DNA of 64,000 bases from a bacterium (GTDB taxonomy: Bacteria > Krumholzibacteriota > Krumholzibacteriia > LZORAL124-64-63): positions 1 to 64,000 of the forward strand of contig JAIFKS010000025.1 in assembly GCA_020049465.1 (NCBI GenBank). Reading direction: 5' to 3'. Under the pieces are notes generated by a model that was given only the letters and a program-made list of their open reading frames with translations, did not search any database and was not told the origin of the DNA. The translations under genes were made by a program, and so were the position numbers. This document shows, in pieces, positions 1-64,000 of this stretch. Each line of letters begins with the position of its first letter. Positions within the stretch are counted from its first letter, which is position 1.

Positions 1-404
<404 letters not shown>

Positions 405-528
405 ATCTCCTTTCCTTCAACGGAAAGGGGTCGGTGGCTGTGAATGTATCTTGTGCTGCTCTCCATATTCAGTTGTTCAAGGACAACTCCGGCCTGGTGG
501 CTTCGGCCGCCGGGACCCGGAATTGACT
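405..528 (+). other. 23S-5S intergenic spacer
   Basis: This is the transcribed spacer between the 23S and 5S genes. A perfect 7-bp hairpin, CCTTTCC (409-415) with GGAAAGG (422-428), sits just after the 23S 3' end and may be part of the processing structure. I see no tRNA in the spacer. Short frames that cross it are not believable genes. Confidence 0.75.
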
Positions 529-644
529 TTCGGCGGCGATAGCGCGCGGGTACCACCTGTTCCCATTCCGAACACAGAAGTGAAACCGCGTAGCGCCGAT
601 GGTACTGCAAAGTTTCCTTTGTGGGAGAGTAGGACACCGCCGGA
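529..644 (+). rRNA. rrf: 5S ribosomal RNA
   Basis: This has the typical 5S length (about 116 nt) and conserved core, including CCATTCCGAACACAGAAGT near 572-590. The terminal helix is CGGCGG (531-536) paired with CCGCCG (637-642). It lies downstream of the 23S gene and directly before a strong intrinsic terminator, so it closes the rRNA operon. Confidence 0.95.
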
Positions 645-648
645 TTCT

Positions 649-688
649 TAAAGACCCCCGACCTCACGGTCGGGGGTCTTTCTTTTTG
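649..688 (+). terminator. Intrinsic terminator of the rRNA operon
   Basis: The stem AAAGACCCCCGACC (650-663) pairs perfectly with GGTCGGGGGTCTTT across a short TCAC loop and is followed by a T-rich tail up to about 688. It lies immediately downstream of the 5S gene. Confidence 0.93.
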
Positions 689-757
689 TCCCCCACCGAA
701 CACGTGGCGCGGGGTTGCGCATCTTTCCGGTTCCCTGAATGATTCCGCAGGATCTGG

Positions 758-786
758 TTGGGGGATTGCCGGCCGACGCGTATCTT
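758..786 (+). promoter_or_regulatory. Possible sigma-70-type promoter for the acyl-CoA synthetase gene
   Basis: TTGGGG (758-763) and TATCTT (781-786) are separated by 17 nt, about 50 nt upstream of the chosen start at 837. The -35 box is weak. The call rests on spacing and position between an rRNA terminator and the first coding sequence. Confidence 0.4.
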
Positions 787-836
787 GGGTGCCGGCGCCC
801 GGTTGGGGGTTCGTCGGCGACAAGAAGGAGCTGGGG

Positions 837-3143
837 ATGCGGGTCCAGGCAGCGGTCGATCATCTGGCCGGTTTGGCGGAACGGTGGAGCAAGGCAAAGG
901 CGCCGGCGGCGACCTCCGATGGCGCCACGGTTTTCCACCTGAACGAACCTGAAGTCTATGGTTTGCTGGCGGCGCTGGGGCTGAAGCACGGCAGCTGCGT
1001 GTTCCTGGGGGCTGATGGGGATCCCGCCGTCTGGGCCGCCGAGGCGTGCCGTCTGGCGGACGCCGAGGGACGGTTGGTCCTGAAACTCGTCGGCCGCGAC
1101 ATCCTGCACAAGACCGAGGCCGGCGGCGTCCGCATTCTCCACTTGGACCCCGGAGCCGCCGCTGCCGAACTGGAGGCGGCCGGGCGCGATCTGCTCGAAA
1201 CCGCGCGTCAGCGCGGGGTCGGCGGTGTGGAGGGTCTGATCGCAGCCGCGTTCGTGCCTCACGCGCCCAATCGCCCCGGCCAGGAAGTGTTGCTGACCCT
1301 GCGCCAGGATCCCGGTTTCGGGCCCTGCGTGGTGATCGGGGTCGGAGGCACACTCACCGAATGGCATGGAGCGGCCGCGACGCTGATCCTGCCGGCGGCC
1401 GGACTCGAGGCCGCGGCTGTCGAACGGGCCTTGCGGGGACATCCAAAACTTTCGCTGCTGGTGAAGCCCTCCCGCCTGTACCCCGAGCCACCGTTCGACC
1501 TCGCGGAGCTGGCGGCCGCCGCCTGCGCCCTGGCTGCGCTGGGGGTCGCCGCCGGGCCGGGCGGCGCGTTCCCGTGGACGCTCGAGGAGTTGGAGATCAA
1601 TCCCGCCGTGGCGGGTCCCGACGGGCTGACGGCTCTGGACGGCGTGGCCCGGGTTTCGCGGCGCAAATGGCCGGTTCGGACCCGGTCGCTGGAGAGGGTC
1701 AAGGTCCTCATGGATCCTCGCAGCGCCGTCGTGTTCGGCGTCAGCGCGAAGGGGCGCAATCCCGGTCGCATCATCCTTGATAACCTGCGGCATTCGCGGG
1801 CGGTGGCCGCGGAGCGCCTGTATGTCGTGCATCCGACGCAGACGGAGATCGGCGGCGTCCCCTGTTTCCCCGATATCGCTTCCCTGCCGGAACGCTGCGA
1901 TCTGGCGGTGATCGCCCTGCCTGCCGCCGAGGCCGTGACCGCCGTGGCGGAACTGGTGGAGCATGACCGTGCCGCGGCGATCATCCTGAATCCCGGCGGT
2001 TTCGCCGAGGCGGGCCGGGCCGATCTGGCCGCGTCGATCGAAGGGGCCCTGGCTCGCGGGCAGGCGCGGGCCGGCGGCGGACCTGTCCTGGTGGGCGGCA
2101 ACTGCCTGGGGATCGTCAGCCGCGAGCGCTACAACACGTTCTTCCTGCCGGAGTACAAACTGCCGTTTCGCAGCGGCCGCGGCGGGAATCTGGCGCTGGT
2201 CAGCCAGTCGGGCGCCTATCTGGTCACGTTCATCAGCAATTTCGACGGTGTGATCGAACCTCGCTGTTCCGTCAGTTTCGGCAACCAGATGGACCTGACG
2301 GTCAGCGACTTCCTGGCGCACTACCTCGCGGAGCCGTCGGTGAACGTTTTCGCGTGTTATGTGGAGGGCTTCCGCGACGGCGACGGCGCGCGGTTCCTGG
2401 AACAGGCGCGTCTGGCGCGTAGCCGCGGCCTGCGCGTGGTGATCTTCAAGGCCGGGCGCACGGCCCTGGGCGCCCAGGCGGCGGCCAGCCACACGGCGTC
2501 ACTGGCCGGCGACTACGCCGTGGCCCGGGCGTGCCTCGAGGACGCAGGCGTGACCGTGGCCGATTCGCTGGACGAATTCGAGGATCTGATCCGCACGTTC
2601 ACGCTGTTGGCGGACCGCCCGCCGCACGGGTCGCGGGTGGGGATCATCAGCAACGCTGGTTTTGAATGCTCGACGGTGACCGATGAACTGGGCGGTCTGG
2701 AACTGGCGCGCCTGGACGAAGCGGCCTGCGCCGTGCTGGACGGTGTCCTGCCTGTGTTCGCACACCGGCAGAATCCGGTTGATGCGACACCGATCGCCGA
2801 TTCGAAAGCGTTCGCGGCGTGTTGCGCGGCCATCCTGGCCTGTCCCGAAGTGGATGTGGCGATCTTCTCGGCGGTGCCGGTGACCGGGGCCATGGACACG
2901 TTGCCGGCCGATCCGGCAGGAATGCACCCGGAAGACATTGCCGGACCGGACAGCTTGCCGTCGCTGATGCTGCGCGGAATCGAGGCTTCTCCTAAACCGG
3001 CGGTCGTGGTGGTCGATTCCGGAGATATCTATCAGCCCCTCAGGCGCCGCTTCGAAGAAGCGGGTGTTCCCGTGTTCCGCAAGATCGACCGCGCCGCGCG
3101 CGCGCTGGCCGCGTACTGCCGCGGCAGGGAAGGCGACCGATGA
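837..3143 (+). CDS. ADP-forming acyl-CoA (acetate-CoA ligase-type) synthetase, beta-alpha fusion
   Basis: A 768-residue protein of the NDP-forming acyl-CoA synthetase family, which converts acyl-CoA, ADP and phosphate to acid, CoA and ATP (reversible). The N-terminal ~225 residues are the ATP-grasp (beta) half, with motifs DILHKTEAGGV and LEELEINP. The C-terminal half is the CoA-binding/ligase (alpha) half, with GNCLGI, GNLALVSQSGA and the ASHTASLAGD segment, whose His552 matches the histidine expected to be phosphorylated. Most bacterial fusions run alpha-beta; here the order is reversed. ATG 837 is chosen over an in-frame GTG at 789 because AAGGAG (825-830) lies 6 nt upstream. The stop overlaps the sppA start by 4 nt, so the two genes are probably co-translated. 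Acyl substrate cannot be told from sequence. Confidence 0.9.
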   Translation: MRVQAAVDHLAGLAERWSKAKAPAATSDGATVFHLNEPEVYGLLAALGLKHGSCVFLGADGDPAVWAAEACRLADAEGRLVLKLVGRDILHKTEAGGVRILHLDPGAAAAELEAAGRDLLETARQRGVGGVEGLIAAAFVPHAPNRPGQEVLLTLRQDPGFGPCVVIGVGGTLTEWHGAAATLILPAAGLEAAAVERALRGHPKLSLLVKPSRLYPEPPFDLAELAAAACALAALGVAAGPGGAFPWTLEELEINPAVAGPDGLTALDGVARVSRRKWPVRTRSLERVKVLMDPRSAVVFGVSAKGRNPGRIILDNLRHSRAVAAERLYVVHPTQTEIGGVPCFPDIASLPERCDLAVIALPAAEAVTAVAELVEHDRAAAIILNPGGFAEAGRADLAASIEGALARGQARAGGGPVLVGGNCLGIVSRERYNTFFLPEYKLPFRSGRGGNLALVSQSGAYLVTFISNFDGVIEPRCSVSFGNQMDLTVSDFLAHYLAEPSVNVFACYVEGFRDGDGARFLEQARLARSRGLRVVIFKAGRTALGAQAAASHTASLAGDYAVARACLEDAGVTVADSLDEFEDLIRTFTLLADRPPHGSRVGIISNAGFECSTVTDELGGLELARLDEAACAVLDGVLPVFAHRQNPVDATPIADSKAFAACCAAILACPEVDVAIFSAVPVTGAMDTLPADPAGMHPEDIAGPDSLPSLMLRGIEASPKPAVVVVDSGDIYQPLRRRFEEAGVPVFRKIDRAARALAAYCRGREGDR

Positions 3144-4924
3144 AGAAGTTCTGGATCGTGTTCATCATCCTGGCTGTCATCGTGGGCGGCGGGTTCGGTT
3201 TCATGTGGTACGTGCTGCGCGGCCTGGAAGAGCACACGACGGTCGCCGGCGGCGTGCTGGTCTGGCGGGTCGAGGGCGGCCTGCCGGAAGAACGCGACGA
3301 GTCCTTCTGGGGCCAGGTGCGCGACGGCGGCGAAGCCACCTTCTCCGAGACCCTGTTCGCGCTGATGCGCGCCGCCGATGACAAGCGCATCACCGGCCTG
3401 GTGATGGACGTGCGGGCCGCCGACATGGACTGGGCGAAGCTGGAGGAGCTGCGCGGCGCCGTGACGGCGTTCCGCGAGAAGGGCAAACCGGTGGTCGCCT
3501 ACCTGGAGTCGGGGTTCACCCAGGACTACGCCCTGGCCACGGCTGCCGGACGCATCGTTCTGGCACCGGAGGCCAACCTGATGGTGCTGGGGCTGTCGGC
3601 CGAAATGGCTTTTCTGAAGGACACGCTGGCGAAGCTGGGCATGGAAGCGGACTTCGTTCACGTCGGGGCCTACAAATCGGCGCCCGAGCGCATGACGCGT
3701 TCGTCGGCTTCGGAGGCGAACCGGGAGATGGTCGAATCGATCGTCGGCGACCAGTTCGACGCCCTGCTCGACATGCTGGCCGAAGGTCGCAACGCCGATC
3801 ACGAACAGGCCGTCCGCTGGATCGACCAGGGCCTGTTCGACGGTCCCGGCGCCGTGGCGGCCGGTCTGGCCGATACCCTGATGTACTACGAAGACATGAT
3901 CGACGCGGAATTCCCGGACGACGACGTGACGTTCCTGGAAGACTATCTTCTGGAATCGCCGGCGCAGGCGGGCGGGGCGCGCAAGGTGGCCATGGTGTTC
4001 GTCACCGGCGTGATCATGCCCGGCGAGAGCCGCAACGACAACCTGCAGGGCAAGATCGCCGGCAGCGAATCGATCATCGAGGATCTGCAGGCCGCCGCCG
4101 ACGACGAGTCGGTGGACGCGGTGATCCTGCGCGTGGACAGCCCCGGCGGCAGCGCGCTGGCCAGTGACCTGATCTGGCACGAGATCGCCGAACTGCGGAA
4201 GGACAAGCCGGTCATCGTCTCGATGAGCGGCCTGGCCGCCAGCGGCGGGTACTACGTGGCTTGTCTCGGCGATTCCATCTTCGCCGACACCGGCACGCTG
4301 ACCGGTTCGATCGGCGTGTTCGCCGGAAAAATGAACCGGCAGGAAATGTACCGGAAGATCGGCGTCAATCGCGAGTTCGTGACCCGCGGCGAGAACGCCC
4401 TCCTGTTCAGCGATGAGGGCGTGTTCACCGAAACACAGCGGGAATTGTTCCAGGGACAGATGGACGGGTTTTACGAGCGGTTCCTGGCCAAGGTGGCTGA
4501 CGGGCGGCGGATGACGCGGGACCAGGTGCACGAAATCGCGCAGGGGCGCGTGTGGACGGGCCGGCAGGGCGTGCAGCGCGGGCTGGTCGACGATCTGGGC
4601 GGTCTGCGCCGCAGCCTGGTGGCGACCAAACGTCTGCTGGGGGTCGACCCGGACGCCAGGATCACCGTGCTGACCTATGGTGAGCCCATGTCGCTCTTCG
4701 AGCGCATGCTGCTGCGCTCGCTGCGCGAAGGCGGGGTGGCCCGCCTGGCCGCCCGCGCGGGCCTGGACAACCCTGCCGCCGGGTGGGGGCCGGCCGCGCA
4801 AACGGTGGATCTGCTGGCCGGCGGTCTGGCGCGCGTCCTGCGCGACGACGGCACCCTGGCCGCCGCCGCGATGCTGGACGGGCGTCCGTTGGCGCTGATG
4901 CCCGTGTCCATCCGTGTGCGCTGA
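3140..4924 (+). CDS. sppA: Signal peptide peptidase SppA, 67K type (S49 peptidase)
   Basis: A 594-residue membrane-anchored serine peptidase that degrades cleaved signal peptides. It has one N-terminal membrane segment (about residues 4-25) and two tandem S49 domains, as in the long SppA of Escherichia coli (618 aa). The Ser/Lys dyad is visible: Lys179 in GAYKSAPERM of the first domain and Ser368 in SGLAASGGYY of the second. The substrate-side motif DSPGGSALAS is present near 333-342. The ATG overlaps the preceding stop (ATGA), which implies translational coupling to the acyl-CoA synthetase, although no functional link is obvious. Confidence 0.94.
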   Translation: MKKFWIVFIILAVIVGGGFGFMWYVLRGLEEHTTVAGGVLVWRVEGGLPEERDESFWGQVRDGGEATFSETLFALMRAADDKRITGLVMDVRAADMDWAKLEELRGAVTAFREKGKPVVAYLESGFTQDYALATAAGRIVLAPEANLMVLGLSAEMAFLKDTLAKLGMEADFVHVGAYKSAPERMTRSSASEANREMVESIVGDQFDALLDMLAEGRNADHEQAVRWIDQGLFDGPGAVAAGLADTLMYYEDMIDAEFPDDDVTFLEDYLLESPAQAGGARKVAMVFVTGVIMPGESRNDNLQGKIAGSESIIEDLQAAADDESVDAVILRVDSPGGSALASDLIWHEIAELRKDKPVIVSMSGLAASGGYYVACLGDSIFADTGTLTGSIGVFAGKMNRQEMYRKIGVNREFVTRGENALLFSDEGVFTETQRELFQGQMDGFYERFLAKVADGRRMTRDQVHEIAQGRVWTGRQGVQRGLVDDLGGLRRSLVATKRLLGVDPDARITVLTYGEPMSLFERMLLRSLREGGVARLAARAGLDNPAAGWGPAAQTVDLLAGGLARVLRDDGTLAAAAMLDGRPLALMPVSIRVR

Positions 4925-4960
4925 ACCGCGCCGGATCCGGGTTCGCCTGTTGTCCGGCGC

Positions 4961-4989
4961 TTGCCACGCCCGGGCTTGTCCGCTAGCCT
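4961..4989 (+). promoter_or_regulatory. Promoter for the exopolysaccharide chain-length gene
   Basis: TTGCCA (4961-4966), a 17-nt spacer and TAGCCT (4984-4989), ending 39 nt before the start codon at 5029. The TAGNNT -10 form recurs upstream of several other genes in this window. Confidence 0.6.
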
Positions 4990-5028
4990 GACCGCCGGCC
5001 GTCACGCGATCAGGGAGGAGTCTGCTGC

Positions 5029-6624
5029 ATGGATCCGTTTCTGGAGGAACAAGAGTCGTCGGGAGGGGGCGGATTCGACCCCATGTCCCTGCTGCGGGCC
5101 TTCTGGCGCCGCAAACTGCTGTTCATCATCCCGTTCGTCCTGTGCCTGACGATGGCCTTCATCGCCATCAAGACGATGACGCCGATCTACGCGTCCTCGG
5201 GCCAGGTCGTGATCAAGGTCAATACCGCGAGCAGCAACCTCCTGGACGATCCGCGGGCGCGATTCGGCGGGCAGTACGGTGACGTGAACGGCATCGCCTA
5301 TTCGGAGATGAACCTGCTTCTGACTTCGAGCGAGTTCCTGGACAACGTGGTGCGAGAACTCAATCTCGCGTCGGCGATGCGGGATCAGGACAAGGATTCA
5401 GCGGAAGGCGACGATGATCTTGCCATTCGGCGGGCGCGCGGCAAACTGTCCGGCATGATCCGCCTGAAGTCCGAAGGCAATCGCCTGTTCAGGCTCGAGG
5501 TCCGCGATCCCGATCCGGCGCAGGCCCATCGGCTGGCCACGTTCGTGCTCGAGCGCTTCGTCGCGGAGTACCGGGCCAGCCAGATGGCCACCAACACGAG
5601 CACCCGCGATTTCCTGACGCGGCAGCTCGAAGTCTACCAGAACGACCTGACCACGGCCGAGAACGAGCTCAACAGCTACCAGGCCGGTCTGGCGTCGGCC
5701 GCGCTGGTCGACAATTCCGTCAATGCGCTGAACATCGGCACGGCCGATGCGTCGCTTTCCGCGCTGCAGATCCGCTTCAACGGCCAGGACGCTGCCGAAC
5801 TGCGCAATCTGAGCCTGGCCGCGCGCGGCGTGATGGGCGAACTGCCGGCCTTGTCGATGTACCAGGCCGACAGCGGCATCATGGCCGCCCTGTCCGAACT
5901 GGAGGATCTGGAATTCCAGTCCCGGCTGGTCGCCACCGGCGACCGCGACGCGCGCGATCTGGAAGCGCGGCTGGGCCAAATGCGGGTTCGTCTGCGCGCA
6001 CTGGTGGATTCGCAGGTGGCGCAGCAGCAGCCGTCCCTGAGTTTCATGTCGCGGAACCAGGTCGCCGAATTCGTCTACTTCTCGCTTTACCGGCAGGGCG
6101 TGGGCGAAGTCATCCGGCGTCTCGACTCCGGCATCCGCAGTTTCCGCAATTTCACGGCGCGGCAGCCGCAGCAGTCCACGCGCGTGGCCGAACTGCAGAG
6201 CGCCGTCACGCGGGCGCGCAAACTGGTCGAGTCGATCGAAGGCGAGATCACGCAGCACAATCTCAATCTGCAGGCGAGCCTGTCCGAGATCGGCATCCAG
6301 ATCCGCATCCGCCAGGACCCCCAGCTGGAACTGACCCCGGTCGAGCCCAACAAGCTGAAGCTGATGGCGATGGGCGTGATCCTGTCGGTGGGCATCGGGA
6401 TCGGGCTGGTGATCCTGGCGATCATGCTCGACCGTTCCTTCAGCAGCGTCGACAGCATGGAAAAGGTACTGCGGGTGCAGGTCATCGGCACGTTGCCGAT
6501 GATCCAGGACGAACATTTCCAGCGCAAGCGCACCGTGCGGTTGTTGCGCTGGGTGACCATCGTGCTGGGCATCCTGGCCGTGGGAGCGGTGGGCTTCCTC
6601 GTGGTCTACCCGCGGCTGGGCTGA
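5029..6624 (+). CDS. Polysaccharide chain-length determinant (Wzz/GumC-like) inner-membrane protein
   Basis: A 531-residue protein with the layout of Wzz/GumC co-polymerases. There is a cytoplasmic N-terminus, a membrane segment at about 27-45, a long periplasmic region with coiled-coil-forming heptads (about 170-430) and a second membrane segment at about 445-467. A third hydrophobic stretch at the C-terminus (about 508-527) is unusual for the basic two-helix design. The ATG at 5029 follows GGGAGGAG (5010s). The next gene encodes the matching P-loop tyrosine kinase as a separate polypeptide, the split arrangement seen in many exopolysaccharide systems. It likely controls length or export of a surface polysaccharide; no polymerase or flippase is in the window. 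Confidence 0.85.
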   Translation: MDPFLEEQESSGGGGFDPMSLLRAFWRRKLLFIIPFVLCLTMAFIAIKTMTPIYASSGQVVIKVNTASSNLLDDPRARFGGQYGDVNGIAYSEMNLLLTSSEFLDNVVRELNLASAMRDQDKDSAEGDDDLAIRRARGKLSGMIRLKSEGNRLFRLEVRDPDPAQAHRLATFVLERFVAEYRASQMATNTSTRDFLTRQLEVYQNDLTTAENELNSYQAGLASAALVDNSVNALNIGTADASLSALQIRFNGQDAAELRNLSLAARGVMGELPALSMYQADSGIMAALSELEDLEFQSRLVATGDRDARDLEARLGQMRVRLRALVDSQVAQQQPSLSFMSRNQVAEFVYFSLYRQGVGEVIRRLDSGIRSFRNFTARQPQQSTRVAELQSAVTRARKLVESIEGEITQHNLNLQASLSEIGIQIRIRQDPQLELTPVEPNKLKLMAMGVILSVGIGIGLVILAIMLDRSFSSVDSMEKVLRVQVIGTLPMIQDEHFQRKRTVRLLRWVTIVLGILAVGAVGFLVVYPRLG

Positions 6625-6645
6625 TCCGAACACAGGACGGTTGAC

Positions 6646-7506
6646 GTGGCCGAATCCAGGGATCCGGCGGGCAGCGGACAGATGTTCGACATCGAATCGC
6701 CCATGGCGATCGAGCTGCGCCGCATCATGATCCGCCTTTCGCGGACGCTCGATTTCGATCGCAAGCGGGCGCTGATGGTGACCAGTGCCCAGCGCGGCGA
6801 GGGCAAGAGCCTGTTCTCGCTCCATTTCTCGCTGGTGCTGGCCTACCATCTGGCGCAGCGGATCCTGCTCATCGACGGCGACGTGCGTCGCCCGGTGCAG
6901 CATTCGGTGTTCCAGGTCGATCTCGGCCCGGGCTTCGCCAATGTGTTGGCCGGCGAATTGCCCGTCGCCAAAGCCGTGCACAAGACGCGCGTGAAGAATC
7001 TCGATTTCCTGTCCGCCGGCGTGGCGGGCGGCCATGCCAGCCGTCTGTTCGGCGACGGGCGCGTGCGCAAGCTGGTCGAGGAACTGCACGGCACCTATGA
7101 CCTGATCGTGCTCGATTCGCCGCCGGTGGTGCCGGTCAGCGACCCCCTGCACTTCCTGGACGCCGTGGACGGGTGCATCTACATGGTGATGGCGGGGCAG
7201 ACGCCGAAGGACGTGTCCAAGCGCGGCGTCGATCTCCTCAAGAGCGCAGGCGCCAACATCCTGGGCGTGGTGGCCAACAATCTCGGAGAAGTTCTGCCGT
7301 ACTATTACGACCAGAAGTACTATGGATACGAAGGCTCCAAGAAGGTGGAGTGGGGGGCAATGCGGGTTGACGGGCGGGTAGCGGGGGACGTAACATCTCC
7401 GGGTGTCGAAGAGGGGGGACGCTTGGCGTCCTTTTTTTGGTGCAGCACAGCGCGGGCCTCGGCCTGGACAGGATGGGATGATGAGCCAGTTGCCGGCTGG
7501 GAATGA
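6646..7506 (+). CDS. BY-type tyrosine-protein kinase (CpsD/Wzc cytoplasmic domain)
   Basis: Bacterial tyrosine autokinase, the partner of the upstream chain-length protein. Walker A SAQRGEGKS is at residues 47-55, Walker A' ILLIDGDVRRP at 73-83 and Walker B DLIVLDSPP at 152-160. A C-terminal tyrosine cluster (Tyr219, 220, 221, 225, 226, 228) is the expected autophosphorylation site. The GTG start at 6646 has only a weak ribosome binding site. The frame as written ends at 7506, but after the tyrosine cluster the last ~50 residues look non-native and cross a perfect terminator hairpin at 7417-7438. A one-base shift at the G6 run (7352-7357) would end the protein at 7370, before the terminator. 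The true C-terminus is therefore uncertain. Confidence 0.87.
   Translation: MAESRDPAGSGQMFDIESPMAIELRRIMIRLSRTLDFDRKRALMVTSAQRGEGKSLFSLHFSLVLAYHLAQRILLIDGDVRRPVQHSVFQVDLGPGFANVLAGELPVAKAVHKTRVKNLDFLSAGVAGGHASRLFGDGRVRKLVEELHGTYDLIVLDSPPVVPVSDPLHFLDAVDGCIYMVMAGQTPKDVSKRGVDLLKSAGANILGVVANNLGEVLPYYYDQKYYGYEGSKKVEWGAMRVDGRVAGDVTSPGVEEGGRLASFFWCSTARASAWTGWDDEPVAGWE
7417..7438 (+). terminator. Intrinsic terminator after the polysaccharide kinase
   Basis: GGACGC (7417-7422), loop TTG and GCGTCC (7426-7431) are followed by seven T residues (7432-7438). The hairpin is compact and has a textbook T tract. It lies inside the kinase frame as written but beyond the alternative stop at 7370. Confidence 0.8.
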
Positions 7507-9079
7507 GAAGAAGACGGCGGGCGAAGTCGTCCGCGATTCGTTCAAGGAACTGGGTGAAACCCTGGTGGCGTTCGTCAAGGCCCCGAAGGCCCTGTGGGGG
7601 ATCAACATCCCCTACGTGCTGGAAGGGCTCATCTATTTCGGCATCCTGACGATCCTCGGCAAATTCTGTTCCGAGAACATCCAGATGACCGACCAGCAGG
7701 CCGGCTGGGTCTATTCCGGCGTGACCAGCGGCATCACGCTGTCGATGCTCTTTCTCGGCGGCGTCAGCGACAAGATCGGCGTGCGCAAGGCGCTGGTGAT
7801 GGCGTTCCTGATGTTCGCGGTCGGTCGCGTGCTGATCGCGCTGGCGGGGACGCTGCCGCTGGGCCACGGCGTCGGTTCGCCGATGTTCTTCCTGACCTGC
7901 ATCGGCCTGCTGATCATGGTCGTGGCCTACGGGCTCTACCAGCCGGCGGCCTACGCCGGCGTGAAGCGCTACACGACGCCGCAGACCGCGGCGATGGGCT
8001 ACGCGGTGATCTACGGTCTGATGAATCTGGGCGCCTTCTTCTCGGGCTTCATCTCGCCGCTGGTTCGCCACAATTTCACGGAGATGCTGCCGCCGAACGG
8101 ACTGACCGCGGTCTTCTGGGCGTATGCGGCGCTCGTGGGCGTGGCCCTTCTGGTGACCGTCGTCATCCTGAATCCCAAGACCGATGCCGAAGCGGTCGCC
8201 CGCCTGGCCGCCGAAGCCAAGGCGGCGCGGATCGCCGCCGATCCGAATTCGGTGGAGAAGGCGCCGGCGGCGCCGGTCGCAGAGGCGTCGATCAACAACT
8301 GGCCGTTCATCGGGCTGGTCGTGCTGGCGGTGGCGGGAATCGCCTTCGCCCTGCAGCAGCTGGCCACCAAGGGCGGCGCCTTCCCGATCGCGGCGATCGT
8401 GGGCGGGGCTCTGGCCATCGGTTCGGTGGTGGAGTTCATGCGGCATCGGCCGGATCACCCGTTCCGGGACGCCCGCTTCACGTTCTTCATCTTCATCCTG
8501 ATCCCGGTGCAGACCCTGTTCGCGCACAACTGGCTGACCCTGCCGTACTATCTCGACCGCGCGTTCCGCGGCGGGGTGGTCAGCGAGTATTTCGAGTTCT
8601 TCTCGAACCTGAACCCGATCATCATCTTCGTGCTGGCGCCGATCGTCGCGGGTCTGACGGCGCGGGCCAACATCTACCGCATGATGATCATCGGCACGCT
8701 GGTGATGGCGCTGCCAACATTCCTGCTCGCGGTCGGTCCGAGTGTGCCCCTGTTCCTGACCTACGTGCTACTGATGTCCGTGGGCGAGGCGATGTGGCAG
8801 CCCCGGTTCCTGCAGTGGATCGCCGAGATCGCTCCCGAAGGCAAGACCGGCATGTACATGGGCATCGGGCAGTTCCCGTGGTTCCTGACGAAGTTCGTCA
8901 CGGGTCTCTATTCGGGGTACTTCGTGGCGAATTACCTGCCGGATCCGAACCTCGGCCTGCCGATGCAGAGCGGCCAGATGTGGCTCATCTACGGGTTCAT
9001 CGCGCTGGTCTCTCCGGTGGCCCTGATCCTGGCCGCCAAATGGATGACCGCCGGCATGCGGAAGGCCGTCGAGCGCTGA
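7481..9079 (+). CDS. MFS-family transporter, possibly POT/peptide-transporter-like
   Basis: An inner-membrane permease of about 532 residues with roughly 12-14 hydrophobic segments. The loop GGVSDKIGVRKAL, between the second and third helices, is the conserved MFS motif A (G-x3-D-x-x-G-x-R-x-x). A charged central loop rich in Ala/Glu/Lys (about residues 235-265) separates two halves. The WQPRFLQWIAEIAPEGKTGMY region recalls the POT/oligopeptide branch, but the substrate cannot be assigned. Two adjacent ATG codons (7478, 7481) compete. AGGA at 7470-7473 gives a 7-nt spacing to 7481. A longer in-frame start at 7403 would lie upstream of the terminator hairpin and is rejected. A bidirectional terminator follows. 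Confidence 0.82.
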   Translation: MSQLPAGNEKKTAGEVVRDSFKELGETLVAFVKAPKALWGINIPYVLEGLIYFGILTILGKFCSENIQMTDQQAGWVYSGVTSGITLSMLFLGGVSDKIGVRKALVMAFLMFAVGRVLIALAGTLPLGHGVGSPMFFLTCIGLLIMVVAYGLYQPAAYAGVKRYTTPQTAAMGYAVIYGLMNLGAFFSGFISPLVRHNFTEMLPPNGLTAVFWAYAALVGVALLVTVVILNPKTDAEAVARLAAEAKAARIAADPNSVEKAPAAPVAEASINNWPFIGLVVLAVAGIAFALQQLATKGGAFPIAAIVGGALAIGSVVEFMRHRPDHPFRDARFTFFIFILIPVQTLFAHNWLTLPYYLDRAFRGGVVSEYFEFFSNLNPIIIFVLAPIVAGLTARANIYRMMIIGTLVMALPTFLLAVGPSVPLFLTYVLLMSVGEAMWQPRFLQWIAEIAPEGKTGMYMGIGQFPWFLTKFVTGLYSGYFVANYLPDPNLGLPMQSGQMWLIYGFIALVSPVALILAAKWMTAGMRKAVER

Positions 9080-9104
9080 CGTCCCGCTCCGCGCTGGCAA
9101 TCGA

Positions 9105-9141
9105 AACGGCGACGGCACCAGGGTGCCGTCGCCGTTTTTCC
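9105..9141. terminator. Bidirectional intrinsic terminator
   Basis: A 14-bp stem, AACGGCGACGGCAC (9105-9118) with GTGCCGTCGCCGTT (9123-9136), is followed by T residues on the plus strand and preceded by an AA stretch that serves the minus strand. It separates the convergent MFS and formiminotransferase genes. Confidence 0.9.
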
Positions 9142-9157
9142 GTCGCCGGCCGTCGTC

Positions 9158-10879
9158 TCAGGCGCCAAGTTCCTCTTCCAGCCGGCGGCGCACCTGCACG
9201 CGCACCGCGTCGGCCAGTCGACCGCATTCGGACATCAGCCGAATCGCATCCGCGCGGGTCCGGGTCGGGAATTCCGGATCGTCGCCGGGGGCGAGGCCCC
9301 GCAGCGCATTCAGGTTGATCAGGACGTTGTAGTAGGCGCCCTCGGCGCCGGTCAGCAGGGTCAGGGCGGCGACACCCGCGTCGCTGAGACTGTTGGCATT
9401 GCCGTCGGCCGCCACTTCGGCGGCGAGCTGGAGCGCGGCCGGGACGCGATCCAGGACACCGAAGGGGATACGCGTCGCCTGCCGGGTGGCTTCGGCGATG
9501 GCCAGGTCGCGGGCCGCCGCTTCGGCCGGTGATCCCTTGGGCAGGCCGAAGGCGGCCATCACCGCGTTGAAGGCGGCGGTGTCCTCGTCGATGGCGGAAA
9601 GGAAGAAGTCCTTCTGGGCCTGGGCCGTTTCGGCCAGGTCCTTCATGCGCTCCTGGACCGCGGCGTACTTCTTCTTGCCCACCGTCAGATTGGCCACCAT
9701 GGCGGTCAGCGCGGCGCCCTGGGCGGCACTCAGCGCGGCCACCGAGCCGCCGCCGGGAGCCGGCGAGTCGGTGGACAGTTCGTCGACGAAGGCGCGGTTG
9801 GTCATCGAGACCAGCGGGCCGTCGGTCAGGCCGGCCTGGTACTCGATCACCTTTTCGGCGGGATCGAACGGCGCCAGATCGCGCAGGCCCAGGCTCTGGA
9901 TGGCGGTCTCGATCAGCAACCGTCGCGGCACGCCCGCCGACTGGCCGGCGCGGCGGAGGTAGAAGCGGCCGGCGGCCAGCAGGTCGGCTTCCGGCACCAG
10001 TCCCACCAGTTCGCTGCCGGTCACGCGCGCGCCGCGGTCCTCGGCGCCGGAACGGCAGGCCTCGAACGCCTGGTGCGGTTTGGTCACGTCGGTATTGACC
10101 AGATTGATCGAAACCTGCGCCCGTTCATAGGCCGGGATGAACCAGCCGACGGCCTTGCAGGCGGGCAGCCGGTAGGGGCCGGGCTCGAGCACCGGATTGC
10201 CGGCGGCGTCCTTGACGATGGCACCCTGGGCATCGCGTCGGGCGCGGCCGGCCTCCTTGATGTCCAGGGCGATCTGCGAAGCCAGCCCCTTGTCCCGCGT
10301 GTTCAGGTTCACGTTGTAGGCCACCAGGAATCCGCGCGCGGACACGTTGGTGGCGCCGGTGCGCATGGTGCGTTCGTTCCACTGGTTGGGGCCGAAGTCG
10401 GGCTCCCATTCGGCGGTGCCGAGCTTGCGGGGCAGCGCCTCGTACTCGCCCTTGCGCACGTCCGCCAGGTTGCGGCGCTCGGGCCGCGAGGCGGCCTCTT
10501 CGTACAGGTAGACGGGAATGCCCAGTTCATCGCCGATGCGGCGGCCCACCTGCCGGGCCAGTTCGGCGCACTCGGCCATGGTGACACCGCGCACCGGCAC
10601 GAAGGGGCACACATCGGTCGCGCCGTGGCGCGGGTGGGCGCCGTGGTGCCGGCTCATGTCGATCAGTTCGGCGGCGCGGCGCACGACGCGGAACGCAGCC
10701 TCGGCGACGGCTTCGGGCGGTCCGATGAAGGTGATGACGGTGCGATTGGTGTCGGCGCCGGGATCGACGTCCAGCAGACGCACGCCTTCGACTTCACCGA
10801 TCACGGCGGTCACCGCGTCGATGATGCCGCGGTCGCGGCCTTCACTGATGTTCGGAACGCATTCGACGAGCTTCTGCAT
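9158..10879 (-). CDS. ftcD: Bifunctional glutamate formiminotransferase / formiminotetrahydrofolate cyclodeaminase
   Basis: A 573-residue fused enzyme of histidine breakdown. It moves the formimino group from formiminoglutamate to tetrahydrofolate and then releases ammonia to give methenyl-THF. The N-terminal formiminotransferase domain begins with LVECVPNISEGRD and holds His82 in HHGAHPRHGATDVCPF, matching the catalytic His82 of the mammalian enzyme. The cyclodeaminase domain starts near residue 360, with FVDELSTDSPAPGGGS. Its length is close to the usual ~540. The start ATG (complement of 10877-10879) gives the canonical N-terminus; a much longer upstream frame is not homologous. No other hut genes are nearby, so the source of formiminoglutamate is not shown here. 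Confidence 0.93.
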   Translation of the reverse strand: MQKLVECVPNISEGRDRGIIDAVTAVIGEVEGVRLLDVDPGADTNRTVITFIGPPEAVAEAAFRVVRRAAELIDMSRHHGAHPRHGATDVCPFVPVRGVTMAECAELARQVGRRIGDELGIPVYLYEEAASRPERRNLADVRKGEYEALPRKLGTAEWEPDFGPNQWNERTMRTGATNVSARGFLVAYNVNLNTRDKGLASQIALDIKEAGRARRDAQGAIVKDAAGNPVLEPGPYRLPACKAVGWFIPAYERAQVSINLVNTDVTKPHQAFEACRSGAEDRGARVTGSELVGLVPEADLLAAGRFYLRRAGQSAGVPRRLLIETAIQSLGLRDLAPFDPAEKVIEYQAGLTDGPLVSMTNRAFVDELSTDSPAPGGGSVAALSAAQGAALTAMVANLTVGKKKYAAVQERMKDLAETAQAQKDFFLSAIDEDTAAFNAVMAAFGLPKGSPAEAAARDLAIAEATRQATRIPFGVLDRVPAALQLAAEVAADGNANSLSDAGVAALTLLTGAEGAYYNVLINLNALRGLAPGDDPEFPTRTRADAIRLMSECGRLADAVRVQVRRRLEEELGA

Positions 10880-10980
10880 GCGGGCTACCTCGCAGCGGAC
10901 CGGGTGCGACAGCGCCGCCGTCGGTGGCGGCCCGGCCACGATAACCCGGGCGAGCGGTGATTTCCAGCGTCGGCTCCCGT

Positions 10981-11019
10981 TCATGCAACCTTGCCGCGGG
11001 TCATGCGTCTCATGAATTA
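10981..11019 (+). promoter_or_regulatory. Putative promoter and direct repeats upstream of the RND operon
   Basis: TTGCCG (10991-10996), a 17-nt spacer and GAATTA (11014-11019) form a moderate promoter for the operon at 11074. Two TCATGC repeats (10981-10986 and 11001-11006) are exactly 20 nt apart, with a third related TCATGA at 11009. They flank the -35 box and could be a regulator site. Confidence 0.35.
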
Positions 11020-11073
11020 CGCCTGTGGTGCGGCGCGCGCGGCGCGTCCCTGATTTTCCGCGAAAGGACGACC

Positions 11074-12309
11074 ATGAGAAAGCCAGGCAGGAAACCCTTA
11101 GCCATTGCGGCGGTGGCGATTCTCGTGCTCGGCGGCGGCGCCGCGCTGTGGCTGACCGGCGCCCTGCCAGGCGTGCCCTCGCCGACCCTGGCCACCATGG
11201 CCGCGGCGGCCGACACCACGGGCGCCGGTGATGTCGACGCTCCGGACAAGGCCAAACCCAAGGGACGCAAAGGCAAGGGCAAAGAGGCCGAAGAGCCGAA
11301 GCCCGTGCCGGTCGAGTTGGCGCGTGTGGGCGCCCGCGGCATCTCGGCGTACTACCGAGCCGCTTCGGTGATCGAAGCCGACCGCCTGGTGGATCTGGTC
11401 GCACGGGTCCAGGGCCGGGTCCGCCAGGTGGCGGTCGAGGAAGGCGCCTGGGTGCAGAGCGGTCAGGTGCTGGCCGAACTCGAGAACGACCGGGAGCGCA
11501 TCCAGCTGGCAAAGGCAGAACTGACGGTCGCGGACAAGGCCCGCCAGCTCGAGCGCAGCCGCAGCATGCTCGACGAGGAACTGATCAGCCGCCAGGAATT
11601 CGACGACCTCGAATCGATCTGGCGTCTGGCCGTGGCCGAGCGCGATCTGGCCGCCATCGCGCTGGAAGACACGCGCCTGCGCGCGCCGTTCGCCGGCCTG
11701 GTCACCGAGCGCCGCATCGTCGCGGGACAGCAGCTGGCCGCCGGCTTTTCGGCCTTCAGCCTCGGCGATTTCGAGCCGCTTCGCGTGCGGGTGCACCTGC
11801 CCGAAGACGTGGCGCGCAAGGTGACGGCCGGCCAGAGGGTTCTGGTGGCGCCCGAAGGCCAGGACCTGTCGGTTGAAGCGGTGGTCGAACGCGTTTCCCC
11901 GGTGGTCGATCCGGCCACCAGCACCGTGCGCCTGACCCTTCTGCTGGCTGACGCCGGCTCGTCGCTTCGCGTGGGCGGGTTCGTCAAGGTGCGCATTACC
12001 ACCGACCAGCACCATGACGCCCTGGCCATCCCCAAACTGGCCCTGGTCGAAGAGGGCGCGTTGCGCAGCGTGTTCGTGGCCGAAGCCGACACCGTGCGCA
12101 AGGTGGAGATCGAGACGGGTCTCCACGACGAATCCCATGTCGAAGTTCTCACCGGGCTGGCCGAAGGCGCCTGCGTGGTGACGATGGGCCAGGGAGGGCT
12201 GCGGACGGGCACTCCGATCCGCGCGCTGAATGCCGACGCCGCGGGCTACACCAGTGTGGTGAAGCCGGTCGTCGCGGCCGGGAACTCCGACCTGGCGCGG
12301 GCGGAGTAG
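11074..12309 (+). CDS. RND efflux membrane-fusion (periplasmic adaptor) protein
   Basis: A 411-residue HlyD/AcrA-family adaptor that links an inner-membrane RND pump to an outer-membrane channel. After an N-terminal hydrophobic segment (about residues 8-30) there is a Lys/Gly/Pro-rich linker (about 50-75). Next come the split lipoyl domain (around VARVQGRVRQVAVEEGAWV and LRAPFAGLVTERRIVAGQQ), a short alpha-hairpin and a beta-barrel domain. The ATG at 11074 follows AAAGGA (11063-11068). Upstream in-frame codons give no recognisable sequence. The gene is 4 nt before the first pump gene. No outer-membrane factor gene is in the operon, so a TolC-type partner must be encoded elsewhere. Confidence 0.92.
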   Translation: MRKPGRKPLAIAAVAILVLGGGAALWLTGALPGVPSPTLATMAAAADTTGAGDVDAPDKAKPKGRKGKGKEAEEPKPVPVELARVGARGISAYYRAASVIEADRLVDLVARVQGRVRQVAVEEGAWVQSGQVLAELENDRERIQLAKAELTVADKARQLERSRSMLDEELISRQEFDDLESIWRLAVAERDLAAIALEDTRLRAPFAGLVTERRIVAGQQLAAGFSAFSLGDFEPLRVRVHLPEDVARKVTAGQRVLVAPEGQDLSVEAVVERVSPVVDPATSTVRLTLLLADAGSSLRVGGFVKVRITTDQHHDALAIPKLALVEEGALRSVFVAEADTVRKVEIETGLHDESHVEVLTGLAEGACVVTMGQGGLRTGTPIRALNADAAGYTSVVKPVVAAGNSDLARAE

Positions 12310-12313
12310 CGCC

Positions 12314-15300
12314 ATGAAGCTCATTCGTCTGGCGGTCACGCGACCGGTCACGGTGTGGATGCTGACCCTGGCCGCAGTCGTGTTCGGGATCACCTCCCTG
12401 AGCCGGCTGGACCTGCGTCTGCTGCCGGAGATCCGCTACCCGACCCTGACGCTGCAGACCGATTTCCCGGGCACGGCCCCGGTCGATGTCGAGAATCTGG
12501 TCACGCGCCCGCTGGAGGAAGCGGTCGGCGTGGTGCCCGGGTTGCGGCGTGTGCATTCGGTGAGCCAGGCCGGTCTGTCGCAGATCACGCTGCAGTTCGA
12601 CTGGGGCACGGCGATGGACTATGCCGCCCTGGACGTGCGCGAAAAGGTGGACCTGGTCCGCCTGCCCGAAGATGCCGCCATCCCGCTGCTGTTGAAGTAC
12701 GACCCGGGCCAGGATCCGGTGCTGCGCATCGGCCTGTCCGGCGGCACGTCGCTGGTCACGCTCCGGCGCCTGGCCGACGAAGTGCTGAAGCAGGAGATCG
12801 AGGGGCTGCCCGGCGTGGCTGCCGCCCAGGTCGACGGCGGACTCGAAGAGGAGATCCGCGTCGAAGTGGACGAGGCGCAGCTGGCGGCCCTGGGCGTGGA
12901 CATCTCGGCGGTGGACCGCGTGGTGGGCGAAGAGAACGTCAATGCCTCGGGCGGGCGTCTTCGCGACCGCAACGCCGAATACATCGTGCGCACCCTCAGC
13001 CGATTCGAGACGCTGGAAGACATCGAGCAGATCACCGTGGCCACGGTCGCCGGCCGACCGGTGCGCCTGCACGAGGTGGCGACCGTCACCCGAACGCACA
13101 AGGATCGCGCCAGCATCACCCACATCGACGGCGCCGAGAGCGTGGAAATCTCGGTCTTCCGTGAAGGCGATGCCAACGCGGTCGAGATGGCGCGTGTGGT
13201 GCGCGCCCGACTGGACCGCCTGAAGGGCGAACTGCCGGCGCCGCTGAGGCTGGAAGTGCTGTTCGACCAGTCGGTGTTCATCGCGAACGCCGTGCGCGAA
13301 GTACGCGACAACGCGCTGCTCGGCGGGCTGCTGGCCGTGCTGGTGCTCTTCGTATTCCTGGGCGACATCCGCGGCACGCTGATCATCGCCCTGTCCATTC
13401 CGGTATCGATCGTGGCGACCTTCATCCTGATGCTCAATCGGGGCGTGTCGCTGAACATCATGTCCCTGGGCGGCCTGGCTCTGGGCGTGGGCATGCTGGT
13501 GGACAATTCCATCGTCGTGCTGGAGGCGATCCACCGGCGAAGAGAGCAACGGCTCGATCCGGATGCCGCCGAATCGGCGGTGCGGGGCGCGGCCGAGGTG
13601 GCCGGCGCCGTGACCGCCTCGACGCTGACCACGCTGGCCGTGTTCGTCCCCATCGTTTTCGTGGTCGTGGGCGTGGCGGGGCAGATCTTCCGCGATCAGG
13701 CGTTGACGGTGTCGTTCTCGCTGCTGGTGTCGCTGCTGGTTTCGCTGACCTTCACGCCGATGGCGGCTGGTCGCGGCGCGGCCCTGGGCGGCGGCGCCCC
13801 CGCGTACGCATGGAAGCCGGACGGCGGCGTCAGCGGCGGACGTCCGGCGCGCTGGCTCAAATGGAGCGGACTGTTCCTGGCGCTGGGACTGCCGCGGTTG
13901 GCGGCGTTCGCGGTCCATCGCGCCGGGCGGGGTCTGGGCTGCGCATTCCGCTGGTTCCTGCGGCCGCTGACGGCGGGGTTCGCGCGGGGTTTCCCGATCC
14001 TGGTCGCGGCCTATGACGGCGCCCTGACCGCGGTGCTGCACCGCAAACTGCTGGTGGGCGTGTTGACGGTAGTGTTCGCAGCCGGGGGCGTGCTGCTGTG
14101 GCCGCGGCTGGGCACGGAGCTGGTGCCGCCGCTGGCGCAGGGTGAACTGACCCTGGCGCTGGAACTGCCCGAAGGCACGCCGCTGGCGCGGACGGCGGAC
14201 ACCGTCGGCAAAATCGAGACGGGCCTGCGCGCGCTGCCGGGCGTGGCGCTCGTGGCCGGCGAGATCGGCATCGCCCGTGACGGCCAGAGCAGTCTGGTCC
14301 GGCGCAAGGAGAACCGGGCCGAAGTCCAGGTCCGATTGACCGACACGGGCGCGGCCGCCGAGGGCCGGGTTCTCGAGAGCATCCGCGGCGTGATCAAGGC
14401 CCATGAGGACGTGCAGATGCGCGTGCAGCGGCAGTCGCTTCTGAATTTCGGGTCGCCGGTCGAGGTGAACCTGTACGGCTGGAACCTGGCCGACCTGCAG
14501 ACGACCGCGGACCAGGTCGCGGCGCGCCTGCGCGAGACGCCGGGACTGCGCGATGTCCGGCAGAGCCTGGTTCCCGGTTCGCCGGAAGTTCAGGTCAGCT
14601 TCGATCGCGACAAGCTGAACCGTCACGGACTGAGCCTGGGAGCGGTCTCGGAAACCGTGCGCGGGAAGCTGCGGGGCACCGTGGCCAGCCGCTTCCGCGA
14701 TCGCGAACGGCATATCGACATCCGCGTGCTGAACTCCGCTGACCAGCGCGCCACCCTGAGCGCGGTGCAGGACCTGATCGTGGCCGAAAAGGACGGGGTG
14801 CCGGTCCGACTGGGTTCCCTGGCCGAACTGGGCACGGCCACGGGACCGGCGGAGATCCACCGGCTCGGGGGCAAGCGTGTAGCGATCGTCGGCGCCAACC
14901 TCTCGGGCCGCGACCTGGGCTCGGTCACCCGTGAACTCGAAGATCGGCTGGCCGACCTGCCGCTGCCGGCGGGGATCACCGTCGAGATGGGCGGACAAAA
15001 CGAGGAGATGGGCGCTTCCTACCGCTCGCTGCGTCTGGCGGTCCTGCTGGCCGTGTTCCTTGTCTACCTGGTGATGGCGGCGCAGTTCGAGTCGTTCCTG
15101 TACCCGCTCATCATCATGTTCACGGTGCCGCTGGCGCTGAGCGGCGCCGTCTACGGTCTGTGGCTGCGGGGGATGAGCGTCAGCGTGATCGCCGTGATCG
15201 GCGCCATCATGCTCGCCGGCATCGTCGTGAACAACGGCATCGTGCTGGTGGACCGCATGAACCAGTTGCGTCGGCGGCTGCCCCTGACCGAAGCCGTCAG

Positions 15301-15598
15301 GCTGGCGGGGCGCGAGCGCTTGCGGCCGATCCTGATGACCACGATGACCACCGTCCTGGGCCTGCTGCCCATGGCCCTGGGTCTGGGCGAAGGCGCCGAA
15401 CTGCGGGCGCCGCTGGCCGTGACGGTGATCGCCGGCCTGTCGCTGGCCACCCTGTTGACGCTGATCGTCGTGCCCGTGGCCTATGTGGCTCTGGCGGGCG
15501 GAGCCGCGACCGCGGTCGCGCCGGACGCGGCTGCCGACCTGTACTCCGCGCACCTGCCGGCGGGCGGCGGCCTGGCCAACGCCGGGAAGGACGCCTGA
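12314..15598 (+). CDS. RND efflux pump subunit 1 (AcrB/HAE1-like)
   Basis: A 1094-residue inner-membrane proton-driven transporter with the usual two repeats of six helices and two large periplasmic loops. The helix-4 motif GVGMLVDNSIVVLE carries the proton-relay Asp in the one-Asp VDN form seen in many MdtB/SwrC-type pumps. Helix-10/11 motifs such as AGIVVNNGIVLVDRMNQ are present near the C-terminus. It is longer than the usual ~1040 residues because the cytoplasmic linker between helices 6 and 7 (about residues 482-566) is expanded with a Gly/Ala/Arg-rich stretch. It is co-transcribed with the adaptor and a second, different RND pump. The substrate is unknown. Confidence 0.93.
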   Translation: MKLIRLAVTRPVTVWMLTLAAVVFGITSLSRLDLRLLPEIRYPTLTLQTDFPGTAPVDVENLVTRPLEEAVGVVPGLRRVHSVSQAGLSQITLQFDWGTAMDYAALDVREKVDLVRLPEDAAIPLLLKYDPGQDPVLRIGLSGGTSLVTLRRLADEVLKQEIEGLPGVAAAQVDGGLEEEIRVEVDEAQLAALGVDISAVDRVVGEENVNASGGRLRDRNAEYIVRTLSRFETLEDIEQITVATVAGRPVRLHEVATVTRTHKDRASITHIDGAESVEISVFREGDANAVEMARVVRARLDRLKGELPAPLRLEVLFDQSVFIANAVREVRDNALLGGLLAVLVLFVFLGDIRGTLIIALSIPVSIVATFILMLNRGVSLNIMSLGGLALGVGMLVDNSIVVLEAIHRRREQRLDPDAAESAVRGAAEVAGAVTASTLTTLAVFVPIVFVVVGVAGQIFRDQALTVSFSLLVSLLVSLTFTPMAAGRGAALGGGAPAYAWKPDGGVSGGRPARWLKWSGLFLALGLPRLAAFAVHRAGRGLGCAFRWFLRPLTAGFARGFPILVAAYDGALTAVLHRKLLVGVLTVVFAAGGVLLWPRLGTELVPPLAQGELTLALELPEGTPLARTADTVGKIETGLRALPGVALVAGEIGIARDGQSSLVRRKENRAEVQVRLTDTGAAAEGRVLESIRGVIKAHEDVQMRVQRQSLLNFGSPVEVNLYGWNLADLQTTADQVAARLRETPGLRDVRQSLVPGSPEVQVSFDRDKLNRHGLSLGAVSETVRGKLRGTVASRFRDRERHIDIRVLNSADQRATLSAVQDLIVAEKDGVPVRLGSLAELGTATGPAEIHRLGGKRVAIVGANLSGRDLGSVTRELEDRLADLPLPAGITVEMGGQNEEMGASYRSLRLAVLLAVFLVYLVMAAQFESFLYPLIIMFTVPLALSGAVYGLWLRGMSVSVIAVIGAIMLAGIVVNNGIVLVDRMNQLRRRLPLTEAVRLAGRERLRPILMTTMTTVLGLLPMALGLGEGAELRAPLAVTVIAGLSLATLLTLIVVPVAYVALAGGAATAVAPDAAADLYSAHLPAGGGLANAGKDA

Positions 15599-15599
15599 G

Positions 15600-18500
15600 A
15601 TGTGGCTCACCCGCCTTGCTCTCCGTCGTCCGGTGACCCTGGCCATGGCCGTCGCTTCGGTGGTCGTGCTGGGCGCCGTGTCGGTTCTGAAGCTGCCGTT
15701 GGATTTCCTGCCGCGGGTGGAGTTCCCCTTCATCGCGGTGTACGTGCCGTATCAGGGCGGCATTCCGGCCGAGAACGAGCGCGAGATCGTCCGGCCGCTG
15801 GAAGAGGTGCTCGCGACGCTGGGCGGGGTGAAGGAGATCTCCAGCTACAGCGATGCCGGCGAAGTGCAGGTCGGCGTGAGTTTCGACTGGGGGCGCGACG
15901 TCAATCTCCTGCGGCTCGAGGTCAAGGAGAAGATCGACCAGATCCGCGATCGGCTCCCGGCCGACATCCCGCAGATCTTCCTGCTGACCTTCAACACCAG
16001 CGACATCCCGGTCATCGAGGGGCGCATCGCCGCGCGCGGGCGCGACCTGTCGGAGAGCTGGGACCTGATCGACCAGAAGATCATCGCCCCGCTGCAGCGC
16101 ATTCCCGGTGTCGGTCGGGTCAATATCGACGGCGTGCTTCCCACGCAGGCGTCGGTCTATCTGCGGCTGGACAAGCTGCGCGAGCACAACGTCGACGTCG
16201 ACCGCCTCTTCCGGACGCTGGAAGCGGCGAACGTCGAACTGACCGTGGGCCGGATCACCGATCAGGGCCTGCGCTACGACGTGCGGACGGTCAGCGGCCT
16301 GGCCGGCGCCGAAGACCTCGGCGAACTGCCCATCGATGAACGCGGGCTGCGCCTGGGCGATGTCGCGGAAGTCGTCTACGGCGCTCCGGCCCTGAACTAC
16401 GGTCGCGTGCTGAACGGCGAGCCGGCCGTCGCCTTCTGGATCCAGAAGGCTTCCGGCGCCAATACCGTGGCCGTTTGCCGGGCGATCGAGGCCGAACTGG
16501 AGCGCATCAACCACGACCCCGCCCTGCAGGGCATCACCAGCTTCGCCTTCTTCAACCAGGCCGACCAGATCACCGATTCGCTTCGCAGCCTGCTGCAGGG
16601 CGGCCTGACGGGTTCGCTGCTGGCGGTGGCGGTCCTGTACCTCTTCCTGCGCCGCGTGTCGATGACCCTGGTGGTTTCGGTCGCGATCCCGCTTTCGGTG
16701 ATCGGAACCTGTGTGTTCATGTACCTGAGCGGGCGCTCGCTCAACGTGCTGACGATGATGGGGTTGATGCTGGGCGTGGGCATGCTCGTGGACAACGCCG
16801 TCGTGGTGCTCGAGTCGATCCACCGTTGGCAACTGCAGGGCGCGCGCCCGTTGTCCGCAGTGCTGCGGGGCACGCGCGAAGTGGGGCGGGCCATTGCCGC
16901 CTCGACGCTGACCACGGTGATCGTGTTCGCGCCGGTGGTCGTCAGCCGGGCCGACGAGATGGCCGTGTGGCTGGGCGAAGTGGGCGTCACCATCAGCGTC
17001 ACGCTGATCCTGTCGCTGCTCGTGAGCCTGACGGTGGTGCCGCTGCTGGCACTGCGGGGTTCGCGGACGGCCGCGCCGGCACCCGAACCCCGCTGGCTGC
17101 TCGGGTTGCAGGTGCGTTATCGCCGGGCGCTGGTCTGGACGGCCATCCGCCACCCGCTGCTGACGGCCCTGGTGCTGGTGCCGGGCGTGCTGCTGGTGAC
17201 CGTCGGGGCGATCAAGGCGACCGGATTCAAGCCCGACGTGGAGGGCCAGGCCGGCATGCGGCGCGAGAATCTGCGCGTGCAGTTCCACTACACCGGGCCG
17301 GTCGACAAGGAGACGGCGCGCGAGGCTGTCGGGCGCGCCGCCGGGTACCTGGAGACCCGGCGCGAGGAACTGGGTCTGCGCGACATCTATTCGTTCTACG
17401 TGGCGGACGGCGGCGGCATCACGTTGTTCTTCCGGGACGGCGTCGTCTCCGAGAAGTACTTCGGCAAGGTGCGCGACGACCTGCGGAAGAACCTGCCGGT
17501 GCAGGCGGGCGTCGAGTACCGGTTCGGCGACGAGCAGGGGCAGGATGCGGGGGCCAAAACCTTCTCGGTGACCATCAGCGGCGACGAAACGGAACTGCTG
17601 CAGGAATACGCACGCGAGGCGCGGCGGCGGCTGGCGCTGGTCGAGGGCATCGGCGACCTGCGCAGTGATGACGAGTCCGGCCGGGCCGAGGTGCAGGTGC
17701 GCGTCGATCCGGTACAATCCGGGCGCTTCGGTGTGACGCCGGCGGCGGTCTCGAGGGTCATGGAACTCACCTACCGCGGCGTGCAGTTGCCGCGGCTGCG
17801 GACAGGTGACCGCGAGATCGATCTTGTGGTCTCGCTGCTTCCGGAAGACCGCGAGTCGCTGGAAAACCTGGAGACGCTGACGATCGGATCGCGGGGCGGC
17901 CAGTCGGTGCAGTTGAACCAGATCGCCGATTTCACGTTCGGGCACGGACCCGAGCGTATCTTTCGCCGCGACCAGCGCTCCGGCATCACGGTCAGCGGCA
18001 CCTGGTCCGGCGAGCGTCTCGACGACGCGTTGGAAGCCATAGCTCCCGTTATGGCATCGATGACGATGCCGCCGGGCTACGGGTGGAATTTCGGCAGCGA
18101 GATCCGCCGTGCGCAGCAGCAACAGAGCGAGATGGGACTGAACATGCTTCTGGCGCTGGCGTGCGTCTTCTTCGTGATGGCCAGCCTGTTCGAGTCGCTC
18201 CTGCTGCCGCTGGTGGTCATGGGTACGGTGCCGTTCGCGTCGCTGGGCGTGTTCTGGCTGATGATGGCGACCGGCACGCCGTTCAACATGATGGCGATGA
18301 TCGGCATCGTGATCCTGATCGGTGTCGTGGTGAACAACGGAATCGTCCTGATCGATCACATCGTCGGCCTGCAGAGGTCCGGACGCTCCCTCGACGACGC
18401 GCTGCTCGATGGCAGCGCCGACCGCCTGCGGCCGATCCTGATGACCGCGGGCACGACCATCCTGGGCCTGCTGCCCCTGGCTGTGACCAGCGGTGCGCAT

Positions 18501-18701
18501 GTCGCGGACGCCTCCTACTATCCGATGGCGCGCGCGATCAGCGGCGGGCTGGCTTCGAGCACGGTGCTGACGCTGCTGGTGATGCCCACCTATTTCCGGC
18601 TGGCCGTGCAATGGCGCGAGCGCTTGGCCGGAGCGGCGCCGTCGCTCCGTAACTCGGCGGATACGAAGCGGTTGGGGAGCGGGGAACCCGTGGCGTCCTG
18701 A
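15600..18701 (+). CDS. RND efflux pump subunit 2 (AcrB/HAE1-like)
   Basis: A 1033-residue RND transporter paralogous to the gene just upstream. It has GVGMLVDNAVVVLES in helix 4 and GVVVNNGIVLIDHIVGLQ near the C-terminal helices. The start ATG at 15600 lies 1 nt after the upstream stop; a longer in-frame start inside the previous gene gives unrelated sequence. Two distinct pumps with one adaptor recall MdtABC, where two different RND chains form a hetero-trimer. That arrangement is inferred, not shown. A 13-bp inverted repeat brackets the stop codon. Confidence 0.92.
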   Translation: MWLTRLALRRPVTLAMAVASVVVLGAVSVLKLPLDFLPRVEFPFIAVYVPYQGGIPAENEREIVRPLEEVLATLGGVKEISSYSDAGEVQVGVSFDWGRDVNLLRLEVKEKIDQIRDRLPADIPQIFLLTFNTSDIPVIEGRIAARGRDLSESWDLIDQKIIAPLQRIPGVGRVNIDGVLPTQASVYLRLDKLREHNVDVDRLFRTLEAANVELTVGRITDQGLRYDVRTVSGLAGAEDLGELPIDERGLRLGDVAEVVYGAPALNYGRVLNGEPAVAFWIQKASGANTVAVCRAIEAELERINHDPALQGITSFAFFNQADQITDSLRSLLQGGLTGSLLAVAVLYLFLRRVSMTLVVSVAIPLSVIGTCVFMYLSGRSLNVLTMMGLMLGVGMLVDNAVVVLESIHRWQLQGARPLSAVLRGTREVGRAIAASTLTTVIVFAPVVVSRADEMAVWLGEVGVTISVTLILSLLVSLTVVPLLALRGSRTAAPAPEPRWLLGLQVRYRRALVWTAIRHPLLTALVLVPGVLLVTVGAIKATGFKPDVEGQAGMRRENLRVQFHYTGPVDKETAREAVGRAAGYLETRREELGLRDIYSFYVADGGGITLFFRDGVVSEKYFGKVRDDLRKNLPVQAGVEYRFGDEQGQDAGAKTFSVTISGDETELLQEYAREARRRLALVEGIGDLRSDDESGRAEVQVRVDPVQSGRFGVTPAAVSRVMELTYRGVQLPRLRTGDREIDLVVSLLPEDRESLENLETLTIGSRGGQSVQLNQIADFTFGHGPERIFRRDQRSGITVSGTWSGERLDDALEAIAPVMASMTMPPGYGWNFGSEIRRAQQQQSEMGLNMLLALACVFFVMASLFESLLLPLVVMGTVPFASLGVFWLMMATGTPFNMMAMIGIVILIGVVVNNGIVLIDHIVGLQRSGRSLDDALLDGSADRLRPILMTAGTTILGLLPLAVTSGAHVADASYYPMARAISGGLASSTVLTLLVMPTYFRLAVQWRERLAGAAPSLRNSADTKRLGSGEPVAS

Positions 18702-18755
18702 CGGCCGTAGGAAAAGGCGGACAATGCGCCGGTGGCCGACCGAACCGCTTCGTAT
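18661..18755 (+). repeat. 13-bp perfect inverted repeat around the RND operon stop codon
   Basis: ATACGAAGCGGTT (18661-18673) and AACCGCTTCGTAT (18743-18755) are exact reverse complements 69 nt apart, extended by one G-T and one G-C pair outside. The stop codon (18699-18701) lies in the loop. No T tract follows, so this is not a simple intrinsic terminator. Confidence 0.7.
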
Positions 18756-18911
18756 TCCGCGATTGCGAATCAATGGCGAAAATATTACGTTTTCCGCAAG
18801 AAGGGCGCGCTGCGGCCGATTGGCCTGACGCCGCTCTTTGACTCGCCTGGCTGGCCGGCCCTCCGGCTTATTTACCGAAAAGGTTCCCTTACCGAATCGA
18901 GGTGAAGGTCC

Positions 18912-19526
18912 ATGTATCACCACAGCCCTCTGGATCGCGTCGCCGTATTCATTGACGGGGAGAACATCCACTACAGTGCCAAGCACATGAACATGCGGAT
19001 GGACTACCTGAAGTTGTGTCGGCGACTGGCTGGCGATCGCCGTCTGGTGCGTTCCTATTTCTACACGGCCATCAGCAACCAGTCCGAAGGCAAGATCGAC
19101 TTCATCAACTTCCTGAAGCTGAACGGCTTCACGGTGGTGGCGAAGGAAGTGCGGAATTTCAACGAGATGGACACGAGCACCCGCAGTGTGCGCAGCAGCC
19201 TGGACATGGAGATGGCCATCGACGTGCTGGACATGGCCGCGCATCTGGACAGCGTGGTCCTGTGCACGGGCGACGGCGACTTCCAGCCGCTGGTCGCGGC
19301 GCTGGCCCGGCGTGGCAAGCACGTCGAAGTCTGCGGACTGCGCGAGATGACGAGCACCGACCTGATCGCCGCGGCCGACGAGTACATCGATCTGGCCAGC
19401 CTGAAGGACGAACTGGTACTGGCCGGCGCGCCGCCGCTGCCGCGTGAAGTCAAGAACGAGATGCCGGCGAACGAACAGGACGAATTCAACACGTTCAAGG
19501 TGCAGGACACGAGCTTCGACTTCTGA
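18912..19526 (+). CDS. NYN-domain (LabA/DUF88-like) protein, putative ribonuclease
   Basis: A 204-residue protein with a PIN-like NYN fold. Asp15 in VFIDGENI, acidic residues in SLDMEMAIDVL (Asp98, Glu100, Asp104) and Asp121/Asp123 in CTGDGDFQPLV make the expected metal-binding acidic cluster of this nuclease superfamily. The C-terminal ~35 residues are polar and probably disordered. The ATG at 18912 follows GAGGTGA (about 18899-18905). It stands alone, with a hairpin terminator overlapping the end of the convergent aminotransferase gene. The RNA target is unknown. The preceding 210 nt contain an AT-rich patch with GAAAAT/GTTTTC inverted repeats near 18779-18795, but no clear promoter. Confidence 0.85.
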   Translation: MYHHSPLDRVAVFIDGENIHYSAKHMNMRMDYLKLCRRLAGDRRLVRSYFYTAISNQSEGKIDFINFLKLNGFTVVAKEVRNFNEMDTSTRSVRSSLDMEMAIDVLDMAAHLDSVVLCTGDGDFQPLVAALARRGKHVEVCGLREMTSTDLIAAADEYIDLASLKDELVLAGAPPLPREVKNEMPANEQDEFNTFKVQDTSFDF

Positions 19527-19548
19527 GGCCGCGTCCCTTGCGTTCGTT

Positions 19549-20439
19549 TCACACTGCCGGCGGCCCTGCCGCCGGCAGTGCTGTTTCCACCAGTTCCCGG
19601 TAGGCGCCCTGCAGTCTCCGTGTCATGGGACCCGGGGTGCCTGCTCCGAGCGGCCGGTCGTCCACCGCCACGATGGGCAGGATCTCGCGCACGCTGCTGG
19701 CGGTGAAGGCCTCGTCGGCCGCCAACAGGTCCGCGGGGTCGAGGCGGCGGCGATCGCACCCGATTCCCAGGTTCGCGGCCAGCGACAGGATGCGTTCACG
19801 CGTGCGTCCGGGCAGCAGGCCGTCGGCCCCGGCGGGCGTTTGCAGGCGGCCGCCGCGGACCAGGAACAGGTTGCTGACCGCACCTTCCAGCAGGCGGCCG
19901 TCCTCGCTCACCAGGATCGCTTCGCGGCAACCGCGCGCCGCCGCCTGCCGCTGCGCCAGCAGCGCCGGCAGGCCGTTGAGCGTCTTGAGATGGGGCAGGT
20001 TGCCGCGCGCCGAACCGGGTTCGAGGAGACACACCCTGATGCCTTCGCGGGCCCAGAGCGCGAAGGCGTCCGGCACCGCGGCCAGCGTCATCAGCACCGT
20101 CGACGGCAGGCGGTCGAGATCGTGCAGGGGCAGGGGATCGCCCGGATCGCCGCCGCGGCTGATGGTGATGCGCAGACGGCCGTCATGGTTCTGCAGGTCG
20201 TTGGCGGCGACCAGACGATCGATCACGGCGGCGGCTTCCGCGTCGTCGAGGGGCACCGGCAGCGCCAGTGCGGTCGCGTGGCGTCGCAGCCGCTCCAGAT
20301 GCGCGGCCAGGTCCAGCGGCCGTCCGCGGTACAGGCGCAGCGTGGTGTAGACGCCGTCGCCGTAGAGATAGCCGCCGTCCCAGACCGAAACCCGCGCCTC
20401 GGCGGCATCGATGAGGTTCCCGTTCAGATAGACCTGCAT
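19549..20439 (-). CDS. Class IV aminotransferase (D-amino-acid / branched-chain aminotransferase or ADC lyase family)
   Basis: A 296-residue PLP enzyme of fold type IV. Lys152 in LPHLKTLNGL is the expected Schiff-base lysine. Glu185 in the EGAVSNLFLV motif (185-194) is the conserved residue that contacts the pyridine nitrogen. The N-terminal block VSVWDGGYLYGDGVYTTLR is typical of the family. The three likely activities are D-alanine aminotransferase, branched-chain aminotransferase and aminodeoxychorismate lyase (PabC); the sequence read by eye does not separate them. The start ATG (complement 20437-20439) follows GGGAG at 5-nt spacing. A longer frame start at 20496 has no family match upstream of this Met. 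Confidence 0.86.
   Translation of the reverse strand: MQVYLNGNLIDAAEARVSVWDGGYLYGDGVYTTLRLYRGRPLDLAAHLERLRRHATALALPVPLDDAEAAAVIDRLVAANDLQNHDGRLRITISRGGDPGDPLPLHDLDRLPSTVLMTLAAVPDAFALWAREGIRVCLLEPGSARGNLPHLKTLNGLPALLAQRQAAARGCREAILVSEDGRLLEGAVSNLFLVRGGRLQTPAGADGLLPGRTRERILSLAANLGIGCDRRRLDPADLLAADEAFTASSVREILPIVAVDDRPLGAGTPGPMTRRLQGAYRELVETALPAAGPPAV
19553..19586 (+). terminator. Putative terminator for the NYN gene
   Basis: The 11-bp stem ACTGCCGGCGG (19553-19563) pairs with CCGCCGGCAGT (19569-19579) across a CCCTG loop and is followed by a short GCTGTTT tail. It lies inside the last codons of the convergent aminotransferase gene. The T tract is weak. Confidence 0.55.
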
Positions 20440-20543
20440 GAAGACTCCCGGTGGCGGGGTGGCGCGGCCATCGTACTCCGTCCGGAAAGATCCCACAGCC
20501 GGCGCGCCGCCGCAATCCCGGTCGGGCGGCCGTGCGGAAATGG

Positions 20544-20578
20544 CCGCGCCGCCGCCGGTGGGGACGGCGGCGGCGCGG
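20544..20578 (-). terminator. Strong GC hairpin after the TPR gene, possible terminator
   Basis: A perfect 13-bp stem, CCGCGCCGCCGCC (20544-20556) with GGCGGCGGCGCGG (20566-20578), lies between the TPR gene and the aminotransferase gene on the minus strand. On that strand it is followed by CATTTCC, so the T tract is short. Confidence 0.5.
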
Positions 20579-20593
20579 CGGTGTCGTTGCGGA

Positions 20594-21346
20594 TCAGGCT
20601 TCGGCGTGGGCGCGTTGCACAGTTTCTCCGAGACCGTGGCGGGCCGTCATCAGCCGGCCGAGCTTCTGGCGCAGGGGCGTGTCGTCCGGTTGCGCGGCCA
20701 GCAGAGCTTCCGCCGTGCCGCAGGCCGCATCGAGATGTGCGCGACCGGCCGCCGCGTGCAGTTCGAACAGGCGCCGTCGCACGTTCGTGTCCTGATGTCC
20801 GGCCAGGAAATCGGTGCAGCGGCGCACCGCTCGCGCCAGATCATCGCAGGCCTCGTCGACATCGCACAGGTTCAGGACCGCGTTGGCGTAGTCCGGCCGC
20901 AGCCGGAGCGCGGCCTCGAGGTGGCGACGGGCTCCGTCCGGATTGCCGCGCAGGTAATGGCTCACGCCCAGGTTGTTGTGGAGATCCGGATCGTGGGGGG
21001 ACAGGGCCACGGCCGCGGCGAAGTCCTCGCAGGCGGCGGCATGGCGTTCGAGGTGGCTGCGCATCACGCCGCGGTTGTACAGGACGTGCGGATTGTCGGG
21101 CAACAGGGCCACCACACGGCTGAAGCAGGCTTCGGCGCGGGTCCATTCGCCCAGCGAGGACCACAGCGCTCCCAGATTGTTGTGGCCCTCGGGCCGATCC
21201 GGAAACGCGTCGATCACGGCCTGATAGCAGCTGAGGGCGCGGCGGAGGTCGCCGGCCTCGAGCGCCGAACGGCCGGCTTCGACCATATCCGCAAGATGCT
21301 GGTCGGTGGCGGGCGCCGTGGCGGTCTGGTGGCTGGAATCGTTCAT
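20594..21346 (-). CDS. Tetratricopeptide-repeat protein
   Basis: A 250-residue protein made largely of TPR helical repeats, a protein-protein interaction fold. Repeat signatures with the W/L-G-Y/A-P spacing are visible around ALEAGDLRRALSCYQAVIDAFPD, NNLGALWSSLGEWTRAEACF and LHNNLGVSHYLRGNPDGARRHLE, giving at least four to five repeats. There is no signal peptide or membrane segment, so it is probably cytoplasmic. The start ATG (complement 21344-21346) follows GGGAGAGGA. The extension to 21463 is low-complexity and rejected. It is transcribed divergently from the nuo operon. The partner is unknown. Confidence 0.82.
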   Translation of the reverse strand: MNDSSHQTATAPATDQHLADMVEAGRSALEAGDLRRALSCYQAVIDAFPDRPEGHNNLGALWSSLGEWTRAEACFSRVVALLPDNPHVLYNRGVMRSHLERHAAACEDFAAAVALSPHDPDLHNNLGVSHYLRGNPDGARRHLEAALRLRPDYANAVLNLCDVDEACDDLARAVRRCTDFLAGHQDTNVRRRLFELHAAAGRAHLDAACGTAEALLAAQPDDTPLRQKLGRLMTARHGLGETVQRAHAEA

Positions 21347-21683
21347 GGATCCTCTCCCGATTGGACGTACCGCTGCCGGCGGGCGGCAGCTGGGGGCCTG
21401 TGCCGGAATCCCCGGCGCAAGGCTCATGCCGGGGGCCGGCGTCACGGCCGACTCCCGGCCCAAACGTAAAGTAAGGATTTATAAAGAGTTGGCGTATGCG
21501 GCGTCGTCCAGTCGCCGGCGCGGAGGGCCGGCGGCGTCCGGAAGTGGTTGAAAATCAGCCTGTAACGGGTGGGGGATCGGCCAGCGCGCAACCCCGTGAT
21601 TGACAGCCTCTTTCGCTCTGTTATTTTGGCAACAGATGCGCCTTCGCCGGCTTGCGGCACCGTCTTCTGCCCGGAGAGTCGTG
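21347..21683. other. Intergenic region between the TPR gene and the nuo operon
   Basis: A 337-nt gap between divergent genes. It contains the nuo promoter at 21600-21627 and an AT-rich island, unusual for this genome, around 21465-21497 (with TATAAA) that could hold the leftward promoter. A GC inverted repeat (CGCCGGC and GCCGGCG) lies near 21513-21538. I see no RNA gene or coding sequence. Confidence 0.6.
21600..21627 (+). promoter_or_regulatory. Promoter of the nuo operon
   Basis: A perfect TTGACA (21600-21605), a 16-nt spacer and TATTTT (21622-21627), about 57 nt upstream of nuoA. This is one of the closest matches to a housekeeping promoter in the window and is the only good candidate upstream of the 13-gene operon. 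Confidence 0.75.
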
Positions 21684-22055
21684 ATGTTCGCTCAGTTCAT
21701 GCCCGTACTGCTGGTGCTGGCCGTGGCGGCCGCGTTCGCGGGCCTGTTCCTCGGCATGAGCTTCTGGCTGGGGCCCCGGCGCCCGTCGGCCCTGAAGGAC
21801 TCCTCATACGAGTGCGGCGTGCCGCCCCGCGGGACGACCCAGATCCGCTTTTTCGTCCGGTTTTTCCTGGTGGCCATCTTCTTCCTGCTCTTCGACCTCG
21901 AGGCGGTCTTCCTCTACCCCTGGGTGATCACCTTCCGTGAGCTGGTCGCCGCGGGTCACGGCGCCTTCGCGCTGGGTGAGATGGGGGCCTTCGTCCTGGT
22001 GCTCGTGGTCGGGTTCGTTTACATCTGGCGCAAAGGCGGCCTGGAATGGCAGTAG
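21684..22055 (+). CDS. nuoA: NADH-quinone oxidoreductase subunit A
   Basis: A 123-residue membrane subunit of complex I with three hydrophobic helices. The loop SSYECGVPP, with its conserved Cys, and the acidic FFLLFDLEAVFLYPW segment are family hallmarks. The ATG at 21684 follows GGAGAG; the family-like sequence begins here and not at the upstream in-frame start (21600). It is the first gene of the nuo operon and overlaps nuoB by 10 nt. Confidence 0.95.
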   Translation: MFAQFMPVLLVLAVAAAFAGLFLGMSFWLGPRRPSALKDSSYECGVPPRGTTQIRFFVRFFLVAIFFLLFDLEAVFLYPWVITFRELVAAGHGAFALGEMGAFVLVLVVGFVYIWRKGGLEWQ

Positions 22056-22552
22056 ATCTCGAAAATCCCAGCAACTACCTGACCACGCGCGTGCGTCAGG
22101 CCGTCAACTGGGGTCGCAAATACAGTCTGTGGCCGCTGCCGTTCGGCGTGGCCTGCTGCGCGATCGAATTCATGAGCACGGTGTCGTCGTACAACGACAT
22201 CAGCCGCTTCGGCGCCGAACTGGTGCGGTTCTCGCCGCGGCAGAGCGACCTGATGATCATCGCCGGCACCATCAGCTACAAGCAGGCGCCGATCCTCAAG
22301 ACGATCTACGCGCAGATGGCCGAGCCCCGCTGGGTCATCGCGATGGGGGCCTGCGCCAGCAGCGGCGGCTTCTACAACAACTACAGCACGCTGCAGGGGG
22401 CCGACCGCGTCATCCCGGTCGATATGTACGTGGCCGGCTGCCCGCCCACCCCGGAGAACCTGCTGTACGCCCTGACGCAGATCCAGGAACGGGTCGAGCG
22501 CGAGGGGCTGGTCCCGGCGGCCGTGCGCCACGCCGGGCGGGTCCAGGTCTGA
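22046..22552 (+). CDS. nuoB: NADH-quinone oxidoreductase subunit B (N2 cluster)
   Basis: A 168-residue peripheral-arm subunit that carries the terminal [4Fe-4S] cluster N2, the direct electron donor to quinone. The four ligands are visible as the tandem Cys37-Cys38 (GVACCAIEF), Cys103 (GACASSGG) and Cys132 (GCPPTPE). The start overlaps the nuoA end, consistent with translational coupling. Confidence 0.97.
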   Translation: MAVDLENPSNYLTTRVRQAVNWGRKYSLWPLPFGVACCAIEFMSTVSSYNDISRFGAELVRFSPRQSDLMIIAGTISYKQAPILKTIYAQMAEPRWVIAMGACASSGGFYNNYSTLQGADRVIPVDMYVAGCPPTPENLLYALTQIQERVEREGLVPAAVRHAGRVQV

Positions 22553-22607
22553 GCGACAGTCCAACACCTTGCGCGCGCGCGGCCGGACGGCCGCGCGGCG
22601 GGAACGG

Positions 22608-24335
22608 ATGAGCATGAGCCAGAAGCTGGTCGACAGGCTGCGCCAGGAGTTCGGGGACGCGATCCTCGCGGCGGGCTCGTACCGCGGCGACGAGACGGTG
22701 ACGGTCGGACGCGACCGGCTGCTGGACGTTCTGGCTCATCTGCGCGACGCCGAAAATTGCGAACAGCTGTCGGACATCGCGGGCGTCGACTACCCGCAGC
22801 GGGCCGGGCGTTTCGAGATCAACTACCTGCTGCGCTCGGTGTCGAAGGGCCATCGCCTGCGGGTGAAGGTGGACGCGGCCGAAGACGAACCGGTGCCCAC
22901 GGCCACCGGACTGTGGCGCAGCGCCGACTGGCACGAGCGCGAAGTGTACGATCTGCTGGGAGTGCCGTTCGCCGGCCATCCGGACCTGCGCCGCATCCTG
23001 TGCCATCACGAGTTCGAAGGGCACGCCCTGCGCAAGGACTACCCGATCGAGCAGGGCCAGGAGTGCTCGCGGCCCGAGAACCTGTTCAGTGACGAGGACA
23101 TCGCGCGCGCGGCGCGGCGCGCCACGGCGATGTCCACGACGCCCAGCGGCCACCAGGACGAGGTGCACCCGAGCGATCTGCTGACGGTCAACATCGGCCC
23201 CAGCCATCCGGCCATGCACGGCGCGCTGCGGGCCGAGATGCTGCTGGACGGCGAGACCATCCTCGACGCGCGTACCGAGATCGGCTACATCCACCGCTGC
23301 TTCGAGAAGGAAGCCGAAGACCACACCTGGGCGCAGGTGATGCCCTACACCGATCGGCTGAACTACTGCTCGGCGATGCTCAACAATTCGATCTACGCAG
23401 CCGCGGTCGAGAAGCTGCTGGGCGTCGAGGTCACGCCGCGCTGCCAGGCCATCCGGGTGGTCGTCAGCGAACTGTCGCGCATCATCGACCATCTGGTGTG
23501 CGTGTGCGCGAATCTCGTCGACATCGGCGCGCTGACCAACTACTGGTACCTGTACAATATCCGCGAAAGCCTCTACGAGTCGCTGGAAAAGCTCTGCGGT
23601 TCGCGGCTGACGACGAACTACGCGCGGATCGGCGGGCTCAGCCACGATCTGTATCCGGAATTCGCGGCCGAGGTGCGTTCGAAGCTGAACGACCTGGTGG
23701 CCGCGACCGACGACGTGATGAAGCTGATCGCGCGCAACCGCATCTTCCTGGACCGCACCGTGGGCGTGGGGGCGATCAGCCAGGCCGACGCGCTCAGCTT
23801 CGGGTTCACGGGGCCGTGCCTGCGCGCCACCGGCCTGGCCTGGGACCTGCGCAAGGCCGCGCCGTATTCGGGCTACGAGAAGTACGACTTCGAGATCCCG
23901 ACCGGCACCGTCGGCGACACGCACGACCGCATCATGGTCCGCATGGCCGAGATGGTGCAGAGCCGGTCGATCGTGCTGCAGGCGCTCGAGAAGATGCCGG
24001 ACGGTCCGGTCAACCTGGACGATCGCGCGATCACGCTGCCGCCCAAGCGCAACGTGTACCAGAGCATCGAAGGCGTGATGAACCAGTTCAAGCTGGTCTA
24101 CGAAGGCATCCAGGTGCCGGCCGGGGAAGCCTATGGTTTCGGTGAAGGCGCCAATGGAGAACTGGGGTTCTTCGCCGTCGCGGACGGGACGGGGCACCCC
24201 TACCGGCTGAAGGTGCGGCCGCCGTGCTTCCCGATCTTCTCGGCGTACACGTTCCTGATCGAGGGGCGGATGATCCCGGACGCCATCGCCATCCTGGGAA
24301 GCCTGAACATCATCGCCGGCGAACTTGACCGCTAA
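22608..24335 (+). CDS. nuoCD: NADH-quinone oxidoreductase fused subunits C and D
   Basis: A 575-residue fusion of the 30-kDa (C) and 49-kDa (D) subunits of complex I, which shape the quinone pocket with NuoB. The C part (about 1-165) has WHEREVYDLLGVPFAGHPDLRRI. The D part begins near SDLLTVNIGPSHPAMHGALR, whose His lies in the quinone site, and ends with RPPCFPIFSAYTF. C and D are separate genes in many bacteria; the fused form is known from Escherichia coli and some other lineages. Two close starts exist (ATG 22608 and ATG 22614); 22608 is chosen, with GGGAA about 5 nt upstream. Confidence 0.95.
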   Translation: MSMSQKLVDRLRQEFGDAILAAGSYRGDETVTVGRDRLLDVLAHLRDAENCEQLSDIAGVDYPQRAGRFEINYLLRSVSKGHRLRVKVDAAEDEPVPTATGLWRSADWHEREVYDLLGVPFAGHPDLRRILCHHEFEGHALRKDYPIEQGQECSRPENLFSDEDIARAARRATAMSTTPSGHQDEVHPSDLLTVNIGPSHPAMHGALRAEMLLDGETILDARTEIGYIHRCFEKEAEDHTWAQVMPYTDRLNYCSAMLNNSIYAAAVEKLLGVEVTPRCQAIRVVVSELSRIIDHLVCVCANLVDIGALTNYWYLYNIRESLYESLEKLCGSRLTTNYARIGGLSHDLYPEFAAEVRSKLNDLVAATDDVMKLIARNRIFLDRTVGVGAISQADALSFGFTGPCLRATGLAWDLRKAAPYSGYEKYDFEIPTGTVGDTHDRIMVRMAEMVQSRSIVLQALEKMPDGPVNLDDRAITLPPKRNVYQSIEGVMNQFKLVYEGIQVPAGEAYGFGEGANGELGFFAVADGTGHPYRLKVRPPCFPIFSAYTFLIEGRMIPDAIAILGSLNIIAGELDR

Positions 24336-24363
24336 GGGACATGTGCCTGGAGGGCCCGAACCG

Positions 24364-24906
24364 ATGAGCATGCCCATGGAAGACAAGGCCGGCTTCGCGC
24401 TTTCGCCCGGGGCGCTGGCGCGGATCGAGACCCTGATCGGGCGCTACCCGACGAAGGCCAGTGCGCTGATGCCCTGCCTGTGGGTCATCATGGACGAGGT
24501 GGGCTGGGTGCCGCCCGGCGGCGTCGACCTGCTGGTGGAAAAGCTCGAGGTGACGCACGCGCGCGTGAACGAGGTGCTGACCTTCTACACCATGTTCCGC
24601 TCCGAGCCGCAGGCCACCCACACGTTGCAGGTCTGCCACAACATCTCCTGCCACATCATGGGGGCCAGGCCGCTGATCTCGCATCTGGAACAGCGCCTGG
24701 GCGTCAAACTCGGCCAGCGGACCGCCGACGGGATGTTCGCGATCGAAGGCGTCGAATGCCTGGGCGCCTGCGGCATGGGGCCCTGTCTGCAGCTGGGCAG
24801 CCACCTGTACGAACACCTGACGCCGGACAAGGCCGACACGCTGCTGGACAGCCTGCGCCGCGGTGTCGTGCCGCGCGCCGATACCGACCGGGAAGGGGTG
24901 GAGTGA
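24364..24906 (+). CDS. nuoE: NADH-quinone oxidoreductase subunit E
   Basis: A 180-residue thioredoxin-fold subunit of the NADH-input module, which binds the [2Fe-2S] cluster N1a. The ligands are Cys91 and Cys96 in VCHNISC, and Cys132 and Cys136 in ECLGACGMGP. ATG 24364 is preferred over a TTG at 24325 inside the nuoCD end because GGAGG lies about 10 nt upstream and the family homology starts near here. Confidence 0.95.
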   Translation: MSMPMEDKAGFALSPGALARIETLIGRYPTKASALMPCLWVIMDEVGWVPPGGVDLLVEKLEVTHARVNEVLTFYTMFRSEPQATHTLQVCHNISCHIMGARPLISHLEQRLGVKLGQRTADGMFAIEGVECLGACGMGPCLQLGSHLYEHLTPDKADTLLDSLRRGVVPRADTDREGVE

Positions 24907-24907
24907 C

Positions 24908-26230
24908 TTGAACCAGAACGGAACCGGGGGCCCGGCCGGGCCGAAGATCCTTTCCGCGCGGTTCGATCGCACGGACGGCCACCGTCTGGCGGTGTACGAG
25001 CAGGAGGGCGGCTACCAGGCGCTGCGCAAGGTGCTCGGCGGCATGCAGCCCGCCGAAGTCACGGCCATCGTCAAGGACTCGGGCCTGCGCGGTCGCGGCG
25101 GCGCCGGCTTCCCCACCGGCACCAAGTGGGGCTTCGTGCCCGCGGCCGCCGAACAGGTGTACTTCTTCGTCAACGCCGACGAGAGCGAGCCGGGCACCTT
25201 CAAGGACCGCTACCTGCTGGACTACGATCCGCACCAGACGATCGAAGGGACGATCATCAGCTGTTTCGCGGTGCGGGCCGGGCTGGGCTTCATCTACATC
25301 CGCGGGGAATTCGGCTGGCTGATCGACCGCGTGCAGAAGGCCGTGGACGAGTGCTACGCAGCCGGCTATCTGGGACGGAACATCCTCGGCAGCGGCTACG
25401 ATCTGGATCTGATCGTGCACAAGGGCGCCGGCGCCTACATCTGCGGCGAGGAGACGGGTCTGATCAACTCGGTCGAGGGCCGCAAGGGCCAGCCGAGCAT
25501 CAAGCCGCCGTTCCCGGCGGTGTCGGGGTTCCTGAAGAAGCCGACCATCGTCAACAACGTGGAGTCGGTGGCCTCGGTGCCCTGGATCATCACGAACGGC
25601 GCGGCGGCCTACCGCGCTTTCGGCACCGAGAAGTCGCCCGGGACGAAGCTGTTCTCGGTCAGCGGGCCGGTGAAGCGGCCGGGCGTCTACGAGATCCCGC
25701 TCGGCATGCCGTTCCGCGACTTCTTCAATGACGTCCTCGGCGGCATGGCCGACGGCGAAGAGTTGAAGGCCGTGATCGTCGGCGGGAGTTCGGTGCCCGT
25801 GCTGCCGGCGGACGAGATCATGAACTGCAACCTGGACTACGAGTCGCTCGGGGCGGCGGGGACCATGCTGGGCTCGGGCGGCATGATCGTCATCCCGAAG
25901 CGCTGCGACATGGTCGAACTGATCCAGGTGCTGATGCACTTCTACTGGGACGAGAGCTGCGGCCAGTGCACGCCGTGCCGCGAAGGCACCGGCTGGCTGC
26001 ACCGGTTGGTGAAGAAGCTGCGGCGGGGCGAAGGCACGCCGGAGGATCTGGAACGGATCGAACACGTGTGCTCGGGCATGGCGGGTCTGACGATCTGCCC
26101 GCTGTCCGATGCCGCGGTGATGCCCATGCGCAGCTTCCTCGCCAAGTTCCGCGGCGAGTTCGAGGCCCTTGTCCAGCACCCGGCCCCGGTCGCGGCTTCG
26201 AGCCGCTGGCCGCGCGGCGAGCAGGAGTGA
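24908..26230 (+). CDS. nuoF: NADH-quinone oxidoreductase subunit F (NADH/FMN binding)
   Basis: A 440-residue catalytic subunit that oxidises NADH through FMN and [4Fe-4S] cluster N3. The glycine-rich NADH/FMN motifs GRGGAGFPTGTKW and NADESEPGTF, and GAYICGEETGL, are present. Cys351, Cys354, Cys357 (SCGQCTPCREG) and Cys397 (TICPLSD) bind N3. The chosen start is an unusual TTG at 24908, 1 nt after the nuoE stop, with GGAG at 24900-24903. The alternative at 24863 lies inside nuoE and adds non-homologous residues. Confidence 0.95.
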   Translation: MNQNGTGGPAGPKILSARFDRTDGHRLAVYEQEGGYQALRKVLGGMQPAEVTAIVKDSGLRGRGGAGFPTGTKWGFVPAAAEQVYFFVNADESEPGTFKDRYLLDYDPHQTIEGTIISCFAVRAGLGFIYIRGEFGWLIDRVQKAVDECYAAGYLGRNILGSGYDLDLIVHKGAGAYICGEETGLINSVEGRKGQPSIKPPFPAVSGFLKKPTIVNNVESVASVPWIITNGAAAYRAFGTEKSPGTKLFSVSGPVKRPGVYEIPLGMPFRDFFNDVLGGMADGEELKAVIVGGSSVPVLPADEIMNCNLDYESLGAAGTMLGSGGMIVIPKRCDMVELIQVLMHFYWDESCGQCTPCREGTGWLHRLVKKLRRGEGTPEDLERIEHVCSGMAGLTICPLSDAAVMPMRSFLAKFRGEFEALVQHPAPVAASSRWPRGEQE

Positions 26231-26234
26231 GCCC

Positions 26235-27758
26235 ATGGCCAAATTGACCATCGACGGCAGTGCGATCGAGGTGGCCGACGGCACCTCGCTCTTCGACGCC
26301 TGCCGGCTGGCGCGCGGCGAGGCGCTGCCGCACTTCTGCTACCACCCGGACCTGTCGATCGCCGGCGTCTGCCGGTTGTGCCAGGTCGAGGTGGAGGGCA
26401 TGCCCAAGCTGACCATCGCCTGCAACACGAGCGTGCGTGAAGGCATGGTCGTGCACACGCGCAGCGAAAAGGTGAGGAACGCGGCGCAGCAGATCCTCGA
26501 GATGCATCTCATCAACCACCCGGTCGACTGCCCCATCTGCGACCAGGCCGGCGAGTGCGGACTGCAGAACCAGTACATGAACTACGGCCTGTACGACAGC
26601 CAGGTGGCGCAGGGCGACAAGGTGCTCAAGGCCAAGGCGCAGGTCATCGGCCCGCACGTGATCCTGGACAAGGAGCGCTGCGTGCTGTGCAGCCGCTGCG
26701 TTCGCTTCTGCAACGAGGTGACGAAGACCGGCGAACTGGGCATCTTCAACCGTGGTGATCGCGCCGAGATCGGCGTGGCGCCCGGCCGCGAACTGGACAA
26801 CGCGTACTCGGTCAACACCGTGGACATCTGTCCGGTGGGCGCCCTGACCAGCCGCGACTTCCGTTTCCAGAAGCGCGTGTGGATGCTGAAGTCCACCGAC
26901 AGCGTGTGCCCTGGTTGCGCCACCGGCTGCAACGTGCGCATCGACCACGAGGCCGGCCGCATCTACCGCCTGAAGCCGCGTCGCAACGCGAAGGTGAACG
27001 GCTCCTGGATGTGCGACGAGGGACGCTTGACCTACAAGACCGTGCACGAGGCGGATCGTCTGGGTGATCCCCTGTGGCGCGGGCAGACGGTGACGTGGGC
27101 CGAAGTGCCGAACCATCTGGCGACGGTGGCCGCCGGCGGCTTCGCGCTGGTGATCGGCAGTGCGCACCTTTCGCTGGAGGAGCTGGCGCTGCTGAAGCAG
27201 GTGGCCGGCGCGGCACCCGTCAGCGGCGGCCTGGCCGGCAGCGACATGGGCACCGGCGACGACATCCTGCTGTCGGCGGACCGGACGCCCAACCGGCGCG
27301 GCCTGGCTCTGGCGGGTCTGGGCGAGCACGGCGCGGCGGAACTGGCCGCGCTGATCCGTGCCGCCCGCGGGGCGATCCTGGTGCACGGCGGCGATCCCGC
27401 GGCGGCGCCGGAGATCGCCGGGGCCCTGAACGGACGCGACAACGTGGTGTATGTGGGCACGCACCGACGGGCCACGGCGCAGCTGGCGGCGCTGGTCCTG
27501 CCGGGTTCGATGTGGGCCGAGAAGGCCGGCGTGTTCGCCAACCGCCAGGGCCGCCTGCAGGCGTTCGCGCAGGCGGTGGCGCGGCCGGGCAACGCGCGCG
27601 AGGACTGGCGCGTGCTGGCGGATCTGCTGCCGCGCGGCGGCCAGACGATCCCGACCAGCCTGAAGGCTCTGCGCGCGGCGACCGCCGCCCAGCTGGCGCT
27701 GAATGTCGACCTGGACCGGCTGCCCGCCGACGGCGCGCTGCCCGGAGGGGAAGCCTGA
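26235..27758 (+). CDS. nuoG: NADH-quinone oxidoreductase subunit G, short form with four Fe-S sites
   Basis: A 507-residue iron-sulfur subunit. Ligand sets are visible for N1b (Cys35, 46, 49, 63), N5 (His95, Cys99, 102, 108), N4 (Cys149, 152, 155, 199) and the optional N7 (Cys225, 228, 232, 260, spacing CxxCxxxCx27C). The molybdopterin-oxidoreductase-like C-terminal part is much shorter than in ~780-910-residue NuoG proteins. The short form looks intact because nuoH starts at the stop codon (TGATG at 27756-27760) with its own ribosome binding site. ATG 26235 is chosen because the ferredoxin-like domain begins there. Confidence 0.94.
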   Translation: MAKLTIDGSAIEVADGTSLFDACRLARGEALPHFCYHPDLSIAGVCRLCQVEVEGMPKLTIACNTSVREGMVVHTRSEKVRNAAQQILEMHLINHPVDCPICDQAGECGLQNQYMNYGLYDSQVAQGDKVLKAKAQVIGPHVILDKERCVLCSRCVRFCNEVTKTGELGIFNRGDRAEIGVAPGRELDNAYSVNTVDICPVGALTSRDFRFQKRVWMLKSTDSVCPGCATGCNVRIDHEAGRIYRLKPRRNAKVNGSWMCDEGRLTYKTVHEADRLGDPLWRGQTVTWAEVPNHLATVAAGGFALVIGSAHLSLEELALLKQVAGAAPVSGGLAGSDMGTGDDILLSADRTPNRRGLALAGLGEHGAAELAALIRAARGAILVHGGDPAAAPEIAGALNGRDNVVYVGTHRRATAQLAALVLPGSMWAEKAGVFANRQGRLQAFAQAVARPGNAREDWRVLADLLPRGGQTIPTSLKALRAATAAQLALNVDLDRLPADGALPGGEA

Positions 27759-29041
27759 TGGACATCGTGCTCGAATCGCTGGCCAAGATCCTGTTCATGT
27801 TCCTGCTGATCATGGGCATGGTCCCGGCGCTGATCTGGGCCGAGCGCAAGGGCGCCGCCTTCATCCAGGACCGCACCGGCCCCAACCGCGCCTCCATCGG
27901 GGGCGTGCGGCTGGCGGGTCTGGTTCATCCGATCGCCGACGTGCTGAAGCTCGTCTTCAAGGAGGACGTGGCGCCGGCCGGCCGGCATCGCGCCCTGTAC
28001 AATCTGGCGCCGTGGCTGGTGATGGCCGTGGCGGTCAGCACCTACGCGGTGATCCCGTTCGGCGACTACCTGGAAATCGGCGGCAAGCGGATCCCGCTGG
28101 TCGTGGCGGATCTGCAGGTGGGGCTGCTCTACGTGCTGGCTGTCGCCAGCCTGGGCACCTACGGCATCGTGCTGGGCGGCTGGGCCTCGAACAACAAGTT
28201 CACGTTCCTGGGCGGCATCCGCGCCACCGCGCAGATGATCAGCTACGAGATCAGCATGGGCCTGGCGATCATGGGCCTGATGCTCATCTTCGGCACCCTG
28301 CGCCTGACCGACATCGTGGCCGGCCAGGGCGGCCTGTTGTTCGGCTGGCTGCCGATGTGGGGCATCGTCCTGCAGCCCCTCGGCTTCGTGCTGTTCATCA
28401 CCGCGGTCTTCGCCGAAACCAACCGCAACCCGTTCGACCTGCCCGAAGGCGAGTCGGAGATCGTCGCCGGCTACCACCTGGAGTACAGTTCGCTGAAGTT
28501 CGCACTATTCTTCATGGCCGAGTACTGCCACATGGTGGTCGGCGCGGCGATGATCAGCGCGCTGTATTTCGGCGGCTATCAGATTCCCTGGCTGCCGCGT
28601 CCGGCGCTCGAGGCGCACGCCGGCCTGCTGCTGACGATCGCCATGGTGGCGACCGTCGTGGTCAGCCTGCTGTTCGCGGTGCTGTTCCTGCGCCGGGTCC
28701 AGCGCGAGAAGGGCAAGTTCGGCGACGCCCGCGACCGCGAGCCGGTGCTGGGCGCCGGGCTGTGGCTCGTCATGGCGGCGTTCGCGGCCGGCGCGCTGGT
28801 GCTGCGCCCCTGGGAGATCGGCCCGGCCGGCGGCAGCCTGGTGGCCACCTTCTTCCAGGTCGGCGCCTTCGTGGGCAAGGTCGTTTTCTTCGCCTGGCTG
28901 TTCATCTGGGTGCGCTGGACGTTGCCGCGCTTCCGCTATGACCAGCTGATGCGCCTGGGCTGGAAGGTCATGCTGCCGCTCGGGTTGGCCAACCTCGTGG
29001 TGACCGCGCTCGTGATAGCGGCGGTCGGGAGCGGGAAGTGA
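27758..29041 (+). CDS. nuoH: NADH-quinone oxidoreductase subunit H
   Basis: A 427-residue membrane subunit (ND1 family) at the junction of the two arms, lining the quinone tunnel. Hallmarks are ERKGAAFIQDRTGPNR near the start, ETNRNPFDLPEGESEIVAG in a conserved loop, and about eight to nine hydrophobic helices. It has an extended C-terminal helix pair relative to the ~325-residue forms. The ATG overlaps the nuoG stop by 1 nt and is preceded by GGAGGGG, giving tight coupling. Confidence 0.95.
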   Translation: MDIVLESLAKILFMFLLIMGMVPALIWAERKGAAFIQDRTGPNRASIGGVRLAGLVHPIADVLKLVFKEDVAPAGRHRALYNLAPWLVMAVAVSTYAVIPFGDYLEIGGKRIPLVVADLQVGLLYVLAVASLGTYGIVLGGWASNNKFTFLGGIRATAQMISYEISMGLAIMGLMLIFGTLRLTDIVAGQGGLLFGWLPMWGIVLQPLGFVLFITAVFAETNRNPFDLPEGESEIVAGYHLEYSSLKFALFFMAEYCHMVVGAAMISALYFGGYQIPWLPRPALEAHAGLLLTIAMVATVVVSLLFAVLFLRRVQREKGKFGDARDREPVLGAGLWLVMAAFAAGALVLRPWEIGPAGGSLVATFFQVGAFVGKVVFFAWLFIWVRWTLPRFRYDQLMRLGWKVMLPLGLANLVVTALVIAAVGSGK

Positions 29042-29042
29042 C

Positions 29043-29549
29043 ATGAGTTTCAAAGGATTGGCCAAGGGAGCTGGAAACAAGCGGCGATCGCTGCTTGAGT
29101 CCATCTACCTGTGGGAGATCGTCAAGGGGCTGGTCGTGACGGGCCGCCACCTTGTCTACAACATCTTCCACACCGGCAAGATGCCGACGATGCAGTATCC
29201 CGAAGAGAAGCGCGTCTACGGCGAACGCTTCCGCGGGCGGCATCGGCTGATGCAGCGCGAGGACGGCACGCCCCGCTGCGTGGCCTGCCAGATGTGCTCG
29301 ACGTACTGTCCGGCCGACTGCATCTACATCACGGCCGCCGAGCACCCGGACCCGGCCATCGAGAAGTATCCGGCGACCTTCGACATCGACCTGCTGCGGT
29401 GCGTCTACTGCGGGCTGTGCGAGGAAGCCTGCCCCTGCGACGCGATCCGCCTGGACACCGGCATCTACGAGATCGCCGCCGACCACCGCGACAAGTTCGT
29501 GGTCGACAAGGAATTCCTGCTCCACAACCGGACCGACGGGACGCGCTGA
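29043..29549 (+). CDS. nuoI: NADH-quinone oxidoreductase subunit I
   Basis: A 168-residue ferredoxin-like subunit carrying [4Fe-4S] clusters N6a and N6b. Two CxxCxxCxxxCP motifs are present: Cys79/82/85/89 and Cys120/123/126/130. The N-terminal amphipathic region (about 20-45) docks on the membrane arm. It starts 1 nt after the nuoH stop. Confidence 0.96.
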   Translation: MSFKGLAKGAGNKRRSLLESIYLWEIVKGLVVTGRHLVYNIFHTGKMPTMQYPEEKRVYGERFRGRHRLMQREDGTPRCVACQMCSTYCPADCIYITAAEHPDPAIEKYPATFDIDLLRCVYCGLCEEACPCDAIRLDTGIYEIAADHRDKFVVDKEFLLHNRTDGTR

Positions 29550-29567
29550 CCCGCGAAAGGACGACCG

Positions 29568-30083
29568 ATGGAGGCTTTCCTGTTCTGGACCTGCGGCGCC
29601 CTCATGGTGTTCGGCGGGGTGATGATGGTGCTGCAGCGCAGCGCGGTCGTGGCCGCGTTGTGGCTGGTGTTCGCCTTCATCGCCGCCGCCGGGGTGTTCG
29701 CCGTCCTGTCCGCGCCCTTCCTGGCCATCATGCAGGTTCTGGTCTACGCGGGCGCGATCATGGTGTTGTTCCTGTTCGTGATCATGATGCTGCAGGGCCC
29801 CGTGATGGAGGGCGAACGCCGCCGCATGGCCCTGCCCCTGTGGCCGGGCGCGGCCATCCCGCCGCTGGCGGTGCTGGTGCTGGTCGGCGGCTGGCTCGGC
29901 CGCAACAGCGCCGGGTCCTTCCCGGCGGCCCCCCCGGCGGGCTTCGGTTCGCCGGGCCACGTCGCCGCGGCGATGCTGGGTCGTTACCTGCTGGCCTTCG
30001 AGCTGATCTCGATCGTGCTCCTGGTGGCCATCATCGGCGCCCTGTCCCTGGGACACCGGGAAAGGAATCAGACGTGGTCCTGA
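29568..30083 (+). CDS. nuoJ: NADH-quinone oxidoreductase subunit J
   Basis: A 171-residue subunit with about five membrane helices, part of the proton-pumping arm. The block AIMQVLVYAGAIMVLFLFVIMML is the family signature near the pi-bulge helix. It follows nuoI by 18 nt with GAAAGGA upstream of its ATG. The end overlaps nuoK by 10 nt. Confidence 0.94.
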   Translation: MEAFLFWTCGALMVFGGVMMVLQRSAVVAALWLVFAFIAAAGVFAVLSAPFLAIMQVLVYAGAIMVLFLFVIMMLQGPVMEGERRRMALPLWPGAAIPPLAVLVLVGGWLGRNSAGSFPAAPPAGFGSPGHVAAAMLGRYLLAFELISIVLLVAIIGALSLGHRERNQTWS

Positions 30084-30379
30084 CCCTGAACCACTTCCTG
30101 GCGCTGGCGGCCGTCGTCTTCGTGACCGGCATGGCCGGCTTCGTGGTGCGGCGCAACGCGATCGTCATGCTGATGTGCATCGAACTGATGCTGTCGGCCG
30201 TGAACATCGTGTTCGCCGCCTTCGCCCGTCACCATGGCGACGCGGGCGGCCACGTCTTCGTGCTGATGAATTTCGCGGTCGCGGCCGCTGAAGCCGCGAT
30301 CGGCCTGGCGATCCTGGTGGAGATCTACCGGCGCCGCCGGACGGTCGACGTCGACGAACTCAAGTCCCTGATGGAGTGA
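30074..30379 (+). CDS. nuoK: NADH-quinone oxidoreductase subunit K
   Basis: A 101-residue, three-helix subunit (ND4L family). The conserved membrane Glu lies in MLMCIELMLSAVN, and a second in the AAAEAAIGLAI segment; both are used in proton transfer. The start is GTG at 30074 with AAAGGA 7 nt upstream. This gives the standard ~100-residue length, and the 10-nt overlap with nuoJ suggests coupled translation. Confidence 0.94.
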   Translation: MVLTLNHFLALAAVVFVTGMAGFVVRRNAIVMLMCIELMLSAVNIVFAAFARHHGDAGGHVFVLMNFAVAAAEAAIGLAILVEIYRRRRTVDVDELKSLME

Positions 30380-30383
30380 CGCC

Positions 30384-32414
30384 GTGCACAGTCCCGTCCA
30401 AGAAAGTCTTGTGCAGGAAAGCCTGCTGCGCTGGATCGTGCTGTTGCCCCTGCTCGGGGCGGCGATCAATGGCCTGCTGAACCGGCGTCTGGCGCGCCCG
30501 GTGGTGGGGGCCATCGCCTGCGGCTCGGTCGGTCTCAGCTTCGTGCTGTCGGTCGTGGCGTTCGCGCGCCTGGCGTCTCTGCCGGCCGAGGCGCGCCTGC
30601 TGACGGACATCGTCGGCTCGTGGATCGTCTACGGCCCGCTGCGGGTGGACCTGGGCTTCGCCCTGGATCCCCTCAGCGCGGTGATGGCGCTGGTGGTCAC
30701 CGGCGTCGGGTTCCTGATCCACATCTATTCGCTGGGCTACATGTCGCACGACAAGGGCTTCGCGCGCTTCTTCACGTACCTGAACCTGTTCATCTTCGCG
30801 ATGATGACGCTGGTCCTGGGCGAGAACCTGCTCATGCTGTTCGTGGGCTGGGAGGGCGTCGGCCTGTGCTCGTACCTGCTGATCAGCTTCTGGTTCAACG
30901 AGGAGGCCAACGCGATCGCGGGCAAGAAGGCCTTCGTCGTCAACCGGGTCGGCGACTTCGGCTTCCTGCTGGGCATCTTCCTGCTGGGCGCCACGCTGCT
31001 GCCGCACCTGGGCGCGGGCGAGGGTCTGTTCAGTTTCCGGACCATGCAGCACCACGCGAACGTCCTGGCGCCGGCGGCCACCGCCATCGCCCTGCTGCTG
31101 TTCGTCGGCGCGACCGGCAAGTCGGCGCAGATCCCCCTGTACATCTGGCTGCCGGATGCCATGGCCGGCCCGACGCCCGTCAGCGCGCTGATCCATGCCG
31201 CGACCATGGTCACGGCCGGCGTCTACATGATCGCGCGCATGAATTTCCTGTACGTGCTGTCGCCGACCGCGATGCAGGTGGTCGCGATCGTCGGCGCCGC
31301 CACGGCTCTGCTGGCGGCGACCATCGCCATGACGCAGAACGACATCAAGAAGGTGCTGGCCTATTCCACCGTCAGCCAGCTGGGCTACATGATGCTGGCC
31401 TGCGGCGTGGGCGCGTTCGCCGCCGGCATCTTCCACGTGATGACGCACGCCTTCTTCAAGGCCCTGCTGTTCCTGGGTTCGGGTTCGGTCATCCACGCCA
31501 TGAGCGGCGAGCAGGACATGCGCGTGATGGGCGGTCTGCACAGGAAGCTGCCGGTCACGTTCTGGACGTTCCTGGCCGGCACCTTCGCGATCGCCGGCGT
31601 GTTCCCCCTGGCCGGGTTCTTCAGCAAGGACGAGATCCTCTGGAAGACCTTCAGCAGCGACGTCGGCGGCGTGCCCCTGTACGCGATCGCGTTCCTGGTG
31701 GCCGGACTGACGGCGTTCTACATGATGCGCCTGGTCGTGCTGACCTTCCACGGCGAGAACCGGGCCAGCGCGGAAGTGCGTCACCACATCCACGAATCGC
31801 CGTGGACGATGACCCTGCCGCTGGTCGTCCTGGCCGTGCTGTCGGTGGTCGGCGGCTGGATCGGCTGGCCGGCCTTCCTGGGCGGCAGCAACCACTTCGA
31901 GCACTGGCTGGCGCCGGTGTTCGCGAGCGGGGGCCACGGCGCGGCGGCGGCCGGACACGGGGCCGAGGCGCTGGCGCACGGCGCGGCGGCGGCTCACGGC
32001 GGCGGCCATGGCGAAGTGGCGCTCGAGCGCGGGCTGGCCGCGGCCTCGCTGGTGTGGGGGCTGCTCGGATTGTCCCTGGGTTTCCTGGTCTATTCGCGGC
32101 GCACGAAAGTGGCCGACAGCATGCGCAATCTGGCCGGCGGCTGGCCGTACCGTGTCCTGCTGAACAAGTACTACGTGGACGAGGCCTATGACGGCGCCAT
32201 CCTCCGGCCGGGATTCCGGCTGTCGAAGACGGTGCTGTGGAAAGGCATCGACGCCGGCGTCATCGACGGGCTGCTGGTCAACGGCACGGCCCTGGTCGTG
32301 GCCGTGGTCGGTTCGCTGCTGCGCCTCATGCAGAACGGCCTCGTCCGGTTCTACGCCTGGTCCTTCTCCGTGGGCGTGGCGGTGTTCGTCGTCTACCTGA
32401 GCCTGAGAGGCTAG
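30384..32414 (+). CDS. nuoL: NADH-quinone oxidoreductase subunit L
   Basis: A 676-residue antiporter-like proton-pumping subunit (ND5 family) with about 16 helices and the C-terminal lateral helix. Motifs include FVGWEGVGLCSYLLISFW, containing the conserved Glu, and the LIHAATMVTAGVYMIAR region with its lysine/histidine network. An Ala/Gly/His-rich insertion at about residues 513-548 precedes the lateral helix. The start is GTG at 30384 with GGAG 8 nt upstream, 4 nt after the nuoK stop. Confidence 0.95.
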   Translation: MHSPVQESLVQESLLRWIVLLPLLGAAINGLLNRRLARPVVGAIACGSVGLSFVLSVVAFARLASLPAEARLLTDIVGSWIVYGPLRVDLGFALDPLSAVMALVVTGVGFLIHIYSLGYMSHDKGFARFFTYLNLFIFAMMTLVLGENLLMLFVGWEGVGLCSYLLISFWFNEEANAIAGKKAFVVNRVGDFGFLLGIFLLGATLLPHLGAGEGLFSFRTMQHHANVLAPAATAIALLLFVGATGKSAQIPLYIWLPDAMAGPTPVSALIHAATMVTAGVYMIARMNFLYVLSPTAMQVVAIVGAATALLAATIAMTQNDIKKVLAYSTVSQLGYMMLACGVGAFAAGIFHVMTHAFFKALLFLGSGSVIHAMSGEQDMRVMGGLHRKLPVTFWTFLAGTFAIAGVFPLAGFFSKDEILWKTFSSDVGGVPLYAIAFLVAGLTAFYMMRLVVLTFHGENRASAEVRHHIHESPWTMTLPLVVLAVLSVVGGWIGWPAFLGGSNHFEHWLAPVFASGGHGAAAAGHGAEALAHGAAAAHGGGHGEVALERGLAAASLVWGLLGLSLGFLVYSRRTKVADSMRNLAGGWPYRVLLNKYYVDEAYDGAILRPGFRLSKTVLWKGIDAGVIDGLLVNGTALVVAVVGSLLRLMQNGLVRFYAWSFSVGVAVFVVYLSLRG

Positions 32415-32426
32415 GAGGAAAGCGCT

Positions 32427-34012
<1,586 letters not shown>

Positions 34013-34013
<1 letters not shown>

Positions 34014-35530
34014 TGAACGGATTCCTTGTGCCGGCCATTGGCGATCAGCTCGATGTCCTGCTGCCGTATCTGGTCGTGGCCGGCGGCGGTCTGCTGGTCA
34101 TGCTCGTGGACGCCTTCGTCCGCACGATGAGGAAGGACCACCTTTCGCTCCTGACGCTGGCGGTGCTGCTCCTGGCGGCGCTTTCGCAGCTGGTCCGGGG
34201 CGGCGGCGGCGGCGAGCGCGAAATCCTGAGCGGCATGATGGCCGTGGGGGACTACGCGCGATTCTTCAACTACCTGTTCATCGGCTGCGGCGTGCTCACG
34301 ACGGTGTTCGCCACCTCGACGTTCGACCGTGACGAGCACTACCGGCCCGAGTTCTATCCCCTGCTTCTGTTCTCGATCCTGGGCATGATGGTCCTGGCGG
34401 CGGCTTCGGACCTGTTGACGGTCTTCCTGGGCATCGAGACCATGAGCCTCGCGGTCTACGTGCTGGTCGGCGGCGTGCGCGGAGACACGCGCAGCAGCGA
34501 GGCCGGTTTCAAGTACCTGCTGCTCGGCGGTTTCGCCTCGGCGTTCCTGCTGATGGGCATGGCGCTGCTGTACGGCTTCGCCGGCGGCACCGCGTTCAGC
34601 GACATCTCGCGGGCCCTGGCGCAGAACAGCGGCGATATGTCGCTGGCCCTGCTGGGCGGCGGGCTGGTGCTGGTGGGCTTCGGCTTCAAGGTGGCGCTGG
34701 TGCCGTTCCACATGTGGACGCCCGACGTCTACGACGGCGCGCCTGCCTACGTGACCGGTTTCATGGCCACCGCGGTGAAGGCCGCCGGCTTCGCGATCCT
34801 GCTGCGATTCGCCTGGCTGATGCAGCCGCAACTGGCGTTCGCCTGGTACCCGGTGCTGACCGTGCTGGCGGTCCTGACGATGTCGGTGGGCAACCTCGTG
34901 GCCCTGGCCCAGAGCAGCCTGAAGCGGCTGCTGGCCTGGTCATCGATCGCGCATGCGGGCTATCTGATGCTGGGCGTGGTGACGCTGATCTCGCCGGGAA
35001 CGGGCGGTTCCGCGCAGATGGTGCTCGGCCGCGAGGTCGGGGAGTCGGCGGGCTCGGCCCTGCTGTTCTATCTGCTCGCCTACAGTCTGATGAACCTGGC
35101 CGCCTTCGGCGTGATCGGCGCCGTGGGCAGCAAGGGACGCGAAGCCGACGACATCGAGCGGTACGCCGGGCTCAGCCGCCGTCGTCCGGTCGCCGCGGCC
35201 GTGCTGGCCATCGCGATGCTGTCGCTGGCCGGCATCCCGCCGATGGTCGGGTTCATGTCGAAGTTCTACCTGTTCTCGGCCGTCGTGCGCGCGGGGCTGG
35301 TGCCCCTGGCGGTCATCGGCGTCATCAATTCGCTGGTGTCGGTGTACTACTACCTGCGCGTGATCGTCGTCATGTACATGAAGCAGCCCGAAGCGGACAG
35401 CTACGAAGGCGGCGAGCCGGTCGCGATCGGCGCGGCGGCGCTGCTGGCGGCGCTGGTGCTGCTGCTGGGCGTGATGCCCGATTCGTTGCACCGGGCCGCG
35501 TTGATCATCTTCAGGCAGATCACCTTCTGA
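34013..35530 (+). CDS. nuoN: NADH-quinone oxidoreductase subunit N
   Basis: A 505-residue antiporter-like subunit (ND2 family) and the last gene of the operon. Signatures are VFLGIETMSLAVYVLVG, with the conserved Glu, and PFHMWTPDVYDGAP. The ATG at 34013 overlaps the nuoM stop (TGATG); an in-frame GTG at 34010 is an alternative. No intrinsic terminator with a T tract follows, only an inverted repeat near 35551-35587. Confidence 0.95.
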
Positions 35531-35550
35531 GGCGGGTGGTCAGCCAGGAC

Positions 35551-35587
35551 GGCCGCCAATCGACGTGAGCGGATTGGCGCGGCCGCC
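35551..35587. repeat. Inverted repeat between nuoN and the aldehyde dehydrogenase gene
   Basis: GCCAATC (35555-35561) and GATTGGC (35572-35578) form a hairpin that is extended by GGCCGC on both sides with a 2-nt bulge. There is no T tract. It could slow transcription at the operon end or act as an operator for the next gene. Confidence 0.45.
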
Positions 35588-35598
35588 GGGGAGTCGCG

Positions 35599-36969
35599 AT
35601 GAACGTGATCACGGTCAATCCCGCCACCGGCGAACGGCTCGCCGAATACCCGCAACAGGACGCCGCCGCGACGGCCGCCGTGCTGGCCCGCGCGGTGGCG
35701 GCCGGCCGTTCGTGGTCCCGCCGCCCGGTGGCCGAACGCGCCGCTCTGTTGATCCCGCTCGCGGCGCGGCTTCGTGACCGCGCGCCGGCGCTGGCCCGCC
35801 TGATGAGCCTGGAGATGGGCAAGCCGGTGACCGAGGCGCGGGCCGAGGTCGAGAAGTGCGCCTGGCTCTGCGAAGTCTATGCCCGGCAGAGCGAAGCCTG
35901 GCTGGCGGACACGCCCGTGGCGGCGGACGGCCTGCGCCACCGCGTCGCCTACCAGCCGCTGGGCGTCATCCTTTCCATCATGCCCTGGAACTACCCGCTG
36001 TGGCAGGCGCTGCGTTTCGGCGTTCCCACGCTCACGGCCGGCAACACCAGCCTGCTCAAGCACGCGTCGAACGTGACCGGCTGCGGGCTGGCCATCGCCG
36101 AGCTGTTCACCGAAGCCGGGTTCCCCGACGGCGCCTTCCAGACCGTCGTCTGCGACCATGCGACGGTGGCGGGGCTGATCGCCCACGACGACGTGCGGGG
36201 CCTGTCGCTGACCGGCTCGGTCGAGGCGGGCCGCCGCGTGGCGGAACTGGCGGGGCGGCATCTGAAGAAGGTCGTGCTGGAACTGGGCGGCAGCGATCCC
36301 TTCATCGTGCTGGCGGATGCGAACCTGGAGGCGGCCGTGCGCGGCGCGGTCACGGGGCGCACGCTGTGCACGGGGCAGAGTTGCATCGCCGCCAAGCGGT
36401 TCATCGTGGCGCGCGAGGTGGCCGACGAATTCACGTCGCGGTTCGCCGCGGACATGGCGGCGCTGCCGGTGGGCGATCCCCTGGACGAGCGCACCCGGGT
36501 CGGCGCCATCGTGAACGAGCAGGAGTTGCAGGTGCTGGCCGATCAGTGCGCCGATGCGCTGTCGCGCGGCGCCCGGCTGGTGACGGGCGGCCGGCGGCTC
36601 CCGGTCGCCGGTTGCTTTTTCCCGCCGACGGTGCTGGCGGACGTGACGTGCGGCATGGCGGTCTGGCGCGACGAGGTCTTCGGCCCGGTGGCCCCGGTGC
36701 TGGCGGTGGCGGACGAGGACGAGGCGGTGCGTGTGGCCAACGACTCGATCTTCGGGCTCGGCGGCAGCGTGTGGACGCGGGACCTGGAGCGGGGAGAAGC
36801 CCTGGCCCGGCGGCTCGAGGCCGGCACGGTCTTCGTCAATTCGATCGTCAAGAGCGATCCGCGGATGCCGTTCGGCGGCGTCAAGCAGAGTGGACTGGGG
36901 CGGGAGCTGTCCTGGCACGGACTGCGGGAATTCACGAACGTCCAGGGTGTGAACGTCTACGAAGCCTAG
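35599..36969 (+). CDS. Aldehyde dehydrogenase, succinate-semialdehyde-dehydrogenase-like
   Basis: A 456-residue NAD(P)-dependent aldehyde dehydrogenase. Catalytic Glu228 (LELGGSDPF) and nucleophile Cys262 (GQSCIAAKRF) are present, as are the substrate-channel motif PWNYPLWQ (129-136) and the cofactor segment LTGSVEAGRRVAELAG. The QSCIAAKR form and the short length are typical of the GabD1/Sad group that oxidises succinate semialdehyde, but other small aldehydes are possible. ATG 35599 is the first good start, with GGGGAG just upstream. It may be read through from the nuo operon, since no terminator separates them. Confidence 0.88.
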   Translation: MNVITVNPATGERLAEYPQQDAAATAAVLARAVAAGRSWSRRPVAERAALLIPLAARLRDRAPALARLMSLEMGKPVTEARAEVEKCAWLCEVYARQSEAWLADTPVAADGLRHRVAYQPLGVILSIMPWNYPLWQALRFGVPTLTAGNTSLLKHASNVTGCGLAIAELFTEAGFPDGAFQTVVCDHATVAGLIAHDDVRGLSLTGSVEAGRRVAELAGRHLKKVVLELGGSDPFIVLADANLEAAVRGAVTGRTLCTGQSCIAAKRFIVAREVADEFTSRFAADMAALPVGDPLDERTRVGAIVNEQELQVLADQCADALSRGARLVTGGRRLPVAGCFFPPTVLADVTCGMAVWRDEVFGPVAPVLAVADEDEAVRVANDSIFGLGGSVWTRDLERGEALARRLEAGTVFVNSIVKSDPRMPFGGVKQSGLGRELSWHGLREFTNVQGVNVYEA

Positions 36970-36998
36970 CCGGAGCGGACGCCGGCCGGCGACCGCCG

Positions 36999-37217
36999 TC
37001 AGATCTGCTCGACCCGCAGCACTTCCGGGATGCGCGCCTTCATCCGGGCTTCGACGCCCTGCTTGAGGGTGACCATGCTCATGGGGCAGGACCCGCAGGC
37101 CCCGCGCATGCGCACGATGACCACGCCCTCGTGGAAATCGATGAACTCGATGTCGCCGCCATCGGCCTGCAGCGTCGGGCGGATCTCTTCGAGCACGGCC
37201 AAAATCCTGTCCTTCAT
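36999..37217 (-). CDS. Small NifU-like (Nfu C-terminal domain) iron-sulfur scaffold protein
   Basis: A 72-residue protein that is only the Nfu domain. LQADGGDIEFIDF is followed by the CxxC cluster motif Cys41-Gly-Ser-Cys44 in RGACGSCPMSM. Such stand-alone domains bind and transfer [4Fe-4S] clusters. The start ATG (complement 37215-37217) has AAAGGGAG upstream. The longer frame to 38225 runs antisense through the phosphatase gene and is not real. It is divergent from the phosphatase operon. Confidence 0.9.
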   Translation of the reverse strand: MKDRILAVLEEIRPTLQADGGDIEFIDFHEGVVIVRMRGACGSCPMSMVTLKQGVEARMKARIPEVLRVEQI

Positions 37218-37297
37218 GGCCACTCCCTTTGCGCGTGAGGGTCTGCCTTCGGATCGGCACGCCAGCGTGCGGCGGATCCGACCGTCCCTGTCCTTCC

Positions 37298-37325
37298 AAG
37301 CTAGAACAGCCGCGCGGGAAGTCAA
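37298..37325 (-). promoter_or_regulatory. Promoter for the nfu-like gene
   Basis: Read on the minus strand: TTGACT (complement 37320-37325), a 16-nt spacer and TAGCTT (complement 37298-37303), about 80 nt upstream of the start codon. It sits back to back with the rightward promoter at 37342. Confidence 0.55.
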
Positions 37326-37341
37326 CCGGTGGCTTGGGGGC

Positions 37342-37370
37342 TTGTCGGGCGGACCGCCGTGGCCTAGGAT
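37342..37370 (+). promoter_or_regulatory. Promoter for the phosphatase-cutA-nhaC operon
   Basis: TTGTCG (37342-37347), a 17-nt spacer and TAGGAT (37365-37370), 72 nt upstream of the GTG at 37443. It has the TAGNNT -10 form seen elsewhere in the window. Confidence 0.55.
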
Positions 37371-37442
37371 AGTGAGACGGGCGCGTCCGGCGGCCGCTGG
37401 GAACCGGCCTCTCCGCGGAGGGCCCGAAACGACGGAGCGCGC

Positions 37443-38276
37443 GTGAACGACGAATTGGCCGAACAACTCCTGTGTCTGCGCGAACTGGTGCTGGCTGCCG
37501 GCGACATGCTGCTGGACAGCATGGGGCGCATCGTCCATATCGAGGCCAAGGCCGCCACCGAGTTCGTCACCGACGTGGACAAGCGGGTCGAGGATCTGGT
37601 GCTGGAGGGGCTGGCGCGGACGTTCCCCGCCGACGCGGTCCTGGCCGAGGAATCCGGGGCCCATCCCGGCGGCGGCGGCAGCGGTGGCCGCACCTGGTAC
37701 ATCGACCCTCTCGATGGAACCACCAACTTCGCGCACGGTTACCCGATCTTTGCCGTTTCGGCCGGCTGCGCCGGTCCCGAGGGATTGGTGCTGGGGGCGG
37801 TCTACCTGCCGTATCTGGATGAATTGTATCTGGCCTTCCGGGGCGGCGGCGCCCGGCTGGAGCGGCCGCGACACGGGGTCGCCGCGCCGCTGGCGCGGCG
37901 CACGCCGGTGGAACTGGAGAGCGCGCTGCTGGCCACCGGTTTCCCGTATGTGAGGGATGCGGCGGTCGACCGGACGCTGTCGGCTGTCGGCGCCTTCCTG
38001 CGCGCGCCCTGCCACGGCATCCGGCGCGGCGGCAGCGCGGCGGCTGATCTCGTGCACGTGGCGGCCGGGCGTCTGGACGGATACTTCGAATTGCGACTGC
38101 GCCCCTGGGACACCGCCGGCGGCACGCTCGTCGCGCGGGAAGCCGGCGTCATCGTGACCGACCTGGCCGGCGTCGAAGTGGCGGTGCCGTCTCCCGGCGT
38201 GGTGGCCGCCGCGCCCGGACTGCATGGGCGGATGCTGAAGATGCTGGCCGAAACCGCCGGGCGGGAGCCGGTATGA
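37443..38276 (+). CDS. Inositol-monophosphatase-family phosphatase
   Basis: A 277-residue Mg-dependent phosphatase of the IMPase/FBPase/CysQ superfamily. Metal ligands Glu70 (LAEES), Asp88 and Asp91 (YIDPLDGTTNFAHG) and the C-terminal Asp at about 222 (LRPWDTAGG) are all present. The substrate could be inositol phosphate, histidinol phosphate or a nucleotide phosphate; the sequence does not decide. The start is GTG at 37443, and the stop overlaps the cutA start by 4 nt. Confidence 0.9.
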   Translation: MNDELAEQLLCLRELVLAAGDMLLDSMGRIVHIEAKAATEFVTDVDKRVEDLVLEGLARTFPADAVLAEESGAHPGGGGSGGRTWYIDPLDGTTNFAHGYPIFAVSAGCAGPEGLVLGAVYLPYLDELYLAFRGGGARLERPRHGVAAPLARRTPVELESALLATGFPYVRDAAVDRTLSAVGAFLRAPCHGIRRGGSAAADLVHVAAGRLDGYFELRLRPWDTAGGTLVAREAGVIVTDLAGVEVAVPSPGVVAAAPGLHGRMLKMLAETAGREPV

Positions 38277-38596
38277 GCGCCCCCGATCTGATCATCCTGA
38301 CGACGACGTTCCCGGACCGCGCGACGGCCGAGCGGGTCACGGGGCTTCTGGTCGATGCCGGACTGGTCATTTGCGGGCAGGTGGGCGCCGACGTCCTGTC
38401 GATCTACCTCTGGGAAGGTCGGCTCTGCCGCACCGACGAAGTGGGCGTCGTGCTCAAGGTGCTGCCGGATCGTCTCGACCTCTGCCTGGGGGAACTGAAG
38501 CTGCAGCACCCCTACGAGATCCCGCAGATCATCGGTTGGCCGTCGGGCGTGGTGTCGCGTGAATACCTGGTCTGGGCGCAGGGGACCAATCCGTGA
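38273..38596 (+). CDS. cutA: CutA-family protein
   Basis: A 107-residue protein of the CutA1 family, a PII-like trimer linked historically to divalent-cation tolerance. Family marks are the N-terminal TTTFPDRATAERVTGLLVDAGL and the C-terminal HPYEIPQIIGWP. The usual SIYxWEG block appears as SIYLWEGRL. It overlaps its neighbours on both sides by 4 nt. Confidence 0.92.
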   Translation: MSAPDLIILTTTFPDRATAERVTGLLVDAGLVICGQVGADVLSIYLWEGRLCRTDEVGVVLKVLPDRLDLCLGELKLQHPYEIPQIIGWPSGVVSREYLVWAQGTNP

Positions 38597-40302
38597 CGGG
38601 GCGGCGCATGGCCTGGACGGGTTCGGCGGTTCTGCTCCTGGCGACGCTGTCCGTGGCGGCTGTTGCCGCCGTCGCCGATTCGACCGGCGCGGTCGCGGCC
38701 GCGGCGCCGGCCGCGAAGTCCGTCGGCTGGATGTCGCTGCTGCCGCCGGCGCTGGCCATCGCGCTGGCGCTGCTGACGCGGCAGGTGCTGCTGTCGCTCC
38801 TGCTGGGCGTGTGGGTGGGGGCCTGGGTCCTGGCCGGCGATCCGGCGACGGCGTTCCTGCGGGTGGGCGACCGCTTCCTGATCGGCGCGCTGGCCGACCG
38901 TTCGCACGCGGCGATCATCCTGTTCTCGACGATCCTCGGCGGCATGGTCGGCGTGCTGTCGCGCAGCGGCGCCACCGAGGGTATCGTCCACTGGCTGGGC
39001 GGGCGCGTGGGCGGGCGCCGCGGCGCGCAGGCCGCGACCTCGGCCATGGGCACGATCATCTTCTTCGACGACTACGCCAACACGCTGCTCGTCGGCTCGA
39101 CCATGCGTCCGCTGACCGACCGTCTGCGCGTATCGCGCGAGAAGCTCGCTTGGCTCGTGGACAGCACGGCGGCGCCCGTGACCACGGTGGCCGTCATCTC
39201 GACCTGGGTGGGGTTCGAGGTGGGGCTGATCCAGGACGCCATGACCCAGTTGGGCCAGGGCGGCGAAGCCTACACGTTCTTCCTCCAATCGATCCCCTAC
39301 AGCTTCTACCCGCTGCTGACCATCCTGCTGGTCTATCTGGTGCCGCTGACGGGCCGCGACTGGGGGCCGATGCTGAAGGCCGAGCGCCGCGCCCTGACCA
39401 CCGGTCAGGTGATCCGCCCCGGCGCGCGGCCCGCCTCCGATCAGCCGGTGGCGGCGTCGACGGTCAGCGGTCGGCCGGCCCACCCGCTGCTGGCGGGGCT
39501 GCCCATCCTGGCCGTGCTGCTGGTGACCGCGCTGGGACTCTATTTCGACGGCCGTGCCAAGGCCGTGGTCGCCGGGAACGCGTCGCCTACGCTGCGCGAG
39601 GTGCTGAATCTGGCGGACAGTTTTTCGGTGTTGATGTGGGCGGCGCTCAGCGGCGCCGTCCTGGCGATCGGCCTGATGGTCGGCACGCGGCGGCAGTCGC
39701 TCGGCGCGGCCTTCGACAGTTTCATCGACGGCGCGAAGTCGATGGTGATCGCCGTCTGCATCCTGATCCTGGCCTGGTCGCTGAGCGCGGTGTGCACCGC
39801 GCTGGGCACGGCGGATTTCCTGGTCGAGGCCAGCCGCGGCGTGTTGTCGGCGCGCCTGTTGCCGCTGGTGACGTTCGTGCTGGCCGGCGCGATCAGCTTC
39901 GCCACCGGCACCAGCTGGGGCACGATGGCCATCCTGATGCCGCTGGTCTACCCACTGGGCGCCCATCTGCCGGCCGACGCGCATCTGGCGCCGGGGCTGG
40001 CCGCGGGCATCCACCTGGCGGCCGTCAGCGCCGTGCTGGCGGGATCAGTTTTCGGCGACCATTGCTCGCCCGTGTCCGACACGACGATCATGTCGTCGCT
40101 CGCGTCAGGCTCGGACCACATCGACCACGTCAAGACACAGTTGCCGTACGCGCTGCTGGTGGCGGGCATCAGCGGCGTCTGCGGCTATCTGCCGGTGGGG
40201 CTGGGCCTGTCGCCGTGGGTCTCGCTGGCCCTGGGCGCTGGCGTCCTGATCGTCGTCTGGCTGCGCCTGGGCAAGCGGGTCGTGGAGACGGAGAAACCTT
40301 GA
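38593..40302 (+). CDS. Na+/H+ antiporter, NhaC family
   Basis: A 569-residue membrane antiporter with about 12 hydrophobic helices. Motifs FDDYANTLLVGSTMRPLTD and GTSWGTMAILMPLVYPL, and GDHCSPVSDTTIMSSLAS, are typical of the NhaC/IT superfamily. An N-terminal signal-like segment (about 6-28), followed by an Ala-rich stretch, precedes the transporter core and is an extra compared with short NhaC proteins. The start is GTG at 38593, overlapping cutA by 4 nt. The substrate may be sodium or an organic acid exchanged for sodium. Confidence 0.86.
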   Translation: MTGRRMAWTGSAVLLLATLSVAAVAAVADSTGAVAAAAPAAKSVGWMSLLPPALAIALALLTRQVLLSLLLGVWVGAWVLAGDPATAFLRVGDRFLIGALADRSHAAIILFSTILGGMVGVLSRSGATEGIVHWLGGRVGGRRGAQAATSAMGTIIFFDDYANTLLVGSTMRPLTDRLRVSREKLAWLVDSTAAPVTTVAVISTWVGFEVGLIQDAMTQLGQGGEAYTFFLQSIPYSFYPLLTILLVYLVPLTGRDWGPMLKAERRALTTGQVIRPGARPASDQPVAASTVSGRPAHPLLAGLPILAVLLVTALGLYFDGRAKAVVAGNASPTLREVLNLADSFSVLMWAALSGAVLAIGLMVGTRRQSLGAAFDSFIDGAKSMVIAVCILILAWSLSAVCTALGTADFLVEASRGVLSARLLPLVTFVLAGAISFATGTSWGTMAILMPLVYPLGAHLPADAHLAPGLAAGIHLAAVSAVLAGSVFGDHCSPVSDTTIMSSLASGSDHIDHVKTQLPYALLVAGISGVCGYLPVGLGLSPWVSLALGAGVLIVVWLRLGKRVVETEKP

Positions 40303-41102
40303 GCGGCGTGCTGACACTACTGACGGATTTCGGCTGGCGCGATCCCTGGGTGGCCGAACTCAAGGGGGCGATCCACTCGACGTGGGCGCGCTGGCCGTTC
40401 GAAGGCGAGCGGCCCAGGCTGGTGGATCTGGGGCACGACGTGCCGCGCGGCGACATCGCGGCCGCATCCTGGTTCCTCGAACGCGCGGCCGCGACCTACC
40501 CCGGCGGCACGGTGCATCTGGCGGTGGTCGATCCGGGCGTCGGCACGGCGCGTCCGGCGGTGGCCTGCGCCGCGCGCGGGCAGCTTTTCGTGGGACCGGG
40601 CAACGGGCTGCTGGCTTTTCTGGCGGGTGAACCCGATCTGCTCGTGGTCGGACTCGAAGAACTGTGCGGACGCGGGCATCCGGCCACAGGCGAAGTCAGC
40701 GCCACTTTCCACGGCCGCGACCTGTTCGCGCCGGCGGCGGCGCGGCTGGCCCTCGGCGAACCGGCGGCCCTGCTGGGACCGGTCGTCACGGCGGCCGCGC
40801 TGGGGCCGGCGCCGGCACGCGCCGGCGGGCCGCGGCTGGTGTGGATCGATGCGTTCGGCAACGGGATCAGCGACCTGAAAGCCGACGCGACCGATGGCCG
40901 CCGTCTGGCCGCGGGCGCCCGGCTTCAGGCGGCGGGGCGGACCATTGCCGGGCCGTTCCCGTGTTATGCGGAGGCTCCGGCCGGCTTGCCGTTCTGGTAT
41001 TGGGGCAGCGGCGGCACCGTCGAGATCGCCGTGCCACTGGGTGACGCCGCGACGACGCTTGGATTGAGGCCGGGGCTGGTGCTGCAGGTGACCGATCCTT
41101 AA
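40299..41102 (+). CDS. SAM hydroxide adenosyltransferase (DUF62 family)
   Basis: A 267-residue protein of the DUF62/chlorinase-fluorinase fold that hydrolyses S-adenosylmethionine to adenosine and methionine in most bacteria. The N-terminal TLLTDFGWRDPWVAELKG, the central VVDPGVGTARPAVA and FHGRDLFAPAAARLA match the family. The halogenase-specific insertion is not evident, so hydrolase is the likelier role. The proposed start is TTG at 40299, overlapping the nhaC stop, with GGAGACGGAG upstream; a GTG at 40308 is an alternative. Confidence 0.85.
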   Translation: MSGVLTLLTDFGWRDPWVAELKGAIHSTWARWPFEGERPRLVDLGHDVPRGDIAAASWFLERAAATYPGGTVHLAVVDPGVGTARPAVACAARGQLFVGPGNGLLAFLAGEPDLLVVGLEELCGRGHPATGEVSATFHGRDLFAPAAARLALGEPAALLGPVVTAAALGPAPARAGGPRLVWIDAFGNGISDLKADATDGRRLAAGARLQAAGRTIAGPFPCYAEAPAGLPFWYWGSGGTVEIAVPLGDAATTLGLRPGLVLQVTDP

Positions 41103-41145
41103 CTTGGACTGGCCGGCGACCCACCGCCCGGCCCGGGAGGATACG

Positions 41146-41940
41146 ATGAGGCACATCATGCGGAGCCGCAAACGCCTGGCGTTGGCGTGCGCCATGCTGC
41201 CGCTGCTGCTGGCGCTGTCGGCGCTGTCGGGGTGCAGCAGCCGGCGCATCACCTTCATCTATCCGGATGAAGAGGTGAATCTGGCGCTGGTCGGCAGCCG
41301 GACGCCCTCCGTTTACATCGATACGGTCAGTGATCTGCGGCCGCTGGTGCAGAGGCAGGGCGAGGGGCATTTCTTCGGCATCACCTTTCCGAAGGATCAG
41401 GCCTGGGAGGCGCCGGCCACGCGGATCTACGCCGAAGCGCTGACGCAGGATCTGGAACAGACCGGCCTGGTCGAACTGGTGCCGCTGGCGTCGCAGGCCG
41501 ACTACCTTTTGTCGGCGGACCTGCTGTCGTTCACCTGCCGGCTGGAGAGGTCGCCCTCGTCGTACCTGCTGACCGGACTGATCGGCGGCGCGGCGGGCGC
41601 CGCGCTCGGCGGCGACAGTTCCCACCGCGTGAAGCTGGGCGTGGCGATGGCCGTCGGCGGAATCATGGCGATCCCGGTGCCGACCAACCACCGCGCCGAA
41701 GCCGAAGTGCGCCTGACGCTGCGCGACAGGCGGGGCGAGATCGTCTGGCAGAAGGCCTGTCTGGGTGAAGTGAGCGACCGCACGTACATCACCCCGACGG
41801 CGCGCCCGGACCAGGAACTGGTCAACCGCAACCTGACGCGCGCGGTCAAGCGGGCCAACGCCTGTCTGGTCGGGCAGCTCCGCCAGGTGATGGGCGATCG
41901 CGCCGTGCCCGCGGCTCCCGATTCGGCCGCCGCGCGCTGA
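41146..41940 (+). CDS. Putative outer-membrane lipoprotein with a glycine-zipper segment
   Basis: A 264-residue protein with a clear lipoprotein signal: basic start, hydrophobic core and lipobox LSGC with Cys30. I do not recognise a functional family. The body has mixed alpha/beta-looking sequence. A Gly/Ala-rich hydrophobic segment at about residues 142-182 (GLIGGAAGAALGG) resembles a glycine zipper. The C-terminal half (EAEVRLTLRDRRGEIVWQK) looks like the beta-strand pattern of small envelope lipoproteins. The ATG at 41146 follows GGGAGG at 5-nt spacing. It is 43 nt after DUF62 and before a strong terminator, so it is probably the last gene of the operon starting at 37443. Confidence 0.75.
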   Translation: MRHIMRSRKRLALACAMLPLLLALSALSGCSSRRITFIYPDEEVNLALVGSRTPSVYIDTVSDLRPLVQRQGEGHFFGITFPKDQAWEAPATRIYAEALTQDLEQTGLVELVPLASQADYLLSADLLSFTCRLERSPSSYLLTGLIGGAAGAALGGDSSHRVKLGVAMAVGGIMAIPVPTNHRAEAEVRLTLRDRRGEIVWQKACLGEVSDRTYITPTARPDQELVNRNLTRAVKRANACLVGQLRQVMGDRAVPAAPDSAAAR

Positions 41941-41970
41941 CGCGGCGTGGACCCGGATTCACGAAAAGCG

Positions 41971-42003
41971 AGCGGCCGGTCCCCGCGGGACCGGCCGCTT
42001 TTT
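41971..42003. terminator. Bidirectional intrinsic terminator
   Basis: The 13-bp stem AGCGGCCGGTCCC (41971-41983) pairs with GGGACCGGCCGCT (41987-41999) across a CGC loop. A T5 tail follows on the plus strand, and AAAA precedes it (T run on the minus strand). It lies between the convergent lipoprotein and PhoH genes. Confidence 0.93.
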
Positions 42004-42035
42004 CATCAGTGCGCGCGCCAGGCGCCGGATCGCCG

Positions 42036-43388
42036 TTACAGGAGTTCCGCCGCCAGCGAGGCCAGTTCGCTGCGTTCGCTCTTGGCCAGCGTGATGTGCC
42101 CGTGGATCGGATGATCCTTGAAGCGCTCCACCACGTAGGTCAGGCCGTTCGACGAGGCGTCCAGGTACGGGTTGTCGATCTGGTAGGCGTCGCCCGTCAG
42201 GATCACCTTGGAGTCCTCGCCCGCGCGGCTGACCACGGTCTTGACCTCGTGCGGCGTCAGATTCTGGGCTTCGTCGATCACGATGAACAGCTTCGGCAGG
42301 CTGCGTCCGCGGATGTAGGTCACCGCTTCGGCTTCGACGACGCCGGTGTCGTACAGGTACTGCACCTTGTCGCCGCTGTGCTCCAGTTTCGGGTCGACCA
42401 GGAACTGCAGGTTGTCCGAAACGGGCTGCATCCAGCTGGATAGCTTTTCGTCCTTGCTGCCCGGCAGGTAGCCGATGTCCTTGCCCAGCGGCATGATCGG
42501 CCGCGAGACCATGATGCGCCGGTAGCGCTTCTCCTCGGCCACCAGCTGCAGGCCGACGGCCAGCGCCAGCAGCGTCTTGCCGGTGCCTGCCTGGCCCAGC
42601 ATCGTCACCAGGCGGATGTCCTCGCGCATCAGCATCTCGAGCGCGAACTGCTGCTGCAGGTTGCGCGCGCCCAGTCCCCAGGGGTGGCTGTCGCCGTGCT
42701 TCAGCGGTTCGATCAAGCCGGTATCGCCGCGGAAGATGCCGCGCGCGGTGTGCTTCGGATTGCTCTCGGACTTCAGCAGGATGCCTTCGTTCGGGCACAG
42801 CCCCGCGTCCAGGCGCGTCGGCTGGCCCGCGTAGAAGGCGTTGACGAAGTCGTCGGACACCACGTGCTCGCTCCAGCCCGTGTACAGTTCGTCGAAGTTG
42901 ACGACGCGGTTGAGAAAGTCCTCGGCGCGGATGCCCAGTGCGTCGGCCTTCACGCGGGCATTGATGTCCTTGGTGACGAAGACGACGTCGGCGCCGGCCT
43001 TGCGCATGGCGCAGGCGGCGGCCAGGATGCGGTTGTCCGGCTGGCTGCTGTCCATGCCCGTCGGCAGATGCTCGGTGAAGCTGCGCACCAGGATGTACAG
43101 CTTGCCGCCGCCGGGCAGGGGCACGCCGTGGCTGAGCGGCTGGCCGTCGCGCAGCGCGTCGATGTCGCGGATGACGCGCCGGGCGTTGCGGCCCTTCTCG
43201 TCGTTGCCGCGCTTGAAGCGATCGAGCTCTTCGAGCACGTCGATGGTCAGGATCAGGTTGTGTTCCTCGAAGGCATGCAGGCTGTCGGCGTCGTGGAGCA
43301 GGACATTGGTGTCGAGCAGGAAGCTGCGGCCGGCGGGCACGGGGATGGCGCGGTCGTCGTCGAGCCAGTGACCGTTGTGAACGTCCAC
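42036..43388 (-). CDS. PIN-PhoH (PhoH2-type) ATPase / putative RNA helicase-nuclease
   Basis: A 450-residue cytoplasmic protein joining an N-terminal PIN nuclease domain and a C-terminal PhoH ATPase. The PIN acidic residue Asp26 is in FLLDTNVLLHD; further acidic residues lie in VLEELDRFK and VTKDIN. The ATPase has Walker A GQAGTGKT at about 264-272 and Walker B FIVIDEAQN at about 366-373. PhoH2 proteins of this layout unwind and cut RNA in actinobacterial examples. The start is GTG (complement 43386-43388) behind GGGAGGGAA. Terminators flank its 3' end. Confidence 0.9.
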   Translation of the reverse strand: MDVHNGHWLDDDRAIPVPAGRSFLLDTNVLLHDADSLHAFEEHNLILTIDVLEELDRFKRGNDEKGRNARRVIRDIDALRDGQPLSHGVPLPGGGKLYILVRSFTEHLPTGMDSSQPDNRILAAACAMRKAGADVVFVTKDINARVKADALGIRAEDFLNRVVNFDELYTGWSEHVVSDDFVNAFYAGQPTRLDAGLCPNEGILLKSESNPKHTARGIFRGDTGLIEPLKHGDSHPWGLGARNLQQQFALEMLMREDIRLVTMLGQAGTGKTLLALAVGLQLVAEEKRYRRIMVSRPIMPLGKDIGYLPGSKDEKLSSWMQPVSDNLQFLVDPKLEHSGDKVQYLYDTGVVEAEAVTYIRGRSLPKLFIVIDEAQNLTPHEVKTVVSRAGEDSKVILTGDAYQIDNPYLDASSNGLTYVVERFKDHPIHGHITLAKSERSELASLAAELL

Positions 43389-43494
43389 GGGGTTCCCTCC
43401 CTGGTCTGGCCCCGCGGCGCGGGCGCGTCCGCGGGTGATTTCCTCGGGACCGCGGCGGGCGGCCCGGTGACCATGGTAGCGTCAAGCTCGCGAC

Positions 43495-43524
43495 TTGTCC
43501 CCTGTCGGTTCGCGGTGCTAGAGT
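43495..43524 (+). promoter_or_regulatory. Promoter for the M23 peptidase gene
   Basis: TTGTCC (43495-43500), an 18-nt spacer and TAGAGT (43519-43524), ending 43 nt before the start codon at 43568. It shares the TAGNNT -10 form. Confidence 0.5.
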
Positions 43525-43567
43525 GCGCCCGTCACCCCGCCCGTACCCCGGCCAAGGACCGACCTGA

Positions 43568-45490
43568 ATGAGCCTGGCCCATCGTCGTTATCGGCTTTCG
43601 ATGTGGATACTTGCGCTGTTTCTGGCGTTCCCCGGCGTGTGCGTGACCCAGGCCGGCGAAGCGATGCCTGCGGCGGCCGCACCGGCGATCCGCTGGCCGC
43701 TCGACCTGCCCGCGCGGTGGCTGACCAGCAACTTCATGGAGTACCGCGGCGGCCGTTACCACGCCGGAGTCGATTTCAAGACCCGCGAGACCGACGGCTT
43801 CCCGGCGTTCGCCGTCGAGAGCGGCTGGATCTCGCGCGTGCGGGCCACTCCGGGGGGGTACGGGCGCGCCGTCTATCTCCGCGGGGACTCGGGGCGGACG
43901 TACGTCTATGCGCACCTGGGGCGCTTCAACGACCGGATCGCGGCGCTGGTGGGCGCGGCGCAGGCCCGGGAAGGCGGCTACCGCGTCGAACTGGAACCTG
44001 ACGTCGGCGCATTGCCGGTCGCGCGCGGCGAGGTGTTGGGGCTGACCGGGCAGAGCGGCACCACGGGACCGCATCTGCATTTCGAGGTGCGCGACGCGGC
44101 CGGCCGGCCGATCGATCCGCTGGCGGCCGGTTTCGCCGTGCGGGATACGATCGCGCCGGTCATCCACCACCTGCGGGCGGTTCCGGCGACGGCGGCGGCA
44201 CGCCTGGAGGGCGAACCGGCGGCGCGCCGGCTTCCGGTGGCGGGCCAGCCGTGGGCCGGCGGACTGGCGCCGACGCTGCGCGTGTCCGGGCCGGTGGCTT
44301 TCAGCGCCCGGATCGTCGACGGGACGGACCCGGCCGGGCACCGGCTCGAGCCCTGGCTGATCGAACTGCGGCTCGACGGCGAGGTCGTCTATCGCCGGGC
44401 CAACGAGACCTTCGATTTCGCGGCCAATGCGCAGCAGCGGCTGGAGTGGCTGGAAGGCGCCGGCCTGCGCGAACAGTGGCTGCACAGGGCGCCGGGCGTG
44501 GCGGTCGCCGGCCGCGAAGGCGGCGAGTGGTTCCTCGGCGCGGACGGACAGGGGCTGAGCGATGGGCGCCACCAGCTGGAACTGGTCGCGATCGACCGGG
44601 CCGGCAACCGGTCCGCCATCGCCTGGGAACTGGTGGTGGCCGCGCCGGGCGTCGGGCAGCCGGTACCCGCGCCCGCCTGGAGTGCGGATCCGGTGGCCAT
44701 CACGGTGGACGGGAACAGCGGAGAGATGGTCGTCCTGACGCCGCTGTTCGCGATCCTGCCCGCAGCCGTGCCGGGCGTCGAGGTGCTCCGTCTCGGTCCC
44801 GGCGACGGCGGCGGAGTCCTGGCTCCGGTGTGCGTTGTCTCTGTCCGCACGCCAATGGTCCCGGCGCAGCGCCGGCAGGCCGCCGCGCAGGGCCTGGTCC
44901 CGGCTGGCGGCGCCGTCCGCTGGGACGCCGCAGCCTGGCCCGTCGAGGGCGCACCGCTGGTCGCAATCGGGAGCGACCTGATTCCGGGCGGGATTCCCGC
45001 CGACGGTTCGGCGGACGAAAGCGCGTCGATGTACCGCTGGGAAGATCCGGTCTGGGCTGTGGCCGGACCGCTGCTGCCGCCGGCGAGCGATGGCGGCGCC
45101 TGGCGTTTCGCGCTGGCGAAGCCCGGCCTGCATGCGGCGATGCGCGACACGCTGGCGCCGTTCATTGCCGCCGGCGATCTGGACGTCGCGCCGCATCCCG
45201 GCTTCGGGGGTGCCATCGCCGGCGTGACCTCGCCGCGCTGGTCGATCCTGCCGGTGGGCGTGACCGATGCCGGCTCGGGCGTGGCGGCCGCGTCGATCGC
45301 GGCCCGGTGGGACGGCCGGCCGCTCGTCGTGGAGCCGGATCTGCTGCGCGACCGCGTCCTGGTCGAGCTTCCGGACAGTACGAGGGCGGGGGACCATGTG
45401 CTCGAACTCGAGGTCGCCGACGGCGCCGGCCACCGGACCCGAAGGACTCTGGCGGTGAGGTGCGGACCGGCCGGGACGACCGGACCGTGA
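43568..45490 (+). CDS. Secreted M23-family metallopeptidase with a large C-terminal region
   Basis: A 640-residue exported protein. A signal peptide (about 1-30) is followed by an M23/LytM domain whose zinc ligands look complete: His65 and Asp69 (HAGVDF), plus His116 (YAHL), His169 and His171 (GPHLHFEV). A long insertion (about 120-155) lies between the strand motifs. Enzymes of this family cut peptidoglycan cross-bridges or peptide stems. The C-terminal ~450 residues have repeated beta-rich, Ig-like segments (for example VGVTDAGSGVAAASIAARWDG) of unknown role. The ATG at 43568 has AAGGA 10 nt upstream; a later Met (residue 12) is possible. Confidence 0.85.
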   Translation: MSLAHRRYRLSMWILALFLAFPGVCVTQAGEAMPAAAAPAIRWPLDLPARWLTSNFMEYRGGRYHAGVDFKTRETDGFPAFAVESGWISRVRATPGGYGRAVYLRGDSGRTYVYAHLGRFNDRIAALVGAAQAREGGYRVELEPDVGALPVARGEVLGLTGQSGTTGPHLHFEVRDAAGRPIDPLAAGFAVRDTIAPVIHHLRAVPATAAARLEGEPAARRLPVAGQPWAGGLAPTLRVSGPVAFSARIVDGTDPAGHRLEPWLIELRLDGEVVYRRANETFDFAANAQQRLEWLEGAGLREQWLHRAPGVAVAGREGGEWFLGADGQGLSDGRHQLELVAIDRAGNRSAIAWELVVAAPGVGQPVPAPAWSADPVAITVDGNSGEMVVLTPLFAILPAAVPGVEVLRLGPGDGGGVLAPVCVVSVRTPMVPAQRRQAAAQGLVPAGGAVRWDAAAWPVEGAPLVAIGSDLIPGGIPADGSADESASMYRWEDPVWAVAGPLLPPASDGGAWRFALAKPGLHAAMRDTLAPFIAAGDLDVAPHPGFGGAIAGVTSPRWSILPVGVTDAGSGVAAASIAARWDGRPLVVEPDLLRDRVLVELPDSTRAGDHVLELEVADGAGHRTRRTLAVRCGPAGTTGP

Positions 45491-45503
45491 CCGCGATCGA
45501 CCG

Positions 45504-45532
45504 TGGCGAGCTCCCTGGTCGAGGCTTAAGAT
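45504..45532 (+). promoter_or_regulatory. Possible promoter for the glycan gene run
   Basis: TGGCGA (45504-45509), a 17-nt spacer and TAAGAT (45527-45532), about 80 nt before the glycosyltransferase start. Moderate match only. Confidence 0.4.
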
Positions 45533-45614
45533 GGGCGGGATATGGCCGAACCCATTTTGATCACTGAACTTGACTGACGGATGACGGTAACGCCGCCGCC
45601 CGAGAGGAACCTGC

Positions 45615-46862
45615 ATGCGCATCGCCTTCGTGGCCCAGCCGATCGACGCCGTGCTGCCGCCGCATCCGAATTCGATCGGGCTGATCGTGCACCACACGGC
45701 GCGGCGGCTCGTCGGCCGGCACGAGGTGACGATCATCGTCAACCGCCGGCACAACCGGCCGGAGAACCGGTACGACGACGGCATCGAGTACCGGTTCGCC
45801 GACGACTGGCCCGACACCGCGGTGCTGGAACGGCTGGCAAAGTACCCCAACTACATTTCCCAGGAGCGCATCGTGCGCTCGGGACTGTACTACGGGGGCT
45901 ATGCGCGCTCGGTGGCGCGCCAGCTTCGCGGCGGCCGCTACGACTGGGTGCACGTCCTGAATTTCTCGAATTTCCTGCCGGTGCTGCGGCGGGTCGCTCC
46001 GCGCTCTCGGTTCTCGCTGGAAATGCAGTGCGAATGGCTGACGCAGTTCGATGCCGGCAGCGTGCGGCGCCGCCTGCGTTGCGCCGACCTGATCACAGGT
46101 TCGAGCGGCTACATCGCCGACCTCATCCGCCAGGCGCACCCGCACGTGGACGATTTCTGCGTGCCTCTGTACAACGGCTTCGAGCCCGAGCGCTTTCCCG
46201 ACGCGTTGGAGGCGAGGCGCGGTCGCACGCCGAAGACGGTGCTGTTCGTCGGGCGCCTGTCGCCCGAAAAGGGCGTCCACACGCTGCTCGAGGCGATGGA
46301 TCAGGTCTGCCGTCAGCGGCCGGATGTCCGGCTGGATCTGGTGGGACCGCAGGCTTCGCTGCCGCTGGAGTACATCGTCGGCATCAGCGACCAGCCCCGC
46401 GTGCGCGCCCTGGCCGCCTACTACGACGGTACGGTCTGCAGCGACTACCAGGCCTGGCTGCGCGCGCGCGCCGAACAGGGAGCGCTGGCCGGGCGCGTGC
46501 GCTTCGTCGGCCCGGTGCCGCAGCAGGAACTGGGTTCGCTCTACGCCGGCGCCGACGTCCTGGCCAACCCTTCGTTCAGCGAGTCGTTCGGCATGAGCCT
46601 GGTGGAAGGCATGTCGACCGGATTGCCCACCGTGGCCACGCGCGTGGGCGGCATGCCGGAAATCGTGGTGCCCGGCGTCACGGGATTCCTGCGGGAATCG
46701 GGCGATGTCGACGGGCTGGCGGCCGACCTGCTGGACTGCCTCGGCTCGGCGGGCCGGCGCGACGCACTGGGCGCCGCCGGCCGGAAGCGGGCCCTCGACG
46801 TGTTCACCTGGGAGGCCCGGGCGCGTCGGCTGGAAGAACTGTTCGCGCGGCCGGCATCGTGA
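45615..46862 (+). CDS. GT4-family glycosyltransferase
   Basis: A 415-residue GT-B glycosyltransferase that transfers a sugar from a nucleotide donor. The C-terminal donor site begins at VLFVGRLSPEKGVHTLLEA and ends with SFSESFGMSLVEGMSTGLPTVAT, which carries the conserved E-x7-E pair of retaining GT4 enzymes. The N-terminal part recognises an unknown acceptor. The ATG at 45615 follows GAGAGGA. The stop overlaps the deacetylase start (GTGA). This GT4 plus PIG-L pairing occurs in lipo-glycan, exopolysaccharide and low-molecular-weight thiol pathways. Confidence 0.88.
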   Translation: MRIAFVAQPIDAVLPPHPNSIGLIVHHTARRLVGRHEVTIIVNRRHNRPENRYDDGIEYRFADDWPDTAVLERLAKYPNYISQERIVRSGLYYGGYARSVARQLRGGRYDWVHVLNFSNFLPVLRRVAPRSRFSLEMQCEWLTQFDAGSVRRRLRCADLITGSSGYIADLIRQAHPHVDDFCVPLYNGFEPERFPDALEARRGRTPKTVLFVGRLSPEKGVHTLLEAMDQVCRQRPDVRLDLVGPQASLPLEYIVGISDQPRVRALAAYYDGTVCSDYQAWLRARAEQGALAGRVRFVGPVPQQELGSLYAGADVLANPSFSESFGMSLVEGMSTGLPTVATRVGGMPEIVVPGVTGFLRESGDVDGLAADLLDCLGSAGRRDALGAAGRKRALDVFTWEARARRLEELFARPAS

Positions 46863-47719
46863 CGACTCGGCAGAGGACCGGGGGCCGCCTGCGGGCCGCC
46901 GCGCGGTCGGCGGTCGAAGGGCTGGCCTCCCGGCTGGCGCGGCCGCTGCCTGCCGCCGACCTGGCCGCTCCGGCCGTCGTGTTCGCCCCGCACCAGGACG
47001 ACGAAACGCTCGGCTGCGGCGGACTCATCGCGCTGAAGCGCGCCGCCGGAGTTCCGGTCACCGTCGTGTTCGTGACCGACGGCCGGACATCTCACGCGCC
47101 GTTCCTGGATGGCGACACGCTGGCCCGGCGCCGGCGGGACGAAGCGGTGGCCGCCTGCGGCGCGCTCGGCGTGGCGGCGGAGCAGGTCGTCTTCCTGGAA
47201 TTCCGCGACGGCGAATTGACCGCGCACGTGGAGGCTGCCGCCGAGCGCATCGCGGGGCTGCTGCGCGAGCGGGTCGATCATCTGCTGTTGGCTCCGTACC
47301 GCGGCGACACCACCGCCGACCACCGCGCCACGCTCGACGCCGTGCTGGGCGCCGTTGCGCGGCTGGAGCCGGGACGGACCCTGACGCTGCTCGAATACCC
47401 GGTCTGGTTCTGGCACCATTGGCCGTGGGTCTGCCCGCCGGTGGCGCGGCGCCTGCACCTGCCGCGCGTGGTCGTGCAGGGGCTGACCGCGGCGGGCTGC
47501 CGGCTGCGCGACCTCCGGTACCGGGTCGACGTCTCGGAAGTGCTCACGATCAAACGCCGCGCCCTGGCCTGCCATGCCACGCAGACCGCGCGGCCGGCCG
47601 ATCAGCCCGGTTGGCCGGTGCTCGCCGATGTCGCGGGCGGCCAATGGCTGGCCGTCTTCTTCAGCGGGCGCGAACACTACCGTCGCCGCCGGCTCGCGCC
47701 GGGCCGGGCGAGGCGCTGA
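46859..47719 (+). CDS. PIG-L/LmbE-family de-N-acetylase
   Basis: A 286-residue zinc-dependent deacetylase of the LmbE fold. Zinc and catalytic residues lie in FAPHQDDETLGCGG (His45, Asp47, Asp48) and TTADHRATLD (His at about 155). It probably removes an acetyl group from an N-acetyl-hexosamine product, and its overlap with the GT4 gene suggests they act in sequence. GTG 46859 is chosen because it overlaps the upstream stop and gives the expected family length. A much longer frame beginning at 45581 is antiphase to the GT4 gene and not real. Confidence 0.87.
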   Translation: MTTRQRTGGRLRAAARSAVEGLASRLARPLPAADLAAPAVVFAPHQDDETLGCGGLIALKRAAGVPVTVVFVTDGRTSHAPFLDGDTLARRRRDEAVAACGALGVAAEQVVFLEFRDGELTAHVEAAAERIAGLLRERVDHLLLAPYRGDTTADHRATLDAVLGAVARLEPGRTLTLLEYPVWFWHHWPWVCPPVARRLHLPRVVVQGLTAAGCRLRDLRYRVDVSEVLTIKRRALACHATQTARPADQPGWPVLADVAGGQWLAVFFSGREHYRRRRLAPGRARR

Positions 47720-47738
47720 ACCCGGCGAAAGCAGGATC

Positions 47739-48536
47739 ATGAACCACACCTGGCGATCACGGCTGCGGGCGGCGGTCCGGCGCGCACTGCCCGAGCGTCC
47801 CGGCCGTCTGACCGAAGGCCCGGGCCTTGGGCTGCGCTTCGCGCCGGGCCCCGGCAATCCCGACTACGCCACCGGCGCCAACGAACGGCCCGTGCAGGCG
47901 GCGCTGGCCGAGGTCCTGCGACCGGGCGCAACCGTCATCGACATCGGCGCCAACGTGGGTTTCCTGTCGGTGATCGCCGCGCATCTGGTCGGCCCGGCGG
48001 GCCGCGTCATCGCCTTCGAGCCGGTGCCGGCCAACGCGCGCCAGATCCGGCGCAACGCGCGTCTGAACCGGATGGGGCATCTCGAAGTGGTGGAGTCGGC
48101 GGTCGGCGACCGCACCGGCACGGCGACGCTGGTACTGGCGCGGCACGCGGGCGGCGCATCGCTCGCCGGGGCCGACCTTCCTCCCGATGCCTGCGGCGAG
48201 CTGCAGGTGCCGCTGACGACTCTCGACGACTGGCTGGCCGGTCCGGAGGCGCCCCGGCCGTCGCTGGTGAAGATCGACGTCGAAGGCGCGGAACTGGCGG
48301 TGCTGCGCGGCATGGCCGCCACCGTGGACCGCGATCGGCCCGCGCTGTTGATCGAACTGGACGATCCGGCCTCGGCCGGCGCCGAAGCCAAGGCCGAAGG
48401 CTGCCGTGCCTTCTGCGTCGAACACCGCTACCATGTGCGGCGGTTGCCGGACGCCTATCCAGGCATCGCCTGGCAGGTGATCCATCTGCTGGCGACGCCA
48501 TTGGGCCGTGAGCCGGCGCGAGAGGGGCATTCATGA
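47739..48536 (+). CDS. FkbM-family methyltransferase
   Basis: A 265-residue SAM-dependent methyltransferase. The SAM-binding motif VIDIGANVGFLSV (about 67-79), the acidic IAFEPVPANA and the C-terminal LVKIDVEGAELAVLRG are typical of FkbM enzymes, which O-methylate sugars or polyketides. The context suggests a sugar of a surface glycan. The ATG at 47739 follows AGGA at 5-nt spacing. Its stop overlaps the next gene's start by 4 nt. Confidence 0.88.
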   Translation: MNHTWRSRLRAAVRRALPERPGRLTEGPGLGLRFAPGPGNPDYATGANERPVQAALAEVLRPGATVIDIGANVGFLSVIAAHLVGPAGRVIAFEPVPANARQIRRNARLNRMGHLEVVESAVGDRTGTATLVLARHAGGASLAGADLPPDACGELQVPLTTLDDWLAGPEAPRPSLVKIDVEGAELAVLRGMAATVDRDRPALLIELDDPASAGAEAKAEGCRAFCVEHRYHVRRLPDAYPGIAWQVIHLLATPLGREPAREGHS

Positions 48537-50833
48537 TCTCATCCGCACGATGGGCCATCGCCGCCGTCGCTTTGGCGGCCATGATTCCCGCCGGCGGCTG
48601 CGGCGGCAAATCAAACGACTATGCGCCCCCGGTGTCCCCCTATGTGGAGGGCCCGGTCGTCTTCCGCCACCGCGTCGTCGATCCCGCTCCGCCCGGGGGC
48701 GAGGACTGCTGCACCGATGTCTGCGCCGCCGGCGACCTGGACGGAGACGGCTATGCCGATCTGGTGCTGGGCGGCGAACACGCCGACGGGCCGGGGCTGT
48801 TCTGGTACCGGTACCCTCTGTGGGACAAGCGGGCGCTGGCCAGCGGCGAATTCACCACCGACATGCAGCTAGCCGATCTGGACGGCGACGGGCGCCTGGA
48901 CGTCGTCGTCGGCGACATGGGCAACGGCCTGGTCTGGTTGCGCAATCCGGGAGACCTGAAAGCGGATTGGGATTCGCAGCTCATCGGCCCCGGATACGTG
49001 CACGATCTGGAAGCCGGCGACATCGACGGGGACGGCGACATCGACCTGGTCACCTGCGACAAGGAGGCTGTGCGCGTCTGGCTGCAGACCGCCGCCGGCG
49101 TCTGGCAGCCCCGCGTGCTGATCGAGCGCGACGGCGAAGGCACTCATCTGGCGGATCTGGACCGCGACGGCGACCTGGATCTGGTGCTGGGCGGGCTCTG
49201 GTTCGAAGCGCCCGCCGATCCGCTGGCCGGCCCGTGGACGCGCCACGACTTCGCGCCAGCGTGGAACAAGGACGCGCGCGTGCAGACCGGCGACATCGAC
49301 GGCGACGGGCGCCTGGACGTCGCGCTGACCGCTTCCGAAGGCGAAGGACCGATCGCCTGGTTCGCCGCGCCGGCCGACCCGCGCGACGGCGGCTGGACCG
49401 AGCACCGCGTGGGCGCCCTGACGCTGACCGGCGCCCACAGCCTGCAACTGGGCGACTTCGACGGCGACGGCGACCTGGATCTGGCCACGGCCGAGATGCA
49501 CACCGGCGGCCGGCGGGTGCTGCTCTATCTGCAGGACGCCGGCCTCTGGCAGGAGGAACAGCTGGCGTCCACCGGCTCGCACAACCTGCGCGCGTTCGAT
49601 CTGGGCCATGACGGAGACCTCGATCTGGCCGGCAAGAACTACGCCGGTGAAGGCCGCGTGTTCGAGTTGTGGGAGAATCAGCGAATCGAGCAGGCTCTGC
49701 GACCTGCTTTCGCGACCGACGCAGCCGGCGCCGTGGCCGGCGCCTGGCCGTACGAACCGATCGATGCTGCGCGCGGCGACGACCAGTACGGGACGATGGG
49801 GCTGGTGTTCTGCGACGCCGACCACGACGGCCGGCCGGATGTCGTGGCCGGAGGCCTGCTTTATCTCAACCGCGGGGGCTCCGGCCACCCCTGGCAGCGG
49901 GTGGCCCTGCCGGCGGGTGTCGACGTGTTCTTCACGGAGGACATCGACGGCGATCCGCTGACCGATCTGGTCGGGTTCCGCGGCGAGCAGGCGCTGTGGC
50001 TCGAGGCGACCGACCCCGGGGCGACGGCCTGGACCGAGCGCGTGGTTGCGGCCGTGCCGCAGGGGCGCTCCCAGGGGGCGGTGGCCACGCAACTGGTGCC
50101 CGGCGGGCCGCCGGAGCTGGCCTTCACGCGCGGCATGCACCTGTGCTTCCTGCAGCTTCCGGACGACCGCGGTCAGTCGTGGCAGCTGACCACGGTGGCC
50201 GACCCCACGGAAGAGGAGGCGGTCGCCGCGCTCGACGTGGACGGCGACGGGACGGTCGATCTGGTCACCTCGACGCGCGACGGTTTCAGCCTGGTCGCCT
50301 TCCTGAATCCGGGGCCGGGGGCTGCCGCGGCCGGCGGTTGGCCGTCGCGCATCCTGGCCACGACGCCCGGGCGGGCCGACCGCATCATCCCCGCCGACAT
50401 GGACGGCGACGGACGGCTGGACCTGGTCGTGACCGAGGAGTCGATGGATCTGGAATACAACGCCGCAGTGGCCTGGTTCGGCGCGCCAGCGGCCGCCGGC
50501 GGCGGCCCCTGGCGGCGCCACGCCCTGGCGGTGGTGCGTTCGGCCAACAGCCTGGACGTGGCCGATTTCAACGGCGACGGGCGCCCGGACCTCGCGGTCG
50601 CCGAGCACACGGACATGCAACCGGACCAGGTGGCGGCGGACAACCGCACCTTTCTGCTGCTGAACGCCGGGCCGCAGGACAGGTGGCCCGCCGTGGCTGT
50701 CGACCAGGGCCCGCGTTCGAGCCATCTGGGTGCCCGGGCCTGCGATCTGGACGGCGACGGCGACCTGGACCTGGTTTCCACGGCCTGGCGGCAGTATCGG
50801 ACCCTGCACGCCTGGTACAATCCGGGCGGGTGA
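48533..50833 (+). CDS. FG-GAP/VCBS repeat protein, probable lipoprotein
   Basis: A 766-residue exported protein. A signal segment ends in PAGGC with Cys23, an imperfect lipobox, so lipidation is likely but not certain. The rest carries about 13 calcium-binding-type DxDxDGxxD repeats (for example DLDGDGYAD, DIDGDGDID, DFNGDGRPD), the FG-GAP repeat that builds a beta-propeller. A Cys-Cys pair lies near residue 61. Such proteins act as surface adhesins or matrix proteins. Its start overlaps the FkbM stop, so it is co-translated with the glycan genes. No enzymatic domain is seen. Confidence 0.85.
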   Translation: MISSARWAIAAVALAAMIPAGGCGGKSNDYAPPVSPYVEGPVVFRHRVVDPAPPGGEDCCTDVCAAGDLDGDGYADLVLGGEHADGPGLFWYRYPLWDKRALASGEFTTDMQLADLDGDGRLDVVVGDMGNGLVWLRNPGDLKADWDSQLIGPGYVHDLEAGDIDGDGDIDLVTCDKEAVRVWLQTAAGVWQPRVLIERDGEGTHLADLDRDGDLDLVLGGLWFEAPADPLAGPWTRHDFAPAWNKDARVQTGDIDGDGRLDVALTASEGEGPIAWFAAPADPRDGGWTEHRVGALTLTGAHSLQLGDFDGDGDLDLATAEMHTGGRRVLLYLQDAGLWQEEQLASTGSHNLRAFDLGHDGDLDLAGKNYAGEGRVFELWENQRIEQALRPAFATDAAGAVAGAWPYEPIDAARGDDQYGTMGLVFCDADHDGRPDVVAGGLLYLNRGGSGHPWQRVALPAGVDVFFTEDIDGDPLTDLVGFRGEQALWLEATDPGATAWTERVVAAVPQGRSQGAVATQLVPGGPPELAFTRGMHLCFLQLPDDRGQSWQLTTVADPTEEEAVAALDVDGDGTVDLVTSTRDGFSLVAFLNPGPGAAAAGGWPSRILATTPGRADRIIPADMDGDGRLDLVVTEESMDLEYNAAVAWFGAPAAAGGGPWRRHALAVVRSANSLDVADFNGDGRPDLAVAEHTDMQPDQVAADNRTFLLLNAGPQDRWPAVAVDQGPRSSHLGARACDLDGDGDLDLVSTAWRQYRTLHAWYNPGG

Positions 50834-50868
50834 CCCCGGACCGGCGCAATCAGCGGTCGGAATTCAAG

Positions 50869-50897
50869 TTGCGATGGAAGCGGTCGATGCCTAGGCT
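50869..50897 (+). promoter_or_regulatory. Promoter for the epimerase gene
   Basis: TTGCGA (50869-50874), a 17-nt spacer and TAGGCT (50892-50897), 84 nt upstream of the ATG at 50982. It shares the TAGNNT -10 form. Confidence 0.55.
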
Positions 50898-50981
50898 GGG
50901 ACCGCCGGACGCCGTGCGCTGGGAAAGCAAGTCGGCGCGCGGCCTCTCGGCCCATTCAGTCCGTGATTGGAGAAGGATCCG

Positions 50982-51914
50982 ATGCCGAACATTCTGGTGA
51001 CCGGCGGCGCCGGCAACATCGCCAGCGCCCTGGCGACGCGTCTGGCGTCCGACGCCAAGAACTTCGTGGTGGTGGCGGACAACCTGCTGACCGGCAGCCT
51101 GAAGAAGGTGCCGACCCACCTGCCGAACGTCCGCTTCGTCAAGTGCGACGTGAACCGCTGGGAGGACATCGGCCCGCTGTTCTTCGTGCACAACTTCGAG
51201 TTCGTGTTCCACTTCGCGGCCGTGGTCGGCGTGCAGCGCACGCTGGCCAATCCGCTGATGGTGCTGGACGACATCAAGGGCTTCGAGAACGTGCTCAAGC
51301 TGAGCAAGAACACCGGCGTCAGTCGTGTGTATTTCTCCTCGTCCAGCGAAGTCTACGGCGAGCCGTTCGAGATCCCGCAGAACGAGAAGACCACGCCGTT
51401 GAATTCGCGGTTGCCGTACGCCGTGGTCAAGAACGTGGGCGAGGCCTACCTGACCTCGTACCAGCGCGAATACGCGCTGCCGTACACCATCTTCCGTTTC
51501 TTCAACACCTATGGTCCGAACCAGACCGAGGACTTCGTGCTGCCGCGTTTCGTGCGGTTGGCCATGCGCGGCGAACCGCTGACGATCTACGGTGACGGCG
51601 GGCAGACCCGCACGTTCTGCTACGTGGACGACACCGTCGGCGCCATCCTGAGCGCGCACTACCGCCGGGCCTTCGTCAACGACGTGGTCAACGTGGGCGG
51701 AGCCGAAGAGATCAGCATCCGCGCGATGGCCGAACTGGTGATCGAGGTCTGCGGGTCGCGTTCGGAATTGCAGTTCCTGCCGCCGCTGGCCGAGGGCGAC
51801 ATGACGCGCCGCTGCCCGGACGTGACGAAGATGCTCACGCTGCTGGACCGGCCGCCGGTCACCCTGCGCGAGGGCATCGCGAAACTGCGTGATCATTTCG
51901 CGGCAGGCCATTAG
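50982..51914 (+). CDS. NAD-dependent sugar-nucleotide epimerase/dehydratase
   Basis: A 310-residue extended short-chain dehydrogenase acting on NDP-sugars. The Rossmann loop is TGGAGNIAS, where the third Gly of GxxGxxG is Ala14. The SSSSEVYG block supplies the active-site Ser/Thr, and Tyr146-x3-Lys150 (PYAVVKN) is the catalytic pair. FFNTYGPNQ and TRTFCYVDD are typical of the UDP-glucose-4-epimerase/dehydratase group. The precise reaction is not resolvable. The ATG at 50982 follows GGAGAAGGA. Confidence 0.87.
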   Translation: MPNILVTGGAGNIASALATRLASDAKNFVVVADNLLTGSLKKVPTHLPNVRFVKCDVNRWEDIGPLFFVHNFEFVFHFAAVVGVQRTLANPLMVLDDIKGFENVLKLSKNTGVSRVYFSSSSEVYGEPFEIPQNEKTTPLNSRLPYAVVKNVGEAYLTSYQREYALPYTIFRFFNTYGPNQTEDFVLPRFVRLAMRGEPLTIYGDGGQTRTFCYVDDTVGAILSAHYRRAFVNDVVNVGGAEEISIRAMAELVIEVCGSRSELQFLPPLAEGDMTRRCPDVTKMLTLLDRPPVTLREGIAKLRDHFAAGH

Positions 51915-51960
51915 GCGGTCGGGAAGCCCGCTCGCGGGCGCCGTTCGCTGAACCCCCGTG

Positions 51961-51994
51961 ATCGCCCGCGGCCGCCATTGTGACCGCGGGCGAT
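51961..51994 (+). terminator. Possible terminator of the epimerase gene
   Basis: The 11-bp stem ATCGCCCGCGG (51961-51971) pairs with CCGCGGGCGAT (51984-51994) and is followed only by TCCTGTTATCTT, so the T tract is poor. The hairpin overlaps the dnaE promoter. Confidence 0.45.
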
Positions 51995-52006
51995 TCCTGT
52001 TATCTT
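51978..52006 (+). promoter_or_regulatory. Promoter for dnaE
   Basis: TTGTGA (51978-51983), a 17-nt spacer and TATCTT (52001-52006), about 75 nt before the dnaE start. The spacer is the right arm of the 51961-51994 hairpin. Confidence 0.55.
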
Positions 52007-52081
52007 CGCCCCGCCGCCGACCCTGCGCGGCGCCCGCACCCCTGACCGATGTACCGCCGCGAAAGTTCCCAGAAGGCTGCC

Positions 52082-55000
52082 ATGGCGACCGAGACATTCG
52101 TCCATCTGCACAATCATTCGGACTATTCGCTGCTGGACGGTGCGCAGAAGACCTCCGACATGGCCAAGCGGGCGGCGAAGTTCGAGCAGCCCGCCCTGGC
52201 GCTCACCGACCACGGCAACATGTTCGGCGCGGTCGAGTTCTACCTGGCCTGCCTGAAGCAGAACATCAAGCCGATCATCGGCATGGAGGCCTACATCGCC
52301 GCCGACCGCCACAACCGGACGGCCGAGCGTGAGAACAAGAGCTACCACATGGTGCTGCTGGCCCGCAACGAGACGGGCTACCGCAACCTGGTGAAACTGG
52401 CCTCGACCGCGTACCTGGAAGGGTTCTACTACCGGCCGCGCATCGACCGCGAGATCCTCTCGAAACATGCCGACGGGCTCATCGGCCTGTCGGCGTGCAT
52501 GAGCGGCGAGCCGAACTTCCATCTGCGTTCGGGCAACGTGGCCTGCGCGGTCGAGGCCGCCGCGACGTACCGCGACATCCTGGGCCGCGACAACTACTAC
52601 CTCGAGATCCAGAACCACGGCATCCCGGAAGAGGAGCGCATTCGCCAGCTGATGCCGGAGGTGGCCAGGCAGACCGGTTGCCCCATCGTCGCGACCAACG
52701 ACTGCCACTTCCTGGATCGCGAGCACCACGAGGCGCACGACATCCTCATGGCGCTGCAGACCGGCAAGACGATCAACGACCCGTCGCGCTGGCGCAGCAA
52801 CACGCCCGAAGTGTATTTCAAGTCGTCGGCCGAGATGCTGGAACTGTTCCGCGACTGGCCCGAGGCCGTGGCCAACACGCTTCGCGTGGCCGACCAGGTC
52901 GATTTCAAGCTGGAGCTGGACAAGCTTCTGCTGCCGGCGTTCCCGCTGCCGGAGGGCTTTACCGACGCCGACGCCTACCTAGAGCACCTGGCGCGCGCCG
53001 GGCTGCCGCGGCGCTATTCCAGCCTGACGCCGGAGCTCGAGGAGCGCCTGACCTACGAACTGCGGGTCATCAAGCAGACAGGGTACGCAGGCTACTTCCT
53101 GATCGTCTGGGACTTCATCGACGCGGCCAGGCGCATGAACGTGCCGGTGGGGCCGGGCCGCGGCTCGGCGGCCGGCAGCCTCGTCTGCTACAGCATGGGC
53201 ATCACCGACATCGATCCCATCCGCCACCAGCTGCTGTTCGAGCGCTTCCTGAATCCCGAGCGCATCTCGATGCCGGACATCGACGTCGACTTCTGCTACG
53301 AGGGACGCGGCCGCGTCATCGAATACGTGGCGCAGAAGTACGGTCGCGAGAACGTCTCGCAGATCATCACCTTCGGCACCATGGCCGCGCGCGCGGTGAT
53401 CAAGGACGTCGCACGCGTGCTCGAGTTCCCGTTCGCCGAGAGCGACCGCATCAGCAAGCTCATTCCCGAGGAACTGGGCATCACGCTGCAAAAGGCGATC
53501 GACGAAGCGCCGGGGTTGAAGGACCTGGCGAAGGAGTCTCCCGAACACGCGCGGCTGATGCGCAACGCGCTCGTTCTCGAGGGCTTCAACCGGAACACGG
53601 GGATCCATGCCGCCGGCGTGCTGATCACGCCCTCGCCGCTGGTCGAGCACGCGCCGCTGTACCGCAGCACCAAGGGCGACATCACCGTCCAGTACGACAT
53701 GAAGATGAGCGAGGCGCTCGGTCTGCTGAAGATGGACTTCCTGGGCCTGCGCACGCTGACGGTGATCGACAAGGCGCTGGACCTGATCGCCGAGGTCACG
53801 GGTGAACGGCTGACCGCGGACCGGATTCCCACCGAGGACGAGGCCACCTTCAAGCTGCTGCAGGAAGGGCGCACCGTCGGCATCTTCCAGCTCGAGAGCA
53901 GCGGCATGCAGGAACTGGTCCGCAAGATGGCGCCCACCGGCTGGGACGACATCACGGCCATCTGCGCGCTGTACCGCCCCGGGCCGCTGGGCGCGGACAT
54001 GGACAAGGCCTACGTCGAGCGGAAGCACGGCCGGCAGAAGGTGCAGTACAAGGACCCTGTGCTCGAGCCCATTCTGCGCGACACCTACGGCGTGATCCTG
54101 TACCAGGAGCAGGTGATGCAGATCGCCGCGGCCATGGGCGGCTTCACCATGGGTGAAGCCGACACGCTGCGCAAGGCGATGGGCAAGAAGAAGATGGACA
54201 TCATGTCGGCGCTGAAGGTGAAGTTCGTCGACGGCGCGCTCGCGCGCGGCCACGACGAGCGCGCGGCGCGCGAGATCTACGAGGAAATGGAGTTCTTCGC
54301 CCAGTACGGCTTCAACAAGAGCCACTCGGCCGCCTACGCCCTGCTGTCGATCCAGACCGCCTGGCTGAAGGCGCACCATCCGGCCGAGTTCATGGCCGCC
54401 ACGATGACCACCGAGATGCGCAAGAGCGAGCGCATCACGCAGCTGATTGACGAGTGCAAGGCGCTGGGACTGGTCATCGTGCCGCCGGACATCAACCGGC
54501 CGCGTTCGGAATTCGGTGTGCGCGACGGGCAGGTCGTGTTCGGGCTGGGGGCCGTGCGCGGCGTCGGCGCCGCGGCCATCGACGTGGTGGCCGCCTGCCG
54601 CGGTGAACTCGGGCGCGATTTCACGGACCTGTTCGACCTCTGCGAACACGTCGACCTGCAGAAGGTCAACCGCAAGGTGCTCGAAGGCCTGATCAACGCC
54701 GGCGCCATGGACCTGCTGCCGGGCCACCGCCGCCAGATGCTGATGAGCCTGGACCGGGCGCTGGCTTTCGGGCAGAAGGCCGCCCGGGACCGCGCCGGCG
54801 GCCAGGCCTCGCTGTTCGGCGGCCTGGCCGCTCCGCAGCTGCGCCCCGCGCTGCCCGACTGCGAGCCGTTCGATCCTCTGGTCCTGCTGGGGCGCGAGCG
54901 GGACGCCGTCGGGTTCTTCCTGTCGGGGCACCCGTTCCACGAATACCGCGAACTGATCGCCGGGATGCCGGTTGGCTCCACCGCGGGGGCGGCGCGCTCG

Positions 55001-55750
55001 GGCGACGGCGCCTGGGCGGACCTGGTGGGCATCATCACCTCGCACACCTCGCATCGCGACCGCCACAAGCGGGTGTACGCGCGCGCCCATTTCGAGGACC
55101 GCGCCGGGGTCATCTCGCTGACCATCTACTCCAGCATCTACGAGCAGGTGCGTCACCTGATCGGCAGCGAGTCGGTCCTGGCCGTGGGCGGCCGCGTGCA
55201 GATGCGCAGCGACGGGCAGCGCGAGATCGTGGTCGACCGGCTGACGCGCATCGACGAGGTGCTGGGCGTCTGGGTGCGCGATGTTTTCCTGAAGATCGAC
55301 CTGGACGTCGCCGGACGGGCGGGGCTGGAGACCCTCGGCGGCCTGTTCCAGGACTTCGGCCGGCCGATGCCGCTGCGGCCGCTGGTGGTGGTCGATGCCG
55401 AACTGGACCGCGCCGAACTGGAGCGCGCCGAAACGGCGGCCCAGGCGGCCCAGACGTTCCAGAACGCGGCCCGGGCCGCCGACGGCGACGCGCCCGCCGG
55501 CGAAACGATGACCGCGCCCGGTCCCGATCCCGAACTGGCGCCGCCCGAGGTCCTGGCCCGGCCGGTGCCGCTGGTGGTCGAGGTGGAGCGCGACGGCCGG
55601 CCCTGGCTGCTGCGGTCCGACGGCCGGGGCATCGCCCTGACCCTGGACAGCCTGCGCCGGCTGCGGTCCGTGCCGGGCGCCGTGGAATTGCGTCTGCGGG
55701 CCGAATTGCCGGCCGCAGTGGAGCGAAAACAACGGTTCAACCGGGCCTGA
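52082..55750 (+). CDS. dnaE: DNA polymerase III alpha subunit, DnaE type
   Basis: A 1222-residue replicative polymerase. The N-terminal PHP domain keeps what look like all nine metal ligands (His8/10 region in HLHNH, Asp43-His44, Glu69, His89, Cys139, Asp207, His209), unlike the decayed PHP of Escherichia coli. The palm has GPGRGSAAGSLV and the catalytic Asp401 and Asp403 in PDIDVDF. A helix-hairpin-helix region and an OB-fold (around VGIITSHTSHRDRHKR) follow, with an Ala/Glu-rich C-terminal extension. ATG 52082 is chosen because the PHP begins there; an upstream in-frame start (52049) adds 11 unsupported residues. Confidence 0.96.
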   Translation: MATETFVHLHNHSDYSLLDGAQKTSDMAKRAAKFEQPALALTDHGNMFGAVEFYLACLKQNIKPIIGMEAYIAADRHNRTAERENKSYHMVLLARNETGYRNLVKLASTAYLEGFYYRPRIDREILSKHADGLIGLSACMSGEPNFHLRSGNVACAVEAAATYRDILGRDNYYLEIQNHGIPEEERIRQLMPEVARQTGCPIVATNDCHFLDREHHEAHDILMALQTGKTINDPSRWRSNTPEVYFKSSAEMLELFRDWPEAVANTLRVADQVDFKLELDKLLLPAFPLPEGFTDADAYLEHLARAGLPRRYSSLTPELEERLTYELRVIKQTGYAGYFLIVWDFIDAARRMNVPVGPGRGSAAGSLVCYSMGITDIDPIRHQLLFERFLNPERISMPDIDVDFCYEGRGRVIEYVAQKYGRENVSQIITFGTMAARAVIKDVARVLEFPFAESDRISKLIPEELGITLQKAIDEAPGLKDLAKESPEHARLMRNALVLEGFNRNTGIHAAGVLITPSPLVEHAPLYRSTKGDITVQYDMKMSEALGLLKMDFLGLRTLTVIDKALDLIAEVTGERLTADRIPTEDEATFKLLQEGRTVGIFQLESSGMQELVRKMAPTGWDDITAICALYRPGPLGADMDKAYVERKHGRQKVQYKDPVLEPILRDTYGVILYQEQVMQIAAAMGGFTMGEADTLRKAMGKKKMDIMSALKVKFVDGALARGHDERAAREIYEEMEFFAQYGFNKSHSAAYALLSIQTAWLKAHHPAEFMAATMTTEMRKSERITQLIDECKALGLVIVPPDINRPRSEFGVRDGQVVFGLGAVRGVGAAAIDVVAACRGELGRDFTDLFDLCEHVDLQKVNRKVLEGLINAGAMDLLPGHRRQMLMSLDRALAFGQKAARDRAGGQASLFGGLAAPQLRPALPDCEPFDPLVLLGRERDAVGFFLSGHPFHEYRELIAGMPVGSTAGAARSGDGAWADLVGIITSHTSHRDRHKRVYARAHFEDRAGVISLTIYSSIYEQVRHLIGSESVLAVGGRVQMRSDGQREIVVDRLTRIDEVLGVWVRDVFLKIDLDVAGRAGLETLGGLFQDFGRPMPLRPLVVVDAELDRAELERAETAAQAAQTFQNAARAADGDAPAGETMTAPGPDPELAPPEVLARPVPLVVEVERDGRPWLLRSDGRGIALTLDSLRRLRSVPGAVELRLRAELPAAVERKQRFNRA

Positions 55751-55789
55751 GGCGGGCCGGTCCCGGCCGGGCCGGGGTCAAGCCGATCC

Positions 55790-55820
55790 TTGACACCGCT
55801 GCGGCAGAGTGACTTAATCT
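55790..55820 (+). promoter_or_regulatory. Promoter for accA
   Basis: A perfect TTGACA (55790-55795), then TTAATC (55814-55819) after an 18-nt spacer. The predicted start point falls at about 55826, directly at the foot of the next hairpin. Confidence 0.65.
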
Positions 55821-55826
55821 GGCTTC

Positions 55827-55861
55827 GACCGGCTGTTTTCGGTATCCGGGAACAGCCGGTC
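55827..55861 (+). promoter_or_regulatory. 5' leader hairpin of the accA transcript
   Basis: GACCGGCTGTT (55827-55837) and AACAGCCGGTC (55851-55861) form a perfect 11-bp stem with a 13-nt loop, at the predicted 5' end of the mRNA and about 85 nt before the start codon. No T tract follows. It could stabilise the message or bind a regulator. Confidence 0.55.
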
Positions 55862-55947
55862 CTGGTTGCGCGCCGGGCGTGAGCCGGCCGGTCCCGAAGC
55901 GGGCCGATCATGGGCGAGGGGGCCCCCGGGCCGCCGGAAGGCGTGGG

Positions 55948-56928
55948 ATGGACTGGAAGAAGAAATCGATCTGGCTCGACTTCGAGCTGCCCATCGTCGA
56001 ACTGGAAGAGCGGATCCAGACTCTCCAGGATTCGGCGGCTGTCCGCGGCATGGACGTCGACGACGAGGTCGAGCGCCTGCGCGCCAAGGCCAGCCGGCTG
56101 GGCAAGGAGATCTTCGCCAAGCTCGAGCCGTGGCAGCGTGTCCAACTGGCCCGCCATCCCCGCCGGCCGACCACCAACGACTACATCCACCACATGTTCC
56201 CGGACTACATCGAGCTGCACGGCGACCGCATGTTCCGTGACGACGAAGCGATCGTCGCCGGCATCGCCTCGCTCGGGGAACGCAAGGTGATGATCATCGG
56301 CCACCAGAAGGGCCGCGACACCAAGAGCAACATCCGCCGCAACTTCGGCATGGCGCACCCCGAGGGCTACCGCAAGGCGCTGCGCCTGATGGAAATGGCC
56401 GCGCGCTTCGGGCGTCCCGTCATCACCTTCATCGACACGCCGGGTGCGTACCCGGGCATCGGCGCCGAAGAGCGCGGGCAGGCCGAAGCCATCGCCCGCA
56501 ACCTGCGCGAGATGTCCGACCTGCCGGTGCCCATCATCTGCCTCATCACGGGCGAGGGCGGCTCGGGCGGCGCGCTGGCCCTGGGCGTGGGCGATCGTGT
56601 CTACATGCTGGAGAACTCGATCTACTCCGTCATCAGCCCCGAGGGCTGCGCGGCCATCCTCTGGCGCGACCCGGCCAAGAGCAAGGAAGCCGCCAAGGCG
56701 ATGAAGCTGACGGCGGTCGATGCCCTGGAACTGGGGGTCATCGACGGGGTCATTCCCGAGCCGATCGGGGGCGCCCACCGCGACCACAAGGCCATCGCCA
56801 TTTCGGTCAAGTCTGTCGTCCTGGACGCGCTGGCCGAACTGGAGCCCCTGCCGACCTCCGAACTCCTGGAGCGGCGTCTGCGCAAGTTCCTGGGCATGGG
56901 TGTCTGGGAAGAGTCGGGCGGCGACTGA
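55948..56928 (+). CDS. accA: Acetyl-CoA carboxylase carboxyltransferase subunit alpha
   Basis: A 326-residue subunit that, with AccD, moves carboxyl from carboxybiotin to acetyl-CoA in the first step of fatty-acid synthesis. The N-terminal helix [17 protein letters not shown] and the core [18 protein letters not shown], the oxyanion-site [17 protein letters not shown] and the CAAILWRD block are clear family marks. Length is normal (319 in Escherichia coli). ATG 55948 has GGAAGG (55936-55941) upstream. accD is not in the window. Confidence 0.96.
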
Positions 56929-57044
56929 ACGGGCCTGCGCGAGCAGGCCGGTCAGGCCTGACGACCGGCGGGTTGGGGCTTGGCGTACGGCGCGTTCCGG
57001 CGGGGGGCGCCGCGCGGGATTCCGAAACGCGGGGTGTCTTCACC

Positions 57045-60000
57045 ATGCTCCATCGGCGATCGCCGGATCCCTCTTCGTCTTCAACGCGTCGAAGTCGAGC
57101 GGCCGGCGGCCGGACCGGCCCGCGGTTCGCGGTCGTTACGGCGGCGGTCCTGGCGCTCGTCTGTGCGGCGGCCGGCGCCGCCTGGCCGCAACTGGTGAAC
57201 CCCGGCAGCGCGGTCATGGAGATTCCGGTCGTCCGCGTGCTGAGCCAGACCCGCGATCGCACCGTCGTCCGCGTCGATTTCCCGGTTGCCAGCGCTCCCT
57301 TCGATTGGTTCTCCGTGCCGCTGGATTCCGTGCGTTTCGCGTTGCCGGGGACGAGCCCCGAGCCGGCCGACGACCCCGCGAGCGCGCGTGCTGAACTGCC
57401 GCCCCGTTTGAACCTGACCCTGGCGGTGCCGACGCTGCGGGCGCCCGACGTCCAGGTGGCGGATGTCCGCTGGTGGCGCGAGCCGGACCGGGCGCCCGAC
57501 CTGGCGTCCCTGGCGGTTTTTTCCGCGCCGGCGGTCTGCCGCTCGGTGCCCGTGACGGGATGCTCCCTGCCCCTGGCCGTGGACGGCGGCGTCCTGGCGG
57601 GCGTCACGCTCGTGATCGAGCACCGCCGTTCCGCCGATCACGGTCGTCTCCTGGAACGGGCGGAGTCGGCGGACACCGGGCTGTTCGGGGACGTCGTGTC
57701 CGCCGCCGACATGTCCGCCGCCGAAGTGCCGGCGGGTGTGCTCAATCCCGACCTGTTCGCCCTGCTGGCGAAAGGCGGCGGGCTCCGGGCCCGGGAAAAA
57801 GCAGCCGCCAAGCGCCTCACGCCCGATCCGTTCACCGCCACCTCGCACTGGGTCACGCTGCCGGTGCCCGCCACGGGTCTCTACCGCGTCACCGGCCAGC
57901 AACTGGCCGGCTATGGCGTGGCGGCCGGGGGCATCGACCCCGGCAAGCTGCGGCTGTACCGCGGCGGCGGCCTCGCGCTGGAGATGGATCCGGAATTTCC
58001 CGATTCCCTGCAGGCTGACCGCTCGCGGCTGAACGAAGTGGCGATCGATGTCGTGGACGGCGGCGATGGCGAGTGGAATCTCGATGACGAAATCCGCTTC
58101 TACGGCGTGTCGACGAGCACGTGGCGCGACCGGCTCGCGCCCGGCGCCGACCGGCTGAACCACTACGACCATCCCTTCGCCGACCAGGCCGTCTACTGGC
58201 TGACCTGGGAGGACGACGCGACGCCGTCGCCGCTGCCGGGCATCCCGCGCCGCGTCGCGACCGTCGAGGCGCCGGGACTGGGCGGGCAGGTTGTCGAAAC
58301 CTGCCGGCTTCGCCTGCACCAGGAGCAGCAGGTGGTCGATTCCCCGGGCGTGTTCGCGGACAACTGGGCCTGGATGACGGCCATCTCGAGTTCGCGCACG
58401 GCGACGTTCGACCTGCGGACGCCCGCGCCGGGGACGGCGGCGGAGTTCGTCGTCGATGTGCGCGGGAACTTCGCGGAAGCGCGGTGGGAGACCTACGCGT
58501 TCGAATTCACCGCCGAAGCCTGGCTCAACGGTGACCGGGCCGCGGCGGGCATCACAAGCTTTACCTACTACACGCAGGCCGACAGTCAGCGCGTGCGCGT
58601 CGGGGGATCGTCGGCCGCGGTGGTGGGCGGGGCCAACGCCCTGACCATCGCCAACTCTTCGGCTCAGGGACAGGACACCCGGCTCGACCTGATCCTGGAC
58701 AGCTTCGATGTGCTGTATTGGGCTCCGCTGGAACTTCCCGCCGGTTCGGGGCAGCTGGAATTCGCCCACTGGCGCGACCAGGTGGCGGCGCCGTCGTCGG
58801 CGACGGATTTCGTCGTGACGCATGCCGCGGGCGCACCGCTCCTGATCTGGGATGTGAGCCACCCCGATTCGGCGCTGGCGATCGCCGGCACGGCGACCGC
58901 CGAGTGGACCCGCTGGGGCGTGCTCCGGGACCAGGATTCCGACCGCCACTTCGTGATCTGCCGACCGGCGGACCTGTTGACGGTGACCGGCGGCGCCCGG
59001 GTTCTTCCGACGCCGCTCGCCGCGGTCGGCGGTGATGTGGACTACGTCGTCATCGCCCCCCAGTCCTTCGCGCCGATGGCCGAGGACCTGGCGGACTTCC
59101 GGTCCCGCTCGGTTCCGGGCGTGGCCTCGCCCGTGGCGCGCGCCTTCGCGGTCGAGGCGATCTACGGCAGCTACTCCGGCGGGCAGAAGGACCCGGCGGC
59201 GATCCGGAACTTCCTGAAACATCTCTACGAGAGCGGGGGCCATCGGCTCCGCTACGTCTGCTTCCTGGGCAAGGCCACCCGCGACTACCGCAACCACCTC
59301 GAGCGCACGCCATTCGTGGATCTGTACGACCTGTTGCCCACCGTTGTCCGGACCCGATTCCCCGTGTTTCCGGTTTCAGCGACGTTCCAGACGCCGTATG
59401 CGTCCGACGACGCGCTGGTGTCCTTCGACAGCCCGCCGGTCGCGGCCGGCGACGCACAGGACCTGGATTTCCCGGATCTCGCCTGCGGGCGACTGCCGGC
59501 CCGGAACAGCCAGGAAGCGCGCGCCATGGTCGCGATGACCATCGCCTACCACGAAGCGCCGGAAACCGGCCCGTGGCGCAATCAGGTCCTGCTGACGGCT
59601 GACGACACCTTCCGGCCGACAGAGGGCTTCCGCCTGGCCGAGGACAGGCACCTGCGTGAAGCCGAGGATCTTGCCGCGAATTACCTGCCTGGCAGCCTGG
59701 ACGTGCGGAAGGTCTACGGATCCGCCTACTCTTTCCCGGCTTCATCAACCGTCAAGGCGGCTGCCAGGATCGACATCAATGCCGCGCTGAACGCGGGCAC
59801 GACGATGTTCTACTACGTGGGCCACGGGGCGGAAGACAACCTGGCCGACGAGCAGATCTTCCGGACCGACGACATCGCCAACCTCGGCAACGGCGCGCGG
59901 CGGCCGCTGTTCGTCGCCTTCAGTTGCGACGTGGGGGTCTACGACAGCCCGAAGTGGCTGTCGATGGCCGAGGAATTCCTGATTTCTCCATCCGGCGGCG

Positions 60001-61274
60001 CCGTCGGCACGATTTGCGCCAGCCAGGTCAGCTACAGCGGCGAGAACGACGCGATCACCGAGGCGTTCTTCCGCAACCAGTTCCCGGGGCGCCGGGTGAC
60101 GACCGACCGTACGGTCGGCGAGGCTCTCAGGCTGGGCAAGGGCGAGATGGGCGGGCTCACCCTGCGCGCCAACAGCCAGCGCTACAATCTCATGGGCGAT
60201 CCCGCGCTGCGGCTGCCGCACCCGCTGGACGATCTCGTGCTGGCGCCGGCCAGCCTGGACACGCTGCGGGCCGGCGCGCGCCAGACCGTGGTGCTGGCGC
60301 GCGACGGCAACCCGGCGGTGGTTTCGGGAGACCGTTACCGCCTGCAGGTGCAGGAGAGCGCCGCGATCCGATCGTACGTCGCCATGACGGTGGTCAATCC
60401 GGCGCCCAATCCTCCCACCGTGTACACCCGCACCTGGGTTGCGCCGGGCGCGGCGGTTTTCCGGGGCGAGGGCACGCAGAGCGACGGCGACCTGATCATC
60501 CCCTTCAAGGTGCCCAGTCAGATCCGTTACGGTGACGGCGGCCGCGTGCGCCTCATCGTCGAGACGCCCGACGGCGACCATGCGGCGGTCCGGACGGTGC
60601 CGGCCGTGCGTGGTTCCACCGGCGTCGTCGACGATCTGCACGGGCCCCTCATCCGGCTGACCTTCGGGGATGGTCGCTTCCGTGTGCGGCCCGGCGACCC
60701 GCTGACCGCGACGCTGACCGACACCAGCGGCATCGCGATCCTGGGCACCAGTCCCGGCAATTCGTTGCTGTTGGAACTGGATGATTCGGGAAGGATGTCG
60801 AACCTGACGGCGTCCTTCGTCTACGACCCCGACAGCTTCACGAGCGGCACTCTGGTGTTTCCACTGCCGGCCGACCTCGCGAGCGGCGCCCACCGGGCCG
60901 CCCTTCACGCCAGCGACGCGCTGGGAAACGTCGGCTCCGACACCCTGAGCTTCGTGATCATCCCGGGTGGCGTCGCCGGCATCGAGGGCATCACCCCGTT
61001 CCCCAATCCGACGCCCGGACCGTGCCGGCTGCTCTTCGAACTGAGCGACCCGATGGCCGTCCAGTGGGACATCTACACGGTGGCCGGGCGCCGGATCCGT
61101 TCCCTGCGCGAAGCGTTCACCGAAGCCGGTCCGCGCATCCTGGAATGGGACGGCCGTGATGCCGGGGGCGACGAGATCGCCAACGGAACCTACCTGTACG
61201 TGCTGCGCGGCACGGGAGCCGCCACCGACGGACATGAGATCACGAAAACGGGGAAGCTGGTCATCCTGCGCTGA
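57045..61274 (+). CDS. Secreted C25 (gingipain/PorU-like) peptidase with C-terminal sorting-like domain
   Basis: A 1409-residue exported protein. A signal peptide with a long basic n-region (about 1-48) is followed by a PorU-like N-terminal region, with VTLPVPATGLYRVTGQQLAG and RLNEVAIDVVDGGDGEWNLDDE. The C25 cysteine-peptidase domain has His927 (YVGHGAED) and Cys961 (AFSCDVGV), the expected dyad. The last ~100 residues (from about 1310) have FPNPTPGPC, an IYTVAGRR strand and a WDGRD...NGTYLY ending, like FlgD-Ig/type-A C-terminal sorting domains. In Bacteroidota PorU is the sortase of type IX secretion, whereas gingipains are cargo; this protein mixes traits of both. The ATG at 57045 has a poor ribosome binding site; an upstream TTG (56973) lacks support. 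Confidence 0.85.
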   Translation: MLHRRSPDPSSSSTRRSRAAGGRTGPRFAVVTAAVLALVCAAAGAAWPQLVNPGSAVMEIPVVRVLSQTRDRTVVRVDFPVASAPFDWFSVPLDSVRFALPGTSPEPADDPASARAELPPRLNLTLAVPTLRAPDVQVADVRWWREPDRAPDLASLAVFSAPAVCRSVPVTGCSLPLAVDGGVLAGVTLVIEHRRSADHGRLLERAESADTGLFGDVVSAADMSAAEVPAGVLNPDLFALLAKGGGLRAREKAAAKRLTPDPFTATSHWVTLPVPATGLYRVTGQQLAGYGVAAGGIDPGKLRLYRGGGLALEMDPEFPDSLQADRSRLNEVAIDVVDGGDGEWNLDDEIRFYGVSTSTWRDRLAPGADRLNHYDHPFADQAVYWLTWEDDATPSPLPGIPRRVATVEAPGLGGQVVETCRLRLHQEQQVVDSPGVFADNWAWMTAISSSRTATFDLRTPAPGTAAEFVVDVRGNFAEARWETYAFEFTAEAWLNGDRAAAGITSFTYYTQADSQRVRVGGSSAAVVGGANALTIANSSAQGQDTRLDLILDSFDVLYWAPLELPAGSGQLEFAHWRDQVAAPSSATDFVVTHAAGAPLLIWDVSHPDSALAIAGTATAEWTRWGVLRDQDSDRHFVICRPADLLTVTGGARVLPTPLAAVGGDVDYVVIAPQSFAPMAEDLADFRSRSVPGVASPVARAFAVEAIYGSYSGGQKDPAAIRNFLKHLYESGGHRLRYVCFLGKATRDYRNHLERTPFVDLYDLLPTVVRTRFPVFPVSATFQTPYASDDALVSFDSPPVAAGDAQDLDFPDLACGRLPARNSQEARAMVAMTIAYHEAPETGPWRNQVLLTADDTFRPTEGFRLAEDRHLREAEDLAANYLPGSLDVRKVYGSAYSFPASSTVKAAARIDINAALNAGTTMFYYVGHGAEDNLADEQIFRTDDIANLGNGARRPLFVAFSCDVGVYDSPKWLSMAEEFLISPSGGAVGTICASQVSYSGENDAITEAFFRNQFPGRRVTTDRTVGEALRLGKGEMGGLTLRANSQRYNLMGDPALRLPHPLDDLVLAPASLDTLRAGARQTVVLARDGNPAVVSGDRYRLQVQESAAIRSYVAMTVVNPAPNPPTVYTRTWVAPGAAVFRGEGTQSDGDLIIPFKVPSQIRYGDGGRVRLIVETPDGDHAAVRTVPAVRGSTGVVDDLHGPLIRLTFGDGRFRVRPGDPLTATLTDTSGIAILGTSPGNSLLLELDDSGRMSNLTASFVYDPDSFTSGTLVFPLPADLASGAHRAALHASDALGNVGSDTLSFVIIPGGVAGIEGITPFPNPTPGPCRLLFELSDPMAVQWDIYTVAGRRIRSLREAFTEAGPRILEWDGRDAGGDEIANGTYLYVLRGTGAATDGHEITKTGKLVILR

Positions 61275-61301
61275 AAGCCGCGGCGCCCGCTCCGATTGCC
61301 G

Positions 61302-61330
61302 TTGACACGGCGCCGGTTTCGGTTTAATCT
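61302..61330 (+). promoter_or_regulatory. Near-consensus promoter after the C25 gene
   Basis: TTGACA (61302-61307), a 17-nt spacer and TAATCT (61325-61330). It faces the Trm112-like gene but is followed about 30 nt later by a terminator-like hairpin. Confidence 0.7.
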
Positions 61331-61336
61331 GATCCC

Positions 61337-61403
61337 TGCCAACCGCTTCGAAAATCCGTGCTGCCCCGGCCGGCCTGGTCTCGTACCGGGGCGGCTCGTT
61401 TTG
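61337..61403 (+). ncRNA. Candidate small RNA or transcription attenuator
   Basis: From the predicted start at about 61337 to a 10-bp terminator stem, GCTGCCCCGG (61360-61369) with CCGGGGCGGC (61386-61395), followed by TCGTTTTG. The product would be about 65 nt with no reading frame of note. It could be a free small RNA or a terminated leader for the downstream genes. Called from pattern only; no known RNA family was recognised. Confidence 0.4.
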
Positions 61404-61454
61404 TATCTCCGTTCGACACGACCGGATCCGCCGCGGCGGCGGGAACTGGTGTGT

Positions 61455-61482
61455 TTGCAACCCGCTGCAATCGTACTATGAT
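61455..61482 (+). promoter_or_regulatory. Second promoter, for the Trm112-like gene and its neighbour
   Basis: TTGCAA (61455-61460), a 16-nt spacer and TATGAT (61477-61482), about 70 nt before the ATG at 61554. It lies beyond the candidate attenuator. Confidence 0.6.
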
Positions 61483-61553
61483 GCGTGGCAAATTGTCGTC
61501 CGGCACCACTGCCGGCCGATCAGGTACCGTACCAAGGTGGAGGCGCGATCACG

Positions 61554-61748
61554 ATGCTCGACCCGAAGCTCCTGGAGATCCTGGCGTGCCCGCTCTGCCG
61601 CCAGCCGGTGGCGCCCGACGAGGCGCACGCCTGGCTCTACTGCCGCGGCTGCTCGGTGCGGTACCGGGTGGAAGACGGCATCCCCATCATGCTTCCGGAC
61701 GAAGCGCAGCCGATCCCCGCCGCCGGCGGGCCGCGGGAGCAGTCGTAG
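61554..61748 (+). CDS. Trm112-family small zinc-ribbon protein
   Basis: A 64-residue protein with the Trm112/YcaR fold. LLEILACPLCRQPV supplies the first Cys pair and YCRGCSVRYRVEDGIPIML the second, making a four-Cys zinc ribbon. Bacterial members are small partners of methyltransferases or assembly factors; the partner here is unknown. The ATG at 61554 is chosen because the family begins with MLDPKLLEIL, with GGTGGAGG about 10 nt upstream. Its stop TAG shares its last base with the GTG of the next gene. Confidence 0.9.
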   Translation: MLDPKLLEILACPLCRQPVAPDEAHAWLYCRGCSVRYRVEDGIPIMLPDEAQPIPAAGGPREQS

Positions 61749-64000
61749 TGTGCCTGTTCACCCATTTCGCGGCCGGAGCGCTGGCCGGCGGACTGACCGG
61801 GTCGCCGGTCTGGGGCGCGTTGGCCGGGGTGGCGTCACACGCCGTCCTGGATGTGCTGCCGCACTACGACCATCCGGACTGGCGGCTGGAACTGGGCGGC
61901 GGCATCGCCGCGCTGGCGCTGCTGCTGGTGATGCCATTTGCAAGCGTGGCCGCCGTCATCGGGGGGATCGCCGGTATGCTGCCTGATCTCGAGAACCTCT
62001 TCCAGAAGCTGGGCAAAATGCGCCGGGACCAGTTCATCTACCCGACGCACACCGGCCTGCTGCGGCACGGCCGGCCTCTGGGGCCGCGCAACCTGGGCGT
62101 GCAGGCCGCCATTTTCGTGGGCTGTTTCGCGCTGCTGGGCCTGGCGCGCCCCGGGAACGCGGCGGCCGCCGGAGAGACCCCGGGCGCCGTGATGGAGCGG
62201 CCGGTGGTGCGCGTGATCAGCCAGACCGCGGACCGCACCGTCGTGCGGATCGATTTTCCCGTCGGGCAGAGCCCGGCCGACTGGCAGGCGCTGGATCCGA
62301 CCGCGGTGCAGTTCGCTTTGCCGCCGGTGGTCGACGACCTCGACGACGGCATCGGCGGCGATCTGCGCCAGTCGGCGCCGGAGTTGCGCCTGAGCGTCGC
62401 GATGCCGACGCGCGCGCAGCCGCAGGTGACCGTCACCGACGTCCGCTGGTGGCGTGAACCGGACACGGGCCTGGACCCCGCGGTGCTGGTGCGCAGTGGA
62501 CCGCCCGCCGTGTTCCGCGCCGTTCCGCTGGCCGGTTGCAATGTGACGCTGGCGGCCGAAGGCGGCGTGCTGGCGGGATTGACCGTGGAATTGCGCCATC
62601 CGGCGTCGGCGCCGTTCGCCGGACGCCTGGCGCTCGCGGCCCGCGACGACGATCCGTTCGCGAAGGCCGCCGTCGTGCCGGCGCCCGACGGCGTGGTCAA
62701 CGGCGACCTGTTCGCGGCGCTGGCCGCGGGGGCGGGCGTGGAGTCCCGGTCGCGCGGCGCCGCGAAAGCCGCGGCGTTCGACCCGTTCCTGGCCACCTCG
62801 CGCTGGGTGACGCTGCCTGTTTCGGAGAATGGACTTTACCGGCTGACCGGCCAGCAACTGGCCGGCTTCGGTGTTCCCGTCGGCGATGTCGATCCGGCGA
62901 AGCTGCGCCTGTACCGCGGTGGCGGGCTGGCGCTGGAAATGGATCCGGAATTCCCGGATTCGCTGCAGGCCGACCGCACCCGTCTGAACGAGGTCGCCAT
63001 CAACGTCTTGGACGGCGGCGACGGCGAATGGAATCTGGACGACGAACTGCGCTTCTACGGGGTGGCGACCAGCGCCTGGCGCGACCGCTTCGAAGCCGGA
63101 GCGGAACGACTCGACCATTACGACCACCCGTACGCGGCCGAGGCCGTCTACTGGCTGACGTGGGAGAACGACGCCACGGCTTCGCCGCTGCCGGGTGTGC
63201 CGCGGCGCGCGGCGACGGTCGCGGCGCCGGCCCTCGGCGGGCTGGCTGTGGACAGCGCGCGTCTGCGCGTACACCTGGAAAACCAGTTCTCGGACTCGCC
63301 CGGTGTGGTGGCCGACAACTGGACGTGGGATCCGTTCATCAGCAGTTCGCGGACCGAGACGTTCAACCTGCGCACGCCGCTGGCCGGCTCGTCGGCGCGG
63401 GTCGTCGCCGATGTGCGCGGCATGTACGACGTGTTTTCCGCAGGCTACGTTTTCACGGCGAAGGTCTGGCTGAACGGCGACCAGAACCAGGCCGGGACCA
63501 TGTCCTTCAACTACAGCGCGCAGAACGACAGCCTGCGCCTGCGCGTTTTCGGCGAGAGCACGGCGCTGCTGGCCGGTTCGAATTCCTTCACGGTGCAGAA
63601 CGCCTCGACCTCGCTTCCGCGCAAGCCTTTGGCGCTGGACAGCGTCGATGTCCTGTACTGGACCGCGCTGGCGCTTGACCCGGCGCTCGGGCAGTTCGAT
63701 TTCTCCCACTGGGGCGACCAGGTCATCGATCCGGCCACCGCTACCGACCTGCGCTTGACGGTGCCGGCCGGCTTGTCGCCCATCGTCTGGGACGTGACGC
63801 GGCCCGATTCGGCGTTCGTTCTGAGCGGCACGGCCGAGACCGGGCGCGTCGTCATCGGCCTGGTCCGCGAACCAGGACAGGACCGGCACTTCGTGGCGAC
63901 CGAAGCTTCGGACCTGCTCGCGGTGGCCTCGGGGTCGCGCGTGCTGCCGACGTCGCTGCTCGATGACGCCAGCGACCTCGACTACGTGGTCATCGCCGCG
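61748..64000 (+). CDS. Polytopic membrane domain fused to a PorU/C25-like secreted protein (3' end outside window)
   Basis: The reading frame is open from GTG 61748 to the window end, 751 codons with no stop. Residues 1-135 form a membrane domain with three hydrophobic segments and conserved-looking His/Asp residues (His6, His31, Asp34, His39, Asp41, Asp80, His101, His107), like DUF457/YdjM-type putative metal-dependent membrane proteins. From about 150 the protein is a close paralogue of the 57045 gene (VVRVISQTADRTVVRIDF; GLYRLTGQQLAG). The third helix plus ARPGNAAAAG could act as the export signal. The catalytic C25 part, if present, lies beyond 64000. An internal start (ATG 62018 or GTG 62098) producing a separate secreted protein cannot be excluded. 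Confidence 0.8.
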   Translation, partial: MCLFTHFAAGALAGGLTGSPVWGALAGVASHAVLDVLPHYDHPDWRLELGGGIAALALLLVMPFASVAAVIGGIAGMLPDLENLFQKLGKMRRDQFIYPTHTGLLRHGRPLGPRNLGVQAAIFVGCFALLGLARPGNAAAAGETPGAVMERPVVRVISQTADRTVVRIDFPVGQSPADWQALDPTAVQFALPPVVDDLDDGIGGDLRQSAPELRLSVAMPTRAQPQVTVTDVRWWREPDTGLDPAVLVRSGPPAVFRAVPLAGCNVTLAAEGGVLAGLTVELRHPASAPFAGRLALAARDDDPFAKAAVVPAPDGVVNGDLFAALAAGAGVESRSRGAAKAAAFDPFLATSRWVTLPVSENGLYRLTGQQLAGFGVPVGDVDPAKLRLYRGGGLALEMDPEFPDSLQADRTRLNEVAINVLDGGDGEWNLDDELRFYGVATSAWRDRFEAGAERLDHYDHPYAAEAVYWLTWENDATASPLPGVPRRAATVAAPALGGLAVDSARLRVHLENQFSDSPGVVADNWTWDPFISSSRTETFNLRTPLAGSSARVVADVRGMYDVFSAGYVFTAKVWLNGDQNQAGTMSFNYSAQNDSLRLRVFGESTALLAGSNSFTVQNASTSLPRKPLALDSVDVLYWTALALDPALGQFDFSHWGDQVIDPATATDLRLTVPAGLSPIVWDVTRPDSAFVLSGTAETGRVVIGLVREPGQDRHFVATEASDLLAVASGSRVLPTSLLDDASDLDYVVIAA

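Follow-up and report, generated by a model that had tools for sequence, protein, structure and literature searches.

The window analyzed here, that is, the whole 64,000-nucleotide stretch of a Krumholzibacteriota contig, carries at its 3′ end two tandem genes for large PorU-type proteins (hereafter designated copies A and B). In the original prediction, the span 57045–64000 was described as two large exported proteins; the PorU pair is indeed there, but a Trm112-like gene and a small membrane protein (memb) fall within the span as well. The features are as follows.

57045–61274, forward strand: PorU copy A, complete open reading frame, 1409 aa (NF033707, PF01364, and 6za2 by sequence and fold)
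57111–57185, forward strand: predicted signal sequence of copy A, about residues 23–47, limits approximate (hydropathy and alignment)
59043–60215, forward strand: Peptidase_C25 domain of copy A (PF01364, E 4e-80 in a search of the genome)
59823–59825, forward strand: codon of His927 in copy A (the GHG motif starts at residue 926)
59925–59927, forward strand: codon of Cys961 in copy A (the SCD motif starts at residue 960)
60969–61271, forward strand: C-terminal sorting-type (FlgD-like) domain of copy A (the genome's own C-terminal domain model; FlgD_ig below its cut-off)
61554–61748, forward strand: Trm112-like gene between the two PorU copies (PF03966, E 6.6e-13)
61748–62098, forward strand: memb, small membrane protein with hydrophobic segments, no stop codon separating it from the in-frame copy B
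62099–64000, forward strand: 5′ part of PorU copy B (NF033707, 510 bits over the full protein)

Position 62099 marks the first residue counted as PorU in copy B and is not an established start codon. The stretch separating copy A from the trm112-like gene contains one terminator-like (61378) and one promoter-like (61454) site, both recognized by consensus only. The His927/Cys961 dyad predicted to be intact in the first protein was confirmed at exactly these residues in copy A, and the dyad is invariant in all 36 aligned PorU sequences. The 86-residue block starting at GLYR likewise contains exactly the 73 identities to the second protein that had been counted, but GLYR begins at residue 278 and not at about residue 283.

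Copy B crosses the end of the window but is complete on its contig (C121; 87,683 bases), where the frame ends at about position 66194 and the C25 domain lies at 63983–65161, with an intact dyad and the same C-terminal domain (CTD) as in copy A. The preceding memb, for which a Pfam profile search gave no confident family, reads straight into PorU with loss of its stop codon in the window genome and in nine others (loci L068, L065, L035, L033, L067, L070, L071, L063, and L032), all of the window's family; outside this family, memb is terminated by a stop codon immediately preceding porU. The fused loci have no start codon at the junction in common, the junction itself having none in L070 and L063, and an upstream ATG within memb is found only in some of them. 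Alanine-rich A-x-A-like motifs come after the last memb helix in most fused loci, although not clearly in L070. Judging from these sequences, memb and PorU are likely translated as one protein, and we infer that the last memb helix would serve as the signal sequence of the fused PorU. Such a fusion, with the last helix apparently acting as the signal, would be an unusual route for an export signal to arise. Moreover, alignment revealed a short similarity of the N-terminus of copy A to the last memb helix and the loop preceding it, which hints weakly that copy A arose from a fused gene.

Both proteins had been predicted to be PorU-like members of the C25 family, and this assignment was borne out by profile searches, in which both matched the C25 profile (PF01364; E 9.5e-79 for copy A) and exceeded the cut-off of the NCBIfam T9SS_sortase PorU profile (NF033707) end to end, with 501 bits for copy A and 510 bits for copy B against a cut-off of 420. 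The PorU2 profile (NF052324) gave only 132–138 bits for the two proteins against a cut-off of 450. In a sequence search of the PDB (E ≤ 0.01), the sole match was Porphyromonas gingivalis PorU (6za2; E 5.6e-45). An AlphaFold model of copy A (residues 226–1409, built with the alignment of 36 PorUs; pLDDT 86, pTM 0.80) was also compared with RgpB and PorU, as had been proposed, and PorU was by far the better match. Thus, Foldseek aligned the model with 6za2 over nearly the full length (E 5e-58) and with RgpB only in the catalytic part (E 6e-18); the values for the gingipains RgpB and Kgp ranged from 6e-18 to 6e-15. The TM-scores to 6za2 were 0.42–0.47 over the multidomain chain, so that the relative placement of the domains in the model is not established. 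The two proteins are new PorU members; the profile and model comparisons support their assignment to PorU rather than to the gingipains, with a predicted CTD-removal/transpeptidation activity. As an explanation of the whole, we consider it very probable that copies A and B are tandem PorU paralogues, functioning as surface sortase-type peptidases of a type IX secretion system (T9SS).

PorU matches (E ≤ 0.001) were found in all 69 genomes of the phylum that are at least 80% complete; 50 were over the cut-off, and several others lay on broken contigs. Only the window genome among the 69 has two over-cut-off copies, and tandem PorU is therefore not the rule in the lineage. The genome is, as predicted, not obviously of Bacteroidota; its nearest named relative is Candidatus Krumholzibacteriia, whose sequence falls within the window's family in the PorU tree, and judging from this placement the genome very probably belongs to Candidatus Krumholzibacteriota. 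Copy B represents the ancestral gene, since the relatives have it within the phylum-wide porU–porV cluster. Copy A, which lies between accA and the trm112-like gene, is confined to the window genome and branches in the tree before copy B and its three genus relatives (SH-aLRT 98, quick method), with branch lengths of 0.41 for A and 0.17 for B. It may have originated by a gene duplication basal to the genus with subsequent losses, by transfer from a near relative, or as a faster-changing duplicate.

The overall identity between the two copies is about 64–65%, far beyond chance, and is lowest in the N-terminal domains (about 45%; range 43–50%) and highest in the CTD (about 83%). An assembly duplication is ruled out by the amino-acid difference of about 35%; gene conversion is not claimed, the excess of A–B identity near the C-terminus being slight. 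With the CTDs most alike and the N-terminal domains least alike, the identity profile suggests two catalytically competent sortases that would share a docking partner and divide their labor by substrate or acceptor. It is conceivable, though rather doubtful, that copy A is instead a redundant or decaying duplicate without a separate role, for which its occurrence in one genome, its longer branch (0.41 versus 0.17), and its location outside the conserved cluster order would speak; however, copy A retains an intact 1409-aa frame with the dyad, the CTD, and a predicted signal sequence.

A search of the genome for SprA/Sov and PorV, which had been recommended, found both. SprA/Sov is encoded on contig C129 (L037:7941-14417, reverse strand; 2158 aa) and scored 502 bits with TIGR04189 against a cut-off of 200; with a phylum profile, it matched 6h3i in the PDB with an E of 7.5e-107. 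Its conserved neighbors include lptF/lptG-like, metK-like, and nusA-like genes, named by sequence appearance, and a gene for an M28-family peptidase; no motor gene was seen among them. The M28 peptidase gene (L037:6980-7894, reverse strand, contig C129) directly follows SprA, as is also the case in six of eight further loci retrieved from the phylum, and its product has, by motif alone, the look of a glutaminyl-cyclase type. PorV-family proteins exceed the cut-off at six places in the genome, one directly downstream of copy B; this neighbor scores 180.6 bits with the PorV/PorQ family profile (NF033709; cut-off 90) and falls below the cut-off of the narrower PorV equivalog (NF033710; 109 versus 250 bits). 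Furthermore, at least 142 matches were obtained with the genome's own CTD model (150 of the 223 candidates scored), and 19 of 20 sampled matches end at the protein end, within 10 residues of the stop codon. None of the C25 proteins tested reached the curated cut-offs of the Bacteroidota CTD models with this FlgD-like domain, so that the label "cargo" is drawn from position and number. SprA matches are present in 78 of 80 genomes of the phylum. Among 160 sampled genomes outside it, SprA occurs in 54 (E ≤ 1e-10), PorU in 42 (E ≤ 1e-60), and the two together in 33 (Fisher p 2.5e-12, uncorrected for phylogeny). Collectively, C25 proteins, SprA, and PorV are all present, so that the conditions named as refuting the original prediction (lack of a C25 hit or of T9SS components) do not apply, and the type IX-like route predicted for this lineage is supported by SprA, PorV, and the CTD proteins; the tandem PorU, which had been taken as its sign, is not a lineage trait (one of 69 genomes).

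That copies A and B are secreted gingipain-like proteases, namely, cargo and not sortases, is highly improbable. The two proteins do belong to C25 and carry a CTD as cargo does, and the genome contains other, more cargo-like C25 proteins (contigs C124, C129, C101, and C149), two of the three tested being far below the PorU cut-off and having FG-GAP or other modules. However, the end-to-end PorU equivalog score over the cut-off, the adjoining PorV, and the fold match (E 5e-58 to PorU versus 6e-18 to RgpB) argue for sortases. A further C25 protein (L012:3642-8072, contig C149) has the PorU N-terminal region (145 bits, below the cut-off) and GHANQ in place of the usual GHG, and may be a divergent PorU relative. 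Least probable of all is the originally suggested sharing of sortase and substrate roles between the paralogues, one being the sortase and the other a substrate or scaffold, which would suit the CTD of both and their greatest difference in the N-terminal domains but gains no support, because both keep the dyad, and a CTD, being found in P. gingivalis PorU too (PMC11285876), does not mark a substrate.

Across the sampled families, the gene order dnaE–accA–(trm112-like)–(memb)–porU–porV–M6-like–two DUF5683-like–NHL lipoprotein–SprL–Omp85-like is kept, with some members missing or undetected in some genomes; the trm112-like entries in this comparison represent DNA-level conservation only. The following member of the cluster is encoded on the same contig as copy B.

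L014:3877-7428 (contig C121:73876-77427): SprL, 1183 aa, predicted outer-membrane β-barrel (from the model)

SprL, about 1130–1180 aa in length, is a conserved member of this cluster throughout the phylum, and no PDB match was found by sequence. Its predicted model is a large β-barrel (pLDDT 76, pTM 0.65), which is consistent with a location in the outer membrane. SprL was considered as a second SprA and rejected: it matches TIGR04189 with an E of 2.8e-8, but the profile–profile overlap extends over only 54 columns, and SprA structures top the Foldseek list, yet with TM-scores of only 0.14–0.28. Separately, a third, weaker SprA-profile match (44.8 bits) lies in a 403-aa frame at C102:69900-70376 on the reverse strand (locus L018 of genome G000).

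The proposed search for PorL/M/N yielded no convincing homologue. The GldL, GldM, and GldN profiles had no match in the window genome and gave nothing convincing in the phylum or in the 33 other sampled genomes with PorU and SprA. Among the sampled genomes, GldM and GldN match only in G140, and GldL exceeds its cut-off only there, the three lying together (G140:C1:3472730-3476068). As neither SprA nor PorU was matched in G140 at the thresholds applied, this genome serves as a control for the motor profiles only. Very weak GldL matches (E 4e-4 to 9e-4, about 20 bits versus a cut-off of 68), including those in G204 and G223, both with SprA and PorU, and in G068 of the phylum, were treated as unconvincing. 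Since the motor profiles were built from Bacteroidota, a distant or divergent motor may be missed, and the present evidence for a T9SS covers its outer-membrane half. We tentatively raise the possibility, less probable than its converse, that Krumholzibacteriota and many other SprA/PorU lineages have a translocon and a sortase of T9SS type but lack the PorL/M/N rotary chain, that another device would drive export, perhaps involving the conserved porU-cluster proteins (the large β-barrel, the DUF5683-like pair, the NHL lipoprotein, and Omp85), and that Bacteroidota would have acquired their motor later. Of all points, the missing motor most merits testing and is also the least certain; whether the motor is essential for type 9 export becomes testable by comparison.

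Presumably, CTD-bearing cargo would be exported by Sec and cross the outer membrane through the SprA/Sov encoded on contig C129, and a PorV-family shuttle would then receive it. PorU, docked on PorV through its own CTD, would remove the CTD of the cargo, whose new end would then either be linked to a surface molecule or merely be set free.

The T9SS has been described as restricted to Bacteroidetes (PMC4793230, 2016) and as a system of the FCB superphylum (PMC11205867), with an energy chain as its power source (PMC12635249); Krumholzibacteriota is missing from a short list of further FCB phyla that may have it (PMC11285876). No publication linking Krumholzibacteriota with type IX secretion was found in the literature covered, which was incomplete, and two papers in which the phylum is named are silent on the subject. 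Among the known C25 proteins, the gingipains RgpB and Kgp, which are cargo proteases, have the C25 catalytic fold in common with copy A, which matches them in the catalytic part only, and PorU2 is related to both copies in the N-terminal and catalytic regions, with scores far below its cut-off. P. gingivalis PorU (6za2; NF033707) is alike in the full-length profile and fold match, the His/Cys dyad, the C-terminal domain, and the PorV-family neighbor; in contrast, the proteins described here carry an N-terminal extension of about 220 residues ahead of the profile match and occur as two tandem copies, of which B forms an in-frame fusion with a membrane protein. Similarly, the Bacteroidota T9SS, comprising SprA/Sov, PorV, PorU, and PorK/L/M/N, is matched here by SprA over the cut-off, the PorV family, PorU, and many proteins with a C-terminal β-domain, but convincing GldL/M/N are lacking, the FlgD-like CTD falls below the Bacteroidota CTD cut-offs, and the gene neighborhood is different. 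The system of this phylum is, as far as seen, a variant T9SS, and a phylum with SprA, PorU, PorV, and a large set of CTD proteins but no recognizable GldL/M/N widens the range of the T9SS.
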